A stretch of DNA of 53,784 nucleotides from positions 1 to 53,784 of the forward strand of contig VXNK01000064.1 in assembly GCA_009840595.1 (NCBI GenBank). Reading direction: 5' to 3'. The notes under the pieces are model-generated. The model saw nothing but the letters and a program-made list of their open reading frames with translations, was not told the origin of the DNA and ran no database searches. The number at the start of each line of letters is the position of its first letter. Positions within the stretch are counted from its first letter, which is position 1. The translations under genes were made by a program, and so were the position numbers. The stretch comes from Rhodospirillaceae bacterium. Its GTDB lineage: Bacteria > Pseudomonadota > Alphaproteobacteria > Bin65. Positions 1 to 53,784 of this stretch are shown here, piece after piece.

Positions 1-28
1 CTTCCATCCTGCCCTCCCGAAGTTGCGG

Positions 29-65
29 CCGGGCCGGCGGCGGTTCAGCCCGGCCGCCGGCCCGG
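29..65 (-). terminator. GC hairpin after the ABC permease gene
   Basis: A perfect 13-bp inverted repeat (29-41 and 53-65) with an 11-nt loop lies just downstream of the stop of the minus-strand ABC permease gene. No U-run follows on the minus strand, so it is not a canonical intrinsic terminator. It could stabilise the mRNA 3' end or assist termination. Confidence 0.35.
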
Positions 66-100
66 TTCCGCAGTTTCCTGCCGGAAACCGCCGACGCCGT

Positions 101-967
101 CTAGCCCTTGCCGCGCCAGGGAATGAGCTTGCGCTCCAGCATCCGCATCAGGAGCTCGATGGCGAAGCCGATCAGCCCGATAATGACGATGCCGATCACC
201 ACGACATCCGTGTTCAGGAAGTTCTTGGCGATCATGATCATCGAGCCGAGGCCGTAGTCGGCCGCAATCAGTTCGGCCGCCACCACGGTGCCCCAGCAGA
301 CGCCCATGGCGGTGCGCACGCCGGTGAAGATTTCCGGCAGCGCGTTCGGCAGGACCACCCGGAGCAGCACCTGGAGCTTGGTTGCGCCCAGGGAATAGGC
401 TGCGTGGACCTTCGACACCCGCACGCTGCTCACGCCGGCCCGCGCCGCGATGATCATGATGAACAGCGAAGCCAGGGTGAGCAGGAATATCTTCGCGAAC
501 TCGTCGATGCCGAACCACAGGATGATCAGCGGGATCAGGGCGAGCGGGGGAATCGGACGGATGAACTCGACGATCGGATCGAAAAACCCCTTGGCGACCG
601 ACCACAGCCCCATGGCGAATCCGAGCGGAATGCCGATCGCGGCGCCGATCACGACGCCGGCAAGCACCCGGACCACGCTGATCCCGATATGGTCCCACAG
701 GGCGACGTTGCGGAAGCCCTCGTTCGTCAGTTTCCCGACACGGTCGAACACGGCGTCGAGCGCCGGCCAGTAAATCGGCTTGATCCAGCCCGACGCCGTC
801 GCAACCCACCAGAGGATTAGAAGGGCGACGATGGAAATGATCCCGTAACCGCGGCCGGAATTGACCGCCGAAGCGTCGCCGAACTTGACCGTTTTCTGCC
901 GGGTGAAGCTGTTGTCGGCCAGACCCAGCCAGATCATCCAGCGCGATGGTTGATTCCCGTTAGCCAT
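101..967 (-). CDS. tauC: ABC transporter permease, TauC/SsuC type
   Basis: Inner-membrane permease of a taurine/sulfonate-class ABC importer, 288 aa, usual family length. About six hydrophobic segments are visible, the first around residues 43-60. The EAA-loop signature that docks on the ATPase is present (HAAYSLGATKLQVLL, then LPNALPEIFTG). The wording of the second half (RPIPPLALIPLIILWFGI, VAAELIAADYGLG, TDVVVIGI) is very close to the TauC pattern as I know it. The gene overlaps the end of the upstream ATPase gene by 8 bp, which fits co-translation. Taurine is the best guess because alanine dehydrogenase and an omega-aminotransferase are next door, but other aliphatic amines or sulfonates remain possible. 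Confidence 0.85.
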   Translation of the reverse strand: MANGNQPSRWMIWLGLADNSFTRQKTVKFGDASAVNSGRGYGIISIVALLILWWVATASGWIKPIYWPALDAVFDRVGKLTNEGFRNVALWDHIGISVVRVLAGVVIGAAIGIPLGFAMGLWSVAKGFFDPIVEFIRPIPPLALIPLIILWFGIDEFAKIFLLTLASLFIMIIAARAGVSSVRVSKVHAAYSLGATKLQVLLRVVLPNALPEIFTGVRTAMGVCWGTVVAAELIAADYGLGSMIMIAKNFLNTDVVVIGIVIIGLIGFAIELLMRMLERKLIPWRGKG

Positions 968-1847
968 GGCCCACTCCCTCCGCGCGTCCCATGATCTCCT
1001 CTTCCATCTCCCAGATCATGGAGAGGATCTCTTCGCGCTTTTCGATAAAGTCCGGCGAAGCCTTGATATCCCGCGGGCTTTCCGTCAGCCCGCGCTTGGC
1101 GAACGGCAGGCGGTATTCCCGTTCGATCCGTCCCGGCCGCGGCGCCATCACGATCAGGCGCTCGCCCAGGAACAGGGCCTCTTCCACCGAATGGGTGATC
1201 AGGATGATGGTCTTGCGGGTCTCGTCCCAGAGCTGGAGCACGAGACCCTGCATCTTTTCGCGCGTCAGCGCATCGAGCGCGCCGAGCGGCTCGTCCATCA
1301 GGATGACTTCCGGATCGTTCGCCAGGCAGCGGGCCAGCGCGACGCGCTGCTGCATCCCGCCCGAGAGCTGGTAGACCGGCTTTTTTGCGAAGTCCTGAAG
1401 GCCGACCGTCTCGAGCAGATGCCCGACCGTCGCCTTGATGTCGCCGGAAGGCTTGCCGGCCATTTTCGGCCCGAAGGCGATATTCTTTTCGACCGTCAGC
1501 CACTCGAACAGGGCGCCCTGCTGAAAGACCATGCCGCGTTCCGCGCCCGGGCCCGTGACGACCGAAGCGTCGGTATCGGCGATCATACCGCGGTCCGCGC
1601 CCGGTCCGGTGACGACCGAGGCCGCGCCGTCGGGCTGCGGATCCTGCAGGACGACCCGGCCGGCAGTGGGCGACAGGAATCCCGCGATGATGTTGAGCAA
1701 GGTCGTCTTGCCGCAACCCGACGGTCCGAGCACTGACATCAGTTCCCCGGGTTGCAGGTCCAGCGACACATGGTCAAGCGCCCGCACCGGCTCCCCGCCG
1801 GGCACGGTGAAGACCATGGAAACGTCTTGAATCGAGAGCGCTTTCAT
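960..1847 (-). CDS. tauB: ABC transporter ATP-binding protein, TauB/SsuB type, with internal duplication
   Basis: Cytoplasmic ATPase energising the adjacent permease, 295 aa, slightly long for TauB/SsuB (usually about 255-275). Visible motifs: Walker A GPSGCGKTT (about residues 42-50), Q-loop VFQQ, signature LSGGMQQR, Walker B VILMDEP, and the H-loop ITHS. The extra length is largely an 18-residue tandem duplication before the Q-loop: TGPGADRGM followed by TGPGAERGM. Only the second copy keeps the VFQQ Q-loop; in the first it reads IADTD. The ATG at 1847 has a strong upstream GGGGAGGGG ribosome binding site. The gene sits between the binding-protein and permease genes. Confidence 0.87.
   Translation of the reverse strand: MKALSIQDVSMVFTVPGGEPVRALDHVSLDLQPGELMSVLGPSGCGKTTLLNIIAGFLSPTAGRVVLQDPQPDGAASVVTGPGADRGMIADTDASVVTGPGAERGMVFQQGALFEWLTVEKNIAFGPKMAGKPSGDIKATVGHLLETVGLQDFAKKPVYQLSGGMQQRVALARCLANDPEVILMDEPLGALDALTREKMQGLVLQLWDETRKTIILITHSVEEALFLGERLIVMAPRPGRIEREYRLPFAKRGLTESPRDIKASPDFIEKREEILSMIWEMEEEIMGRAEGVGHG
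1531..1638 (-). repeat. 54-bp in-frame tandem duplication inside tauB
   Basis: Two head-to-tail copies start at 1531 and 1585, an offset of 54 bp (18 codons). The first 39 bp of each match at 33 positions by hand alignment; the remainder has diverged. The offset is a multiple of three, so the reading frame is kept. The divergence suggests the duplication is not recent. Confidence 0.8.
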
Positions 1848-1888
1848 CGCCCCTCCCCTGTTCTCGCCGCAACGAAGCGATGCGGGAG

Positions 1889-1916
1889 AAAAAAGCGCGG
1901 TCCCGAAGGACCGCGC
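1889..1916 (-). terminator. Intrinsic terminator between the binding-protein and ATPase genes
   Basis: On the minus strand a 9-bp GC-rich stem (1895-1903 with 1908-1916) closes a UUCG-type tetraloop and is followed by six U residues (1889-1894). It starts 12 bases after the binding-protein stop and lies before the ATPase gene of the same operon. It would let the binding protein be made in excess while partial read-through supplies ATPase and permease. Confidence 0.85.
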
Positions 1917-1927
1917 CTGTTCACGCT

Positions 1928-2905
1928 CTACTTGAGGAAACTGGCGTCGACGGTGCCGCTATAGCTGGCGAGCGCCTTTTCCAGTTGCTTCTGCTGCACG
2001 AAGAAATCGGCGACCTGCTTCATGAAATCCTGGACGGTGCCGCCCATCCATGCCTTGGACGCCTGGTCCGCCTTGGACGGGAACGAGAACATCCGGATCA
2101 TGTTGGCCGTGGCGTCGTTGTCCATGCCGGCGGCCTTGGAGATCTTCGGCAGGGCCGCTTTCGGGTCCTTGCCGTAGGCGGCGTTGGCGGCGTCCGTAAC
2201 GTCCATGAACTTCTGGACGAGCTTCGGATGCTCCTTGATGAAGTCCCCGGTGGCGGAGATGACGTCGAAGACGCGGATGCCGATGGCTTCCTGCTCCTTG
2301 GCCGTCATCAGGTATTCGCCGCGTTCCTTCATGCGCAGCATCGGCCCGCCGAAGGCGCAGCCCATGACGATATCGCCGCGGGCGAAAGCGACGGCGGCGT
2401 CGGCGCCGTTCATCTGCACCATGTTCACCTTCGAGGCGTCGACGCCCAGATGGTCGAGCATACGCAGCAACTTGTAGTGGGTGACGTTGCCGATCGGGGT
2501 GCCGACCTTCTTGCCCTCGAGCTCCTTGGCGTTGGCCTTGGTGATGCCGGAAGCCTTGCTGACGACGCAGTTGTCGGCTTCGGCGTAGGACACGGCCACG
2601 CCGATCAGTTTGAGATCCAGGCCCTTGGAGACGGCGACCACGAAGGGAACGAGCCCCTGGCTGTAGGCGATCTGGACCTTGCCGGACGCCATGGCCAGGG
2701 ACATTTCGTTGCCGTTGCCGAACGCGCGCCAGTTGACCTTGACGCCCATTTCCTTGTCGTAGGTCTTGTCCAGCTGGGCGACCTGGTTGGCGGTCGGCCA
2801 TTCCTGGAAATAGGCGACGGTGATTTCCTTGAGCTGGGCGTTCGCCGCCGGTACGGCGACTGCCAGCGCAACAGCCCCCAGGGCAAGGTTGCGGAGGAAT
2901 GTCAT
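1928..2905 (-). CDS. tauA: ABC transporter periplasmic substrate-binding protein, TauA-like
   Basis: Periplasmic solute receptor of the adjacent importer, 325 aa. Residues 1-23 form a Sec signal peptide (hydrophobic LALGAVALAVAVPA, cleavage after ANA). The mature part opens with KEITVAYFQEWPTANQVAQ and continues with FGNGNEMSLAMASGKVQIAY, the pattern of the taurine/nitrate/sulfonate binding family. The ATG at 2905 has an AAAGGA ribosome binding site. The gene is followed by an intrinsic terminator and then the ATPase and permease genes. The ligand is not provable from sequence; taurine or a related amine is inferred from the neighbouring aminotransferase and alanine dehydrogenase. Confidence 0.83.
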   Translation of the reverse strand: MTFLRNLALGAVALAVAVPAANAQLKEITVAYFQEWPTANQVAQLDKTYDKEMGVKVNWRAFGNGNEMSLAMASGKVQIAYSQGLVPFVVAVSKGLDLKLIGVAVSYAEADNCVVSKASGITKANAKELEGKKVGTPIGNVTHYKLLRMLDHLGVDASKVNMVQMNGADAAVAFARGDIVMGCAFGGPMLRMKERGEYLMTAKEQEAIGIRVFDVISATGDFIKEHPKLVQKFMDVTDAANAAYGKDPKAALPKISKAAGMDNDATANMIRMFSFPSKADQASKAWMGGTVQDFMKQVADFFVQQKQLEKALASYSGTVDASFLK

Positions 2906-2964
2906 GGGTTGTCCTTTCTGGTTGATGCTTTTGCAAACACCGATGCGCGGTGTGCTTCCCTGTT

Positions 2965-2998
2965 GATACCGGGGTCGATACCGGGGTCGATACCGGGC
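2965..2998. repeat. 12-bp tandem repeat upstream of tauA
   Basis: The unit GATACCGGGGTC occurs twice in full (2965-2976, 2977-2988), with a third copy nearly complete (2989-2998). It lies in the 143-bp spacer between the ald stop and the tauA start, about 60 bp upstream of the tauA ATG. It could be simple slippage or a repeated protein-binding site. Confidence 0.75.
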
Positions 2999-3048
2999 GC
3001 CGGTTCGATGGCCCGGTCCCGGAATTGTAACCGGTCCCTTTCGTCCGG

Positions 3049-4167
3049 TCAGTGCTTAATCGCTTCCCTCGGATCGCAAAATTCATGGCCGAGGCTCTCG
3101 GCGACGGCAGCATGGGTGATCCGGCCGGCGTGCACGTTCAGGCCGTTCATCAGGTGCGGATCGTCGGCCAGCGCCCCGCGCCAGCCCTTGTCGGCGATCG
3201 CCAGCGTATAAGGCAACGTCGCGTTGTTTAACGCCTGGGCCGAGGTGCGTGGGACGCCGCCGGGCATGTTGGCGACGCAATAGTGGACCACATCGTCGAC
3301 GACATAGACCGGATCGTCATGGGTCGTCGGCCTGGAGGTCTCGAAACAGCCGCCCTGGTCGATGGCGACATCGACGACGACCGCCCCGGGTTTCATCCGG
3401 CTGACAAGCCCGGCCGAAACCAGTTTCGGAGCGGCCGCACCAGGCACCAGGACGCCGCCGATCACCAGGTCCGCGGCGATGCAGTGGCGCTCGATGGCGT
3501 CGCGGGTCGAGAAAACCGTGTTCAGCGGCCGGCCGAACTGGCGCCAGAGCCGCCGCAACTGGTCGACGTTGCGGTCCAGCACCCAAACGTCGGCGCCCAT
3601 GCCGAGAGCGATGTGGATGGCGTGGGTGCCGACGACGCCGCCGCCGATCACCACGATCTTGCCCGGATCGACGCCCGGCACGCCGCCCAGAAGGATTCCC
3701 AGGCCGTAATGGGTTTTCTCGAGGTAGTAGGTGCCCGCCTGGACCGCCATGCGGCCGGCCACTTCCGACATCGGCGCGAGCAGCGGCAGGCCGCCGGACG
3801 GCGACGTCACGGTCTCGTAAGCGATGCAGGTCGCGCCGCTCTCGATCAGGTCGTCGGTCTGCTCCGGATCGGGCGCGAGATGCAGATAGGTGAACAGGAT
3901 CTGCCCCTTGCGCAGCATGGCGCGCTCCGGCGCCAGCGGCTCCTTCACCTTCACGATCATTTCGGCTTCGGCGAAGACCGCGGCGGCGGAAGCCGCAATG
4001 GACGCGCCGGCCTCCTCATAGTGCGCATCGGTCATGCCGATTGCCGCACCGGCCCCGCTCTCGACGACGACCCGATGACCGTGCGCGACAAGCTCGCGGA
4101 CGTTGCCCGGAATCAGCCCGACCCGGTATTCGTGAACCTTCGTTTCCTTCGGAACGCCAATCAGCAT
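3049..4167 (-). CDS. ald: Alanine dehydrogenase
   Basis: NAD-dependent L-alanine dehydrogenase (alanine to pyruvate plus ammonia), 372 aa, normal length. The start is set at [18 protein letters not shown], the conserved N-terminus of the AlaDH/PNT family; the open frame extends 11 codons upstream without family resemblance. The Rossmann nucleotide-binding motif is visible ([13 protein letters not shown], near residue 170), as are VKVKEPL and the C-terminal [10 protein letters not shown] motif. The gene is first in the minus-strand operon with tauABC and divergent from an omega-aminotransferase. In known taurine catabolic clusters this enzyme regenerates the pyruvate used by taurine:pyruvate aminotransferase; that role is inferred here. 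Confidence 0.93.
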
Positions 4168-4444
4168 GTCCCTTCGCTCCGCAGCGGCCGTCCCCGGCAA
4201 AATCGATGCACTTCCCTCACCCCGGTCGATAACCCCGAACCGCGGCGCCTTCCTAGTAACATACTCGCGATACGCAAAATCGCTGATGGCTTTCGAGGGG
4301 ATTTTGGTCTTTTCCGGGGTTCATCGTTATGTCTCTATAGGCTCTCGACAGCGATCCGCGCCGCCGGCAAATGCGGGCGGCGGCGGATGATGTTTTCGGG
4401 GGCGCCGGAAGCGGCAGGAAATTTCCCCGCTGGAGGGTTTGGAT
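4168..4444. promoter_or_regulatory. Divergent control region, ald-tauABC versus aminotransferase
   Basis: 277 bp separates the ald start (minus) from the aminotransferase start (plus), so promoters for both units must lie here or upstream. It is richer in A/T than the flanks around 4250-4340. A 7-bp inverted repeat, CAAAATC (4275-4281) and GATTTTG (4300-4306), is separated by 18 bp and is a candidate operator. I found no convincing -35/-10 pair, and no regulator gene is in view. Confidence 0.5.
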
Positions 4445-5758
4445 ATGGATTTCACGGCGAATTCGCTTGAAGAACACTGGATGCCGTTCACGCCGAACCG
4501 CGAGTTCAAGGAAGAACCGCGGCTGGTGGAGAAGAGCAGCGGCATCCGCCTGGTCGACCACAGGGGCGGCACGGTGCTCGACGGCTCGTCCGGCCTGTTC
4601 TGCGTGCCGGCCGGCCACGGCCGGCGCGAGATCGCCGACGCCGTCCACGAACAGCTGCTGAAGAACGACTATACCGCGCCGTTCAATCTCGGCCATTCGG
4701 GCTCGTTCCAGCTTGCCAGGATGGTCTCGGCGATTACGCCGGAGCCGATCAACCACGTCTTCTTCACCAATTCGGGCTCGGAATCGATCGATACGGCGCT
4801 CAAGATCTGCATGGCGTATCACGGCGCCCGCGGCGACCACCGGCGCCAGCGTTTCGTCTCGCGCGAGCGCGCCTATCACGGCGTCAACATGGGCGGCGTT
4901 TCGCTGTCCGGCATGGTGAAGAACCGGGACATCTTCTCCGTCTGCATGCCCTATGTCGTGAACATGCGGCACACCTGGCGGCCGGAGGACCGGTTCACCC
5001 GCGGCCAGGCGGAGAACGGCGAAGACCTCGCCAACGACCTGCAGCGCTTCTGCGATACCTATGGCGGCTACACGATCGCCGCCTGTTTCGTCGAGCCGGT
5101 CGCCGGGTCGACGGGCGTGCTCGTGCCGCCGAAGGGATACCTGGAGCGGCTGCGCGAGATCTGCGACGCCAACGGCATCCTGCTGGTATTCGACGAGGTC
5201 ATCACGGGCTTCGGCCGGCTCGGGCCGCCGTTTGCGGCCGAGGCCTTCGGCGTCACGCCGGACATCATGACGATGGCAAAGGCGCTCACCAACGGCTGCC
5301 AGCCGATGGGCGCCGTCGCCGTGAAAGACGAGATTTACGATACCGTGGTCGATGCGTCGCCGGACGGCGCCATCGAGTTCTTCCACGGCTACACCTATTC
5401 CGCCCATCCCGCCGCCTGCGCCGCCGGCATCGCGACCCAGACGCTCTACCGGGACGGCGGGCTGTTCGAGCAGGGCGCCGCGCTGATCGACCATTTCCAG
5501 GACGCGGTCTACGCCCTGGAGGAGATGGACATCGTCACCGACGTGCGCGGCTGCGGCCTGATCGCCGGCTTCGACCTGAAACCGGGCGCGAAGCCCGGGG
5601 CCCTGGGGCCGCAGGTGCAAAAGCGCCTGTTCTGGAACGGCCTCCACGTCAAGTTCACCGGCGACGCCGGCATTATCGCGCCGCCCTTCATTTCGACGAA
5701 AGACGATATCGACGAGATGATCGACATCCTGCGCCGCACGCTGCTGGAATATTCCTGA
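4445..5758 (+). CDS. Class III omega-aminotransferase (beta-alanine/taurine:pyruvate type)
   Basis: PLP-dependent class III aminotransferase, 437 aa. The N-terminus (EEHWMPFTPNREFKEEPRLV) is typical of the beta-alanine:pyruvate transaminase branch. The PLP-binding region shows NSGSESIDTALK, the FDEVITGFGR motif, and the Schiff-base lysine in TMAKALTNG. The ATG at 4445 is preferred over TTG at 4439 because GGAGGG at 4432-4437 sits 7 nt upstream of the ATG. The likely amino acceptor is pyruvate, giving alanine that the divergently encoded alanine dehydrogenase can recycle. Donor candidates are taurine, beta-alanine or another omega-amine. A strong terminator follows. Confidence 0.9.
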   Translation: MDFTANSLEEHWMPFTPNREFKEEPRLVEKSSGIRLVDHRGGTVLDGSSGLFCVPAGHGRREIADAVHEQLLKNDYTAPFNLGHSGSFQLARMVSAITPEPINHVFFTNSGSESIDTALKICMAYHGARGDHRRQRFVSRERAYHGVNMGGVSLSGMVKNRDIFSVCMPYVVNMRHTWRPEDRFTRGQAENGEDLANDLQRFCDTYGGYTIAACFVEPVAGSTGVLVPPKGYLERLREICDANGILLVFDEVITGFGRLGPPFAAEAFGVTPDIMTMAKALTNGCQPMGAVAVKDEIYDTVVDASPDGAIEFFHGYTYSAHPAACAAGIATQTLYRDGGLFEQGAALIDHFQDAVYALEEMDIVTDVRGCGLIAGFDLKPGAKPGALGPQVQKRLFWNGLHVKFTGDAGIIAPPFISTKDDIDEMIDILRRTLLEYS

Positions 5759-5786
5759 ACCGCGCGCGGACGCGGCAGACGTAAAG

Positions 5787-5817
5787 AAAGGCGGCCTGCG
5801 GGCCGCCTTTCCTTTTT
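5787..5817 (+). terminator. Intrinsic terminator after the aminotransferase gene
   Basis: A 10-bp stem (5787-5796 with 5801-5810) with a 4-nt loop is followed by CC and five T residues. It lies between the convergent aminotransferase gene and phoX-like gene, and the A-rich 5' flank could give weaker termination in the minus direction too. Confidence 0.88.
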
Positions 5818-5838
5818 GCGCGACAGTTCGGCCGGATT

Positions 5839-7776
5839 TCAGCCGATCACGCCGCCGTCGGCCCGGTTAATCGCGATGACGGCCGAGCGCGGCACGGAAT
5901 CGCCACCGCCCGGCCAATGGCTGTTGCCCCGCTCGCCGGGATGCTGGATGCCGACGAAGACGGTCCGGCGGTCGCCGCTGAAGGTCAGGCCGGTGATCTC
6001 GCACTCCTTCGGCCCGACCAGGAAGCGCCTGATCTCGCCGGTTGCCGGATCGCCGATCAGCATCTGGTTGTTGCCCATGCCGGCAAAGTCCCCTTCGTTC
6101 GAATAGTTGCCGTCGGTCTGGATCCACAGCAGCCCCCGGCTGTCGAAGGCCAGGCCGTCGGGCGAGTTGAAGAAGTTGCCGGGATTGACGTTGTCCGAGC
6201 CCTTGCGGTCGTCCTTGTGCACGGCCGGATTGCCGGCGAGCACATACAGGTCCCACGAAAAGGTTTTCGCCGTGTGGTCGCCGTTTGCCGGCCGCCAGCG
6301 GACGATCTGGCCGTATTTGTTGCCGGCCCGCGGGTTGGGACCGCCGACCGGAGTCGGATCGCCGCCGGCGTTCGGCTTCCTGCCGCGGTTCTTGTTGTTG
6401 GTGAGCGCGCAATAGGCCTCGGCCTTGTGCGGATTGGCGGCGACCCATTCCGGCCGGTCCATCGTCGTCGCCTTGACGGCGGAGGCCGCCATGCGCGTGT
6501 GGATGCAGATTTCGGCGAGGGACGCCATGCCGGTCGTCTGCGGCGTCAGCGCCAGCCATTCTCCGGTGCCGTCGGCGTCGAAGCGCGCGGCGTAGAGCGT
6601 GCCTCGGTCGAGCAGATCGTCGTTCCCACCGCCGGCCGCGTACACGCCGTCCGAGACGTAGCGGTAGAGATACTCGCCGCGCTCGTCGTCGCCCATATAG
6701 ACGACGATCCGGCCGTTGGCGGCGACGACCAGTTCGGCATTCTCGTGCTTCATGCGGCCGAGGGCGGTGCGCTTTTTCGGCGTGGACGTCGGATCGAGCG
6801 GGTCGATCTCCACGACATAGCCGGCCCGGTTCGGCTCGTTGGGATGTTTCGCGATGTCGAAACGCGCGTCGGCCGTCGCCCAGGCATAGCCCCAGTCCTT
6901 GTGCCGGATGCCGTAGCGCCTGAAGCCGGGCGACAGCGCCAGGGCCTCGTCGCTCGACGAGAAGTAGCCGTTGAAATTCTCCTCACAGGTCAGATAGGTG
7001 CCCCAGGGCGTGCGGCCGTTGCCGCAATTGTTCCAGGTGCCGAGCGAGCGCCGCCCGGTCGGGTCCGCTTTGGTTTTGAGCAGGTCGTGACCGGCCGCCG
7101 GACCAGTCAACTCCATCGGCGTGTCGGCCGTGATGCGGCGGTTGTAGGGCGAGTCCTTCACGACCCGCCATGTGCCGCCGGACTGCGCGACCTCCATGAC
7201 GGAGACGCCGTGGGCCGCCTTGCCCTTGCGCACGTCGTCGGCGGTTTCCGGCTTCATCGAATCGCGCATGCCGTACATGATCGAGCGGTTGGTGTATTCG
7301 TTGTTGACGGCGAGGATGCTGCGCGCGCCCGACTGGAAAAGGGCCATGCCGTCGGTATTGTCGCCGAACGCCATTTCCTGCGACGCCCCGGTGCCGCGGG
7401 TCGCGGGGTCGAACGCTTTGCCCCCGGACCACAGCGGATCGCCCCAGCGCACGACGATATGCCAGCGGTAGCCCTCCGGCACCTGCACCGTGTCCGCGGT
7501 GCCCGCGGCAACCGCCTTGAACGCCAGCCGGCCGCCGGCGGCGCGGGCGTCGCCGGCGGTGAGCGCCGCAGTGCAAGTTAGAGAGGCGCCGGCCAGAAAG
7601 GCGCCGGTCCCGACGGCGACGGCGCCGCCCAGAAAGCCCCGGCGTGAGACGTGCTCTTCGACAACGCGATCGAAACCGGTTTCTTCCGGTCGCGGATCGT
7701 TGAGTTCGTCGAACTCATCGAACGAGCGTTCTGCGGTGTCCAGCGGGTCCCCGCGGTAATTCTGACGATCGGTCAT
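5839..7776 (-). CDS. phoX: PhoX-family alkaline phosphatase (DUF839), Tat-exported
   Basis: Large PhoX/DUF839 phosphatase, 645 aa from the ATG at 7776, which has a GGGGGCAGG ribosome binding site. A twin-arginine signal is clear: SRRGFLGG with the arginine pair at residues 45-46, followed by a hydrophobic stretch and cleavage near ARA. The 44-residue N-terminal acidic lead before the RR is typical of PhoX. Family traits visible: WNNCGNGRTPWGTYLTCEENFNGY split over about residues 200-225, FNSPDGLAFDSRGLLWIQTDG and a C-terminal VGIQHPGERG. PhoX enzymes hydrolyse phosphate monoesters in the periplasm or outside the cell, using iron and calcium. It is monocistronic between a terminator and era. 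Conditions of expression cannot be read from sequence; I saw no good Pho box. Confidence 0.88.
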   Translation of the reverse strand: MTDRQNYRGDPLDTAERSFDEFDELNDPRPEETGFDRVVEEHVSRRGFLGGAVAVGTGAFLAGASLTCTAALTAGDARAAGGRLAFKAVAAGTADTVQVPEGYRWHIVVRWGDPLWSGGKAFDPATRGTGASQEMAFGDNTDGMALFQSGARSILAVNNEYTNRSIMYGMRDSMKPETADDVRKGKAAHGVSVMEVAQSGGTWRVVKDSPYNRRITADTPMELTGPAAGHDLLKTKADPTGRRSLGTWNNCGNGRTPWGTYLTCEENFNGYFSSSDEALALSPGFRRYGIRHKDWGYAWATADARFDIAKHPNEPNRAGYVVEIDPLDPTSTPKKRTALGRMKHENAELVVAANGRIVVYMGDDERGEYLYRYVSDGVYAAGGGNDDLLDRGTLYAARFDADGTGEWLALTPQTTGMASLAEICIHTRMAASAVKATTMDRPEWVAANPHKAEAYCALTNNKNRGRKPNAGGDPTPVGGPNPRAGNKYGQIVRWRPANGDHTAKTFSWDLYVLAGNPAVHKDDRKGSDNVNPGNFFNSPDGLAFDSRGLLWIQTDGNYSNEGDFAGMGNNQMLIGDPATGEIRRFLVGPKECEITGLTFSGDRRTVFVGIQHPGERGNSHWPGGGDSVPRSAVIAINRADGGVIG

Positions 7777-7840
7777 GCCTGCCCCCAGGTTCGGAAAATC
7801 GGCGGAAGTTTCCGCCTGGCCGCCGCCGCAAGGATACGGT

Positions 7841-7880
7841 GTTTCAAATGAGTGACGGATCGGCGAGCGGAATTTGAAAC
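7841..7880 (-). promoter_or_regulatory. Perfect 9-bp dyad upstream of phoX
   Basis: GTTTCAAAT (7841-7849) and ATTTGAAAC (7872-7880) form a perfect inverted repeat with a 22-bp spacer, so the half-sites are centred 31 bp apart, about three helical turns. It lies 65 bp upstream of the phoX ATG, a plausible place for a regulator. It does not resemble the known PhoB box. It also lies just after the era stop only in the sense of genome position; era is transcribed away from it. Confidence 0.45.
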
Positions 7881-7906
7881 CTGCCGGGCGCCACCGGGCT
7901 GCGGCG

Positions 7907-8842
7907 TTATGCCGGAAAGTCGAGCCCCCATTCCCGGTAGCGCGCCGGGTCGTCCTGCCACTTGTCGCGCACCTTGACGAACAGGAAAAGGTGGATCCGC
8001 CGCCCGAGCAGGGCCTCCAGTTCCGCGCGCGCCGCCGCGCCGACCCTCCCGACCTGCCGGCCGTCCTTGCCGAGAACGATGCTCTTCTGGCTGTCCCGGC
8101 GGACATAGACCGTCTGCTCGATCTTCACGCTGCCGTCGTCCCGTTCCTCCCAGGTCTCGGTTTCAACCGTCAGCGCGTAGGGCAGCTCCCGATACAGGTT
8201 GAGATACAGTTTCTCCCGCGTGATCTCGGCGGCGAGCAGCCGTTCCGGCATATCGGAAATCTGGTCTTCGGGAAACAGGTGCGGCCCGGGCGGCAGGTGC
8301 GTAGCGCAATGGTCCAGAACGTCTCCCGTCCCGCTCCCGGTCAGCGCCGAGATCATGAACGTGTCGGTGAACGGCCCCTCGCGGTTCAACCGGTCGGCCA
8401 CGGCGAGCAGGCGGTCGCGCTTCAGCAGGTCGACCTTGTTGAGCAGCAGGATCGCCTGCCGGTTCTCGCGCGCCAGTCCGTCGATAATGCGCGCCGTATC
8501 GGCGTCGGTCCGCCGTTCGCACCGGCGCGCATCGACCAAGAGCGCGATCAGGTCGGCGTCCGACGCGCCCTGCCACGCGGCGGCGACCATGGCGCGGTCC
8601 AGGCGCCGTTTCGGCTCGAAAATCCCCGGCGTGTCGACCAGGACGACCTGGGCGGCGTCCGGCCCGTCTCCGACCATGACGATGCCGAGCACGCGCGTCC
8701 GGGTCGTCTGCACCCTGGGCGACACGATGGAGACCTTGGCGCCGGTCAGCGCGTTGACCAGCGTCGACTTGCCGGTGTTGGGCGCGCCGAGCAGGGCGAC
8801 GAACCCGCAGCGCGGCCCGGCGGCGGTGCCTTCGCCGGTCAC
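7907..8842 (-). CDS. era: GTPase Era
   Basis: Ribosome-assembly GTPase acting on the 16S rRNA 3' end and 30S maturation, 311 aa, usual size. G1 is GAPNTGKST (residues 19-27), the G2/switch region is PRVQTTRTRVLG, G3 is DTPG, and G4 is NKVD. The C-terminal KH RNA-binding domain includes the GKDGRQVGRVG loop. The start is GTG at 8842. It is the last gene of the block lepB-rnc-era, 21 bp after rnc. Confidence 0.95.
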   Translation of the reverse strand: MTGEGTAAGPRCGFVALLGAPNTGKSTLVNALTGAKVSIVSPRVQTTRTRVLGIVMVGDGPDAAQVVLVDTPGIFEPKRRLDRAMVAAAWQGASDADLIALLVDARRCERRTDADTARIIDGLARENRQAILLLNKVDLLKRDRLLAVADRLNREGPFTDTFMISALTGSGTGDVLDHCATHLPPGPHLFPEDQISDMPERLLAAEITREKLYLNLYRELPYALTVETETWEERDDGSVKIEQTVYVRRDSQKSIVLGKDGRQVGRVGAAARAELEALLGRRIHLFLFVKVRDKWQDDPARYREWGLDFPA

Positions 8843-8863
8843 AGGCCGCCGCGCCCTGCTCTT

Positions 8864-9586
8864 CTAACGGTCATCGGACGCCCGGCTTTCGATCCGGCTT
8901 TCGATAATGTCGATCATCCGGCCGGCTGCCAATTGTTCCGCGGTGCGCCTGGAGCGGCCTTCGGCCCGGACCGGCGGCAGTCCCTCGACCGCGCACTCGA
9001 CCTCGAAGACCGGCGCATGCGCGGCCCCTTCCCGGCGCACGACCGTGTAGGCCGGCAACGGCAGGGCGCGGGCCTGCGCCCATTCCTGCAAACCGGTCTT
9101 GGCGTCCCGGGGCGGGCTGGCGTCTTCGCGCATTATCGGGAGCCAGTAGCGGCGAATCAGACCGTCGGCCGCCTCGAGTCCGCCATCCAGAAAGACCGCC
9201 GCGATCACGGCCTCGCAGCAGTCCGCCAGCGTGCCCGGATTTTCGCGGCCGTCCTGATCCCGTTCGCCCCGGGACAGGACGATTTGCTCGCCGAGGCCGA
9301 GTTGCCGCGCGACGCGCGCCAGTGCTTCGGCGCGAACCAGCGCAGCATGGCGGCGGGTGAGCGCGCCGACCTTCTCTTCCGGGAATGCCTCCATGAGCAG
9401 CCGCGCGACGACCAGGCCCAGCACCCGGTCGCCGAGAAATTCCAGCCGCTCCAGATTGCGCCGGCCCCGGCCTTCGCCTTCGGTCGCACTCTGGTGGGTC
9501 AACGCTTCCGCCAGCAGCTCCGGCCGCCGGAATTCGTATCCCAGTTCTGCAATCGGGCCCGCGACGGGCCGTTCGACGTCCTTCAC
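8864..9586 (-). CDS. rnc: Ribonuclease III
   Basis: Double-strand-specific endoribonuclease for rRNA and mRNA processing, 240 aa from the chosen start. The RNase III signature NLERLEFLGDRVLGL is present, with the second catalytic stretch DCCEAVIAAVFLDGG. A dsRNA-binding domain occupies the last 70 residues or so. I prefer the GTG at 9586 (VKDVERPVAGPIAELGY) because AAGGG lies 8 nt upstream and it matches the family N-terminus. An in-frame ATG at 9640 would add 18 residues but has no ribosome binding site and is part of a 7-bp hairpin. The gene lies between lepB and era, the usual order. Confidence 0.93.
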   Translation of the reverse strand: MKDVERPVAGPIAELGYEFRRPELLAEALTHQSATEGEGRGRRNLERLEFLGDRVLGLVVARLLMEAFPEEKVGALTRRHAALVRAEALARVARQLGLGEQIVLSRGERDQDGRENPGTLADCCEAVIAAVFLDGGLEAADGLIRRYWLPIMREDASPPRDAKTGLQEWAQARALPLPAYTVVRREGAAHAPVFEVECAVEGLPPVRAEGRSRRTAEQLAAGRMIDIIESRIESRASDDR

Positions 9587-9681
9587 TTGGATCGCCCTTG
9601 TTGAGGACCGGTTGACGAACTCTGAAAAACCGAAATCCATTATATCATAATGGGTTTTGTCTTCTTCTTAATTGATCGAAA

Positions 9682-10500
9682 TCAGTCAATTCCGTTGAAC
9701 AGCCGGCTCCAGCGGATCGATCCGGGCCATTTCCAGACCTCCCAGAAGCTCGCCGTACCGTTGACCGAAAAGAACAGGAACTGCGCCCGGCCGATGAAAT
9801 TCCGCAGCGGCACCATGCCGACGCCGGCGAAGCGGCTGTCGCTCGAATTGTCCCGGTTGTCGCCCATCATGAAATAATGGCCGGCCGGTACGGTGTAGAC
9901 GCCGGTGTTGTCGGAGCCGGGCACCCGGTCGCTGCATTCGTAGATCGTGTAGCTCCGCCCGGACGGCAGGATTTCGCGATACAGCTTCGCCGGCTCCGGC
10001 AGGCCGCTCGCGCTCGTGCATTCGCGGCCGGTCAGCCCGTCATAGGCTGTCAGATTACGGCCGGGAACGACATCGGCCCGGACCAGCGGTCCCTCCCGGT
10101 CGACCATTTTGCCGTTGAGATGCAACCGGCCGTTGCGCACCTGGATGCGATCGCCGGGCAGGCCGATCACCCGCTTGATGAAATCGACCCGGGTGTCGGT
10201 CGGCTGCCGGAAGACCGCAACGTCGCCCCGTTCGGGCTCGCCCGTGAGCAGCCGGTTTTCGATGATGTCCGGGCTGAAGGGGATCGAATAGTTCGAATAG
10301 CCGTAGCTGAACTTCGAGACGAACAGGTAATCGCCCTTGTGCAGGCCCGGATACATCGAATCCGACGGGATGTTGAACGGCTCGTAAAGCAACGTGCGCA
10401 CGACCAGGGCGATCAGCACGGCATAGAGGATCGTCTTGAGCGCACCGCCGGTATCGGACTTCCGGGCGGATTTTTTCTGCGCCGCTTGGGCCTTGCGCAC
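9682..10500 (-). CDS. lepB: Signal peptidase I
   Basis: Membrane-anchored leader peptidase that removes Sec and Tat signal peptides, 272 aa. One N-terminal membrane helix is visible (about residues 21-38, LKTILYAVLIALVVRTLL). The catalytic serine is S48 in IPSDSMYP and the general-base lysine is K109 in DFIKRVIGLPGD; the conserved GHYFMMGDNRDNSSDSR box follows. The start is GTG at 10500. It is the first gene of the lepB-rnc-era unit. Confidence 0.95.
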   Translation of the reverse strand: MRKAQAAQKKSARKSDTGGALKTILYAVLIALVVRTLLYEPFNIPSDSMYPGLHKGDYLFVSKFSYGYSNYSIPFSPDIIENRLLTGEPERGDVAVFRQPTDTRVDFIKRVIGLPGDRIQVRNGRLHLNGKMVDREGPLVRADVVPGRNLTAYDGLTGRECTSASGLPEPAKLYREILPSGRSYTIYECSDRVPGSDNTGVYTVPAGHYFMMGDNRDNSSDSRFAGVGMVPLRNFIGRAQFLFFSVNGTASFWEVWKWPGSIRWSRLFNGID

Positions 10501-10687
10501 AGGGCAACTCCTTGGAACCTTGGAATTTCGGCTACCGCCCGATGTGGGGAGAAACGCCGCGGGGGCAACCGGGCCGCCGCCGCGCCTGCACGCTCTACCC
10601 CTTCCGGCCGGCCGCTACAACCGTTCGCGGGCGGAAGCCGGCATACGCTCCCGCCGGAACCCGCCGGACAACCCGGGCGTTCGATCC

Positions 10688-10715
10688 GGCCGGTTCCTTC
10701 AGGCCGGTTCCTTCA
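10688..10715. repeat. 14-bp tandem duplication across the acpS stop
   Basis: The unit GGCCGGTTCCTTCA occurs at 10688-10701 and 10702-10715; the second copy contains the acpS stop codon (TCA at 10713-10715 on the plus strand). The rest of the 212-bp spacer 10501-10712 between acpS and lepB shows no gene. A promoter for lepB may lie in it, but I could not define one. Confidence 0.7.
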
Positions 10716-11123
10716 GGCGCCCCTTTCCGCCGGCACTGCGGAAATGACGACGATGACCTGCGCCAGCGGCGGTTCGTCGGTAATCGATACGTCGATGCGG
10801 CCTTCCATGCCGTCCGGCAGCATTTCGGCAAGCCGCCGCGCCGCGCCGCCGGTCAGCCTCATCGTCGGCTTGCCGCCGGGCAGGTTCACAACGCCCATGT
10901 CCCGCCAGTACACGCCGCGCCGTAAACCGGTGCCCAGTGCCTTGGCGCAGGCTTCCTTGGCGGCGAAGCGCTTGGCGTAGGTCTCGGCGCGGCGGCGCCG
11001 GCCGTCCGCCCGTGCCCGCTCGACGTCCGTGAAGCAGCGGTGGGTGAACCGGTCGCCGAACCGGTCCAGCGTGTTGCGGATCCGGCGGATGTCGATCAGG
11101 TCGCTGCCGATCCCGACGATCAT
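10713..11123 (-). CDS. acpS: Holo-[acyl-carrier-protein] synthase
   Basis: Transfers the 4'-phosphopantetheine arm of CoA to acyl carrier protein, 136 aa. The N-terminal metal-binding motif [12 protein letters not shown] (Asp8) and the second motif [15 protein letters not shown] with the catalytic Glu are intact. It lies 46 bp after pdxJ in the same orientation, the usual alphaproteobacterial pairing. Confidence 0.94.
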
Positions 11124-11169
11124 TGCGTCCGCGAGGCTTTCCCGAACCGGCCGGCGGCGGAACGGCGGG

Positions 11170-11934
11170 TTACGCGCTGCGCGCGCCGGCCGCCTCGGCG
11201 CGGGCCTTGTCCATCAGGCTGCGCATCCGTTTGATTGCGCTCTCAAACCCGCCGAAAATCGCCTCGCCGACCAGGAAATGGCCGATATTGAGTTCGACAA
11301 GGGTCGGAATGGCGGCGACGTCGCCAACCGTATCGAAGGTGAGGCCGTGGCCGGCGTGACATTCCAGGCCGAGCCGTTCGGCATGGGCGGCCGCGTCTTC
11401 CAGCCGGCGCAGCTCCCTGGCCCGGGCCGCCGCGTCGCCGTCGATGTCCGCCTCGCAGAACGAGCCGGTGTGCAGCTCGACCACCGGCGCGCCGAGCGCA
11501 ACCGCGGCATCGAGGGCTTCCCGGTCGGGCTCGATGAACAGGGAGACGCGGATGCCGGCCTCCTGCAGGGCACGGACGTAGGGCGCCAGATGATTGTGGC
11601 CCTGGATGACGTTCAGGCCGCCTTCCGTCGTGCGTTCCTCGCGCTTTTCCGGCACGATGCAGGCCGCGTGGGGTCCGTGGCGCAGGGCGATCGCCAGCAT
11701 CTCCTCGGTCGCGGCCATTTCCAGGTTGAGCGGCAGGTCGATCTCCCCGACCAGCCGGACGATATCCGGATCGGCGATGTGGCGGCGGTCTTCGCGCAGA
11801 TGGGCGGTGATGCCGTCGGCGCCGGCCGCCGCCGCAACCCGGGCGGCGCGCACCGGGTCGGGATGCCGGCCGCCCCGGGCGTTCCGGATGGTCGCCACAT
11901 GATCGATATTCACGCCGAGCCGCAGATGGCGCAT
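11170..11934 (-). CDS. pdxJ: Pyridoxine 5'-phosphate synthase
   Basis: Condenses 1-deoxyxylulose 5-phosphate with 3-amino-2-oxopropyl phosphate to give PNP in vitamin B6 synthesis; 254 aa, a TIM barrel. The start [22 protein letters not shown] carries the conserved NIDHVATIR motif, followed by [16 protein letters not shown] and VELHTGSF. It sits between rsh and acpS, 24 bp from rsh. Confidence 0.95.
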
Positions 11935-11958
11935 AGCCGGTTTCCGGTCCGTTGCCGC

Positions 11959-14124
<2,166 letters not shown>

Positions 14125-14191
14125 CGCGAAACGCTCCGCGGCGGCGCAGGTTCGGGCAGGCGGCGGCCGGAAATGCGCGGCCGGCCCGGCG

Positions 14192-14647
14192 TCAGCCCCC
14201 CGGTTCCTCCGCCTCGCGGCCGAGCAGCACACCGGCATCCGCCTCCGCTGCCGCCGCGGCGTCGGTTTCGTCCACGGGATCGGGCTTCCCGCTGTCGGCG
14301 AACGCGTCGTTCGCCGCCTGCCGATCGGCGACCCCGCCGTCCACCGGCGTCGCCCCCAGGACGATCGATTCCCGGGTCAGCGCTTCGGCAACTTCCAGAT
14401 CTTCTTCCAGATCGTCGCTCGGCTGCTGCTTTTGCAGGCCGAGTATCAGCGATTCCTGGAGTTCGTCGAACGACAGCGTATCCTCGGCGATTTCCCGCAG
14501 GGCGATCACCGGGTTCTTGTCGTTGTCCCGGTCGAGCGTTTCGGCGGCGCCGGACGAGATGTCCCGCGCGCGCTGCGATGCGTACATCACAAGATTGAAA
14601 CGGTTCGGAACCTTGATAATGCAGTCTTCTACGGTTACGCGCGCCAT
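14192..14647 (-). CDS. rpoZ: RNA polymerase omega subunit
   Basis: Small RNA polymerase subunit that folds around beta-prime, 151 aa from ATG 14647. The N-terminal half is standard omega ([45 protein letters not shown]). The C-terminal 65 residues are acidic and low in complexity ([23 protein letters not shown]), longer than in many relatives. Adjacency to rsh is the classical rpoZ-spoT order. Confidence 0.94.
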
Positions 14648-14727
14648 GCGGCGGTCTCCCGGTCGATCAGGTTGCAAACGCCGGCGGCAGCGCCGGCATC
14701 GGGCAAAGCCGGACGGAATTTCAGCGC

Positions 14728-14755
14728 AATATATTTTGCCGCGGGTACGAAGCAA
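14728..14755 (-). promoter_or_regulatory. Sigma-70-like promoter for rpoZ-rsh
   Basis: On the minus strand TTGCTT (14750-14755) and TATATT (14728-14733) are separated by 16 bp, in an otherwise GC-rich 145-bp spacer between folK and rpoZ. The predicted start of transcription is about 70 bp upstream of the rpoZ ATG. It is inferred from pattern only. Confidence 0.5.
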
Positions 14756-14792
14756 GCGCTCCGGCTGCCGCAGGGAGGGCCCGGACGAACGC

Positions 14793-15344
14793 CTATTCCC
14801 CCGGCTCCAGGCGGACGCAGCCGTGATCGGGCGGCAGCGCGGCGACAAGGTCCGCCACCGTCCGCCGGCTGACCGGGTGCCGCCAGTCCGGCGCGATTTC
14901 CGCCAGCGGCAGCAGTACGAAGGCGCGGCTGTCCAGTCGCGGATGCGGCAGGACGGGCGGCCCCGCGGACACCTGGCCCCGGTAATCGATCAGGTCGAGG
15001 TCCAGGCTACGGGCGGCGTTTGCGGCGGCGGCCTCGCGTTGCCGCCCGAAACGCCTTTCGACCGCGTGCAGCAGAGCCATCAGCGCGCCCGCGGAGCGGA
15101 CGGCGGCGCGGCCGAACTCGATGCGCCAGACCGCGTTCAGATAGTCGGGCTGGTCCGAGGGCGGCCACGCGGGCGACTCGTAGAGGCCGCTGCGTTCGAC
15201 GGGTTCGACGCCGTGCGCGCCGAGCCAGGCCGCGGCATCGGCGAAGGTCTGCGCGACCGCGCAACCGCCCGGACCCGGCAGATTTCCGCCGACGGCGATG
15301 AAGGTCGGTGCCGGCCCGCGGCCGCCCTGCGCCATTGAGCCCAT
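14793..15344 (-). CDS. folK: 2-amino-4-hydroxy-6-hydroxymethyldihydropteridine pyrophosphokinase
   Basis: HPPK of folate synthesis, transferring pyrophosphate from ATP to the hydroxymethylpterin; 183 aa. Family motifs are present: IAVGGNLPG near the start, [32 protein letters not shown], and [23 protein letters not shown]. The start could be ATG 15344 or ATG 15335 (three codons later); neither has a clear ribosome binding site, and upstream in-frame codons do not look coding. It is divergent from the NYN gene. Confidence 0.93.
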
Positions 15345-15388
15345 CGCACTAATATGTGATCTGCGCGAGCGGCATATGACTACTATGA

Positions 15389-15417
15389 TTACCCGGTCTG
15401 CGGGCACCATATATAAT
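15389..15417 (+). promoter_or_regulatory. Promoter for the NYN-domain gene
   Basis: A perfect -10 hexamer TATAAT (15412-15417) lies 25 bp before the ATG at 15442. A weak -35 (TTACCC, 15389-15394) is 17 bp upstream of it. The whole folK-NYN divergent spacer is A/T-rich compared with its flanks. Confidence 0.55.
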
Positions 15418-15441
15418 CGTTAGCCCATACAGGAAGCGACA

Positions 15442-16071
15442 ATGACGGTACGCAATCTCAGCATCTATTCCGACGAGAAAATTGCGATTTTCATCGACGG
15501 CTCCAACCTATACGCGGCGGCCCGGACCCTCGGATTCGATATCGACTACAAGCGGCTGCTCGAATTCTTCCGCACCCGCGCCATCCTGGTGCGCGCCTTC
15601 TACTACACGGCGTTGATCGAGGATCAGGATTACTCGCCGATCCGACCGCTGGTCGACTGGCTCGATTACAACGGCTACACCATGGTCACCAAGCCGACCA
15701 AGGAATTCACGGATTCCCAGGGCCGGCGCAAGATCAAGGGCAACATGGACATCGAGCTTGCCATCGACATGATGGAGCTCTCCGAAAAACTCGACCATGT
15801 CGTCCTGTTTTCCGGCGACGGCGATTTCCGCCGGCTGGTCGAGGCCGTACAGCGCAAGGGCGTGCGCGTGACCGTGATCAGCACGGTCAAGACCTCGCCG
15901 CCGATGGTCGCCGACGAACTGCGCCGCCAGGCCGATATGTTCCTGGAACTGGCCGACCTGTCCGAGAACATCCAGCGCGATCCGCGCGACCGGCCGCCGC
16001 CGCGCCGCGACCGCTTCGAGCGCGAGAGCGAGAACACCTACGCCGACGACGATTTCGACGGGCAGGACTGA
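15442..16071 (+). CDS. NYN-domain protein, LabA/DUF88 family
   Basis: Putative PIN-like (NYN) ribonuclease, 209 aa. The acidic catalytic pattern is clear: IFIDGSNLYAAA near residue 20, GNMDIELAIDMM near residue 105, and LFSGDGDFRRLVEAV near residue 127. The last 35 residues are charged and probably disordered. LabA/DUF88 proteins next to folK/rpoZ/rsh are common in alphaproteobacteria. The RNA target is unknown. Confidence 0.88.
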   Translation: MTVRNLSIYSDEKIAIFIDGSNLYAAARTLGFDIDYKRLLEFFRTRAILVRAFYYTALIEDQDYSPIRPLVDWLDYNGYTMVTKPTKEFTDSQGRRKIKGNMDIELAIDMMELSEKLDHVVLFSGDGDFRRLVEAVQRKGVRVTVISTVKTSPPMVADELRRQADMFLELADLSENIQRDPRDRPPPRRDRFERESENTYADDDFDGQD

Positions 16072-16135
16072 TACCGGCCGCGAAGCCGGCCCCCTGACGG
16101 CCGCACGACGAAACCGCGCCGGGCGTACCGCCGCC

Positions 16136-16786
16136 ATGACCGGACCGGACGCGCGCCCGGACGAACCCGGACGCGATTGCCCCTTGTGCCCGCGGCTCGC
16201 CGCCTTCCGGGCCGAATGGCGGGTGCGCGAGCCGGCATGGCACAACGCGCCGGTGCCGTCGTTCGGCCCGCTCGACGCAAGGCTGCTGATCGTCGGCCTG
16301 GCGCCGGGGCTGCGCGGCGCCAACCGGACCGGCCGGCCCTTCACGGGCGACTGGGCCGGCGACCTGCTGTACGACACGCTCGCCCGATACGGTTTCGCGC
16401 GCGGAACCTACGATCGCCGCCGGGACGACGGGCTTTTCCCGGTCGATTGCCGGATCACCAACGCTGTGCGCTGCGTCCCGCCGGAGAACCGCCCGACGAC
16501 CGCCGAAAACCGGGCCTGCCTGCCGTTTCTGACAGCCGAAATCGCCGCCATGCCGCAGTTGGATACCATCCTGGCGCTCGGCGGGCTTGCCCACGGCATG
16601 GCGCTCGCCGCCCTCGGCCTGAAGAAATCCGCCTTCGCGTTCCGCCACGGTGCGTTCCACCCGGTGGCGAAGGGGCTGACTCTCGCCGACAGCTACCACT
16701 GCTCGCGCTACAACACGAACACCGGCCGCCTGACGCCGGAGATGTTCCGGGCGGTTTTCGCCGAAATCCGCGCCCGCCTGACCTGA
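16136..16786 (+). CDS. Uracil-DNA glycosylase, family 5 (UdgB)
   Basis: Iron-sulfur uracil-DNA glycosylase of base-excision repair, 216 aa. Motif 1 is GLAPGLRGANRTGRPFTGD and motif 2 is SYHCSRYNTNTGRLT, which fit the UDGb class. Cysteines for the 4Fe-4S cluster are visible: C15 and C18 in CPLC, and two more near residues 118 and 134. UDGb also acts on hypoxanthine and other deaminated bases in characterised members. It is 64 bp downstream of the NYN gene and convergent with the MttB-like gene. Confidence 0.9.
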   Translation: MTGPDARPDEPGRDCPLCPRLAAFRAEWRVREPAWHNAPVPSFGPLDARLLIVGLAPGLRGANRTGRPFTGDWAGDLLYDTLARYGFARGTYDRRRDDGLFPVDCRITNAVRCVPPENRPTTAENRACLPFLTAEIAAMPQLDTILALGGLAHGMALAALGLKKSAFAFRHGAFHPVAKGLTLADSYHCSRYNTNTGRLTPEMFRAVFAEIRARLT

Positions 16787-16845
16787 ACCGGCCAGCGCGG
16801 CGCAAACGGAGGAAGGCGGGCCGCGCGTCCCTCCGGGGGCCGCGT

Positions 16846-18369
16846 TCAATACCACGCTTCCGGCAGTTCCTCCTTGCGCCTGGCGACAAAGGCGTCGAGC
16901 TCTTCGCGCACCGCCTCGTCCATGGGCGGCGGCGTGTATTGCTCCAGCATCTCCTTCCAGCGCGCATGGGCGCGGCGGCGCATGTCGGTCGAACCGCGAT
17001 CGAGCCAGTTTTCCATGGTGTCGTTGTCGGACAGAGCGGGCTCGTAGAACGCGGTCAGGTAGTTGCGCATCGTGTGGCCGCAGCCCAGGAAGTGGCCGCC
17101 GGGGCCGACCTCGCCATAGGCGTCGCGGGCGAGGGCCTCGTCGCCGGTGTCGAGGCCTTCGCCGACCAGTTTCCGGTACGCGCCGAGCCGGTCGGCGTCC
17201 ATGACCAGCTTCTCGAACCCGGTACACAGGCCGCCCTCCAGCCAGCCGGCCGCCTGGAGCACGAAGTTGGCGCCGGCCAGCACGGTCGAATGCATTGAAT
17301 CGGCGGAGTCGTAAGCCGCTTGCGCATCCTCGATCTTCGAGGAGGTCAGCGAGCCGCCGCAGCGCAAGGGCAGCCCGGCCCGCCGGGCAAGTTGGCCCAT
17401 GACATAGTGCGACAGCGCCGGCTCCGGCGTCCCGAAGGTCGGCGCGCCGGATTTCAGCGACATCGAGGTCAGGAAATTGCCGAGGATGAACGGCGCGCCG
17501 GGCCGCACGAGCTGGGCGAAGGCGCAGACCATCAGCGCTTCGGCCAGGGCCTGGGCAACCGACGCGGCGGTCGAGACCGGCCCCATGGCGCCGGACAGGA
17601 TAAAGGGCGCCACGGCGATGCCCTGCCCGCGCCCGCAATAGGCCCGGATCGCTTCCGTCACCACCTTGTCCACCAGCAGCGGCGAGTTGGTGTTGACGTT
17701 GCCGAGGATGACGCAGTGCTCGTCCATCGTCTCCCGGCCGAAGACGATCTCGGCCATGTCGACGCTGTCCTGCGCCCGGCTCTTCTCGGTAATGGCGCCG
17801 AAATGCGGCTTGTCGCTCAGCGTCATGTGAGCGTGAAGCATGTCGAGGTGGCGTGTGCTCACCGGAATGTCGCAGGGCTCGCAGACCACGAAACTGCCGT
17901 GATGCAGGTGCGGGTGCATGTAGATGAGCTTCACCAGGTTCCGGAAACTCTCGAGATCGCCATAGCGCCGGCCGCCCTCGAGGTCGCGCACGAAAGGCGG
18001 GCCGTAGACCGCCGCATAGACCTGGTTGTCGCCCCCGATGACGACAGAGCGGTCGGGATTGCGGGCACGCTGCGTGAACTGGCGCGGCGCCTTGGCGCAC
18101 AGGGCTCGGACCAAGTCCGCCGGCGCGCGGACCCTGTCGTCGTCGTCGATCTTCGCGCCCGCCTCGCGCCAGAGGCGCTGCGCCTCGGGATCGCCCCGGA
18201 AGGCGACGCCGACGTCCTGCATGATCCAGTCGACCTGGGCCTCGATGCGCCGCAGCCCCTCCTCGTCGAGAAAGTCGAGCACGGGCAGGCGCCGCCTGAT
18301 ATAGGGCGAAGCCGGCGCCCCCCTGGCGGCGGCGGTCCGCTGGCGCGCGGCCCGGGCGCGTCGGGCCAT
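16846..18369 (-). CDS. Non-pyrrolysine MttB-family methyltransferase
   Basis: MttB (trimethylamine methyltransferase) superfamily, 507 aa, a TIM-barrel enzyme that demethylates quaternary or tertiary amines and passes methyl to a corrinoid protein in studied members. Recognisable family stretches: EGLRRIEAQVDWIMQDVGV, SVVIGGDNQVY, GNVNTNSPLLVDK, PFILSGAMGPVSTAASVAQ, LRCGGSLTSSKIEDAQAAYD and GGHFLGCGHTMRNY. The frame is continuous, so there is no in-frame amber codon and no pyrrolysine; it belongs with the MtgB-like glycine betaine or unknown-substrate group. The ATG at 18369 has a GGGAGG ribosome binding site. No corrinoid protein or activase gene is in view. It is divergent from the molybdenum hydroxylase operon. 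Confidence 0.87.
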   Translation of the reverse strand: MARRARAARQRTAAARGAPASPYIRRRLPVLDFLDEEGLRRIEAQVDWIMQDVGVAFRGDPEAQRLWREAGAKIDDDDRVRAPADLVRALCAKAPRQFTQRARNPDRSVVIGGDNQVYAAVYGPPFVRDLEGGRRYGDLESFRNLVKLIYMHPHLHHGSFVVCEPCDIPVSTRHLDMLHAHMTLSDKPHFGAITEKSRAQDSVDMAEIVFGRETMDEHCVILGNVNTNSPLLVDKVVTEAIRAYCGRGQGIAVAPFILSGAMGPVSTAASVAQALAEALMVCAFAQLVRPGAPFILGNFLTSMSLKSGAPTFGTPEPALSHYVMGQLARRAGLPLRCGGSLTSSKIEDAQAAYDSADSMHSTVLAGANFVLQAAGWLEGGLCTGFEKLVMDADRLGAYRKLVGEGLDTGDEALARDAYGEVGPGGHFLGCGHTMRNYLTAFYEPALSDNDTMENWLDRGSTDMRRRAHARWKEMLEQYTPPPMDEAVREELDAFVARRKEELPEAWY

Positions 18370-18388
18370 GGCAAATTCCTCCCACCTG

Positions 18389-18430
18389 CCCGGAAGACCT
18401 GTCCCGGAAGACCTGTCCCGGAAGACTTGT
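18389..18430. repeat. 14-bp tandem repeat, three copies
   Basis: The unit CCCGGAAGACCTGT is repeated at 18389-18402, 18403-18416 and 18417-18430 (one mismatch in the last). It lies 20 bp upstream of the MttB-like start, just beyond its ribosome binding site, in the 162-bp divergent spacer. It could serve as a repeated operator or be replication slippage. Confidence 0.8.
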
Positions 18431-18531
18431 ATCGTGAACCCGCATCTTCCGGCGGGCCGCACCCCTACACCGGAGGCCGACGGCATGCTAGCCTTAACGA
18501 TCCAGCGGGATTTCACATTTTTGAGCGCGGC

Positions 18532-20730
18532 TTGAACACCGATCCAACCGCATCGTCCGGCGGCATCGGGCAGCCGCGCCGCCGTGTCGAGGACCGGGCG
18601 CTCCTGACCGGCCGGGGCCGCTTCACCGACGATATCCGGATCGCCGGCTGCCTCCACGCCGCCTTCGTGCGCAGCCCTGAGGCGCACGGCCGGATCGTCG
18701 GGATCGATACGGCGGAAGCGGCCGCCCTGCCCGGCGTCGTGCGCATCTTCACCGGCCCGGACCTTGCCGGGCTGGGACGGACTTCGGTCAACCCGCTCAT
18801 GCCCGAACTCCGGCCGCTGCCGCCGCAACCGCTGGCTATCGAGACCGTTGCCGCGGTCGGCGCGCCGGTCGCCCTCGTCGTCGCGGAAACCGCGGCAGCG
18901 GCGCTCGATGCCGCCGAAGCCGTGTTTGTCGACATCGAGCCGCTTGCCCCGAAGCCGCCGGATGGCGCGGCAGCGGCGTACCGGGCGCGCGAAACCTGGC
19001 GGTCGAAGCCGGCAGGAGAAGCCCGCAATGCGGCGGCGCGGGCCACCGTTTCGCTGCGCCAGCCGCTGCTCGCCCCGGCGGCGCTGGAGCCGCGCGGGCT
19101 GGTCGCCGATGCCGCCACCGAACCGGGACGCCTGACCGTCTGGCTCGGCAGCCAGTCGCCGCACCGGGCGCGCGAGGAGCTGGCCGCCGTGCTCGGGCTG
19201 GACCCTGAGGCGGTGCGCGTCGTCGCGCCCGATGTCGGCGGCGCCTTCGGCATGAAGGCCTCGCTCTATCCCGAAGATATCGCCGTCGCCTTCGCCGCCC
19301 GGACGCTCGGCCGCTGCGTGAAATGGATCGCCACCCGCAGCGAGGACTTTCTCGCCGCCACCCAGGGCCGCGGCCAGACCGTCGAAGCCGGCCTCAGCGC
19401 CGACAGCGACGGGTGGTTACTGCATCTCGACGCATCGGTCCGGGCGCCGCTCGGTTCGTGGATGCCCTACAGTGCGGTCGTGCCGGCGCGCAACGCCGGG
19501 CGAATCCTGCCCGGTCCCTACAGGGTCGCGTCCGTCGAAATCGAAGCCGCCGGCATCGAGACGAACGGCGCCGCCGTCGGCATCTATCGCGGCGCCGGCC
19601 GGCCGGAAGCCGCGCTCGCCATGGAGCTGCTGATCGAACGGCTGGCCGAGGCGCTCGATCTGCCGCCTGAAGAGGTGCGCCACCGGAATTTCGTGCCCGC
19701 CGGCGACATGCCGTGGACCACGCCGACCGGCCAGACCCTGGACAGCGGCGATTACCGCGCCGCCTACGACCGGGCGACTGCGCTGCTCCGTTCGGAACCG
19801 GCGGAAAATGACGATCTGCTGCGCGGCAGCGCGACCGTCGCCTATATCGAGCCGTCCGGCCTCGGCTGGGAAACCGCGCGCCTCACGCTCGGCGCTGACG
19901 GCACGATTACCGCGGCAACCGGCTCGACCGCCCAGGGCCAGGGCCGCACCACCGCCGTCCGGCAGATCGTCGGCGGGGGACTGGGCGTCGATCCCGATAC
20001 GGTCGCCGTCGTCCACGGCGACAGCCGCGCCCCGGCGACCGCCATCGGCGCATTGGCGAGCCGCAGCACGCCGATCGGCGGCAGCGCGCTGGTCGCAGCC
20101 TGCCGCGACCTCCGCCGGCAGGCGGAAGAACGGCTGGGCAGGCCTATCGGCGGCCGCCCGGACTGGACCGCCATCGCGTCACAGGCCGGAGACCTGGTCG
20201 CCGACGTCACCTACAGCGCCGAAGGCGAGGCCTGGGGCTACGGCGCGGTCGGCTGCGCCGTCGCCATCGATCCGGAAACCGGCGTGCCGACCGTCGAGCG
20301 GCTGGTATGGGTCGACGACGCCGGCACGGTCGTCAACCCGATGCTGGCCGAAGGCCAGCTCCTCGGCGGCATCGCCCAGGGCGTCGGCGAAGCGGTGCTG
20401 GAGCGGATCGTCTACGACGCGGACGGGCAACTGCTCACCGGGTCGTTCATGGACTACGGCATCCCGCGCGCTGCTGATATGCCGCCGGTGATGCTGGAGC
20501 GGATGGAAACGCCGAGCCCGGCCAACCTGCTGGGCGCCAAGGGCATCGGCGAGGCCGGCGCCATCGGCGCCCCGGCGGCGATCGCCTGCGCCGTCATGGC
20601 CGCCCTGCGCCCGCTCGGCGTGAAGCATCTCGACATGCCCTATACGCCTGCACATATTTGGCAGGCGATCCGCGACGCCCGAACCGACTTCGGGGCCGGC
20701 GCCGGAATCGAACGCGAGTCGGAGGAGTAG
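18532..20730 (+). CDS. Xanthine dehydrogenase/CO dehydrogenase-type molybdopterin-binding large subunit (orphan)
   Basis: Catalytic large subunit of the molybdenum hydroxylase family, 732 aa if it starts at TTG 18532; I found no in-frame ATG or ribosome binding site between the previous stop context and RRVEDRALLTGRGRFTDDI, so the start is uncertain. Domain a/b hammerhead comes first (residues about 15-130), then the Mo-cofactor domains. Cofactor and active-site stretches are present: DVGGAFGMK, GIYRGAGRPEA, and the catalytic-Glu motif KGIGEAG near residue 665. It lacks the AYxCSFR loop of true aerobic CO dehydrogenase. No FAD or 2Fe-2S subunit gene is adjacent. It is followed after 4 bp by the DapA-like gene. 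Confidence 0.85.
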   Translation: MNTDPTASSGGIGQPRRRVEDRALLTGRGRFTDDIRIAGCLHAAFVRSPEAHGRIVGIDTAEAAALPGVVRIFTGPDLAGLGRTSVNPLMPELRPLPPQPLAIETVAAVGAPVALVVAETAAAALDAAEAVFVDIEPLAPKPPDGAAAAYRARETWRSKPAGEARNAAARATVSLRQPLLAPAALEPRGLVADAATEPGRLTVWLGSQSPHRAREELAAVLGLDPEAVRVVAPDVGGAFGMKASLYPEDIAVAFAARTLGRCVKWIATRSEDFLAATQGRGQTVEAGLSADSDGWLLHLDASVRAPLGSWMPYSAVVPARNAGRILPGPYRVASVEIEAAGIETNGAAVGIYRGAGRPEAALAMELLIERLAEALDLPPEEVRHRNFVPAGDMPWTTPTGQTLDSGDYRAAYDRATALLRSEPAENDDLLRGSATVAYIEPSGLGWETARLTLGADGTITAATGSTAQGQGRTTAVRQIVGGGLGVDPDTVAVVHGDSRAPATAIGALASRSTPIGGSALVAACRDLRRQAEERLGRPIGGRPDWTAIASQAGDLVADVTYSAEGEAWGYGAVGCAVAIDPETGVPTVERLVWVDDAGTVVNPMLAEGQLLGGIAQGVGEAVLERIVYDADGQLLTGSFMDYGIPRAADMPPVMLERMETPSPANLLGAKGIGEAGAIGAPAAIACAVMAALRPLGVKHLDMPYTPAHIWQAIRDARTDFGAGAGIERESEE

Positions 20731-20734
20731 ACGG

Positions 20735-21718
20735 ATGGCCCTCCCCTACCGGAAATCCGAAGCCAAGGACTACGCCCGCGAACACATGAAGGGCATCTGG
20801 GCGGCGGCGCTCACCCCGTTCGCCGGGGACGGCGCGATCGACGAGGCCGCTGTGCGGCGCAACCTGCGCCACTGGATCGACGATCTGGAGATCGACGGCT
20901 TCTTCATCTCGGGCAAGCAGGGCGAGTTCTTCGCCATGTCGCTGGACGAGCGCAAGCGCTGCCTTGAGATCGCCGTCGAAGAGTGCGCCGGCGGCCCGGC
21001 CAGCACCATCATGTCCTGCTCGGACCAGAATCTGGACGTCGTAATCGACCTGGCGCAGCACGCCGAGGCCGTCGGCTGCCCCTATATCGTCGTCCACGCG
21101 CCGGTGCTGCATTTCAACAACGATCCCGACGACACGGTCTACGAATATTACCGCTATATCTGCGAGCGGGTGGATATCGCCGTCGCCATGTGGAGCCACC
21201 CGGACAGCGGCTATCTGATGAGCCCGGAACTGTGCAACCGGGTCGCCGACCTGCCCAACGTCGTGGCGATCAAATACAGCGTTCCGCGCGAGATGTATGC
21301 GCGCCTCACCGACCTCGCCGGCGACCGCATCCTGGTCAGCACCGCGTCGGAGGACGAATGGTTCGACAATATCGTCGAGCTCGGCTGGCGGCTCTATCTC
21401 TGCTCCTCGCCGCCCTACCTGATCCAGACCGCGGCCGACAAGCGGATGCGCGAATACACCGACCTCGCCTTCGCCGGCGAGACCGCGAAGGCGCGCGCGG
21501 TGCGCGACAGCCTCGATCCGGTGCGCAAGGCGCTCAAGGGCACCCGCCCGCCGGGCAAGCCGCACAGCCACCAGAAATACTGGCAGGACCTGCTCGGCCA
21601 GACCGGCGGCCATGTCCGCCGCCCCGGCCTGCCGCTGACCGAGGCGGAGAAGGCGGCGACGCGCGCGGCCTTCGACGCCTGCGGCCTCGTCCTGGAAAGT
21701 GCGGCGGAGGCCGCCTGA
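20735..21718 (+). CDS. DapA-superfamily aldolase/lyase, divergent
   Basis: Dihydrodipicolinate synthase/NAL-fold protein, 327 aa. The usual Thr-Thr-Gly-Glu motif appears as SGKQGEFFAMSLDER, and the Schiff-base lysine is in VAIKYSVP. The tyrosine in the typical PYY motif is replaced (HAPVLHF), and the usual NxPxRTG loop reads MWSHPDSGYLMS. It is therefore not dihydrodipicolinate synthase; the Schiff-base chemistry is probably kept on another 2-oxo acid. The ATG has a GGAGGAG ribosome binding site 4 bp after the molybdenum hydroxylase stop, and the next gene starts 2 bp after its own stop: a tight operon. Confidence 0.82.
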   Translation: MALPYRKSEAKDYAREHMKGIWAAALTPFAGDGAIDEAAVRRNLRHWIDDLEIDGFFISGKQGEFFAMSLDERKRCLEIAVEECAGGPASTIMSCSDQNLDVVIDLAQHAEAVGCPYIVVHAPVLHFNNDPDDTVYEYYRYICERVDIAVAMWSHPDSGYLMSPELCNRVADLPNVVAIKYSVPREMYARLTDLAGDRILVSTASEDEWFDNIVELGWRLYLCSSPPYLIQTAADKRMREYTDLAFAGETAKARAVRDSLDPVRKALKGTRPPGKPHSHQKYWQDLLGQTGGHVRRPGLPLTEAEKAATRAAFDACGLVLESAAEAA

Positions 21719-21720
21719 CC

Positions 21721-22560
21721 GTGGCGGAGGCGAACCGGGACCAGATCGAATTCTGGTCCACCACCCAGGGCCACAAGTGGCTGCGCCTCGAAGACCGGAT
21801 CGAGCGGATGATGACGCCGTTCACCGAGGCCGGGCTGGCGGCGCTCGGCGACATCGCCGGCAGGCACTGCCTCGACATCGGCTGCGGCGCGGCCGCGACC
21901 ACGCTGGCGCTGGCCGATGCTGCGGGCGAAAGCGGTTCCGCCGCCGGCATCGACGTGTCGCCGCCCCTGCTGAAACGCGCTTGGGAACGGGCCGACGGAC
22001 GCAACAATGTGTGCTTCGCGGAAGGCGACGCCCAGGACTACGCGTTCCGCGACGCCACGTTCGACATCCTGTTCTCGCGCTTCGGCATCATGTTCTTCCG
22101 CGATACGCCGGCCGCCCTCGCCAACCTGCGCCGGGCGTGCCGGCCGGGCGCGCGGCTGGTCTTCATCGTCTGGCGCGAGCCGCGGGAGAACCCGTGGGTG
22201 ATGATCCCGGTCTCGGCGGCCAAGGCCTTCGTGGAATTGCCGGGGCGCCCGGCGCCGGGCGAACCGAGCCAGTTTCAGTGGGCCGATGCCGAACTGGCGG
22301 CCGGCTGGCTTGAGGGCGCCGGCTGGCGCGACTGCCGCTTCGAGCCGCTCGACATCCCGCTCATCATGCCCGGCGATCCCTTGGAAGCGTCCCGGTTCCT
22401 GCTCCAGATGGGGCCGGGGGCCGCCCTGCTCGCCGAGGCCGGCGGCGATCTCGCCGAGCGGGCGGAGGCGGCATTGGCGGAAGACCTCGTGCCACACCTG
22501 CGCAACGGCGCGGTAATCCTGGACAGCGCCTGCTGGATCGTGTCGGCGACCGCCGCCTGA
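21721..22560 (+). CDS. Class I SAM-dependent methyltransferase
   Basis: UbiE/Methyltransf_11-type enzyme, 279 aa, starting at GTG 21721, 2 bp after the DapA-like stop. Motif I LDIGCGAAATTLALA (about residues 45-60), motif II with GIDVSPPLL, and post-motif FSRFGIMFF are visible. The substrate is unknown. Operon position after the molybdenum hydroxylase and lyase suggests a role in the same pathway; a role in quinone methylation is less likely. Confidence 0.82.
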   Translation: MAEANRDQIEFWSTTQGHKWLRLEDRIERMMTPFTEAGLAALGDIAGRHCLDIGCGAAATTLALADAAGESGSAAGIDVSPPLLKRAWERADGRNNVCFAEGDAQDYAFRDATFDILFSRFGIMFFRDTPAALANLRRACRPGARLVFIVWREPRENPWVMIPVSAAKAFVELPGRPAPGEPSQFQWADAELAAGWLEGAGWRDCRFEPLDIPLIMPGDPLEASRFLLQMGPGAALLAEAGGDLAERAEAALAEDLVPHLRNGAVILDSACWIVSATAA

Positions 22561-22582
22561 ACCTGCCTGTAGCCCTCATATC

Positions 22583-22739
22583 CTTCCCCCGCTTCAGCGG
22601 GGGAAGTCCCGGAGCGAAGCGGAGGGGATGGGGGTGTTTTGGCCGCGGGAGAATTCGCCTTGCGGCGAAGCGCGCCCCGCTACGGAAACAGGGCCGACGC
22701 CCCACCCCCACCTGGCCTCCCCTCCGAAGCGGGGGAGGT
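22583..22739. repeat. REP/BIME-like palindromic repeat
   Basis: The 200-bp convergent spacer holds a near-perfect palindrome CTTCCCCCGCT-TC-AGCGGGGGAAG (22583-22606, quoted as two arms) and a related inverted element ending in GAAGCGGGGGAGG (about 22726-22738). Between them GGGATGGGGGTG is mirrored by CCCCACCCCCACC. This is the structure of dispersed extragenic palindromes and may also act as a bidirectional terminator for the methyltransferase and aldehyde dehydrogenase genes. Confidence 0.75.
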
Positions 22740-22760
22740 ATAGAAAAGCGCCGCCGCCGG

Positions 22761-24194
22761 TCAGGCGGCGTCGGCGCCGAAGATGGCCTTGACCTCGAGG
22801 AACTCCTCGAAGCCGTGGGCGCCCCATTCGCGGCCGTTGCCGGATTGCTTGTAGCCGCCGAACGCCGCCGAGAGATCGGGCATCGCGCCGTTGATATGGA
22901 CGTTGCCGGTGCGCAGCCGGCGCGCCACCCGGGCCGCGCGCTGCGGATCGGCCGAGGAGACGTAGCCGGACAGGCCGTAGGGCGTGTCGTTGGCGATGGC
23001 GACGGCCTCGTCCTCGCTCGAATAGCCGATGATCGACAGGACCGGGCCGAAAATTTCCTCGCGCGCGATCGTCATGTCGTTCGTCACGTTGGCGAACACG
23101 GTCGGGCGGACATAGTAGCCCCTGTCCAGCCCGTCGGGCCGGCCGGGGCCGCCGGCGACCAGCTCGGCGCCCTCCTCGATCCCCGTCTCGATCAGGCCCT
23201 GGACCTTGTCGAACTGCATTGCGCTGGCGAGCGGCCCCATGGTCGTGGCTTCGTCGCGCGGATCGCCGACCGCGATCTTGCCCGCCGCCGATTGCGCCGC
23301 CTCGATGGCCTCGGCCATCCGGTCGATCGGCACGAGCATGCGGGTCGGCGCGTTGCAGGACTGGCCGGTATTGCCGGCGCAGCCGAACACGCCGCCTTTG
23401 ACCGCCCGGGCGATATCGACATCGTCGAGCAGGATGTTGGCCGACTTGCCGCCGAGTTCCTGGGTCACGCGCTTGACCGTATCGGCCGCGCCCTTGGCAA
23501 CGGCGACGCCGCCACGGGTCGAGCCGGTGAAGGACATCATGTCGATATCCGGATGGGCGGACATGGCCTCGCCGACCGTCGGGCCGTCGCCGTTGACCAG
23601 GTTGAAGACGCCGGCCGGCACGCCGGCCTCGTCGAGGATTTCGGCGAAGATGATCGCGTCGAGCGGCGCGATCTCGCTCGGCTTCAGCACCATGGTGCAG
23701 CCCGCGGCCAGCGCCGGCGCCACCTTGCAGGTGATCTGGTTCTGCGGCCAGTTCCACGGCGTGATCATGCCGACGACGCCGACCGGCTCGCGCCGCATCA
23801 GCGTACTGCCGCGGACCTCCTCGAATTCGTAGTCCTTGAGCACCCGGGCCGCCGTCTTGATATGGGCCAGGCCCGACGGCGCCTGGACCTTCTTGGCGAA
23901 GCCGAGCGGCGCGCCCATCTCGCGGGAGATGGCTTCGCCCAGATCGCCGATCCGGCGCTTGTAGATCTCGACGATCCGGTTCAGCAGGTCGAGCCTGTCC
24001 TCGCGGCTGGTCTCGGCGTAGCTGTCGAACGCGGCGCGGGCGGCGACGACGGCCTTGTCGACGTCGGCGGCCGAACCGAGGCTGATCTGCCCGCACGGTT
24101 CCTCCGTCGCCGGATCGATGACGTCCAGCGTCCGCGGCTCCACCGGATCGACCCATGCGCCGTCGATGTAGAATTTCAGATTGTTGGCCGACAT
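22761..24194 (-). CDS. NAD(P)-dependent aldehyde dehydrogenase
   Basis: Aldehyde dehydrogenase superfamily, 477 aa from ATG 24194 (MSANNLKFYIDGAWVDP). The catalytic cysteine is in GNTGQSCNAPTRM, the general-base Glu in QELGGKSANILL, and the NAD site includes TPWNWPQNQITCKVAPALAAG and SFTGSTRGG. C-terminal GGYKQSGNGREWG is typical. The substrate cannot be told from sequence. It is divergent from an enoyl-CoA hydratase gene (181-bp spacer), so the two may be co-regulated. Confidence 0.92.
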   Translation of the reverse strand: MSANNLKFYIDGAWVDPVEPRTLDVIDPATEEPCGQISLGSAADVDKAVVAARAAFDSYAETSREDRLDLLNRIVEIYKRRIGDLGEAISREMGAPLGFAKKVQAPSGLAHIKTAARVLKDYEFEEVRGSTLMRREPVGVVGMITPWNWPQNQITCKVAPALAAGCTMVLKPSEIAPLDAIIFAEILDEAGVPAGVFNLVNGDGPTVGEAMSAHPDIDMMSFTGSTRGGVAVAKGAADTVKRVTQELGGKSANILLDDVDIARAVKGGVFGCAGNTGQSCNAPTRMLVPIDRMAEAIEAAQSAAGKIAVGDPRDEATTMGPLASAMQFDKVQGLIETGIEEGAELVAGGPGRPDGLDRGYYVRPTVFANVTNDMTIAREEIFGPVLSIIGYSSEDEAVAIANDTPYGLSGYVSSADPQRAARVARRLRTGNVHINGAMPDLSAAFGGYKQSGNGREWGAHGFEEFLEVKAIFGADAA

Positions 24195-24375
24195 GCTGCT
24201 GCTTCCTCGCGATTGATCCCGATACCGGCGTTGCGCCGTTCGCGGGGAGATATAGCGCTCGCCCTCGCGGCTTGCCAACCGCCGCCGGCTGGCCGGATCG
24301 GCGCAGCCCGAAAGGCCTGTTTCGCCCGCCCGCTTCGTGGTACCGCCGTCGCCGGAACGGCGGGGCGAAGGCGCA

Positions 24376-25167
24376 ATGACGGACGGCGGCGCGAGGATCG
24401 ACTACGAGGACCGGCCCGATGGCGCCGGAGGCGGCCGGGTGGCACGCCTGTATCTCGACCGGGCGGCCAAGCGCAACGCCATCGGGCCGGGGGTGATCGC
24501 CGGCCTGAAGGACGCTTGCGCCGAACTGGCGACGGACGGCGACTTGCGCGCCGTCGTGCTGGCCGGCGCCGGCGGCCGGACCTTCGCGGCCGGCGCCGAC
24601 GTCAACACAATGGCCGGCCTGGCGCCGGACAGCGCCCGCGCCTTCATCGCGTCGCTGCACGAAGCCATCGACGCGGTGCGCACCCTGCCCGTGCCGGTCA
24701 TCGCCGCGATCCGCGGCCATTGCCTGGGCGCCGCGGTCGAACTGGCCGCGGCCTGCGATATCAGGGCCGGCGACACCACGGCGGTCATCGCCATGCCGGA
24801 GGTGCGGGTCGGCATCCCCAGCGTGATCGAGGCGGCGCTGCTGCCCGGCCTGGTCGGCTGGGGCGCGGCGCGGGAGATGCTGCTGACCGGCCGGGACTAC
24901 GGCGCGGACGAGGCCGCTGCCATCGGCTTCCTTCAGAAAGTGACCGCGCCGCCGGACCTGGACGCCGCCGTCGACGCATGGCTCGACTCCATCCTTGCCT
25001 GCGGCCCGGCCGCCGTGCGCACCCAGAAGAAGCTTCTGAACCAATGGCAGGAGATGTCCCTGACCGAAGCGGTTGCCGTCAGCATCGACGCCTTCGCCGC
25101 CTCTTTCGAAACCGACGAACCGGCGCGGATGCTGGCCGGGGCGCTCAAGGCCCGGCGAGAGCGATAG
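24376..25167 (+). CDS. Enoyl-CoA hydratase/isomerase family protein
   Basis: Crotonase-fold protein, 263 aa from ATG 24376. Oxyanion-hole stretches are AAGADVNTM and GHCLGAAVELA, and both glutamates used by hydratases seem present (AAVELAAAC and MPEVRVGIPS). The usual GGTQ-type segment reads SVIEAALLP, so substrate preference may differ from short-chain hydratase. It lies 112 bp before mipZ. Confidence 0.85.
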   Translation: MTDGGARIDYEDRPDGAGGGRVARLYLDRAAKRNAIGPGVIAGLKDACAELATDGDLRAVVLAGAGGRTFAAGADVNTMAGLAPDSARAFIASLHEAIDAVRTLPVPVIAAIRGHCLGAAVELAAACDIRAGDTTAVIAMPEVRVGIPSVIEAALLPGLVGWGAAREMLLTGRDYGADEAAAIGFLQKVTAPPDLDAAVDAWLDSILACGPAAVRTQKKLLNQWQEMSLTEAVAVSIDAFAASFETDEPARMLAGALKARRER

Positions 25168-25279
25168 CCGCGCAATTGGCGCACCGCGAAGGAGAACGGG
25201 CCGCCGGGCCTCGCATTCGGTCCGCTTCTTCCCTAACTGGCACCCGAAAAGCCTTTCGACGGATCCGGAGCGCCCGCGC

Positions 25280-26251
25280 ATGAACGACCTGCCGACCGAT
25301 CCCCCGAGCCCGAAGCCGGATGCGGCGACGCCCGCAAGGCCGTATCCGAACGCGGCCCGGCCCGGCGGGGCCGGCGGCAACGCCGGCAGGATCGTCGTGC
25401 TGGGCAACGAGAAGGGCGGGACCGGCAAGTCGACCGCCGCGATGCATCTGATCGTCGCGCTGTTGCGCGACGGGCGGTCGGTGGCGAGCATCGACCTGGA
25501 CGGCCATCAGGGAACGCTGACCCGCTATGTCGAGAACCGCCGCAGTTTTACGGAAAGCGAAGGCCTGCGCCTGCACATGCCGGACCATCGCCGGATCGGC
25601 GGCGACGACGCCGGGCGCGGTGCGGCGGACCCCGCGGCGCTGCAGCCGGATACCGACGCCCTGATCGACCGGCTGGCCGCGACGCACGACTATGTCGTGC
25701 TCGACTGCCCCGGCACGGACAATGCGCTGGCCCGCCACGCCATTTCCCGCGCCGATATCCTGATCACGCCGATCAACGACAGCTTCATCGATCTCGACCT
25801 GCTCGCCCGGGTCGGCGGCATGCCGCCGCGTGTCCTGGGGCCCAGCGTCTACAGCCAGACCGTGTGGGAAGGCCGCCAGCGCCGCGCCATGGGCGGCGGG
25901 CGGCCGATCGACTGGATCGTGCTGCGCAACCGGCTGAGCCCGCTCGATTCGCGCAACAAGAAGCGTGTCGGCGCGACGCTGGAGGAACTCGCCGGGCGGA
26001 TCGGCTTCCGCTGGCTCGACGGCTTCCACGAGCGGGTGATCTTCCGCCAGCTCTTCCTGCAGGGCCTGACCGTGCTCGACCTGCGCGAGGACGGCGCCGG
26101 CGTCCCGCTCAACATGTCCCACGTCGCCGCGAGGCAGGAGATCCGCCGGCTGACCGATGCCGTGCTAGGACGGCAGGCCGGCGACGACGCCGGCGCACAC
26201 GCCGGAACGGGGGCTTCCGAAGGCGCGGCGCCCGCGCTCGCCGGACTGTGA
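25280..26251 (+). CDS. mipZ: Division-plane positioning ATPase MipZ
   Basis: ParA/MinD-type P-loop ATPase that inhibits FtsZ and forms a bipolar gradient in alphaproteobacteria; 323 aa. The deviant Walker A is NEKGGTGKST (about residues 45-54), followed by SIDLDGHQGTLTRYVENRR, and VVLDCPGTDNALARHA as Walker B region. Conserved MipZ text includes TPINDSFIDLDLL and WIVLRNRLSPLDSRNK. An N-terminal proline/alanine-rich lead of about 40 residues precedes the ATPase core. It is convergent with the RidA-like gene (15-bp spacer). Confidence 0.93.
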   Translation: MNDLPTDPPSPKPDAATPARPYPNAARPGGAGGNAGRIVVLGNEKGGTGKSTAAMHLIVALLRDGRSVASIDLDGHQGTLTRYVENRRSFTESEGLRLHMPDHRRIGGDDAGRGAADPAALQPDTDALIDRLAATHDYVVLDCPGTDNALARHAISRADILITPINDSFIDLDLLARVGGMPPRVLGPSVYSQTVWEGRQRRAMGGGRPIDWIVLRNRLSPLDSRNKKRVGATLEELAGRIGFRWLDGFHERVIFRQLFLQGLTVLDLREDGAGVPLNMSHVAARQEIRRLTDAVLGRQAGDDAGAHAGTGASEGAAPALAGL

Positions 26252-26266
26252 ACCGCCCCGCCCTTC

Positions 26267-26674
26267 TCAGCCTTCGCCCAGAATGGCGATCGCCTCGATC
26301 TCGACCTTGTACTGCGGCTCGGCCAGGGCGCTGACGCCGATCAGGGTCGAGGCCGGCATGCGGCCGTCGAAGAATTCCTTGCGGGCGCGGCCGACCTCGG
26401 GCCGGTCGGCGATGTCGGTGAGATAGATCGTCAGCTTGGCGACGTCGGCGAGCGAGCCGCCGGCGGCCTCGACCAGTTTCTGGATCTTCCCGAAGCAGAC
26501 CCGCGCCTGCTCGTATGTCGAATCGCCGCCGGCAACGCCGCCGGAAGCGTCCGACGCCACCATGCCGGCAAGGATGACCTGGTTGCCGGCCTTCAGGCAG
26601 TTGGAAAAGATATTGCCCGGAAATTCCGGCGCCTCCGGCGCCGTGACCTGCTCGAACCTGACCGATGTCGGCAT
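26267..26674 (-). CDS. RidA/YjgF-family protein lacking the catalytic arginine
   Basis: Rid-family small trimeric protein, 135 aa (YjgF/YER057c/UK114). Canonical RidA hydrolyses reactive enamines/imines with an arginine in the FPART-type motif. Here the equivalent stretch is MPASTLIGVSAL, with serine in place of arginine, although VEIEAIAILGEG at the end is normal. It likely belongs to one of the Rid subfamilies without the deaminase activity. It is followed upstream, 24 bp away, by the Rieske oxygenase in the same direction, so a role in that catabolic unit is plausible. Confidence 0.85.
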   Translation of the reverse strand: MPTSVRFEQVTAPEAPEFPGNIFSNCLKAGNQVILAGMVASDASGGVAGGDSTYEQARVCFGKIQKLVEAAGGSLADVAKLTIYLTDIADRPEVGRARKEFFDGRMPASTLIGVSALAEPQYKVEIEAIAILGEG

Positions 26675-26698
26675 TTTCCCCTCCTTTCGCCGCCCGCC

Positions 26699-27808
26699 CT
26701 AGGCGGCCGGTGCTTGTTCGCCGTCTGCCGTTTCGGCGGCCGCCTCCTGCCCCGCCGCCAGCGCCCTCGCCTGCTGCAGCGCCTCGCGCGCCATCAGGCC
26801 GCGGACCCGCGTGACGCCGAGGTCGTGGCTGTAGAGATGTTCGCGCGCGTCGGCGTCGGCCGCCATGGTCTCCATCACCAGCCGGTCCTGCTCCAGGACA
26901 TGCCAGTGCCGTTCCTCCAGCCGGGTCCGGTAGAGGAACTGCCAGACATCGGCCTGCCACCCGCTCACCTTGCGGTGGCGCCAGAAGAAACAGGCGGTGG
27001 TCTCCGCGTCGATCGGCGTCATGTGGGCGACGATGCCGAAATTGCCGCCCGGCCCGCCGGTCGCCGGATAGGGAATTTCCAGGCAGACCGCCTGGAAGTT
27101 GCGGTCGTACCACTCGCTCCAGTCGAAGTTCAGGTCCTTCTGGCCGGTCTTTTCGAAGACGAAGCCGGTCCCGGTATCGCGGGTGCGGAATTCGGCCTGC
27201 TTGCTGCCCTGCTGCATCGAATGCGCGGTCGTGTGCAGATAGGCGCCGTGCATCGGGTCCATGTTGTTGTCGATCAGGAACCGGTAGGGGCAGCGCCATT
27301 CGGCGTAGCAGAGGATCGCCCGGTAGGCCCCGTTCGTCAGCCGCTCGGGCAGGGCGAGGTCGGCCGGCGGCGCCTCGGGGTCGGCCCCGTACCAGGCATA
27401 GACCGCCCCGCGGTGCTCGCGCACCGGGTAGCTGCGCACGGCGCGCTTTCCTTCCAGGCCGCAGCCGGGCTCGCCGGGGATCGCCGCCACCGTGCCGTCG
27501 CCGAGGATCTGGGCGCCGTGATAGACGCAGACCAGCCGGTCGCCGTCGTTGCGGGCGAGCGAAAGCCGCGCGCCGCGGTGCGGGCAGCGGTCGTCCTGCA
27601 GGTGGAGCGCACCGTCCCTGTCGCGCCAGGCGACCAGGTCCCGGTCCCAGCGTTTCAGGGCGACAGGGCGGTCGGCGATCCGGTCCGAAGGGCAGATGCC
27701 GTACCAGCGGTCGTACAGGCCGGTCGCCAGAATAGTCTGCGCCCGTTCGTCGACCTGCCGCCGGGGGATGCGCCGCGCCATCGGACCGCCGCCGGACTTT
27801 CCGCTCAC
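26699..27808 (-). CDS. Rieske non-heme iron oxygenase, alpha subunit
   Basis: Ring-hydroxylating/demethylating oxygenase terminal component, 369 aa. The Rieske 2Fe-2S ligands are C75, H77, C94 and H97 (CPHRGARLSLA, then CVYHG). The mononuclear-iron motif DNNMDPMHGAYLH gives D184, H187 and H192 as likely ligands. The C-terminal 30 residues are an Ala/Glu-rich tail. No reductase or ferredoxin gene is next door. The start ATG (27806-27808) overlaps the upstream stop by the ATGA pattern, showing translational coupling with the uncharacterised gene. The substrate is unknown. Confidence 0.88.
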   Translation of the reverse strand: MSGKSGGGPMARRIPRRQVDERAQTILATGLYDRWYGICPSDRIADRPVALKRWDRDLVAWRDRDGALHLQDDRCPHRGARLSLARNDGDRLVCVYHGAQILGDGTVAAIPGEPGCGLEGKRAVRSYPVREHRGAVYAWYGADPEAPPADLALPERLTNGAYRAILCYAEWRCPYRFLIDNNMDPMHGAYLHTTAHSMQQGSKQAEFRTRDTGTGFVFEKTGQKDLNFDWSEWYDRNFQAVCLEIPYPATGGPGGNFGIVAHMTPIDAETTACFFWRHRKVSGWQADVWQFLYRTRLEERHWHVLEQDRLVMETMAADADAREHLYSHDLGVTRVRGLMAREALQQARALAAGQEAAAETADGEQAPAA

Positions 27809-28503
27809 CCGGCGCCGGCTGCGCCCGGCCCGGACATGCCGGATTGGGCCGGATCGCCGAGCCGCTCCATGGCGGCCGGGAAATTGGCTTCGGTCCAGGC
27901 TTCGCCGTCCGGCGTCTTCAGCCCGGCCTCGTTCAGGGCCGCCGCCAGGGCCGGCAAGTCGTGGATGCCCGCCGCGAAGGCAGCCTCCAGCGCGGCGCTC
28001 AACCGGTCCTCGTAGCCGGTCGGCGGCGCCTTGCCGAACTGCCGCGGCTCGATGGAGAGGCCGTTGTGCGGCAGGCGCGGATGGTCGCCGCCACCGGCGC
28101 CGCTCGACACCGGCGCCCCGGCCGCGGCGCCCGACGCTGCGGGTCCGTCATCGGCAGCCTGGCCGGCTTCGCGCCGCGCTGCCGATTCCCGCGCCAGCCG
28201 GTCGCGCACCTTGAGGAAATCGTAGGAGACGAACGTCTCGGTGCGGAACACGCCCCAGGCCGAGCGCTCCAGCTCGACATTGACCGCCTGGAGCCGGTCC
28301 GGCGGCAGGCGCAGGGTCACGATCTGGCCAAGGCCCATCGCCACGGTCCACGAGACGATCTCGACTCCTTCGGGCGGAAAGCGCCGCCACCAGTCCCGCG
28401 CATCGAGCGTCGCCTGGAACTCGCCCAGCGTCTTCGACTGATCGTGCTTCAGGAACACGGTCAGCAGGATATCGCCGCCTTCGATGTCGCTCGGCCCGGT
28501 CAT
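27805..28503 (-). CDS. Uncharacterised protein coupled to the Rieske oxygenase
   Basis: 232 aa from ATG 28503 (an in-frame ATG at 28524 would add seven residues). I do not recognise it. The first 110 residues look like a compact alpha/beta domain (DILLTVFLKHDQSKTLGEF, VSWTVAMGLGQIVTLRLP), perhaps a dimeric alpha-beta barrel. A Gly/Ala-rich linker follows at about 118-150. The C-terminal 60 residues (LPALAAALNEAGLKTPDGE, WTEANFPAAMERL) recall the small helical repeat found at the ends of some recombinases. The ATGA overlap with the oxygenase gene implies a joint function. Confidence 0.7.
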   Translation of the reverse strand: MTGPSDIEGGDILLTVFLKHDQSKTLGEFQATLDARDWWRRFPPEGVEIVSWTVAMGLGQIVTLRLPPDRLQAVNVELERSAWGVFRTETFVSYDFLKVRDRLARESAARREAGQAADDGPAASGAAAGAPVSSGAGGGDHPRLPHNGLSIEPRQFGKAPPTGYEDRLSAALEAAFAAGIHDLPALAAALNEAGLKTPDGEAWTEANFPAAMERLGDPAQSGMSGPGAAGAG

Positions 28504-28619
28504 GCGATCGCCGATCTTCCACATGCGAATTTCGTTCTGCCCGGAGAGCGTGACTCAGCAGCCGCGGAAAGACAAGATGAGCATAACGGTAGAGAGCGAC
28601 CGATATACGAAGTCCCGGA

Positions 28620-29045
28620 ATGGACACCCGCACCCCGGAACAGCGCCGGCGCATCATGCAGGCGGTCAAGAGCAAGGACACGAAGCCCGAATTGATCGTT
28701 CGGCGGCTCCTGCACGGCATGGGCTACCGATACCGGCTGCATCGCAAGGACTTGCCGGGCAGGCCGGACATCGCATTCGTCTCGCGGCGCAAGGCGATTT
28801 TCGTGCACGGTTGCTTCTGGCACGGTCATGGCTGTCCGAAGGGGCGGTTGCCCAAATCCCGCCTCGACTATTGGCAGCCGAAGCTTGACGAAAACATGCG
28901 CCGCGATAGAATGAAACAGGAACAATTGAAGGACTTGGGGTGGAAGGTGCTGGTCGTCTGGCAATGCGAGACCGGAGAGATCGACGCGCTCGCGACGCGG
29001 TTACAATATTTTGTGGATGAATCGGAAAAACCGATCGACATCTAG
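28620..29045 (+). CDS. vsr: Very short patch repair endonuclease Vsr
   Basis: Nicks DNA 5' of T:G mismatches that arise when 5-methylcytosine deaminates, 141 aa, full length. The fold and active-site text is intact: DTRTPEQRRRIMQAVKSKDT, GRPDIAFVSRRKAIFVHGCF (D50 in PD), and WHGHGCPKG with the histidine/cysteine zinc site. It is directly followed by a C5 cytosine methyltransferase, its usual partner. GC content falls from here to about 31.3 kb. Confidence 0.95.
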   Translation: MDTRTPEQRRRIMQAVKSKDTKPELIVRRLLHGMGYRYRLHRKDLPGRPDIAFVSRRKAIFVHGCFWHGHGCPKGRLPKSRLDYWQPKLDENMRRDRMKQEQLKDLGWKVLVVWQCETGEIDALATRLQYFVDESEKPIDI

Positions 29046-29099
29046 TATGATGTGCGTTATTTTGGGATCGAACGCCGTTATCGAGCGGACCGCATCGCC

Positions 29100-30431
29100 A
29101 TGAGACCTATCGGTATCGATTTGTTTGCCGGCGCCGGCGGAATGAGCCTCGGTTTCGAGCAGGCCGGCTTCGACATCGCAGCCGCCGTCGAAATCGATCC
29201 GGTCCACTGCGCCGTCCACAAATTCAATTTCCCGCGCACTGCTATCGTCCCGCGTTCGGTCCAAAGTCTCTCCGGCGCCGAGATCGTGGAGGCCGCCGGT
29301 ATCGGCTACCGCCCGGTAGATTGCGTGTTCGGCGGAGCGCCCTGCCAGGGCTTCTCACTGATCGGCCACCGCATTCTCGACGATCCGCGCAACCGGCTGG
29401 TCCGCGAATTCGTCCGCCTCGTCGCGGAACTCGGCGCCCGCACCTTCGTGTTCGAGAATGTGAAGGGACTGACGGTCGGCCGGCATCGCGCATTCCTCGA
29501 CGAACTCGTGACGGAATTTTCCGCCGCCGGCTACGATGTGCGGACGCCCTGGCGGGTTCTGAACGCAGGCCACTACGGCACGCCGCAGCATCGCGAGCGC
29601 CTGATCCTGCTCGGCGCGCGAAAAGGCGAGCGACTGCCCGACTATCCCGACCCGACGACCAATATCGCCGGAGGGCGGCACCGCATGGACGGCCTGCCCG
29701 ACGGGCCGACCTGCGCCGATGCGCTCGGGGATCTTCCCGACGCCGAAAGCTTCGGAGCGCTGACCGATTCCGATTCGGTCGAAACATCGGCTTTCGGAAA
29801 CCCCTCCGCCTACGCAACCGCTTTACGTTGCCTCGCCAACGATGCGTGGCATAGCGGTTATGTCCGCGAATGGAATCCTGCAATCCTGACGTCCAGTGCG
29901 CGCACGGAACATACCGCTATTTCCCGTCGGCGGTTTTGCGCCACGGAACCGGGCGCCGTCGAACCCATCAGCAGGTTCTTCAAACTCGCTGCTGCTGGCG
30001 TCTCGAATACACTGCGCGCCGGCACCGACGGCGCGCGCGGGGCGTTCACCAGTCCGCGTCCGATTCACTACCGGTACGACCGCTGCGTTACCGTGCGGGA
30101 GATGGCCCGGCTGCACGGTTTCCCGGACTGGTTCCGCTTCAACGCAACCAAGTGGCACGGCGCGCGCCAGATCGGCAACGCCGTACCGCCGCCGCTTGCG
30201 AATGCCGTAGCCGGCGGTGTAGCGGCATCGCTCGGTATCGAACCGACTCGCCCGGCGCGAGCGATCTTGCTGGGCGACCCGGCTCTTCTCTCACTCGACC
30301 TCTCAGGCGCCGCCGAGCATTTCGGAGTGGAAGCGCCGCCGAGCCGCCGCGACAGGAAGAGCGGCGCCAAGAAGCGCAGACAAATCGATATCGAGCGGGA
30401 ACGCCTCGGGGAGCAGCCGGCATATGCCTAA
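29100..30431 (+). CDS. DNA (cytosine-5-)-methyltransferase
   Basis: Type II C5 methyltransferase, 443 aa from ATG 29100. Conserved motifs in order: I LFAGAGGMSLGFEQAGF (about 8-24), IV GGAPCQGFS with catalytic C82, VI FENVKGL (E119), VIII TPQHRERLILLGARKG (161-176), and X QIGNAVPPPLANAV near the C-terminus. The target-recognition region between VIII and IX is about 200 residues, so the recognition site is not readable. It lies 54 bp after vsr and overlaps the putative restriction gene by 8 bp. Confidence 0.95.
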   Translation: MRPIGIDLFAGAGGMSLGFEQAGFDIAAAVEIDPVHCAVHKFNFPRTAIVPRSVQSLSGAEIVEAAGIGYRPVDCVFGGAPCQGFSLIGHRILDDPRNRLVREFVRLVAELGARTFVFENVKGLTVGRHRAFLDELVTEFSAAGYDVRTPWRVLNAGHYGTPQHRERLILLGARKGERLPDYPDPTTNIAGGRHRMDGLPDGPTCADALGDLPDAESFGALTDSDSVETSAFGNPSAYATALRCLANDAWHSGYVREWNPAILTSSARTEHTAISRRRFCATEPGAVEPISRFFKLAAAGVSNTLRAGTDGARGAFTSPRPIHYRYDRCVTVREMARLHGFPDWFRFNATKWHGARQIGNAVPPPLANAVAGGVAASLGIEPTRPARAILLGDPALLSLDLSGAAEHFGVEAPPSRRDRKSGAKKRRQIDIERERLGEQPAYA

Positions 30432-31212
30432 GAAGCTCAACAGATACCAAGCGTTGATTCAGAAGATATTTTTCGATCACTATACGGTCGGGGCAACCGA
30501 TTTCGATTTCGTTCGGGAAGAGTTGGAAGAAGGTGCCGCCGAACTCGGTTTCGCTCAGGTCAAGAACCTCGGCGATGTTCCGTATTCCTTCAGGTATCGG
30601 AACGACCTGCCGGATCGCGTCTTGGAGACGCAACCCGATGGTCAAGAATGGATCATCGAAGGTGCCGGAAAGGGCCGCTACCGGTTCAGATTGGTAAGGG
30701 AAAACCGAATCGCGCCGCGCGAGAATCTCGCGGCTATAGATATACCCGACGCCACGCCCGAACTGATCCGGGCATATGCCCTCGACGACGAACAGGCCCT
30801 GCTCGCGATCGTCCGATACAACCGCCTGATCGACACCTTCCTCGGACTGACGACCTATAGCCTCCAGAATCATCTGCGGACGACTGTCAAGGGCATGGGC
30901 CAAATAGAAATCGACGAGCTTTACATCGGGCTCGACAAGCACGGATGTCACTACGTCATCCCGGTCCAAGCCAAAGGCGGCAAAGATCGGATCGGTATCG
31001 TGCAGACCGCACAGGACATCCGCTTCGCACAGCAACGGTTTCCGGAAATGCGATGCCGGGCGATCGCGGCGCAGTTCATGGACGACCGGGTTGTCGCGCT
31101 TTTCGAACTCACGTTGCGAAACGAAGATGTCAAAGTCGTCGAAGAACGGCATTACCGGCTGGTTCCCGCCGACCGGCTCGACGACAACGCGATCCGAGCC
31201 TACCGCAGCTAA
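30424..31212 (+). CDS. Putative type II restriction endonuclease (PD-(D/E)xK-like)
   Basis: 262 aa, no name recognised. The 8-bp overlap with the methyltransferase gene, and its position, make it the likely cognate restriction enzyme. A candidate active site lies at residues 162-184: EIDELYIGLD followed by HYVIPVQAKGG, an acidic residue (E165/D171) about 15 positions before a Q-x-K (Q182, K184), which is a known variant of PD-(D/E)xK. Downstream text (IAAQFMDDRVVALFELTL, VVEERHYRLVPADRL) looks like a beta-rich C-terminal part. GC sampling (30481-30540: 33 of 60) shows it is much poorer in GC than the flanking core genes. Confidence 0.72.
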   Translation: MPKKLNRYQALIQKIFFDHYTVGATDFDFVREELEEGAAELGFAQVKNLGDVPYSFRYRNDLPDRVLETQPDGQEWIIEGAGKGRYRFRLVRENRIAPRENLAAIDIPDATPELIRAYALDDEQALLAIVRYNRLIDTFLGLTTYSLQNHLRTTVKGMGQIEIDELYIGLDKHGCHYVIPVQAKGGKDRIGIVQTAQDIRFAQQRFPEMRCRAIAAQFMDDRVVALFELTLRNEDVKVVEERHYRLVPADRLDDNAIRAYRS

Positions 31213-31255
31213 TCGCCCGCACAACAAGCGCGCCAGTGCGCGGAGGATTGAAGCG

Positions 31256-31582
31256 ATGGCATTGACGCGCGACTTCAGGGAGACGATCCGGGCGCGGATC
31301 GAACGCGATACGGAATTCCGCGAGGCACTGCTCAAGGAAGGCGTCGATTGCCTGCTGGCCGGCGATGTCGATACGGGCAAGGCGGTCCTGCGCGATTTCG
31401 TCAACGCCACTCTCGGTTTCCGCGAACTCGGCGGACTGACCGGCAAGTCGCCCAAAAGCCTGATGCGCATGCTCGGCCCGGACGGCAACCCGCAGGCCCG
31501 CAACCTGTTCGAGATCATCGGCTGCCTCCAGGAACGCGAAGGGCTCCGCCTTACGGTCCGGCCTGTCCGCGAGCCGGCTTAG
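31256..31582 (+). CDS. Small HTH DNA-binding protein (COG3636-like antidote family)
   Basis: 108 aa from ATG 31256, with GGAGG 9 nt upstream. The sequence ALTRDFRETIRARIERDTEF, LLAGDVDTGKAVLRDFVNAT and TGKSPKSLMRMLGPDGNP matches the pattern of the Xre-like 'probable addiction module antidote' family. No RelE/HigB-type toxin gene is adjacent; the preceding gene is the putative restriction enzyme (43-bp gap). It could be an orphan antidote, or a regulator of the restriction-modification unit. Confidence 0.75.
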   Translation: MALTRDFRETIRARIERDTEFREALLKEGVDCLLAGDVDTGKAVLRDFVNATLGFRELGGLTGKSPKSLMRMLGPDGNPQARNLFEIIGCLQEREGLRLTVRPVREPA

Positions 31583-31602
31583 CTCAAAGGCCGTAAGCGG
31601 CT

Positions 31603-33936
31603 TTACCCCGCCGTCCCCCCGCGCAACGCCCGCAACATCCGCTCCGGTGTGAAGGGTTGTATCGTGGCCTGCGCCCCCATCGGGCGCAGGGCGTCGTTGA
31701 CGGCGCACCAGACCGCGGCGATGGCGCCGACGATGCCGGCCTCCCCGGCGCCCTTGACGCCGGTCTCGGTGCCGGGCTGGGGCGTCTCGACATGGGCGAT
31801 CCGGATCGGCGGCACCCAGTCCGCGCGCGGCAGGGCATAATCCATCGGCGAGCCGGTCAGCAGGTTGCCGTCGCCGTCGTAGACGCAGCGCTCCATCAGC
31901 GCCGTGCCGAGGCCCTGGACCACGCCGCCGAAAATCTGGCCGTCGACCAGCGCCGGGTTGACCGCCCGCCCGCAATCCTCGACCGCCCAGTGGTTCAGCA
32001 GGTCGATCGCGCCGGTCTCCGGATCGACGGCGAGATGGCAGGCCTGGATGCCGTTGGCGGCATAGAAGGGCGCGGTTTTCGGCACGAAACTGCGGGTCGC
32101 GCTCAGGTCGGTCGACAGCTCCGGCGGCAGCAGATGCTGGCGGTAATGGGCGATCTTCGCGACCTCGGCGACCGGCAAGCGCGCCGTGCCGCCGCCGTCG
32201 ACGACATGGCCGCCCGCCAGCGACAGGTTCGCGGCGTCCTCCTGCAACAGGGTCGCGGATATCTCCAGCAGCCGCGCGGCGACGGCATCGGCCGCGCGCC
32301 AGGCCGCGGTGCCGCCGATCGCCAGGCCGCGCGAGGCCCAGGCGCCGCCGCCGACCGGGCCGGCGCTGTCGCCCGCCGTCACCGCCACGTCCGCCGGCGG
32401 CAGGCCCAGCCTTTCCGCCACGAGCTGGCCGACGCCGGTCAACGTCCCCTGTCCCTGGTCGGTGCAGCCGACCTGCACGCGCACCGCGCCGGAGGGCAGC
32501 ATCGCCACCGTCGCGGTGTCCTCGGCGGTCACGTCGATCTCCTGCGCGCCGTAAACGGCGGCGCCCGGCGCGGTCAGCTCGACCAGCGTCGCGACGCCGA
32601 TGCCTTCGATCCTGCCCGCCTTGCGCGCCGCGGCCTGGGCCGCGCGCAGGGCCGGATAGTCCATCAGGGCCTCGAGCCGGTCGAGGCAGGCGTGCAGCGA
32701 GAGGGCGTCGGCGCGCACGCCGCCGGCGCTCGCGAAGGGCGCGCCGTCGGCCGGATAGTTGCGCCGGCGCAATTCCAGCGGGTCGAGGCCGAGCCGGTGC
32801 GCCGCATCGTCGATCAGCACCTCGGTCACCGCCATGGCGACCGGCTGGCCGACGCCGCGATAGGCCCCGGTCGGCGCCTTGTTCTGCGCCCGCGCGACCG
32901 CCGCCACATGCACCCGCTCCGCCGCATAGGCCGCGCCGATCAGGGTTGCGGTCAGCGCGGCCTCGCCGGCGCTGCTGCGCGGATGCGCCGAAAAGGCGCC
33001 GGCGCCCGCCTGCATATCGGCCTCGAAGGCCAGGAGCGCGCCGTCTTCGCCGGCTTCCAGCCCGGCTTCGATGACGAACTCCCGGGCGTGGACGTCGGAC
33101 AGAAAGGATTCCAGCCGGTCCGCGACCCATTTGACCGGCCGGCCGAGCAGGCGCGACGCCGCAACGACCGCCAGCTCGTCGGCATAGGCGTGCAGCTTGA
33201 TGCCGAAGGCGCCGCCGACATCCGGGCAGACCACCCGCACCCGGTGCAGCGGCAGGCCGAGCAGCCCGGCCCAGACATCCTGCATCTGGTGCGGCGCCTG
33301 GCCGGACTGGAACACCGTCAGCGATCCCTCCGCCGGATCGTAGTCGGCGAGCACGGCGCGGCTTTCCAGGGGCACGCCGGTCTGGCGCTCGAAGACGAAG
33401 CGGCGCCGGACCGTCGGCGCGGCGGCGGGAGCGGGACCGGCTGCCCCGAACGCCCGGCGCAGCATGATGTTGCTTTCCGTCTCCGCATGAGCCTTGCGGT
33501 CGCGGACCGCCGGATCGGCATGGTCGCTCGCCGGCGGCATCTCCTCGATTTCGAGCCGGATCGCTTCTGCGGCGTCGCGCGCCCGGTCGGGGCGGTCGGC
33601 GACGGCGAGCGCGACCGGCTGGCCCTGATAGTGAACGCTGCCGTCGGCCAGCGCCGGCTGGGGCGGCGGCCGGTGTTCCGGCACCGTGGCCGAGCGGGTG
33701 ACCATCGGCCGGCAGACCGGCCGCAGATCGTCCGCTGTCAGCACGGCGGCGACGCCGGGCATTGCGCGTGCGGCGGCCGTATCCAGGGCCGCGATCCGGC
33801 CGTGGGCGACCGGGCTGCGCAGGAAGGCGCCGTGCAGCATCCGCGGCGCCGTCAGGTCGGCGGTAAAGCGCCCGCGCCCGGCGATCAGCCGGCGCGCCTC
33901 GCTGCGCGGAATCGATCGGTCGGCCGGTCCGGTCAT
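31603..33936 (-). CDS. Second orphan molybdopterin-binding large subunit (xanthine dehydrogenase family)
   Basis: Molybdenum hydroxylase catalytic subunit, 777 aa from ATG 33936 (MTGPADRSIPRSEARRLIAG). It has the hammerhead domain, then DVGGAFGIKLHAYADE, APTGAYRGVGQPVAM, the Q-rich QVGCTDQGQGT pattern, and the catalytic-Glu motif KGAGEAGIVGA. It lacks the CO-dehydrogenase AYxCSFR loop. The long frame continues upstream, but that part is antisense to ilvC and DUF1194. As with the 18.5 kb homologue, no FAD or iron-sulfur subunit is adjacent, so it must pair with partners encoded elsewhere or work with a different electron acceptor. Confidence 0.87.
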   Translation of the reverse strand: MTGPADRSIPRSEARRLIAGRGRFTADLTAPRMLHGAFLRSPVAHGRIAALDTAAARAMPGVAAVLTADDLRPVCRPMVTRSATVPEHRPPPQPALADGSVHYQGQPVALAVADRPDRARDAAEAIRLEIEEMPPASDHADPAVRDRKAHAETESNIMLRRAFGAAGPAPAAAPTVRRRFVFERQTGVPLESRAVLADYDPAEGSLTVFQSGQAPHQMQDVWAGLLGLPLHRVRVVCPDVGGAFGIKLHAYADELAVVAASRLLGRPVKWVADRLESFLSDVHAREFVIEAGLEAGEDGALLAFEADMQAGAGAFSAHPRSSAGEAALTATLIGAAYAAERVHVAAVARAQNKAPTGAYRGVGQPVAMAVTEVLIDDAAHRLGLDPLELRRRNYPADGAPFASAGGVRADALSLHACLDRLEALMDYPALRAAQAAARKAGRIEGIGVATLVELTAPGAAVYGAQEIDVTAEDTATVAMLPSGAVRVQVGCTDQGQGTLTGVGQLVAERLGLPPADVAVTAGDSAGPVGGGAWASRGLAIGGTAAWRAADAVAARLLEISATLLQEDAANLSLAGGHVVDGGGTARLPVAEVAKIAHYRQHLLPPELSTDLSATRSFVPKTAPFYAANGIQACHLAVDPETGAIDLLNHWAVEDCGRAVNPALVDGQIFGGVVQGLGTALMERCVYDGDGNLLTGSPMDYALPRADWVPPIRIAHVETPQPGTETGVKGAGEAGIVGAIAAVWCAVNDALRPMGAQATIQPFTPERMLRALRGGTAG

Positions 33937-34043
33937 GCGGAAGAGCGCGGTCCGAAGATGCGTGTCGTACGGCGGCAAGCCTGCCGGGGCGCGGTCCGCC
34001 CCGATGCCACCGCCGAAGACCCGGCCGATGAATCCCCTGGCAC

Positions 34044-37483
<3,440 letters not shown>

Positions 37484-37507
37484 CGACGGCGGGGCAGGCA
37501 GGGTCGC

Positions 37508-38440
37508 GTGTTCCGCAAGCAGAGAAGAGAGGCCAGAAGACGCCGCGGCCGTCCCATCCGTCAGGGCAGCCTGCTCGAAGACGTGCGCGTGTGGACCCGG
37601 CGTTTCGCCGTTATCGTCATGGTGCTCGTCGCCGGCGCCCTGATTGTGATCGACCGCGTCGAAGCGCCGGTGACCCGCGACATGCGGGCCGGGCTCGCCG
37701 ACCTGTTCGCGCCCGTGATCGCGGCGGTCTCCGCGCCGTTCCACGCCGCGGCCGAGTGGTTCGACGCCTTCGAGTCCAACGCCACGGTGCGCGAGCGCAA
37801 CGCCGAACTCCAGCGGGAAGTCGAGCGCCTGCGCGTGGCGCTCCAGCAACTGCCCGCGCTCGAGGATGAGAACCGGCGGCTGCGCGCCATCGCCAACGCC
37901 GGCAACCGCATCAAGGGCCGGCATGTAACCGCAACGGTCGTCGCCGATACGGACGGCCCCTATGTCCGCTCGCTCCTGGTCGGGGCGGGGTCGGCGGAGG
38001 GGATCGGGCGCGGCATGGCGGTGATCAACGGCGACGGCCTCGTCGGCCGGATCGTCGAGGTCGGCAGCCATACCTCGCGGGTCCTGCTGGTCACCGACTT
38101 GAACTCCCGCATTCCTGTCCAGCTCGCCGAATCCGGGCTGCGGGCGCTGCTCGCCGGCACCAACGGCCGGCGCATGAGGCTGAACTACGTCCCGCCCAAC
38201 GTCAGCGTTTCGGCCGGCGCGCTCATCGTCACCTCGGGTCATGGCGGCGTGCTGCCCCGGGGCATTCCGGTCGGACGGGTGGACAGCGTCAGCCGCCACG
38301 CGATCCTGGTGCGCCCGCTGGTGAACTGGAGCCGGCTGACCTTCGTGCGTATCGTCAACTATTCGACGACCGGCCTCGTTCAGGATTCGCCGGACGGCAC
38401 GCTGCGGCGGGAGGTGGGCCGGCGCGCGGAGACGCCATGA
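37508..38440 (+). CDS. mreC: Rod shape-determining protein MreC
   Basis: Bitopic scaffold protein linking MreB to PBP2, 310 aa, starting at GTG 37508. A basic N-terminal tail (RKQRREARRRRGR) precedes a single membrane helix at about residues 33-49. A coiled coil follows (NATVRERNAELQREVERLRVAL), then the beta-rich periplasmic domain (GDGLVGRIVEVGSHTSRVLLV). Its stop overlaps the mreD start by ATGA. Confidence 0.94.
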   Translation: MFRKQRREARRRRGRPIRQGSLLEDVRVWTRRFAVIVMVLVAGALIVIDRVEAPVTRDMRAGLADLFAPVIAAVSAPFHAAAEWFDAFESNATVRERNAELQREVERLRVALQQLPALEDENRRLRAIANAGNRIKGRHVTATVVADTDGPYVRSLLVGAGSAEGIGRGMAVINGDGLVGRIVEVGSHTSRVLLVTDLNSRIPVQLAESGLRALLAGTNGRRMRLNYVPPNVSVSAGALIVTSGHGGVLPRGIPVGRVDSVSRHAILVRPLVNWSRLTFVRIVNYSTTGLVQDSPDGTLRREVGRRAETP

Positions 38441-38952
38441 GCGAGCCGATCCAGCGCGCCGTCGACCGGGCCGTGCGCCGGTCGTTTCCGATGGCGACCG
38501 CCGTCGTCGCGTCGCTCGCCGGGCTGATAGACGTGCCCGCCGCCGAATACAACCGGATCGCACCCGCCTTCACGCTCATCGCGGTCTATTGCTGGTCGGT
38601 CTGGCGGCCGGACCTCCTGCCGCTCTCCGGCGTATTCCTGATCGGCCTGTTCGAGGACCTGCTGCGCGGCCTGCCGCTCGGCCTGACGGCCCTGATGCTG
38701 CTCGTGGCGGCCGGTTTCGTGCAGCACCAGCGCGCGTATATTTTCGGCCGGTCGAACCCCTTCCTGTGGCTGGTCTTCGGCCTGCTGACCGTTTCCTGGA
38801 TGGCGGTCGAATGGCTGGCCATGTCGATCCTGCTCGGGCAGATTCTCGATCCGGAGGTCGCCGCCTTCCGCTACGCGGCGACCTTCGGCCTCCTGCCGGT
38901 CGGCGCCGCGCTGCTGCTCGCCGTCCAGCGCAGCGGCATGCAGAACGTGTAG
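38437..38952 (+). CDS. mreD: Rod shape-determining protein MreD
   Basis: Small polytopic membrane protein of the elongasome, 171 aa. Hydrophobic segments fit five helices. Recognisable text is APAFTLIAVYCWSVWRPDLLP, FLIGLFEDLLRGLPLGLTA. Position between mreC (4-bp overlap) and pbp2 (3-bp gap) is diagnostic. Confidence 0.93.
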   Translation: MSEPIQRAVDRAVRRSFPMATAVVASLAGLIDVPAAEYNRIAPAFTLIAVYCWSVWRPDLLPLSGVFLIGLFEDLLRGLPLGLTALMLLVAAGFVQHQRAYIFGRSNPFLWLVFGLLTVSWMAVEWLAMSILLGQILDPEVAAFRYAATFGLLPVGAALLLAVQRSGMQNV

Positions 38953-38955
38953 GCC

Positions 38956-40890
38956 ATGCCGATATCGGAGAATGTCGACCAGAGCCGGAAATTCACCCGC
39001 CGGCTCGTCCTCCTGATGGGCGTCAAAGGCCTGGCGCTGGCCGGACTGACCGCCCGGATGTACCAGCTCCAGGTCCGCGATTCCGAGCGATACACGACGC
39101 TCGCCGAAGAAAACCGGATCAACACCCGCCTGCTCCTGCCGCTGCGCGGCCGGATCTTCGACCGGCACGGCCGGCCGGTCGCGGTCGACGTGGAGGACTA
39201 CCGGGTGGTCATGGTGGCGGAGAAGACCGGCAACGTGCAGCAGGCGCTCGACCGGCTGGCCGGCATCGTCGAGCTGAGCCCGGAACAGCGCGAGCGGGTG
39301 CTCCGCGAGGTCCGCCGCCGCCGGCGCTTCCTGCCGGTCACCATCGCCAGCGGCCTGACCTGGGAGGAAGTGGCGCGGATGGAGGTGAACGCGCCGGACC
39401 TGCCCGGCGTGCTGACCGAGCGCGGCTATACCCGGGTCTACCCCTATGGCGAGGAGGTCGCCCATCTGGTCGGCTATGTCGGCCCGGTCACCGAACGGGA
39501 ACAGAAGGAAGACCCGGACCGGCTGCTCAAGATTCCCGAATTCCGCATCGGCAAGCAGGGTGTGGAGCGAACCTACGACCGCCGGCTGCGCGGCCGCGGC
39601 GGCACCCAGCGGGTCGAGATCAACGCGTCGGGCCGGGTCCAGCGCGAACTCGGCCGCAAGGAAGGCACGCCGGGCGACGCCATTCACATGACGATCGACA
39701 TGGCGCTCCAGCAGAAGGCGCTCGCGCTGATCCGGCCGCACCGCGCCGGCTCGGTCGTTGTCATGGACATCCACACCGGCGACGTGCTGGTCATGGCCTC
39801 GACGCCGGGATACGACCCGAACCTGTTCATCCACGGCCTGCGCGCCAAGACCTGGCGGGCGTTGCAGACCAACCCGCTCGGCCCGCTGCTCAACAAGGCG
39901 GTCTCGGGCCAGTACGCGCCCGGTTCGACCTTCAAGATGCCGGTCGCCCTCGCCGGCCTGGAGAGCGGCGCGATCGATACCGGCACCCATTTCGACTGCC
40001 CCGGCGTCTTCCAGCTCGGCCGGGCGAAGTTTCATTGCTGGAAGAAGGGCGGCCACGGTCCGGTCGCGATGCGCGACGCGATCAAGCAGTCGTGCGACGT
40101 CTATTTCTACGAACTGGCGCTGCGCCTCGGCATCGACCGGATCGCCGAAACGGCGCGCAGGCTCGGGATCGGCGTCCCGACCGGGATCGACCTGCCGGCC
40201 GAGAAACAGGGCGTCATGCCGACCAAGGCGTGGAAGCGCGGTTATTTCCGGGACAAGCGCAACAAGGCCTGGTTCCCGGGCGAAACCGCGATCGCCGGCA
40301 TCGGGCAGGGCTACGTCCTCGCGACGCCGCTACAGCTCGCGGTGATGGCCGCCCGGCTGGCCAACGGCGGCTACGCCGTCGCGCCGCGCCTGGTCGCCGA
40401 CCGTCCGCCCGGCAACCGCACGGCCTACCGGCGGGCGCAGGACGGGTTCCGCCGGCTCGGCTTCGACGCCGCGAACCTGGGGCGGATCGGCGAAGCCATG
40501 GCGGCGGTGACCAACGAAACAGGCGGCACCGCCTTCTGGACCCGGATCGCCGAAACGGGCATGGAGATGGCGGGCAAGACCGGCACCTCCCAGGTGCGCC
40601 GCATCACGGCGGCCGAGCGCGCCCGCGGCATCGTCAAGAACGAAGACCTGCCCTGGCACCGGCGCGACCATGCGCTGTTCGTCGCCCACGCGCCGCTGGA
40701 CGATCCGCGCTTCGCGTGCAGCGTGATCGTCGAGCATGGCGGGGGCGGCTCCCGGGTCGCGGCGCCGATCGCCCGGGAAATCCTGCTCGAGACCCAGAAA
40801 CGCTACGGCAGCCTCGCCGAACGGGCCGGCCTGGACCTCGATTTCGCGCACCGCGCCGGCGGACGCGGGATCCCGGGCGGCATCCGATGA
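38956..40890 (+). CDS. mrdA: Penicillin-binding protein 2 (elongation-specific transpeptidase)
   Basis: Class B PBP, 644 aa, that crosslinks peptidoglycan with RodA. A membrane anchor is at about residues 17-33, then the dimerisation domain (LPLRGRIFDRHGRPVA, near 62-76). The transpeptidase motifs are STFK at S324-K327, SxD as S379-C-D381, and KTGT at 541-544. The stop overlaps the start of a 20-codon ORF (ATGA) that leads into rodA. Confidence 0.96.
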   Translation: MPISENVDQSRKFTRRLVLLMGVKGLALAGLTARMYQLQVRDSERYTTLAEENRINTRLLLPLRGRIFDRHGRPVAVDVEDYRVVMVAEKTGNVQQALDRLAGIVELSPEQRERVLREVRRRRRFLPVTIASGLTWEEVARMEVNAPDLPGVLTERGYTRVYPYGEEVAHLVGYVGPVTEREQKEDPDRLLKIPEFRIGKQGVERTYDRRLRGRGGTQRVEINASGRVQRELGRKEGTPGDAIHMTIDMALQQKALALIRPHRAGSVVVMDIHTGDVLVMASTPGYDPNLFIHGLRAKTWRALQTNPLGPLLNKAVSGQYAPGSTFKMPVALAGLESGAIDTGTHFDCPGVFQLGRAKFHCWKKGGHGPVAMRDAIKQSCDVYFYELALRLGIDRIAETARRLGIGVPTGIDLPAEKQGVMPTKAWKRGYFRDKRNKAWFPGETAIAGIGQGYVLATPLQLAVMAARLANGGYAVAPRLVADRPPGNRTAYRRAQDGFRRLGFDAANLGRIGEAMAAVTNETGGTAFWTRIAETGMEMAGKTGTSQVRRITAAERARGIVKNEDLPWHRRDHALFVAHAPLDDPRFACSVIVEHGGGGSRVAAPIAREILLETQKRYGSLAERAGLDLDFAHRAGGRGIPGGIR

Positions 40891-40949
40891 CCCCCGCCCC
40901 GACGAAGCGGGCCCCCAGGATGCAGGCCCCCAAGATGCAGGTCCTTTGA
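40887..40949 (+). CDS. 20-codon bridging ORF between pbp2 and rodA
   Basis: ATG at 40887 overlaps the pbp2 stop (ATGA), and its own TGA (40947-40949) overlaps the rodA ATG (TGATG). The encoded peptide is Pro-, Lys- and Met-rich with no recognised motif. It includes a 15-bp in-frame duplication. A role in carrying ribosomes from pbp2 to rodA is inferred from the stop/start overlaps; the peptide itself may have no function. Confidence 0.4.
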   Translation: MTPAPTKRAPRMQAPKMQVL

Positions 40950-40954
40950 TGCAG
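40911..40954 (+). repeat. 15-bp tandem repeat before rodA
   Basis: Copies GCCCCCAGGATGCAG (40911-40925) and GCCCCCAAGATGCAG (40926-40940) are followed by a degenerate 14-bp copy (40941-40954) whose ATG is the rodA start codon. The first two copies keep frame within the bridging ORF. Confidence 0.7.
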
Positions 40955-42091
40955 GAGATGGATCTTTCGCGGGAGCGGACCTCGCCCCTCCGCCGCCTCG
41001 GCGCGATCGACTGGGGGCTCACCCTGTCGGTCTGTTTTGCCGCCGCGGTCGGCTTCGTCCTGCTGTATTCGGCGGCGGGCGGCGAATTCTTCCCCTGGGC
41101 GGCGGCACAGATGGGGCGCTTCGGCGTGGCGCTGGCGGTCATGATCGTGACCGCCGCCATCCCGCCGCGGCTGTGGTACCGCCTGGCCTATTGGATGTGG
41201 GGCCTGTCGGTGCTGCTGCTGCTGGCCGCCGAGTTCCGCGGCATCGAGGGCGGCGGCGCCGAACGCTGGATCGCCCTCGGCCCGCTCCGGCTCCAGCCCT
41301 CGGAAGTCATGAAGATCGCCCTGGTGGTCGCGCTCGCGCACTATTTCCACACCGTCCGCTTCGAGAATGTGCGCCGGATCCGGACCCTGTTGCCGCCCCT
41401 GTTTCTGCTCCTCGTCCCGGCCGCGCTGGTGCTCAAGCAGCCCGACCTGGGCACCACGGTCATCCTGATCGCGGTAGCCGGCGTCATCTTTTTCCTCGCC
41501 GGGGTCCGCTGGTGGAAATTCGCCCTGTTCGGGGCCGCCGCCGCCGCCGCCGTGCCGCTGATCTGGACCTATGGGCTGCAGGCCTATCAGAAGCAGCGGC
41601 TGCTCACCTTCCTCGATCCGTCGTCGGACCCGCTGGGCGCCGGCTTTCACATCACCCAGGCCAAGATCGCGCTCGGCTCGGGCGGCGTGTTCGGCAAGGG
41701 CTTCCTGAACGGCACGCAGATCCATCTCAACTTCGTGCCGGAGATGCACACGGACTTCATCCTCGCCGTGCTGGCCGAGGAGTTCGGCCTGGTCGGCGCG
41801 CTGGCGCTGATGGCGGTCTACGGCCTGATCCTGTACCACCTGCTGGCCGCGGCGCTGCGGGCGAAGACCCAGTTCGGCCGCCTCGTCGTCTCCGGGGTGG
41901 CCTTCACCTTCTTTCTCTATGCCTTCATCAACCTGGCGATGGTGCTCGGGCTGCTGCCGGTGGTCGGCGTCCCGCTGCCGCTGGTCTCCTACGGCGGCAC
42001 GTCGATGCTCACCCTCATGTTCGGCTTCGGCCTCGCGATGAGCGCGGCCCAGGGCGGCGAGTCCGCCGGCGAACAGTTGACCGAGGAGTAA
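40949..42091 (+). CDS. mrdB: Peptidoglycan glycosyltransferase RodA
   Basis: SEDS-family membrane glycosyltransferase of the elongasome, 380 aa, about ten hydrophobic segments. Family motifs: YSAAGGEFFPWAAAQ, RLQPSEVMKIALVVALAHYF, KQPDLGTTVIL with the conserved catalytic-type Asp, FVPEMHTDFILAVLAEEFG and VSYGGTSMLT. The ATG at 40949 gives the family N-terminus; it is the last gene of the mre operon and is convergent with tctA. Confidence 0.95.
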   Translation: MQEMDLSRERTSPLRRLGAIDWGLTLSVCFAAAVGFVLLYSAAGGEFFPWAAAQMGRFGVALAVMIVTAAIPPRLWYRLAYWMWGLSVLLLLAAEFRGIEGGGAERWIALGPLRLQPSEVMKIALVVALAHYFHTVRFENVRRIRTLLPPLFLLLVPAALVLKQPDLGTTVILIAVAGVIFFLAGVRWWKFALFGAAAAAAVPLIWTYGLQAYQKQRLLTFLDPSSDPLGAGFHITQAKIALGSGGVFGKGFLNGTQIHLNFVPEMHTDFILAVLAEEFGLVGALALMAVYGLILYHLLAAALRAKTQFGRLVVSGVAFTFFLYAFINLAMVLGLLPVVGVPLPLVSYGGTSMLTLMFGFGLAMSAAQGGESAGEQLTEE

Positions 42092-42202
42092 GGCTGCGGG
42101 CAGCGCGCCGCTGCGATGCTCGGCTGCGCCGCCACCCGGGGCGAGGAGGCCGGTGGGCCGAACCGCAGGTTCTTACGAATTCCGCAGCAGAACCGGTATT
42201 CC

Positions 42203-43699
42203 CTATCCGCCGTCGCCGAGCGGGATGCGGCTCTTGCCCTTGATGCGCTGCCAGACGATCAGGACGAGGGTCAGCACAGTGAGGCCCCAGAAGAACCAGG
42301 TGATCCAGCCCTGGAAGAAGATCGTCCAGTCGCCGTCGCCCAAGCGCAGGGAGCGGCGGAAATTGTCCTCCAGCAGCGGCCCGAGGATGAAGGCGATCAG
42401 GAAGGGCGCGGCCGGTATGCCGAGGCGCAGCATGCCGAAGCCGACGATCCCCATGACGAACATCACCAGGACGTCGAAGATCGTGTTGTTGATCGCGTAG
42501 GCGCCGAACACGCACAGCACCAGCACGACCGGAAACAGGATGCGCTGCGGAATGTCGGCGATCCGCGCGATCGAGCGGATCGAGAGCTTGCCGACGATGA
42601 ACAGGTAGGCCGAACTCAGCATGATGCCGATGAAGAGCGCGTAGATCAGCGTGATGTTCTGCTGGAACATCAGCGGCCCCGGCCGCAGGTCGTGGATCAT
42701 GAAGGCGCCCAGGATGATCGCGGTGATGATGTCGCCCGGCACGCCCAGCGCGAGCAGCGGGATCAGGGTCGCGCCGGCGACGCCGTTGTTGCCGGCCTCG
42801 GCCGCGGCGACGCCTTCCAGTTCGCCCTTGCCGAAATTGCCCTGGTTCTTCGACGTCCGCCGCGCCTCGCTGTAGGACAGGAAGGCCGCCGGCGCGCCGC
42901 CGATGCCGGGAATTACGCCCAGAATCACGCCGATCGCCGAGCCGCGCAGGATGGTCTTGAACGCCCGGCGATAGTCGAGCAGCGAGGCACCCCTGCCGGC
43001 GAGCGCGGAGAGTTTCTGCGCGGCTTCCGTCTTCGAATAGAAGTTCAGCACCTCGGGAATCGCGAACAGGCCGATCAGCACCGGAATGAAATTCAGGCCG
43101 CCCATCAGGTCGAAATTGCCGAAATTGAAGCGCGGCGTGCCGAAGATCGCGTCCAGCCCGACGATGGCGAGCGCCAGGCCGAGCCCGGCGGCGCCCAGGC
43201 CCTTCAGCAGGTCGTCGCCGCTCACGCTGGCGATAATCGTCAGCGAGAATACGATCAGGGTGAAGAATTCCGGCGAACCGAAGCTGAGCGCGAAGCTGGC
43301 CAAGATGCCGGCGAAGAAGATCAGCGACAGGTTGGAGATGAAATCGGCGGTGCAGGAGGCGTAGAGCGCCATGTCCAGCGCGCGCCGCGCCTCGCCCTTG
43401 CGCGCCAGGGGATAGCCGTCGAGCCCGGTGCAGGACGCCGCCGGCGTGCCCGGCGCGTTGATCAGGATGGCGGTGATCGAGCCGCCGTAGAGCCCGCCCT
43501 TGTAGACGCCGAGCAGCAGCAGGATGCCGGTGATGGGCTGCATGGTGAAGGTGAAGGGCAGCGCGAGCGCCACGCCCATCGGCGTTGTCATGCCCGGAAT
43601 CGCGCCGATCACCGTGCCGATCATGACGCCGGCGAACAGCGCCACGACATTGTCGATCTGGGCGAACATGGCGAAGGAGGCGGCGAGGGTTTCCCACAT
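42203..43699 (-). CDS. tctA: Tripartite tricarboxylate transporter large permease TctA
   Basis: Large membrane subunit (498 aa) of a TTT carboxylate importer, with a dozen or so hydrophobic segments. Typical TctA text: IGTVIGAIPGMTTPMGVALALPFTF, GGLYGGSITAILINAPGTPAA, and IGVILGVIPGIGGAPAAFLSY. Translation likely couples to tctB, 4 bp upstream. The binding protein is encoded divergently across the ROK regulator gene. Confidence 0.94.
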   Translation of the reverse strand: MWETLAASFAMFAQIDNVVALFAGVMIGTVIGAIPGMTTPMGVALALPFTFTMQPITGILLLLGVYKGGLYGGSITAILINAPGTPAASCTGLDGYPLARKGEARRALDMALYASCTADFISNLSLIFFAGILASFALSFGSPEFFTLIVFSLTIIASVSGDDLLKGLGAAGLGLALAIVGLDAIFGTPRFNFGNFDLMGGLNFIPVLIGLFAIPEVLNFYSKTEAAQKLSALAGRGASLLDYRRAFKTILRGSAIGVILGVIPGIGGAPAAFLSYSEARRTSKNQGNFGKGELEGVAAAEAGNNGVAGATLIPLLALGVPGDIITAIILGAFMIHDLRPGPLMFQQNITLIYALFIGIMLSSAYLFIVGKLSIRSIARIADIPQRILFPVVLVLCVFGAYAINNTIFDVLVMFVMGIVGFGMLRLGIPAAPFLIAFILGPLLEDNFRRSLRLGDGDWTIFFQGWITWFFWGLTVLTLVLIVWQRIKGKSRIPLGDGG

Positions 43700-43703
43700 G
43701 GCG

Positions 43704-44216
43704 TCAGATCCGCTGCAGCAGGAAATCGAGCACGCCGCCGGGAATCGGCCGCTGCGCCGCCTTGACGAAGAACAGGTGCAACGCCAGCGGCAGCAGGAGC
43801 GCGACCGGCGCGACGATCAGCGGCCGGCGCTCGCCCGCCAGCGGCATCAGGGCGACCAGCCCGAGCGTCGTGGTCAGGACGAAGCCGAGAAATTCCAGGG
43901 TCAGGTAGATCGCCAGGAGCAGGGCCATGACGACGAAGGGCCGCCCGGCAATCCACGCCGACCGGGCCGTAGCCGGCGCCGCCGCGTCGGCCGCCCCTTC
44001 CTTCGTTCGCGCGGCGGCCAGCAGTTCGTAAATCAGCAGCAGCGCGCCGATGACGGCAATGCCGCTGCACACGATGTAGGGCCAGAATGACGGCGACAGG
44101 GCGCGGTATTTGACCGACGGCGGCTGCACGATGCCGTGGGGAATGAGCAGGGCGACCGCCAGCGCGCCGAAGCCGACGAAGCACAACCCGGCGACGATGT
44201 TCCGGTTGAGCTTCAT
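43704..44216 (-). CDS. tctB: Tripartite tricarboxylate transporter small permease TctB
   Basis: Small four-helix membrane subunit, 170 aa (DUF1468/TctB). Hydrophobic segments at about 8-28, 45-65, 90-112 (FVVMALLLAIYLTLEFLGFV), and 115-150 are visible. It sits between the ROK regulator (3-bp gap) and tctA, giving one minus-strand unit: ROK, tctB, tctA. Confidence 0.9.
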   Translation of the reverse strand: MKLNRNIVAGLCFVGFGALAVALLIPHGIVQPPSVKYRALSPSFWPYIVCSGIAVIGALLLIYELLAAARTKEGAADAAAPATARSAWIAGRPFVVMALLLAIYLTLEFLGFVLTTTLGLVALMPLAGERRPLIVAPVALLLPLALHLFFVKAAQRPIPGGVLDFLLQRI

Positions 44217-44219
44217 CGC

Positions 44220-45422
44220 TCAGGCCGCGGCGAGGGCGCTGCCGCCGGCGCGCTCCGGCGCCAGCCGGCCGAGGTCGAAGCGCTCGTGGAACAGGTGCCG
44301 GTCGAGCGCCAGCCAGACCACCGACTGGGCCGTGGTCAGCGCGCTGACCTCGGTCTCGAAGGGACGGCCGGCCAGGGAGGGATCGGACGCGGCGCGCCGG
44401 ACGCCGGCAACGTAATCCGGATGCCGCCCCACCTGGCCGGCCAGCAGGACGGCCTGGGGCTTCAGCACGGTTGCGAGCAGGCGCAAGGCCTTGCCGAGCT
44501 CGGCGCCGGAGTCGGCCAGGACCGTCCGGGCGGCAACCGGCAGGCTCTCGCCCGGTTCGGCGATGTCGCGCAGCCGCTGCCCGTCGTCCGCCGGACCGGC
44601 GCTCTTCGTCAAGCCGAGATCGTCCAGCCGGCGCAGGATGGCGAGGCCGGACGCCGTGTCGTCCAGCGTCGCGCCGTCCGACGGGAAGCCGGCCAGCTGC
44701 CCGGCCTCGTTGGCGGCGCCGCGCACCGGCGCGCCGTCCAGCATCAGCGCGGAGCCGAGCCGCAGGCCGACATTGACCAGCAGCACGTCGCGCAGGCCGG
44801 CGGCGCAGCCCTGCCGGGCCTCGGCCTGCAACAACGCGGCAGCCCGGCCCTCGGCGACGAAGGGCACCCCGGTCAGGCGGGCGAGCGTGCCGGCGGCGTC
44901 GACCGGGCGCCAGCCGAGGGGGCCGCCGGCGCGCAACTCCCCCGTCGCCGGATCGACCCGGCCGGCGATCAGCGCCGCGCCGCCTAGGACACGCCGCCGG
45001 TCCCTGCCCGACTCTGCGATCAACTCGGCGGCCGCCTGCGCCAGCGCCGCCAGAGCCGGCTCCGGCCGGTCGAGCGGCAGGCCCGCACAATCGCGGCGCG
45101 CGACGACCTCGCCGCGGCAGGTCGCCAGCACGACTTCCTTCTGGTTCAGGGTGATCGCCATGCCGAGCACGAAGGCGCCGTTGTCGGCAAGGCCCAGGCG
45201 GATCTGCGGCCGGCCGGCCCGCCGGCGTTTGCCGGTCGCGGGATATTCCGTGAGCAGGCGGGCTTCGACCAGTTCCCGGACGATGCGCGAGACGGCGGCG
45301 TTGGTCAGCCGGACGGATTCGGCGATGACGGTGCGCGACACGGCGCCATGCTCGGCGATGGCGCGCAGCACCAGATGCCGGTTCTGACGCCGCAGATCGG
45401 TCGTGGAGGCCGAAGATGCCAC
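44220..45422 (-). CDS. ROK-family transcriptional regulator, degenerate sugar-kinase domain
   Basis: 400 aa, GTG start at 45422. An N-terminal winged HTH (LRRQNRHLVLRAIAEHGAVS, SRTVIAESVRLTNAAVSRIV) is followed by a ROK sugar-kinase-like domain. Two ROK hallmarks are missing: the phosphate motif DIGGT reads NVGLRLGSAL, and the zinc motif CxCGxxGC is absent (FPSDGATLDDTASG in that place). It should bind DNA and a ligand rather than phosphorylate sugar. Position divergent from the tctC-sulfatase unit and upstream of tctBA makes it the likely local repressor. Confidence 0.85.
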   Translation of the reverse strand: MASSASTTDLRRQNRHLVLRAIAEHGAVSRTVIAESVRLTNAAVSRIVRELVEARLLTEYPATGKRRRAGRPQIRLGLADNGAFVLGMAITLNQKEVVLATCRGEVVARRDCAGLPLDRPEPALAALAQAAAELIAESGRDRRRVLGGAALIAGRVDPATGELRAGGPLGWRPVDAAGTLARLTGVPFVAEGRAAALLQAEARQGCAAGLRDVLLVNVGLRLGSALMLDGAPVRGAANEAGQLAGFPSDGATLDDTASGLAILRRLDDLGLTKSAGPADDGQRLRDIAEPGESLPVAARTVLADSGAELGKALRLLATVLKPQAVLLAGQVGRHPDYVAGVRRAASDPSLAGRPFETEVSALTTAQSVVWLALDRHLFHERFDLGRLAPERAGGSALAAA

Positions 45423-45591
45423 GGGGCGCGCCTATTTTTTAACGTCGGTAAATATTTCTTGATTCGAAAAACCGGCTCTGTCAACATGTTCCTGCATCGC
45501 GCGTGCTGCACCGGCCGAAGGACACCGGAGCAGGCGCACATCTGTGCTGTTTTCCGCGTCACAGACGGGAAAATTCCAGGGAGGAACCGAC
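45423..45591. promoter_or_regulatory. Divergent control region of the transporter-sulfatase cluster
   Basis: 169 bp between the ROK gene (minus) and tctC (plus). An A/T-rich imperfect dyad (TTTA, 7 bp, TAAA, within 45433-45456) next to the ROK start is a candidate ROK operator. A TTGATT at 45459-45464 could be a -35 for tctC, but the matching -10 is poor. GGGAGG at 45579-45584 is the tctC ribosome binding site. Confidence 0.45.
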
Positions 45592-46569
45592 GTGTACAAA
45601 CTGACGAAATGGACAACCGCAGCCGTCGCCGCGATGGCGGTGACGGCGGCCGCGATCCCGGCCGTTGCCGCCGATTATCCGTCGCGGCCGATCACCCTGG
45701 TCGCGCCCTACGGGCCCGGCGGCGCGGCGGACCTGCACGCCCGCATCGTCGCCGGCACGGCGCCGAAATATCTCAATCATGCCGTGCTCGCGATCAACAA
45801 GGCGGGCGCCGCGGGCAGCATCGGCGCCTTCCACGTCGTGCGGGCGAAGAAGGACGGCTATACGCTGCTGTCGGCGCGCGTCGGCAGCAACGCCGGCGTT
45901 CCGGCCTTCAACCCGAGCATCCCCTACAAGTGGGACCAGTTCACGTTTCTCGGCCTGACCGAGCGCAACCCGTTCGTCCTGGTGGTCAACGCCAAGTCGG
46001 ACATCAAGACGTTCAAGGATTTCGAGGCGGGCATCAAGGCCGGCAAGATCAAGACCTATTCCTCGGCCGGCGTCGGCACCCTGCTGCACCTGGCGGCGCT
46101 GGTGATGGCCGACGACATGGGCCTCAATCCGGACCAGATCACCCACATCCCGTTCAAGGGCGGCGGCAAGGCCCGCGCGGCCATCGTCGGCAACCAGGTC
46201 CACTTCCTGTGGCAGAACCTGTCCGGCGTGATCGGCGCGATCCGGGCCGGCCAGCTTCGGGCGCTCGCGATCACCACGGGCAAGCGCTTCAAGGCGGTGC
46301 CGGACGTCCCGACCGTGCGCGAGCTGGGCTATCCGAACATGGAGGCGATCATCGGCTGGAGCGGCATCTTCGGCCCGCCCGGCCTGCCCAAGCCGGTGGT
46401 CGACAAATGGGTCAGCGTGCTGGCGTCGCTCAAGAAGGACCGGGCCTTCAACAAGCTGATCGGCAACCTGGGCTCGATTCCGGACATTCGCAGCCCGGCC
46501 GACACCAAGGCCTTCGTCAAGAACCAGTACGAGACCTTCAAAAAGGTGGTCGCCAAGCTGAAGAAGTAG
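45592..46569 (+). CDS. tctC: Tripartite tricarboxylate transporter binding protein (TctC/Bug family)
   Basis: Periplasmic receptor of the TTT system, 325 aa, starting at GTG 45592 with GGGAGG upstream. The signal peptide covers residues 1-25 (AVAAMAVTAAAIPAVAA). The mature part has the Bug signatures YPSRPITLVAPYGPGGAAD, HIPFKGGGKARAAIVGNQV, and RALAITTGKRFKAVPDVPTV. It is followed by a terminator and then the sulfatase genes. The ligand is likely a carboxylate; sulfated or phosphorylated carboxylates are possible given the neighbours. Confidence 0.9.
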   Translation: MYKLTKWTTAAVAAMAVTAAAIPAVAADYPSRPITLVAPYGPGGAADLHARIVAGTAPKYLNHAVLAINKAGAAGSIGAFHVVRAKKDGYTLLSARVGSNAGVPAFNPSIPYKWDQFTFLGLTERNPFVLVVNAKSDIKTFKDFEAGIKAGKIKTYSSAGVGTLLHLAALVMADDMGLNPDQITHIPFKGGGKARAAIVGNQVHFLWQNLSGVIGAIRAGQLRALAITTGKRFKAVPDVPTVRELGYPNMEAIIGWSGIFGPPGLPKPVVDKWVSVLASLKKDRAFNKLIGNLGSIPDIRSPADTKAFVKNQYETFKKVVAKLKK

Positions 46570-46590
46570 GCGGTCCCGGGAAACCTGCGG

Positions 46591-46633
46591 AACGGGCAGG
46601 CGGCCTGCGCCTGCCCGTTTCCGTTTCAGTTTG
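46591..46633 (+). terminator. Terminator/attenuator after tctC
   Basis: An 11-bp stem (46591-46601 with 46609-46619), 7-nt loop, then a T-rich tail. It lies between tctC and the first sulfatase gene, in the same place as the terminator after tauA, and would keep binding-protein mRNA in excess while some transcripts read into the enzymes. Confidence 0.75.
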
Positions 46634-46655
46634 AGTGTTGCAAGGACGCGATCCG

Positions 46656-48194
46656 ATGGCGACGGACCGACCGAACATCCTGTTCATCATGGCCGACCAG
46701 ATGAGCGCCCGCGCGCTCCGGCAGTACGGCAACCGCACGACGCTGACGCCCAACATCGACCGGCTGGCCGACGCGGGCGTGGTGTTCGAGAACTGCTATT
46801 GCAACCTGCCGATGTGCGCGCCGTCCCGCGCCTCGATGATGGCGGGCATCCTGCCCTTCGCCATCGACATGTACGACAACGCCTCCGAGTTCCACGCCGA
46901 CATCCCGACCTTCGCCCACTATCTGCGCCATCTCGGTTACCGGGTGGAGCTCAGCGGCAAGATGCATTTCGTCGGGCCGGACCAGATGCACGGTTTCGAG
47001 AAGCGCCACACGACCGACATCTATCCGGCCAACTTCGCCTGGACGGTAGACTGGTCGAAAGGGCGGGAATACCGGCCGACCAACCTGACCATGGCGCCGG
47101 TCCTGGAGGCCGGCCTCGCCGTGCGCACCATGCAGATGGATTACGACGACGAGGTCGAGTATTTCAGCGTCCAGGCGCTCTACGACCTCGCGCGTTACGG
47201 CACCGACCGGCCCTTCATGCTGACGGTGTCCTTCACCAGCCCGCACCACCCTTATGTGATCGACGAGAAATACTGGGGCCTCTACGACCACGATGCGATC
47301 GAGGCGCCGGCGACCCCGCCCCTCGACCTCGACGCGATGGACCATCTGAGCCGCAACCTGCATTACTGCCAGGCGCGGCACCTCTACGACCTGACCGTCG
47401 AGGACCGCCGCGTCGCGCGCCACGCCTATTACGGCATGATCTCCTACATCGACGAGAAGGTCGGGCGGATTTTCCGGACGCTGGAGGAGACCGGGCTTGC
47501 CGACGACACGGTCGTCATCTTCACCGCCGACCATGGCGACATGATGGGCGAGCGCGGCATGTGGTTCAAACAGCACTTCTTCGACTGGTCGGGCAAGGTG
47601 CCGTTCATCGTCCACGCCCCGAACCGCTGGAAGCCGCGGCGGGTGACGGAAGCGGTTTCGCTGGTCGATCTGCTGCCGACGCTCACCGACCTGGCGAGCG
47701 GCGGGACGTTCGACAGTTTCGTCAAGCCGCTGGACGGCGAATCGCTCGTCCCCGCGCTGGATGGCGAGACGGGCGGACTGGGCGATTGCGTCGTCTCCGA
47801 ATTCGCGGCCGACGGCTCGACCGGCGTCAGCCGCATGGTGCGCAAGGGGCCGTGGAAGCTGATGTGGCTCGAGGGCGTCGATATGCTGCTCTACAACCTC
47901 GACGCGGACCCCGAAGAGACGAACGACCTGGCCGGCGATCCGGCTCATGTCGGCAAGCGGGCGGAACTGGAGGCGATCCTGTTCGAGGACTGGGATCCGA
48001 CGGCCTATACCGACATCATCGCCGAGAACCAGCAGCAGCGCCTGTTCATCCACCGCACGACCGGCGGCGACCCGGACTACGTCAATCTCGTGCGCGAGGG
48101 CGATGACGGCCGTTACGTCCGCAACGCCGGCGCCGCGGACACCAAGGCGAAGGCGCGCCTTCCCCGGGTCGAACCGGCACGGCCGAGCCGATAG
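46656..48194 (+). CDS. Sulfatase, choline-sulfatase-like
   Basis: Formylglycine-dependent type I sulfatase, 512 aa. The active-site CxPSR is at C54 (MCAPSRASMMAG), metal ligands include D14 (ADQ), and TADHGDMMGE supplies the second metal/catalytic stretch. The C-terminus has text reminiscent of the choline-sulfatase tail (WDPTAYTDIIAENQQQRLFI). Choline sulfate is therefore a candidate substrate, but no betA/betB gene is in view, so the assignment is tentative. No signal peptide, so cytoplasmic. It lies 17 bp before the metallophosphoesterase gene. Confidence 0.87.
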   Translation: MATDRPNILFIMADQMSARALRQYGNRTTLTPNIDRLADAGVVFENCYCNLPMCAPSRASMMAGILPFAIDMYDNASEFHADIPTFAHYLRHLGYRVELSGKMHFVGPDQMHGFEKRHTTDIYPANFAWTVDWSKGREYRPTNLTMAPVLEAGLAVRTMQMDYDDEVEYFSVQALYDLARYGTDRPFMLTVSFTSPHHPYVIDEKYWGLYDHDAIEAPATPPLDLDAMDHLSRNLHYCQARHLYDLTVEDRRVARHAYYGMISYIDEKVGRIFRTLEETGLADDTVVIFTADHGDMMGERGMWFKQHFFDWSGKVPFIVHAPNRWKPRRVTEAVSLVDLLPTLTDLASGGTFDSFVKPLDGESLVPALDGETGGLGDCVVSEFAADGSTGVSRMVRKGPWKLMWLEGVDMLLYNLDADPEETNDLAGDPAHVGKRAELEAILFEDWDPTAYTDIIAENQQQRLFIHRTTGGDPDYVNLVREGDDGRYVRNAGAADTKAKARLPRVEPARPSR

Positions 48195-48211
48195 GGTCCG
48201 CCGGGGCAGCG

Positions 48212-50293
48212 ATGGCGGAACCTGCGGGAACGGCGCGAGACCGGCGGCGCGACCTCGGCGCGCGGCGGTTTACTTTCGCCGTCGTCACGGACACCCATCT
48301 CAACCAGGGCGAGGACGAGTGCAATTCGCCCTTCGCGGTGAACGCGCTGGCCAACCGGCGTTTGCGCCATGTCGTCAACGACCTGAACCGGCGCGACCTC
48401 GCCTTCGTCGTCAATGTCGGCGACCTGCTGCATCCCGTGCCGGCCGTGCCGGCGTTGTACGACCGGGCCGCCGCCCGTTACCTGGAACAGTCGGCGGCGC
48501 TGCGGCACCCGCAATACCTGACCCCCGGCAATCACGACGTCGGCGACAAACCCAACCCGTGGGCGCCGACCGCAACCGTCTGCGACGCTTATCTCGCCTG
48601 CTGGGAGGAGCATTTCGGACCGCACTACCGGTCGTTCGGCCACGGCGAGTGCCATTTCGTCATTATCAACGCCCAACTGTTGAACAGCGGCCTGAAAGCG
48701 GAGGCGGAACAGCGCGACTGGCTGGAAGCCGACCTCGCCGCGAACCGGGGCAGGCGGATCTTCCTGTTCACCCATTATCCGCCCTTCGTCGCCGACGAGG
48801 ACGAACCCGAACACTATGACAATATCGGCGAGCCGGGGCGGAGCTGGCTGACCGGCCTGGTGCGCGAATACGGCGTCGAGGCGCTGTTCGCCGGCCATGT
48901 CCACAATTTCTGGTTCAACCGGATCGGCGCGACGGACTGCTATCTCCTGCCGTCGACCGCCTTCGTGCGGCAGGACTATGCCGAGATGTACCGCGCGCCG
49001 CCCGGCCCGGACGATGAGGCCGGGCGCAACGACAAGCCGAAGCTCGGCTATGTCCTCGTCCATGTGCATGCAGGCGGGCATGTCTGCGAACCCGTGCGGA
49101 CCTACGGCGCGACGGCCGATGCCCCGGTATCGCCGGACAGTCTGCCGGCGCCCCTCGCCGCGCCGCATCCGAAAACGATCGACCGCAGCGCATTCGGCTT
49201 CGACATGCGGCAGGACTGGATGGAGACGGTCGAAGTGCCGCCCTCGGGCGGGCTGGACGAGTTCGACCGCAAGCGGGCGCGCAACGACTATCCGCTGCTC
49301 GGCCTTTGGGAAATGGGCATCCGCACCCTGCGCATCCCGCTGAGCGACCTGGCAACGCCGGAACGGCGCGGACGGCTGCGCGCCCTCGCCGAGCATGGCT
49401 TCGCCTACACGCTGTTCAGCTTCGGCGCACCGGATACGCGCACGCGGCGGCTTATCGAAGACAACGGCGACCTGCTGAGCGCTTGGGAGGCCGGCTTCGA
49501 CAGCGCTGCGGCCGACCGCGACCTGCCGGAGATCGCGGCGGCGGCGGCAACGGCCGGCGTCCCGCTCTACCTGTCGCGGCTGCGTTCCCATGATGAACTG
49601 CGCGCCGAGGCCGGGTGCTATTTCCATGTCGTCAACCACGGCTTCGATATCGCCGACCGGGAGCGGATAGAGGCGTTGCCGAGGCGGCCGGACCTCGCCG
49701 GAACCCTGGCCGGGCTCGCGTTCCGCCTGCCGGCCGGGGCGCCGGTGTGCGAAACGCTGGCCGCCATCGACGAACTGGCCGCCGGCCTCGGCCTTCGCGC
49801 CTCGGTCCATCTCCGCACGGCGAGTTTCGATCCATCGCAGCCGGAGCGCGACGATCTCAAGATTGCCGGCCGCATGGCCGAAGCCCTGTTCACCGCAAAC
49901 ACGCTCGGCAACGTCGGCGTCTTTGCCGACACCCTGGTCGATCACGACCGGGGCTATTTCGTGCGGCACGGCGCTTACGACCGGCTGTGCAATCCCAGAC
50001 CCGCCGCCCGCGTTCTCCGGCATTTGAACGCGGTGCTGGCGCACTATCCCGAATGCTTCGGCGAACCCGCCGCCGCGAAAACGATTGCGGGCGCGGGCCG
50101 CCGCCTGATATCCGCCGGGCGGCGCGGCTCGATCGAACTCATGCTGCCGGAAGCGGTTTCGGAGATGGCGCCGGCGCGGGCATTTCCGGCCGGGGAAGAA
50201 ACGGCCGACACGACCTTCATCGATCTCGTTTCGGGCCTCGACCGGACCGGCGCCGCGACGGGGCCGGTTGCCGCGGTGCGCTTGCACTGCTGA
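48212..50293 (+). CDS. Metallophosphoesterase with long uncharacterised C-terminal domain
   Basis: 693 aa. Residues about 20-270 are a calcineurin-like phosphoesterase: TDTHLN (D27, H29), VNVGDLLH (D71), PGNHDVGD (N107, H108, D109), FTHYPPF and AGHVHNFW. Residues about 320-693 do not match anything I recognise. The pattern of strand-helix repeats (GIRTLRIPLSDL, GFAYTLFSFGAPD, GVPLYLSRL, HVVNHGFDIAD, LRASVHLRTAS) and the end segment DHDRGYFVRHGAYDR with RPAARVL suggest a TIM-barrel, perhaps glycosidase-like. No signal peptide. It lies between two sulfatase genes in the tctC unit. The substrate is unknown. Confidence 0.8.
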   Translation: MAEPAGTARDRRRDLGARRFTFAVVTDTHLNQGEDECNSPFAVNALANRRLRHVVNDLNRRDLAFVVNVGDLLHPVPAVPALYDRAAARYLEQSAALRHPQYLTPGNHDVGDKPNPWAPTATVCDAYLACWEEHFGPHYRSFGHGECHFVIINAQLLNSGLKAEAEQRDWLEADLAANRGRRIFLFTHYPPFVADEDEPEHYDNIGEPGRSWLTGLVREYGVEALFAGHVHNFWFNRIGATDCYLLPSTAFVRQDYAEMYRAPPGPDDEAGRNDKPKLGYVLVHVHAGGHVCEPVRTYGATADAPVSPDSLPAPLAAPHPKTIDRSAFGFDMRQDWMETVEVPPSGGLDEFDRKRARNDYPLLGLWEMGIRTLRIPLSDLATPERRGRLRALAEHGFAYTLFSFGAPDTRTRRLIEDNGDLLSAWEAGFDSAAADRDLPEIAAAAATAGVPLYLSRLRSHDELRAEAGCYFHVVNHGFDIADRERIEALPRRPDLAGTLAGLAFRLPAGAPVCETLAAIDELAAGLGLRASVHLRTASFDPSQPERDDLKIAGRMAEALFTANTLGNVGVFADTLVDHDRGYFVRHGAYDRLCNPRPAARVLRHLNAVLAHYPECFGEPAAAKTIAGAGRRLISAGRRGSIELMLPEAVSEMAPARAFPAGEETADTTFIDLVSGLDRTGAATGPVAAVRLHC

Positions 50294-50434
50294 ACGGCCG
50301 CCTCACGCGCCGGGTGCGGACAGGGGGGCCGGGGCGATATATGCTGTCCGGATGACATCCCGGCCATCGTGCGGATTTCCCGGGCCGGGACGGTTGCGAA
50401 CCGCCTTTCGGGACTTTGAGAACGGACTGCCGGA

Positions 50435-51934
50435 ATGACCGCGAAACACCCGAACGTCGTCCTGATCATGACCGACAACCAGCCTGCGGATGCCGTCGGC
50501 TGCTACGGCAACGACGAATTGCATACGCCGAACCTGGACGCCCTGGCGGCGGCGGGACTGCGGTTCGACAACGCCTATTGCCCCAATGCGATGTGCTCGC
50601 CGTCGCGGGCGTCGCTGTGGACCGGCCGGATGCCCTGCCAGCACGGCGTCGCGACCTGGCTCGACGACCGGCTGATGCACACCTGGCCGAAGGACTGGAG
50701 CGCCGTCGGGGAATTCCCGACCCTGCCGGAAATTCTGAAAGAGGCCGGCTACGCGACGGCAATGATCGGCAAGTACCATCTCGGCCGGCCCGACAGGCCG
50801 CAAAACGGAATCGATCACTGGATCGCCATGGCCAGGGGCCACACCTTCAGCTTCTACGGCAACGAAATGCTGTTCGGCGGCGGATCGGGCAGCGAGGGCG
50901 GCGCCACCGTCTTCGATGGACATTCGGTCGATTTCTTTACCGACAGGGCCGTGGACTATATCGAGAGCCGCAGGAATGCGGCCGGCCGGCCTTTCCTTCT
51001 GATGCTGCCCTACAACGGCCCTTACGGCCACTGGCCGTCGATCAAGGGACCCGCGGAGAACGAGTTCTGGGCGCTCTACAGGGACGCGCCCATGACGTCG
51101 GTTCCAAGGGAGGGGCTCTGCAAGCAGGCGGTGGAGATCTACAATCTGACCACGACCCATCTGCTCAAGGGGCAAAAGGGGCCGGACTTCAGCTCGCTCC
51201 TGCAGCTTCCGAACGACCTGACATCGCTGCGGAATTACTATTCCCAGGTCACGTTGATCGACGACCGGGTCGGCCGGGTCATGGACGCCTTGGACGCGAA
51301 CGGCTTCGGCGACGACACCCTGGTGATCTTCACCGCCGACCACGGCTTCTCCCTGGGTCATCACGGGTTCTGGGGTCACGGCCAGGCGACGTGGCCGTCG
51401 AACGGGTTCCGGATCGCCTACAATATCCCGCTGATCGTGTGGGGCGCCGGCGTCGCGGGCGGGCGCGTCAGCGGCCGGTATGTCAGCGGCGTCGACGTTT
51501 TCGCGACCCTCCTGGACCGGCTCGGGCTCTGGGAGGACCGGTTCAGGGCCGGCGTGCCGTCGCGCAGTTTCGCCCCCATCCTGGCGGGCGGGGACATCGA
51601 CTGGACCGACGAGGTGTTCCTGGAGCAGGAGGAAACCCGCGCCATCCGGACGCCGGAATGGTCGTATTTCAAGCGGTTCAGCGGCAGCAGAGTCTATCCG
51701 CTCGAGAACGAACTCTACGATTTGAGCCGCGATCCGGACGAGCGCACCGATGTGGCCGGGCAGGCCGGGTACGGTCCGGTCGAACGCGAACTCGGCGCGA
51801 GGATCGACGCCTTCTTCAACGAATTCGCCGACCCGGAACGCGACCTCTGGAACGGCGGCGCGCCGAAATCGAACACCTCCCGCCCCTGGCTCTGGAAGGA
51901 CGCCTGGGGCGAAGAGTGGCAACCCGTTATCTGA
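50435..51934 (+). CDS. Sulfatase, type I formylglycine family
   Basis: 499 aa, no signal peptide. The active site CxPSR is at C54 (MCSPSRASLWTG), with D14 (TDNQ) and TADHGFSLGHHGFWGHG as metal and substrate residues. It differs in length and C-terminus from the sulfatase at 46.7 kb and lacks the choline-sulfatase-type tail, so it likely has another substrate. A 141-bp spacer separates it from the metallophosphoesterase gene; it may have its own promoter. No anaerobic or FGE-type maturase gene is in the window. Confidence 0.87.
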   Translation: MTAKHPNVVLIMTDNQPADAVGCYGNDELHTPNLDALAAAGLRFDNAYCPNAMCSPSRASLWTGRMPCQHGVATWLDDRLMHTWPKDWSAVGEFPTLPEILKEAGYATAMIGKYHLGRPDRPQNGIDHWIAMARGHTFSFYGNEMLFGGGSGSEGGATVFDGHSVDFFTDRAVDYIESRRNAAGRPFLLMLPYNGPYGHWPSIKGPAENEFWALYRDAPMTSVPREGLCKQAVEIYNLTTTHLLKGQKGPDFSSLLQLPNDLTSLRNYYSQVTLIDDRVGRVMDALDANGFGDDTLVIFTADHGFSLGHHGFWGHGQATWPSNGFRIAYNIPLIVWGAGVAGGRVSGRYVSGVDVFATLLDRLGLWEDRFRAGVPSRSFAPILAGGDIDWTDEVFLEQEETRAIRTPEWSYFKRFSGSRVYPLENELYDLSRDPDERTDVAGQAGYGPVERELGARIDAFFNEFADPERDLWNGGAPKSNTSRPWLWKDAWGEEWQPVI

Positions 51935-51952
51935 CGCCGCAAGCCGGCTTCT

Positions 51953-52534
51953 TCACAGCACCCATCCGATCAGCACGATACCGGCGACGAAGAACGCCAG
52001 GAAGATCGCGAAGGCAAGCTTGAGGTTGCGGCGCACCAGCTTTTCCGCCATCGGACCCAGCAGGTATACGGCCCCGGCCACGGCGAAGAAGCGGACCCCG
52101 CGCCCGATCAGCGACACGGCGGTGAAGGCGAACGGATCCATCTGGAAGAACCCGCTGGACACGGTCACCACCTTGTAGGGCACCGGGGTGAGCGCGCCGA
52201 TGGCGACGAACAGTTCGTCGTATTTCTCGTATTCCGTCTTGACGACGGCCATCTTGTCCATCGCGCCGTAGAGTTCGAGCAGGGGCCGGCCGATTTCCTC
52301 GAACGCGAAGAAGCCGATCGCCCAGCCCACGCAGCCGCCGGCGACCGACGCCGCCGTGCACGCCGCGGCGAGGATCCAGGCCCGGCGGCGCACGGCCAGG
52401 ATCATCGGGATCAGCAGGACATCGGCCGGCAGGGGAAAGAAGGTCGCCTCGGCGAAGGCGAAGGCGACGAGCCATGCGAAGGCGTGCGGGTGCGCCGCCT
52501 TTGCCATTGCCCAGTTGTAGAGCCCCTTGAGCAT
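51953..52534 (-). CDS. DedA/YqaA-family membrane protein (VTT domain)
   Basis: 193 aa polytopic inner-membrane protein. The SNARE-associated/VTT core shows FAEATFFPLPADVLLIPM, AGGCVGWAIGFFAFEEIG, ALTPVPYKVVTVSSGFFQMD and a C-terminal helix. Members are linked to lipid or undecaprenyl-phosphate flipping and envelope homeostasis. It is convergent with the second sulfatase gene (18-bp spacer). Confidence 0.85.
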   Translation of the reverse strand: MLKGLYNWAMAKAAHPHAFAWLVAFAFAEATFFPLPADVLLIPMILAVRRRAWILAAACTAASVAGGCVGWAIGFFAFEEIGRPLLELYGAMDKMAVVKTEYEKYDELFVAIGALTPVPYKVVTVSSGFFQMDPFAFTAVSLIGRGVRFFAVAGAVYLLGPMAEKLVRRNLKLAFAIFLAFFVAGIVLIGWVL

Positions 52535-52646
52535 TGCGCCCGTCCCATACCCGGCAGATACGCCGGCGCCGCGGCATCCGCACCGGCGGCCGGTGTGGCA
52601 AGCCGGCCGACCCCTGTCATGGCGCAGAACACCGCATGCCCCGGTC

Positions 52647-52927
52647 CGTCACTTCGACCGGCGCGCTTCCTCCCGTCACTTCGACCGGAGCACCCCATCC
52701 CGTCATTTCGACCGAAGCGTACCCCCAACCGTCATTTCGACCGGCGCCCCCATCCCGTCATTTCGACCGAAGCGAAGCGAGCGGAGAAATCCGGCCGGCG
52801 ACGGATGCCGGCCAAGCGCTGAAGCTTTGGGCGTCGATGGAGCGCGGACCGGATTTCTCCCCTTCGACTTCGCTCAGGGCAGGCTACTCCGCCCCGGATT
52901 AAATCCGGGGCTCCGGTCGAAATGACG
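52647..52927. repeat. Dispersed-repeat array with a core of CGTCA(C/T)TTCGACCG
   Basis: Five direct copies of a 14-bp core start at 52647, 52674, 52701, 52730 and 52756 (spacing 27, 27, 29 and 26 bp). A sixth lies inverted at 52914-52927. Inside, GGAGAAATCCGG (52783-52794) pairs with CCGGATTTCTCC (52849-52860), and CCCCGGATT pairs with AATCCGGGG near 52892-52910. This is a REP/ERIC-like element of the type common in alphaproteobacterial genomes. It is not CRISPR: the conserved core is too short and the spacers are similar to each other. Confidence 0.85.
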
Positions 52928-53712
52928 GGATGGGTTCAAGGACCGGATCGGGCACAAGTCCGGCAAGCTCCGCCGCGCCGGTCTTCCAAAAATATTTCCT
53001 TTCTATAGATAATATTCCTTGAAACGGCAGATCCCGCGCCCCATATCCACCCCGTCAACGCCCGAGGTGCGCCTGCCGCGGCCGGCCGACGCTCCCCAAA
53101 AGGAAGCGAGCGAAGAAACAGGCGGGAACCTGCCCGCTTTCCGGCCCGCCGCCGCCGGTTGGCCACCCTGTGCGCCATTGGGCTTGACGGCCGGACCCCG
53201 ATGCGGATTCCGTCCGGTTCGACCCTCCGATCCCGCCGGGCCATCGTGCCCCCGATCCTGCCCGGCGGCGGCGCCCCCGGTGTCGAACGGCGCTCCCGTT
53301 CGGCCGGGATGCTGGAAAATTTCCTATCGTGATCGTTTTTGTGCACTTCTGAAGGGCGTCTTTTCAACGATTCCAAAGGGTTAGGGCAGGCGGCGCGCAA
53401 AAAAAGCATGCAAGAAAGACCGGTCTGTCTAATTCAAGAATCAAACGATTTCAAAGACTTGGCAGACTTTATCTTAAACAATCATTCAAAAACAGCCGGT
53501 CCGGCGGCCCGTCAGCGATGCGGCCTGCCGCCCCGCGAACCGGGTCGCGCGCCGGACGGGCGTATTCCGGGGCAGCGCCGACCCGTGCGTCCTTATCCGT
53601 GCGCGTCTGTGCCCGTGGGCGTCTTTACAGGCCGCCCGCGCCGGTCCATATCTGTGCGGGCCGAATGCCGGCGCCGGAGCGGTCCGCACGCGACCCGCGG
53701 CGCCCGCCGGAC
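52928..53712. other. Gene-poor stretch between the repeat array and tRNA-Lys
   Basis: About 785 bp without a convincing gene. An A/T-rich patch (53401-53460 has 21 of 60 G+C) lies inside otherwise GC-rich DNA. Short open frames on both strands have no start signals or recognisable proteins. The last bases (53701-53717) can form CGCCCG/CGGGCG pairing that overlaps the tRNA 5' end. I see no integrase or attachment-site copy. Confidence 0.5.

Positions 53713-53784
<72 letters not shown>

What the first reader, a model, noticed from the sequence alone, without database searches (positions are those of the whole stretch)
42203..51934. Transporter, degenerate ROK regulator, two sulfatases and a fused phosphoesterase: a possible undescribed catabolic system
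A complete TTT importer and a divergent ROK regulator control a unit of two sulfatases flanking a metallophosphoesterase. Neither sulfatase nor the phosphoesterase has a signal peptide, so substrates would be imported whole and desulfated or dephosphorylated inside. TTT systems usually move carboxylates, so a sulfated or phosphorylated organic acid, or a choline sulfate-like compound, is a reasonable guess.
Basis: inference. Interest (0 to 1): 0.6.

Follow-up and report, generated by a model that had tools for sequence, protein, structure and literature searches.

The report
Import-and-desulfation locus, not choline sulfate
A marine, probably sponge-associated bacterium carries a conserved gene block that appears to import a small acidic compound and cut off its sulfate and phosphate groups inside the cell; its sulfatase carries the database name 'choline-sulfatase' but has lost the residues that hold choline, so its real substrate is unknown.

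Summary
The genes are there. TctA, TctB, a ROK regulator, TctC, sulfatase A and a two-domain metallophosphoesterase form a real unit: the six keep one order in five other genomes of the genus, a sixth lacks the three genes searched, and six or five of them recur, rearranged, in two other alphaproteobacterial lineages. Sulfatase B is not a fixed member (3 of 7 genus genomes, elsewhere in one). Sulfatase A passes NCBIfam's choline-sulfatase cut-off (561 versus 433 bits) but lacks the choline clamp seen in crystal structures (His145, Trp143, Tyr144 gone; Glu386 is Asp). It belongs to a supported clade (98/94) whose 13 compared members have all lost this hairpin; all 21 members of the choline clade keep His145 and Glu386. 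Its clade sits beside TTT or TRAP importers, usually with a ROK regulator; none of 11 choline-clade loci does. The same genome has a better choline-sulfatase candidate beside an OpuAC-type transporter. The phosphoesterase domain is GpdQ-like; its C-terminal domain has no Pfam match. Most likely: uptake of an anionic sulfate/phosphate ester and its hydrolysis in the cytosol. The substrate is unknown; choline sulfate is unlikely. Verdict: new variant of a known kind.

The parts
42203..43699 (-). tctA, large membrane subunit of a tripartite tricarboxylate (TTT) transporter
   Evidence: PF01970, 474.9 bits; 95-98% identical in the genus, 66-72% in L037 and L023
43704..44216 (-). tctB, small membrane subunit
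   Evidence: PF07331, 56.7 bits; 4 bp from tctA
44220..45422 (-). degenerate ROK-family transcriptional regulator, first gene before tctB-tctA
   Evidence: PF00480 48.2 bits plus MarR_2 HTH; zinc motif and EIGH residues absent in the alignment to an NagC/Mlc-like chain
45423..45591 (.). divergent intergenic region between the ROK gene and tctC; conserved block about 45430-45500 with a promoter-like TTGATT (45459-45464), 17 bp, CAACAT (45482-45487) for tctC
   Evidence: near-invariant across six genus members (alignment A5); promoter reading by inspection
45592..46569 (+). tctC, periplasmic binding protein with signal peptide
   Evidence: PF03401 154.5 bits; hydrophobic N-terminus ending AVAA; nearest PDB 2dvz and BugD
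46589..46622 (+). GC-rich stem-loop between tctC and sulfA, possibly for unequal expression of the binding protein
   Evidence: the same stem folds in the window, L020, L022 and L025; the whole stretch is only moderately more stable than shuffles (z -1.1 to -3.6)
46656..48194 (+). sulfA, cytosolic formylglycine-type sulfatase of the choline-sulfatase family without the choline clamp
   Evidence: TIGR03417 560.7 bits, cut-off 433.45; Cys54 motif; His145, Trp143 and Tyr144 replaced, Glu386 is Asp
48212..50293 (+). two-domain metallophosphoesterase: GpdQ-like domain (residues about 16-300) plus a conserved C-terminal region (about 330-693) with no Pfam match
   Evidence: PF00149 46.7 bits; VIA-align Z 22.8 to GpdQ 2dxl; 96 residues invariant in 13 relatives over both domains
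50435..51934 (+). sulfB, second cytosolic sulfatase, optional neighbour
   Evidence: PF00884 180 bits; present in 3 of 7 genus genomes, adjacent to the phosphoesterase gene in two, elsewhere in G002

Best explanation
An uptake and cytosolic ester-cleavage module. TctC binds a small anionic sulfate or phosphate ester in the periplasm and TctAB brings it in (inferred from the families). In the cytosol SulfA, after Cys54 is converted to formylglycine by the genome's FGE, hydrolyses the sulfate ester (catalytic residues shown, activity inferred). The two-domain enzyme cleaves a phosphoester, most likely a phosphodiester as GpdQ does, and its C-terminal domain may carry a second activity (inferred). 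The degenerate ROK protein controls the divergent promoter in response to the compound or a product (inferred). The substrate is unlikely to be choline-O-sulfate; a small acidic or polyhydroxylated compound is more likely. Sulfatase B is an optional addition.
For: Six-gene block in one order in five other genus genomes, absent (three genes searched) from G006. Pelagibius L023 holds all six and G356 (L037) five, rearranged. SulfA clade separate from the choline clade, clamp residues lost in 13 of 13 versus kept in 21 of 21 at His145 (with PMC9063841). TTT or TRAP genes in all five SulfA-clade lineages and a ROK hit in four, none in 11 choline-clade loci. FGE present. GpdQ-like fold of the N-terminal domain.
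Against: No biochemical data. TTT and ROK ligands cannot be read from sequence. Relatives of the phosphoesterase also occur without sulfatase or TTT (L024, L035, L036), so its tie to the sulfated compound is not obligatory. Asp can replace Glu at 386 and Pelagibius keeps Glu there, so binding of some cationic group is not excluded. Neighbours give mixed hints: sarcosine oxidase in L037, sugar-acid-type enzymes in L071.
Confidence: 0.55

Rival explanations
1. A choline-ester salvage system: SulfA is a true choline-O-sulfatase and the phosphoesterase a glycerophosphocholine phosphodiesterase, both yielding choline.
For: TIGR03417 above cut-off; nearest structures are S. meliloti choline sulfatase; nearest fold GpdQ; sarcosine oxidase genes beside the L037 cluster.
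Against: Choline clamp His145, Trp143 and Tyr144 lost in the whole clade; a paralog in the same genome keeps them and sits beside OpuAC and permease genes; TTT and TRAP are not known choline importers (own knowledge).
Confidence: 0.12
2. A sulfated-glycan fragment system: both sulfatases strip sugar or uronate sulfates taken up as mono- or disaccharides from host or algal polysaccharides.
For: About 12 sulfatase genes in the genome (13 Pfam matches, two being pieces of one gene); SulfB nearest PDB match by sequence is a GlcNAc-6-sulfatase; ROK regulators usually sense sugars (own knowledge); close relatives include the MAG Rhodospirillaceae bin65, and a published binning study of the sponge Aplysina aerophoba discusses sulfated polysaccharides (PMC5649159, abstract and counts only).
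Against: No signal peptides on the sulfatases; no glycan-degrading enzyme recognised among the genes at 42-52 kb; SulfB not conserved in the unit; sugar-binding residues of the ROK protein missing. The wider genome was not searched for such enzymes.
Confidence: 0.18
3. Two separate functions side by side: the TTT-SulfA-ROK genes form one system and the phosphoesterase serves another role, such as phosphodiester or phosphonate-ester use, without a common substrate.
For: Phosphoesterase relatives lie with aminophosphonate genes (L036) or without recognisable partners (L024, L035); SulfA-clade loci in L071 and L072 had no hit to the phosphoesterase.
Against: Phosphoesterase and TTT-SulfA genes stay together in three lineages despite rearrangement; the phosphoesterase has a TctC neighbour in Variovorax, Cupriavidus and G687 too, though those TctCs are only about 30% identical and such genes are numerous in that group (own knowledge).
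Confidence: 0.15

Closest known systems
Choline-O-sulfatase BetC of Sinorhizobium meliloti (PDB 6fny, 7pth; NCBIfam TIGR03417)
   Same: About 41% identity over the full length, same formylglycine catalytic set and several oligomerisation-tail residues
   Different: Choline-binding hairpin lost (Trp143 to Thr, Tyr144 to Asn, His145 to Leu), Glu386 to Asp, Gln483 to Leu; TTT plus ROK neighbours rather than a choline or betaine transporter
TTT (TctABC) transporters, Bug-type binding proteins
   Same: All three subunits, binding protein with signal peptide
   Different: tctC is split from tctBA by a divergent promoter and the ROK gene; linked to a sulfatase and a phosphoesterase
ROK regulators NagC and Mlc
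   Same: Winged HTH plus ROK domain
   Different: CxCGxxGC zinc motif and EIGH residues absent; Mlc and NagC NCBIfam scores far below cut-off
GpdQ glycerophosphodiesterase of Enterobacter aerogenes (PDB 2dxl, 3d03)
   Same: Metallophosphoesterase fold and motifs (Asp27, His29, Asp71, Asn107, His108, His188, His229, His231), Z 22.8 over 212 residues
   Different: 22% identity over aligned residues; fused to a C-terminal region of about 360 residues with no Pfam match

Membership tests
Choline-O-sulfatase (TIGR03417) | Profile score above the curated cut-off | tested here: met
   560.7 bits versus 433.45
Choline-O-sulfatase (TIGR03417) | Formylglycine motif and catalytic residues (Asp14, Cys54, Lys102, His104, His201, His297, Lys309) | tested here: met
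Choline-O-sulfatase (TIGR03417) | Choline-binding hairpin GW-X13-WYHN with Trp129 and His145 clamping the ammonium (PMC9063841) | tested here: not met
   Trp129 kept, but Trp143, Tyr144 and His145 replaced by Thr, Asn, Leu
Choline-O-sulfatase (TIGR03417) | Glu386 (PMC5870055) | tested here: not met
   Asp in the window, genus members and L037; Glu in Pelagibius
Choline-O-sulfatase (TIGR03417) | Hydrolysis of choline-O-sulfate | not testable with these tools
   needs an assay
Formylglycine-dependent sulfatase (PF00884) | C-x-P/A-x-R motif and a maturation enzyme in the genome | tested here: met
   motif at residue 54 in both sulfatases; FGE PF03781 at G000:C54
TTT transporter | TctA, TctB and TctC subunits | tested here: met
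   three Pfam families over cut-off
TTT transporter | Carboxylate or other ligand | not testable with these tools
   no binding data
ROK repressor (NagC/Mlc type) | HTH plus ROK domain | tested here: met
ROK repressor (NagC/Mlc type) | Zinc motif CxCGxxGC and EIGH sugar-site residues | tested here: not met
   absent in the alignment to 3bp8
GpdQ-like phosphodiesterase | Metallophosphoesterase fold and metal-ligand motifs | tested here: met
   motif residues invariant; Z 22.8
GpdQ-like phosphodiesterase | Glycerophosphodiesterase activity | not testable with these tools
   needs an assay
TIM-barrel enzyme (C-terminal domain) | (beta/alpha)8 fold with a recognised relative | tested here: inconclusive
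   alternating strands and helices in a low-confidence model; no Pfam match, no significant PDB sequence match; not folded or searched alone

The most novel reading that the evidence does not exclude
SulfA belongs to a distinct subfamily of alkyl sulfatases, labelled choline-sulfatase in databases, that acts on a different and possibly common marine sulfate ester brought in by TTT or TRAP transporters; the fused enzyme is a two-activity hydrolase, so that one compound carrying both sulfate and phosphoester groups is fully stripped in the cytosol.
Probability: 0.2. Interest if true: 0.7.

Novelty: new variant of a known kind. Interest (0 to 1): 0.42.

Why it matters
It separates, by residues, tree and neighbourhood, a group of enzymes that automatic annotation can name choline-sulfatase but that is unlikely to act on choline sulfate, and it names the transporter and regulator to test with them. 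Counting TIGR03417 hits as choline-sulfate users in marine or sponge metagenomes would then overestimate that trait. It also points to a conserved two-domain phosphoesterase whose second domain has no Pfam family.

Tried and rejected
Choline sulfate as substrate: judged unlikely on the clamp residues and the better paralog. SulfB as a core part: rejected on its distribution. TctA alone as a marker: rejected, since orthologs at about 65% sit in three other genomes with TctCs only 38-39% identical to the window's. Aminophosphonate degradation as the role here: the phosphoesterase neighbours pbfA in L036, but the own genome has no PbfA over the cut-off. Naming the C-terminal domain: no Pfam match in seven members, only insignificant PDB sequence matches, and the rows shown by the fold searches were filled by the N-terminal domain. 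A single-sequence fold was poor (pLDDT 38); the aligned one moderate (59). Inverted repeats as ROK operator: only one distant imperfect pair. Papers holding both metallophosphoesterase and tripartite tricarboxylate: none in the library.

Full report
Observation. The minus-strand set ROK-tctB-tctA is packed within 3-4 bp; tctC, sulfA, the phosphoesterase gene and sulfB run the other way from a shared intergenic region. The sulfatases and the phosphoesterase show no export signal by inspection; TctC does.

Conservation. L020, L021, L022, L025 and L038 (and L039, which gives the same values as L021) show all six genes in the same order; they stand for five other genomes of the genus, G001-G005. 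In L022 the ROK match falls in two pieces. G006 of the same genus has no match to the phosphoesterase (E 0.001), SulfA (1e-100) or TctA (1e-150). Outside the genus, Pelagibius L023 has all six, rearranged (SulfA 50%, TctC 56%, TctA 72%, phosphoesterase 58%, ROK and TctB about 31%), and L037 (G356) has TctA 66%, TctB, TctC 54%, SulfA 66% and the phosphoesterase 45%, without a ROK hit. SulfB fails this test: 3 of 7 genus genomes have it, and in G002 it lies at another place with no other block gene within the 20 kb read. The non-coding region between the ROK gene and tctC has a block of about 70 bp nearly unchanged in six members.

SulfA. It scores as choline-sulfatase, and its closest solved structures are those of S. 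meliloti choline sulfatase. Catalytic residues and several tail residues are kept. Crystal structures show Trp129 and His145 clamping the quaternary ammonium, with Trp143 and Tyr144 within 5 A (PMC9063841); mutagenesis implicated residue 386 (PMC5870055). In a tree of 46 rows SulfA falls in a clade of 19 rows (98/94) apart from a clade of 21 rows that holds the S. meliloti enzyme (88/81). In 13 chosen rows of the SulfA clade, duplicates left out, the residues at His145, Trp143, Tyr144 and Asp202 are changed in every case; in the 21 choline-clade rows His145, Glu386 and Asp202 are kept in every case. The rows were grouped after seeing the tree and the alignment is automatic, but the contrast at His145 is complete. 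The 13 rows include near-identical genus members and come from five lineages.

Neighbourhood contrast. SulfA-clade loci carry TctA or TRAP genes in all five lineages (the genus, Pelagibius, G356, G163, G387) and a ROK hit in four. None of 11 choline-clade loci hits TctA, TctC, DctM or ROK, while two hit OpuAC. Those loci span 12-20 kb. The own genome's choline-clade paralog (G000:C71, L003/L026) lies beside OpuAC and permease genes.

The two-domain enzyme. The N-terminal domain keeps the metallophosphoesterase motifs and fits GpdQ best (Z 22.8, 212 residues, rmsd 2.3). The C-terminal part alternates strands and helices in a low-confidence model, and polar residues such as Arg357, Asn358, Asp359, Glu426, His472, Asp577, Asp579 and Arg580 are invariant in 13 relatives. 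It has no Pfam match. Long relatives are rare: 8 of 385 alphaproteobacterial genomes at E 1e-40 and two plasmid records, both of Betaproteobacteria. Their neighbours vary: TTT plus SulfA in three lineages, aminophosphonate genes including pbfA in L036, and a TctC gene directly downstream in Variovorax, Cupriavidus and G687, with a SulP permease after it in the last two. Those TctCs are about 30% identical to the window's, so this link is suggestive only.

Mechanism. The best reading is uptake of an anionic ester by TTT, cytosolic desulfation by SulfA, phosphoester cleavage by the fused enzyme, and control by a ROK protein that no longer has the usual zinc and sugar sites. Shown: genes, motifs, co-location, loss of the choline clamp. 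Inferred: direction of transport, substrates, order of reactions, regulation. The compound is unknown. Neighbours point to amino compounds in some lineages (sarcosine oxidase in L037) and to alcohol or sugar-acid oxidation in others (GMC oxidoreductase and an enolase-family protein in L071).

Limits. The data are sequence only, many from MAGs. Genome samples were drawn by the tool, and genus members are not independent: the independent lineages number five for the SulfA clade and three for the TTT-SulfA-phosphoesterase set. Neighbour genes were found by tblastn with window and relative proteins, so distant homologs could be missed.

Noticed in passing
L036 8722-13780: A phosphoesterase relative lies 44 bp before a PbfA gene (over the NCBIfam cut-off) and an FAD oxidoreductase, in a stretch with PhnW, PhnD and PhnA: a possible extra step in aminophosphonate use.
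   Followed up: partly
L110 8097-13002; L114 9956-14875; L113 9950-13015: The two-domain phosphoesterase is followed by a TctC gene in three loci, and in L110 and L114 then by a SulP sulfate-permease-family gene.
   Followed up: partly
L096 7167-14537: Another TTT transporter (TctC, TctB, TctA) followed by a regulator-like gene, a sulfatase (31% to SulfA), an SMP-30/gluconolactonase and a PLP enzyme.
   Followed up: no
L071 5842-18301; L072 1420-18640: SulfA-clade sulfatases in clusters with a ROK regulator, a TRAP transporter, a GMC oxidoreductase-like gene, an aldehyde dehydrogenase and an enolase-superfamily-like gene.
   Followed up: partly
L022 6062-7212: The ROK gene match falls in two pieces in this genome, suggesting a frameshift or an assembly error.
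   Followed up: no
L109 8872-10371 and L027: SulfB of G002 lies between a membrane-protein-like gene and an ABC1-kinase-like gene; similar neighbours occur in the own genome at L027 without SulfB between them.
   Followed up: no
window 52639-52934: Five direct 26-29 bp spaced copies of a GTCATTTCGACCG-type repeat and one inverted copy, before the tRNA-Lys gene.
   Followed up: no
L023 2238-3683: A 6-phosphogluconate dehydrogenase-like gene lies next to SulfA in Pelagibius.
   Followed up: no
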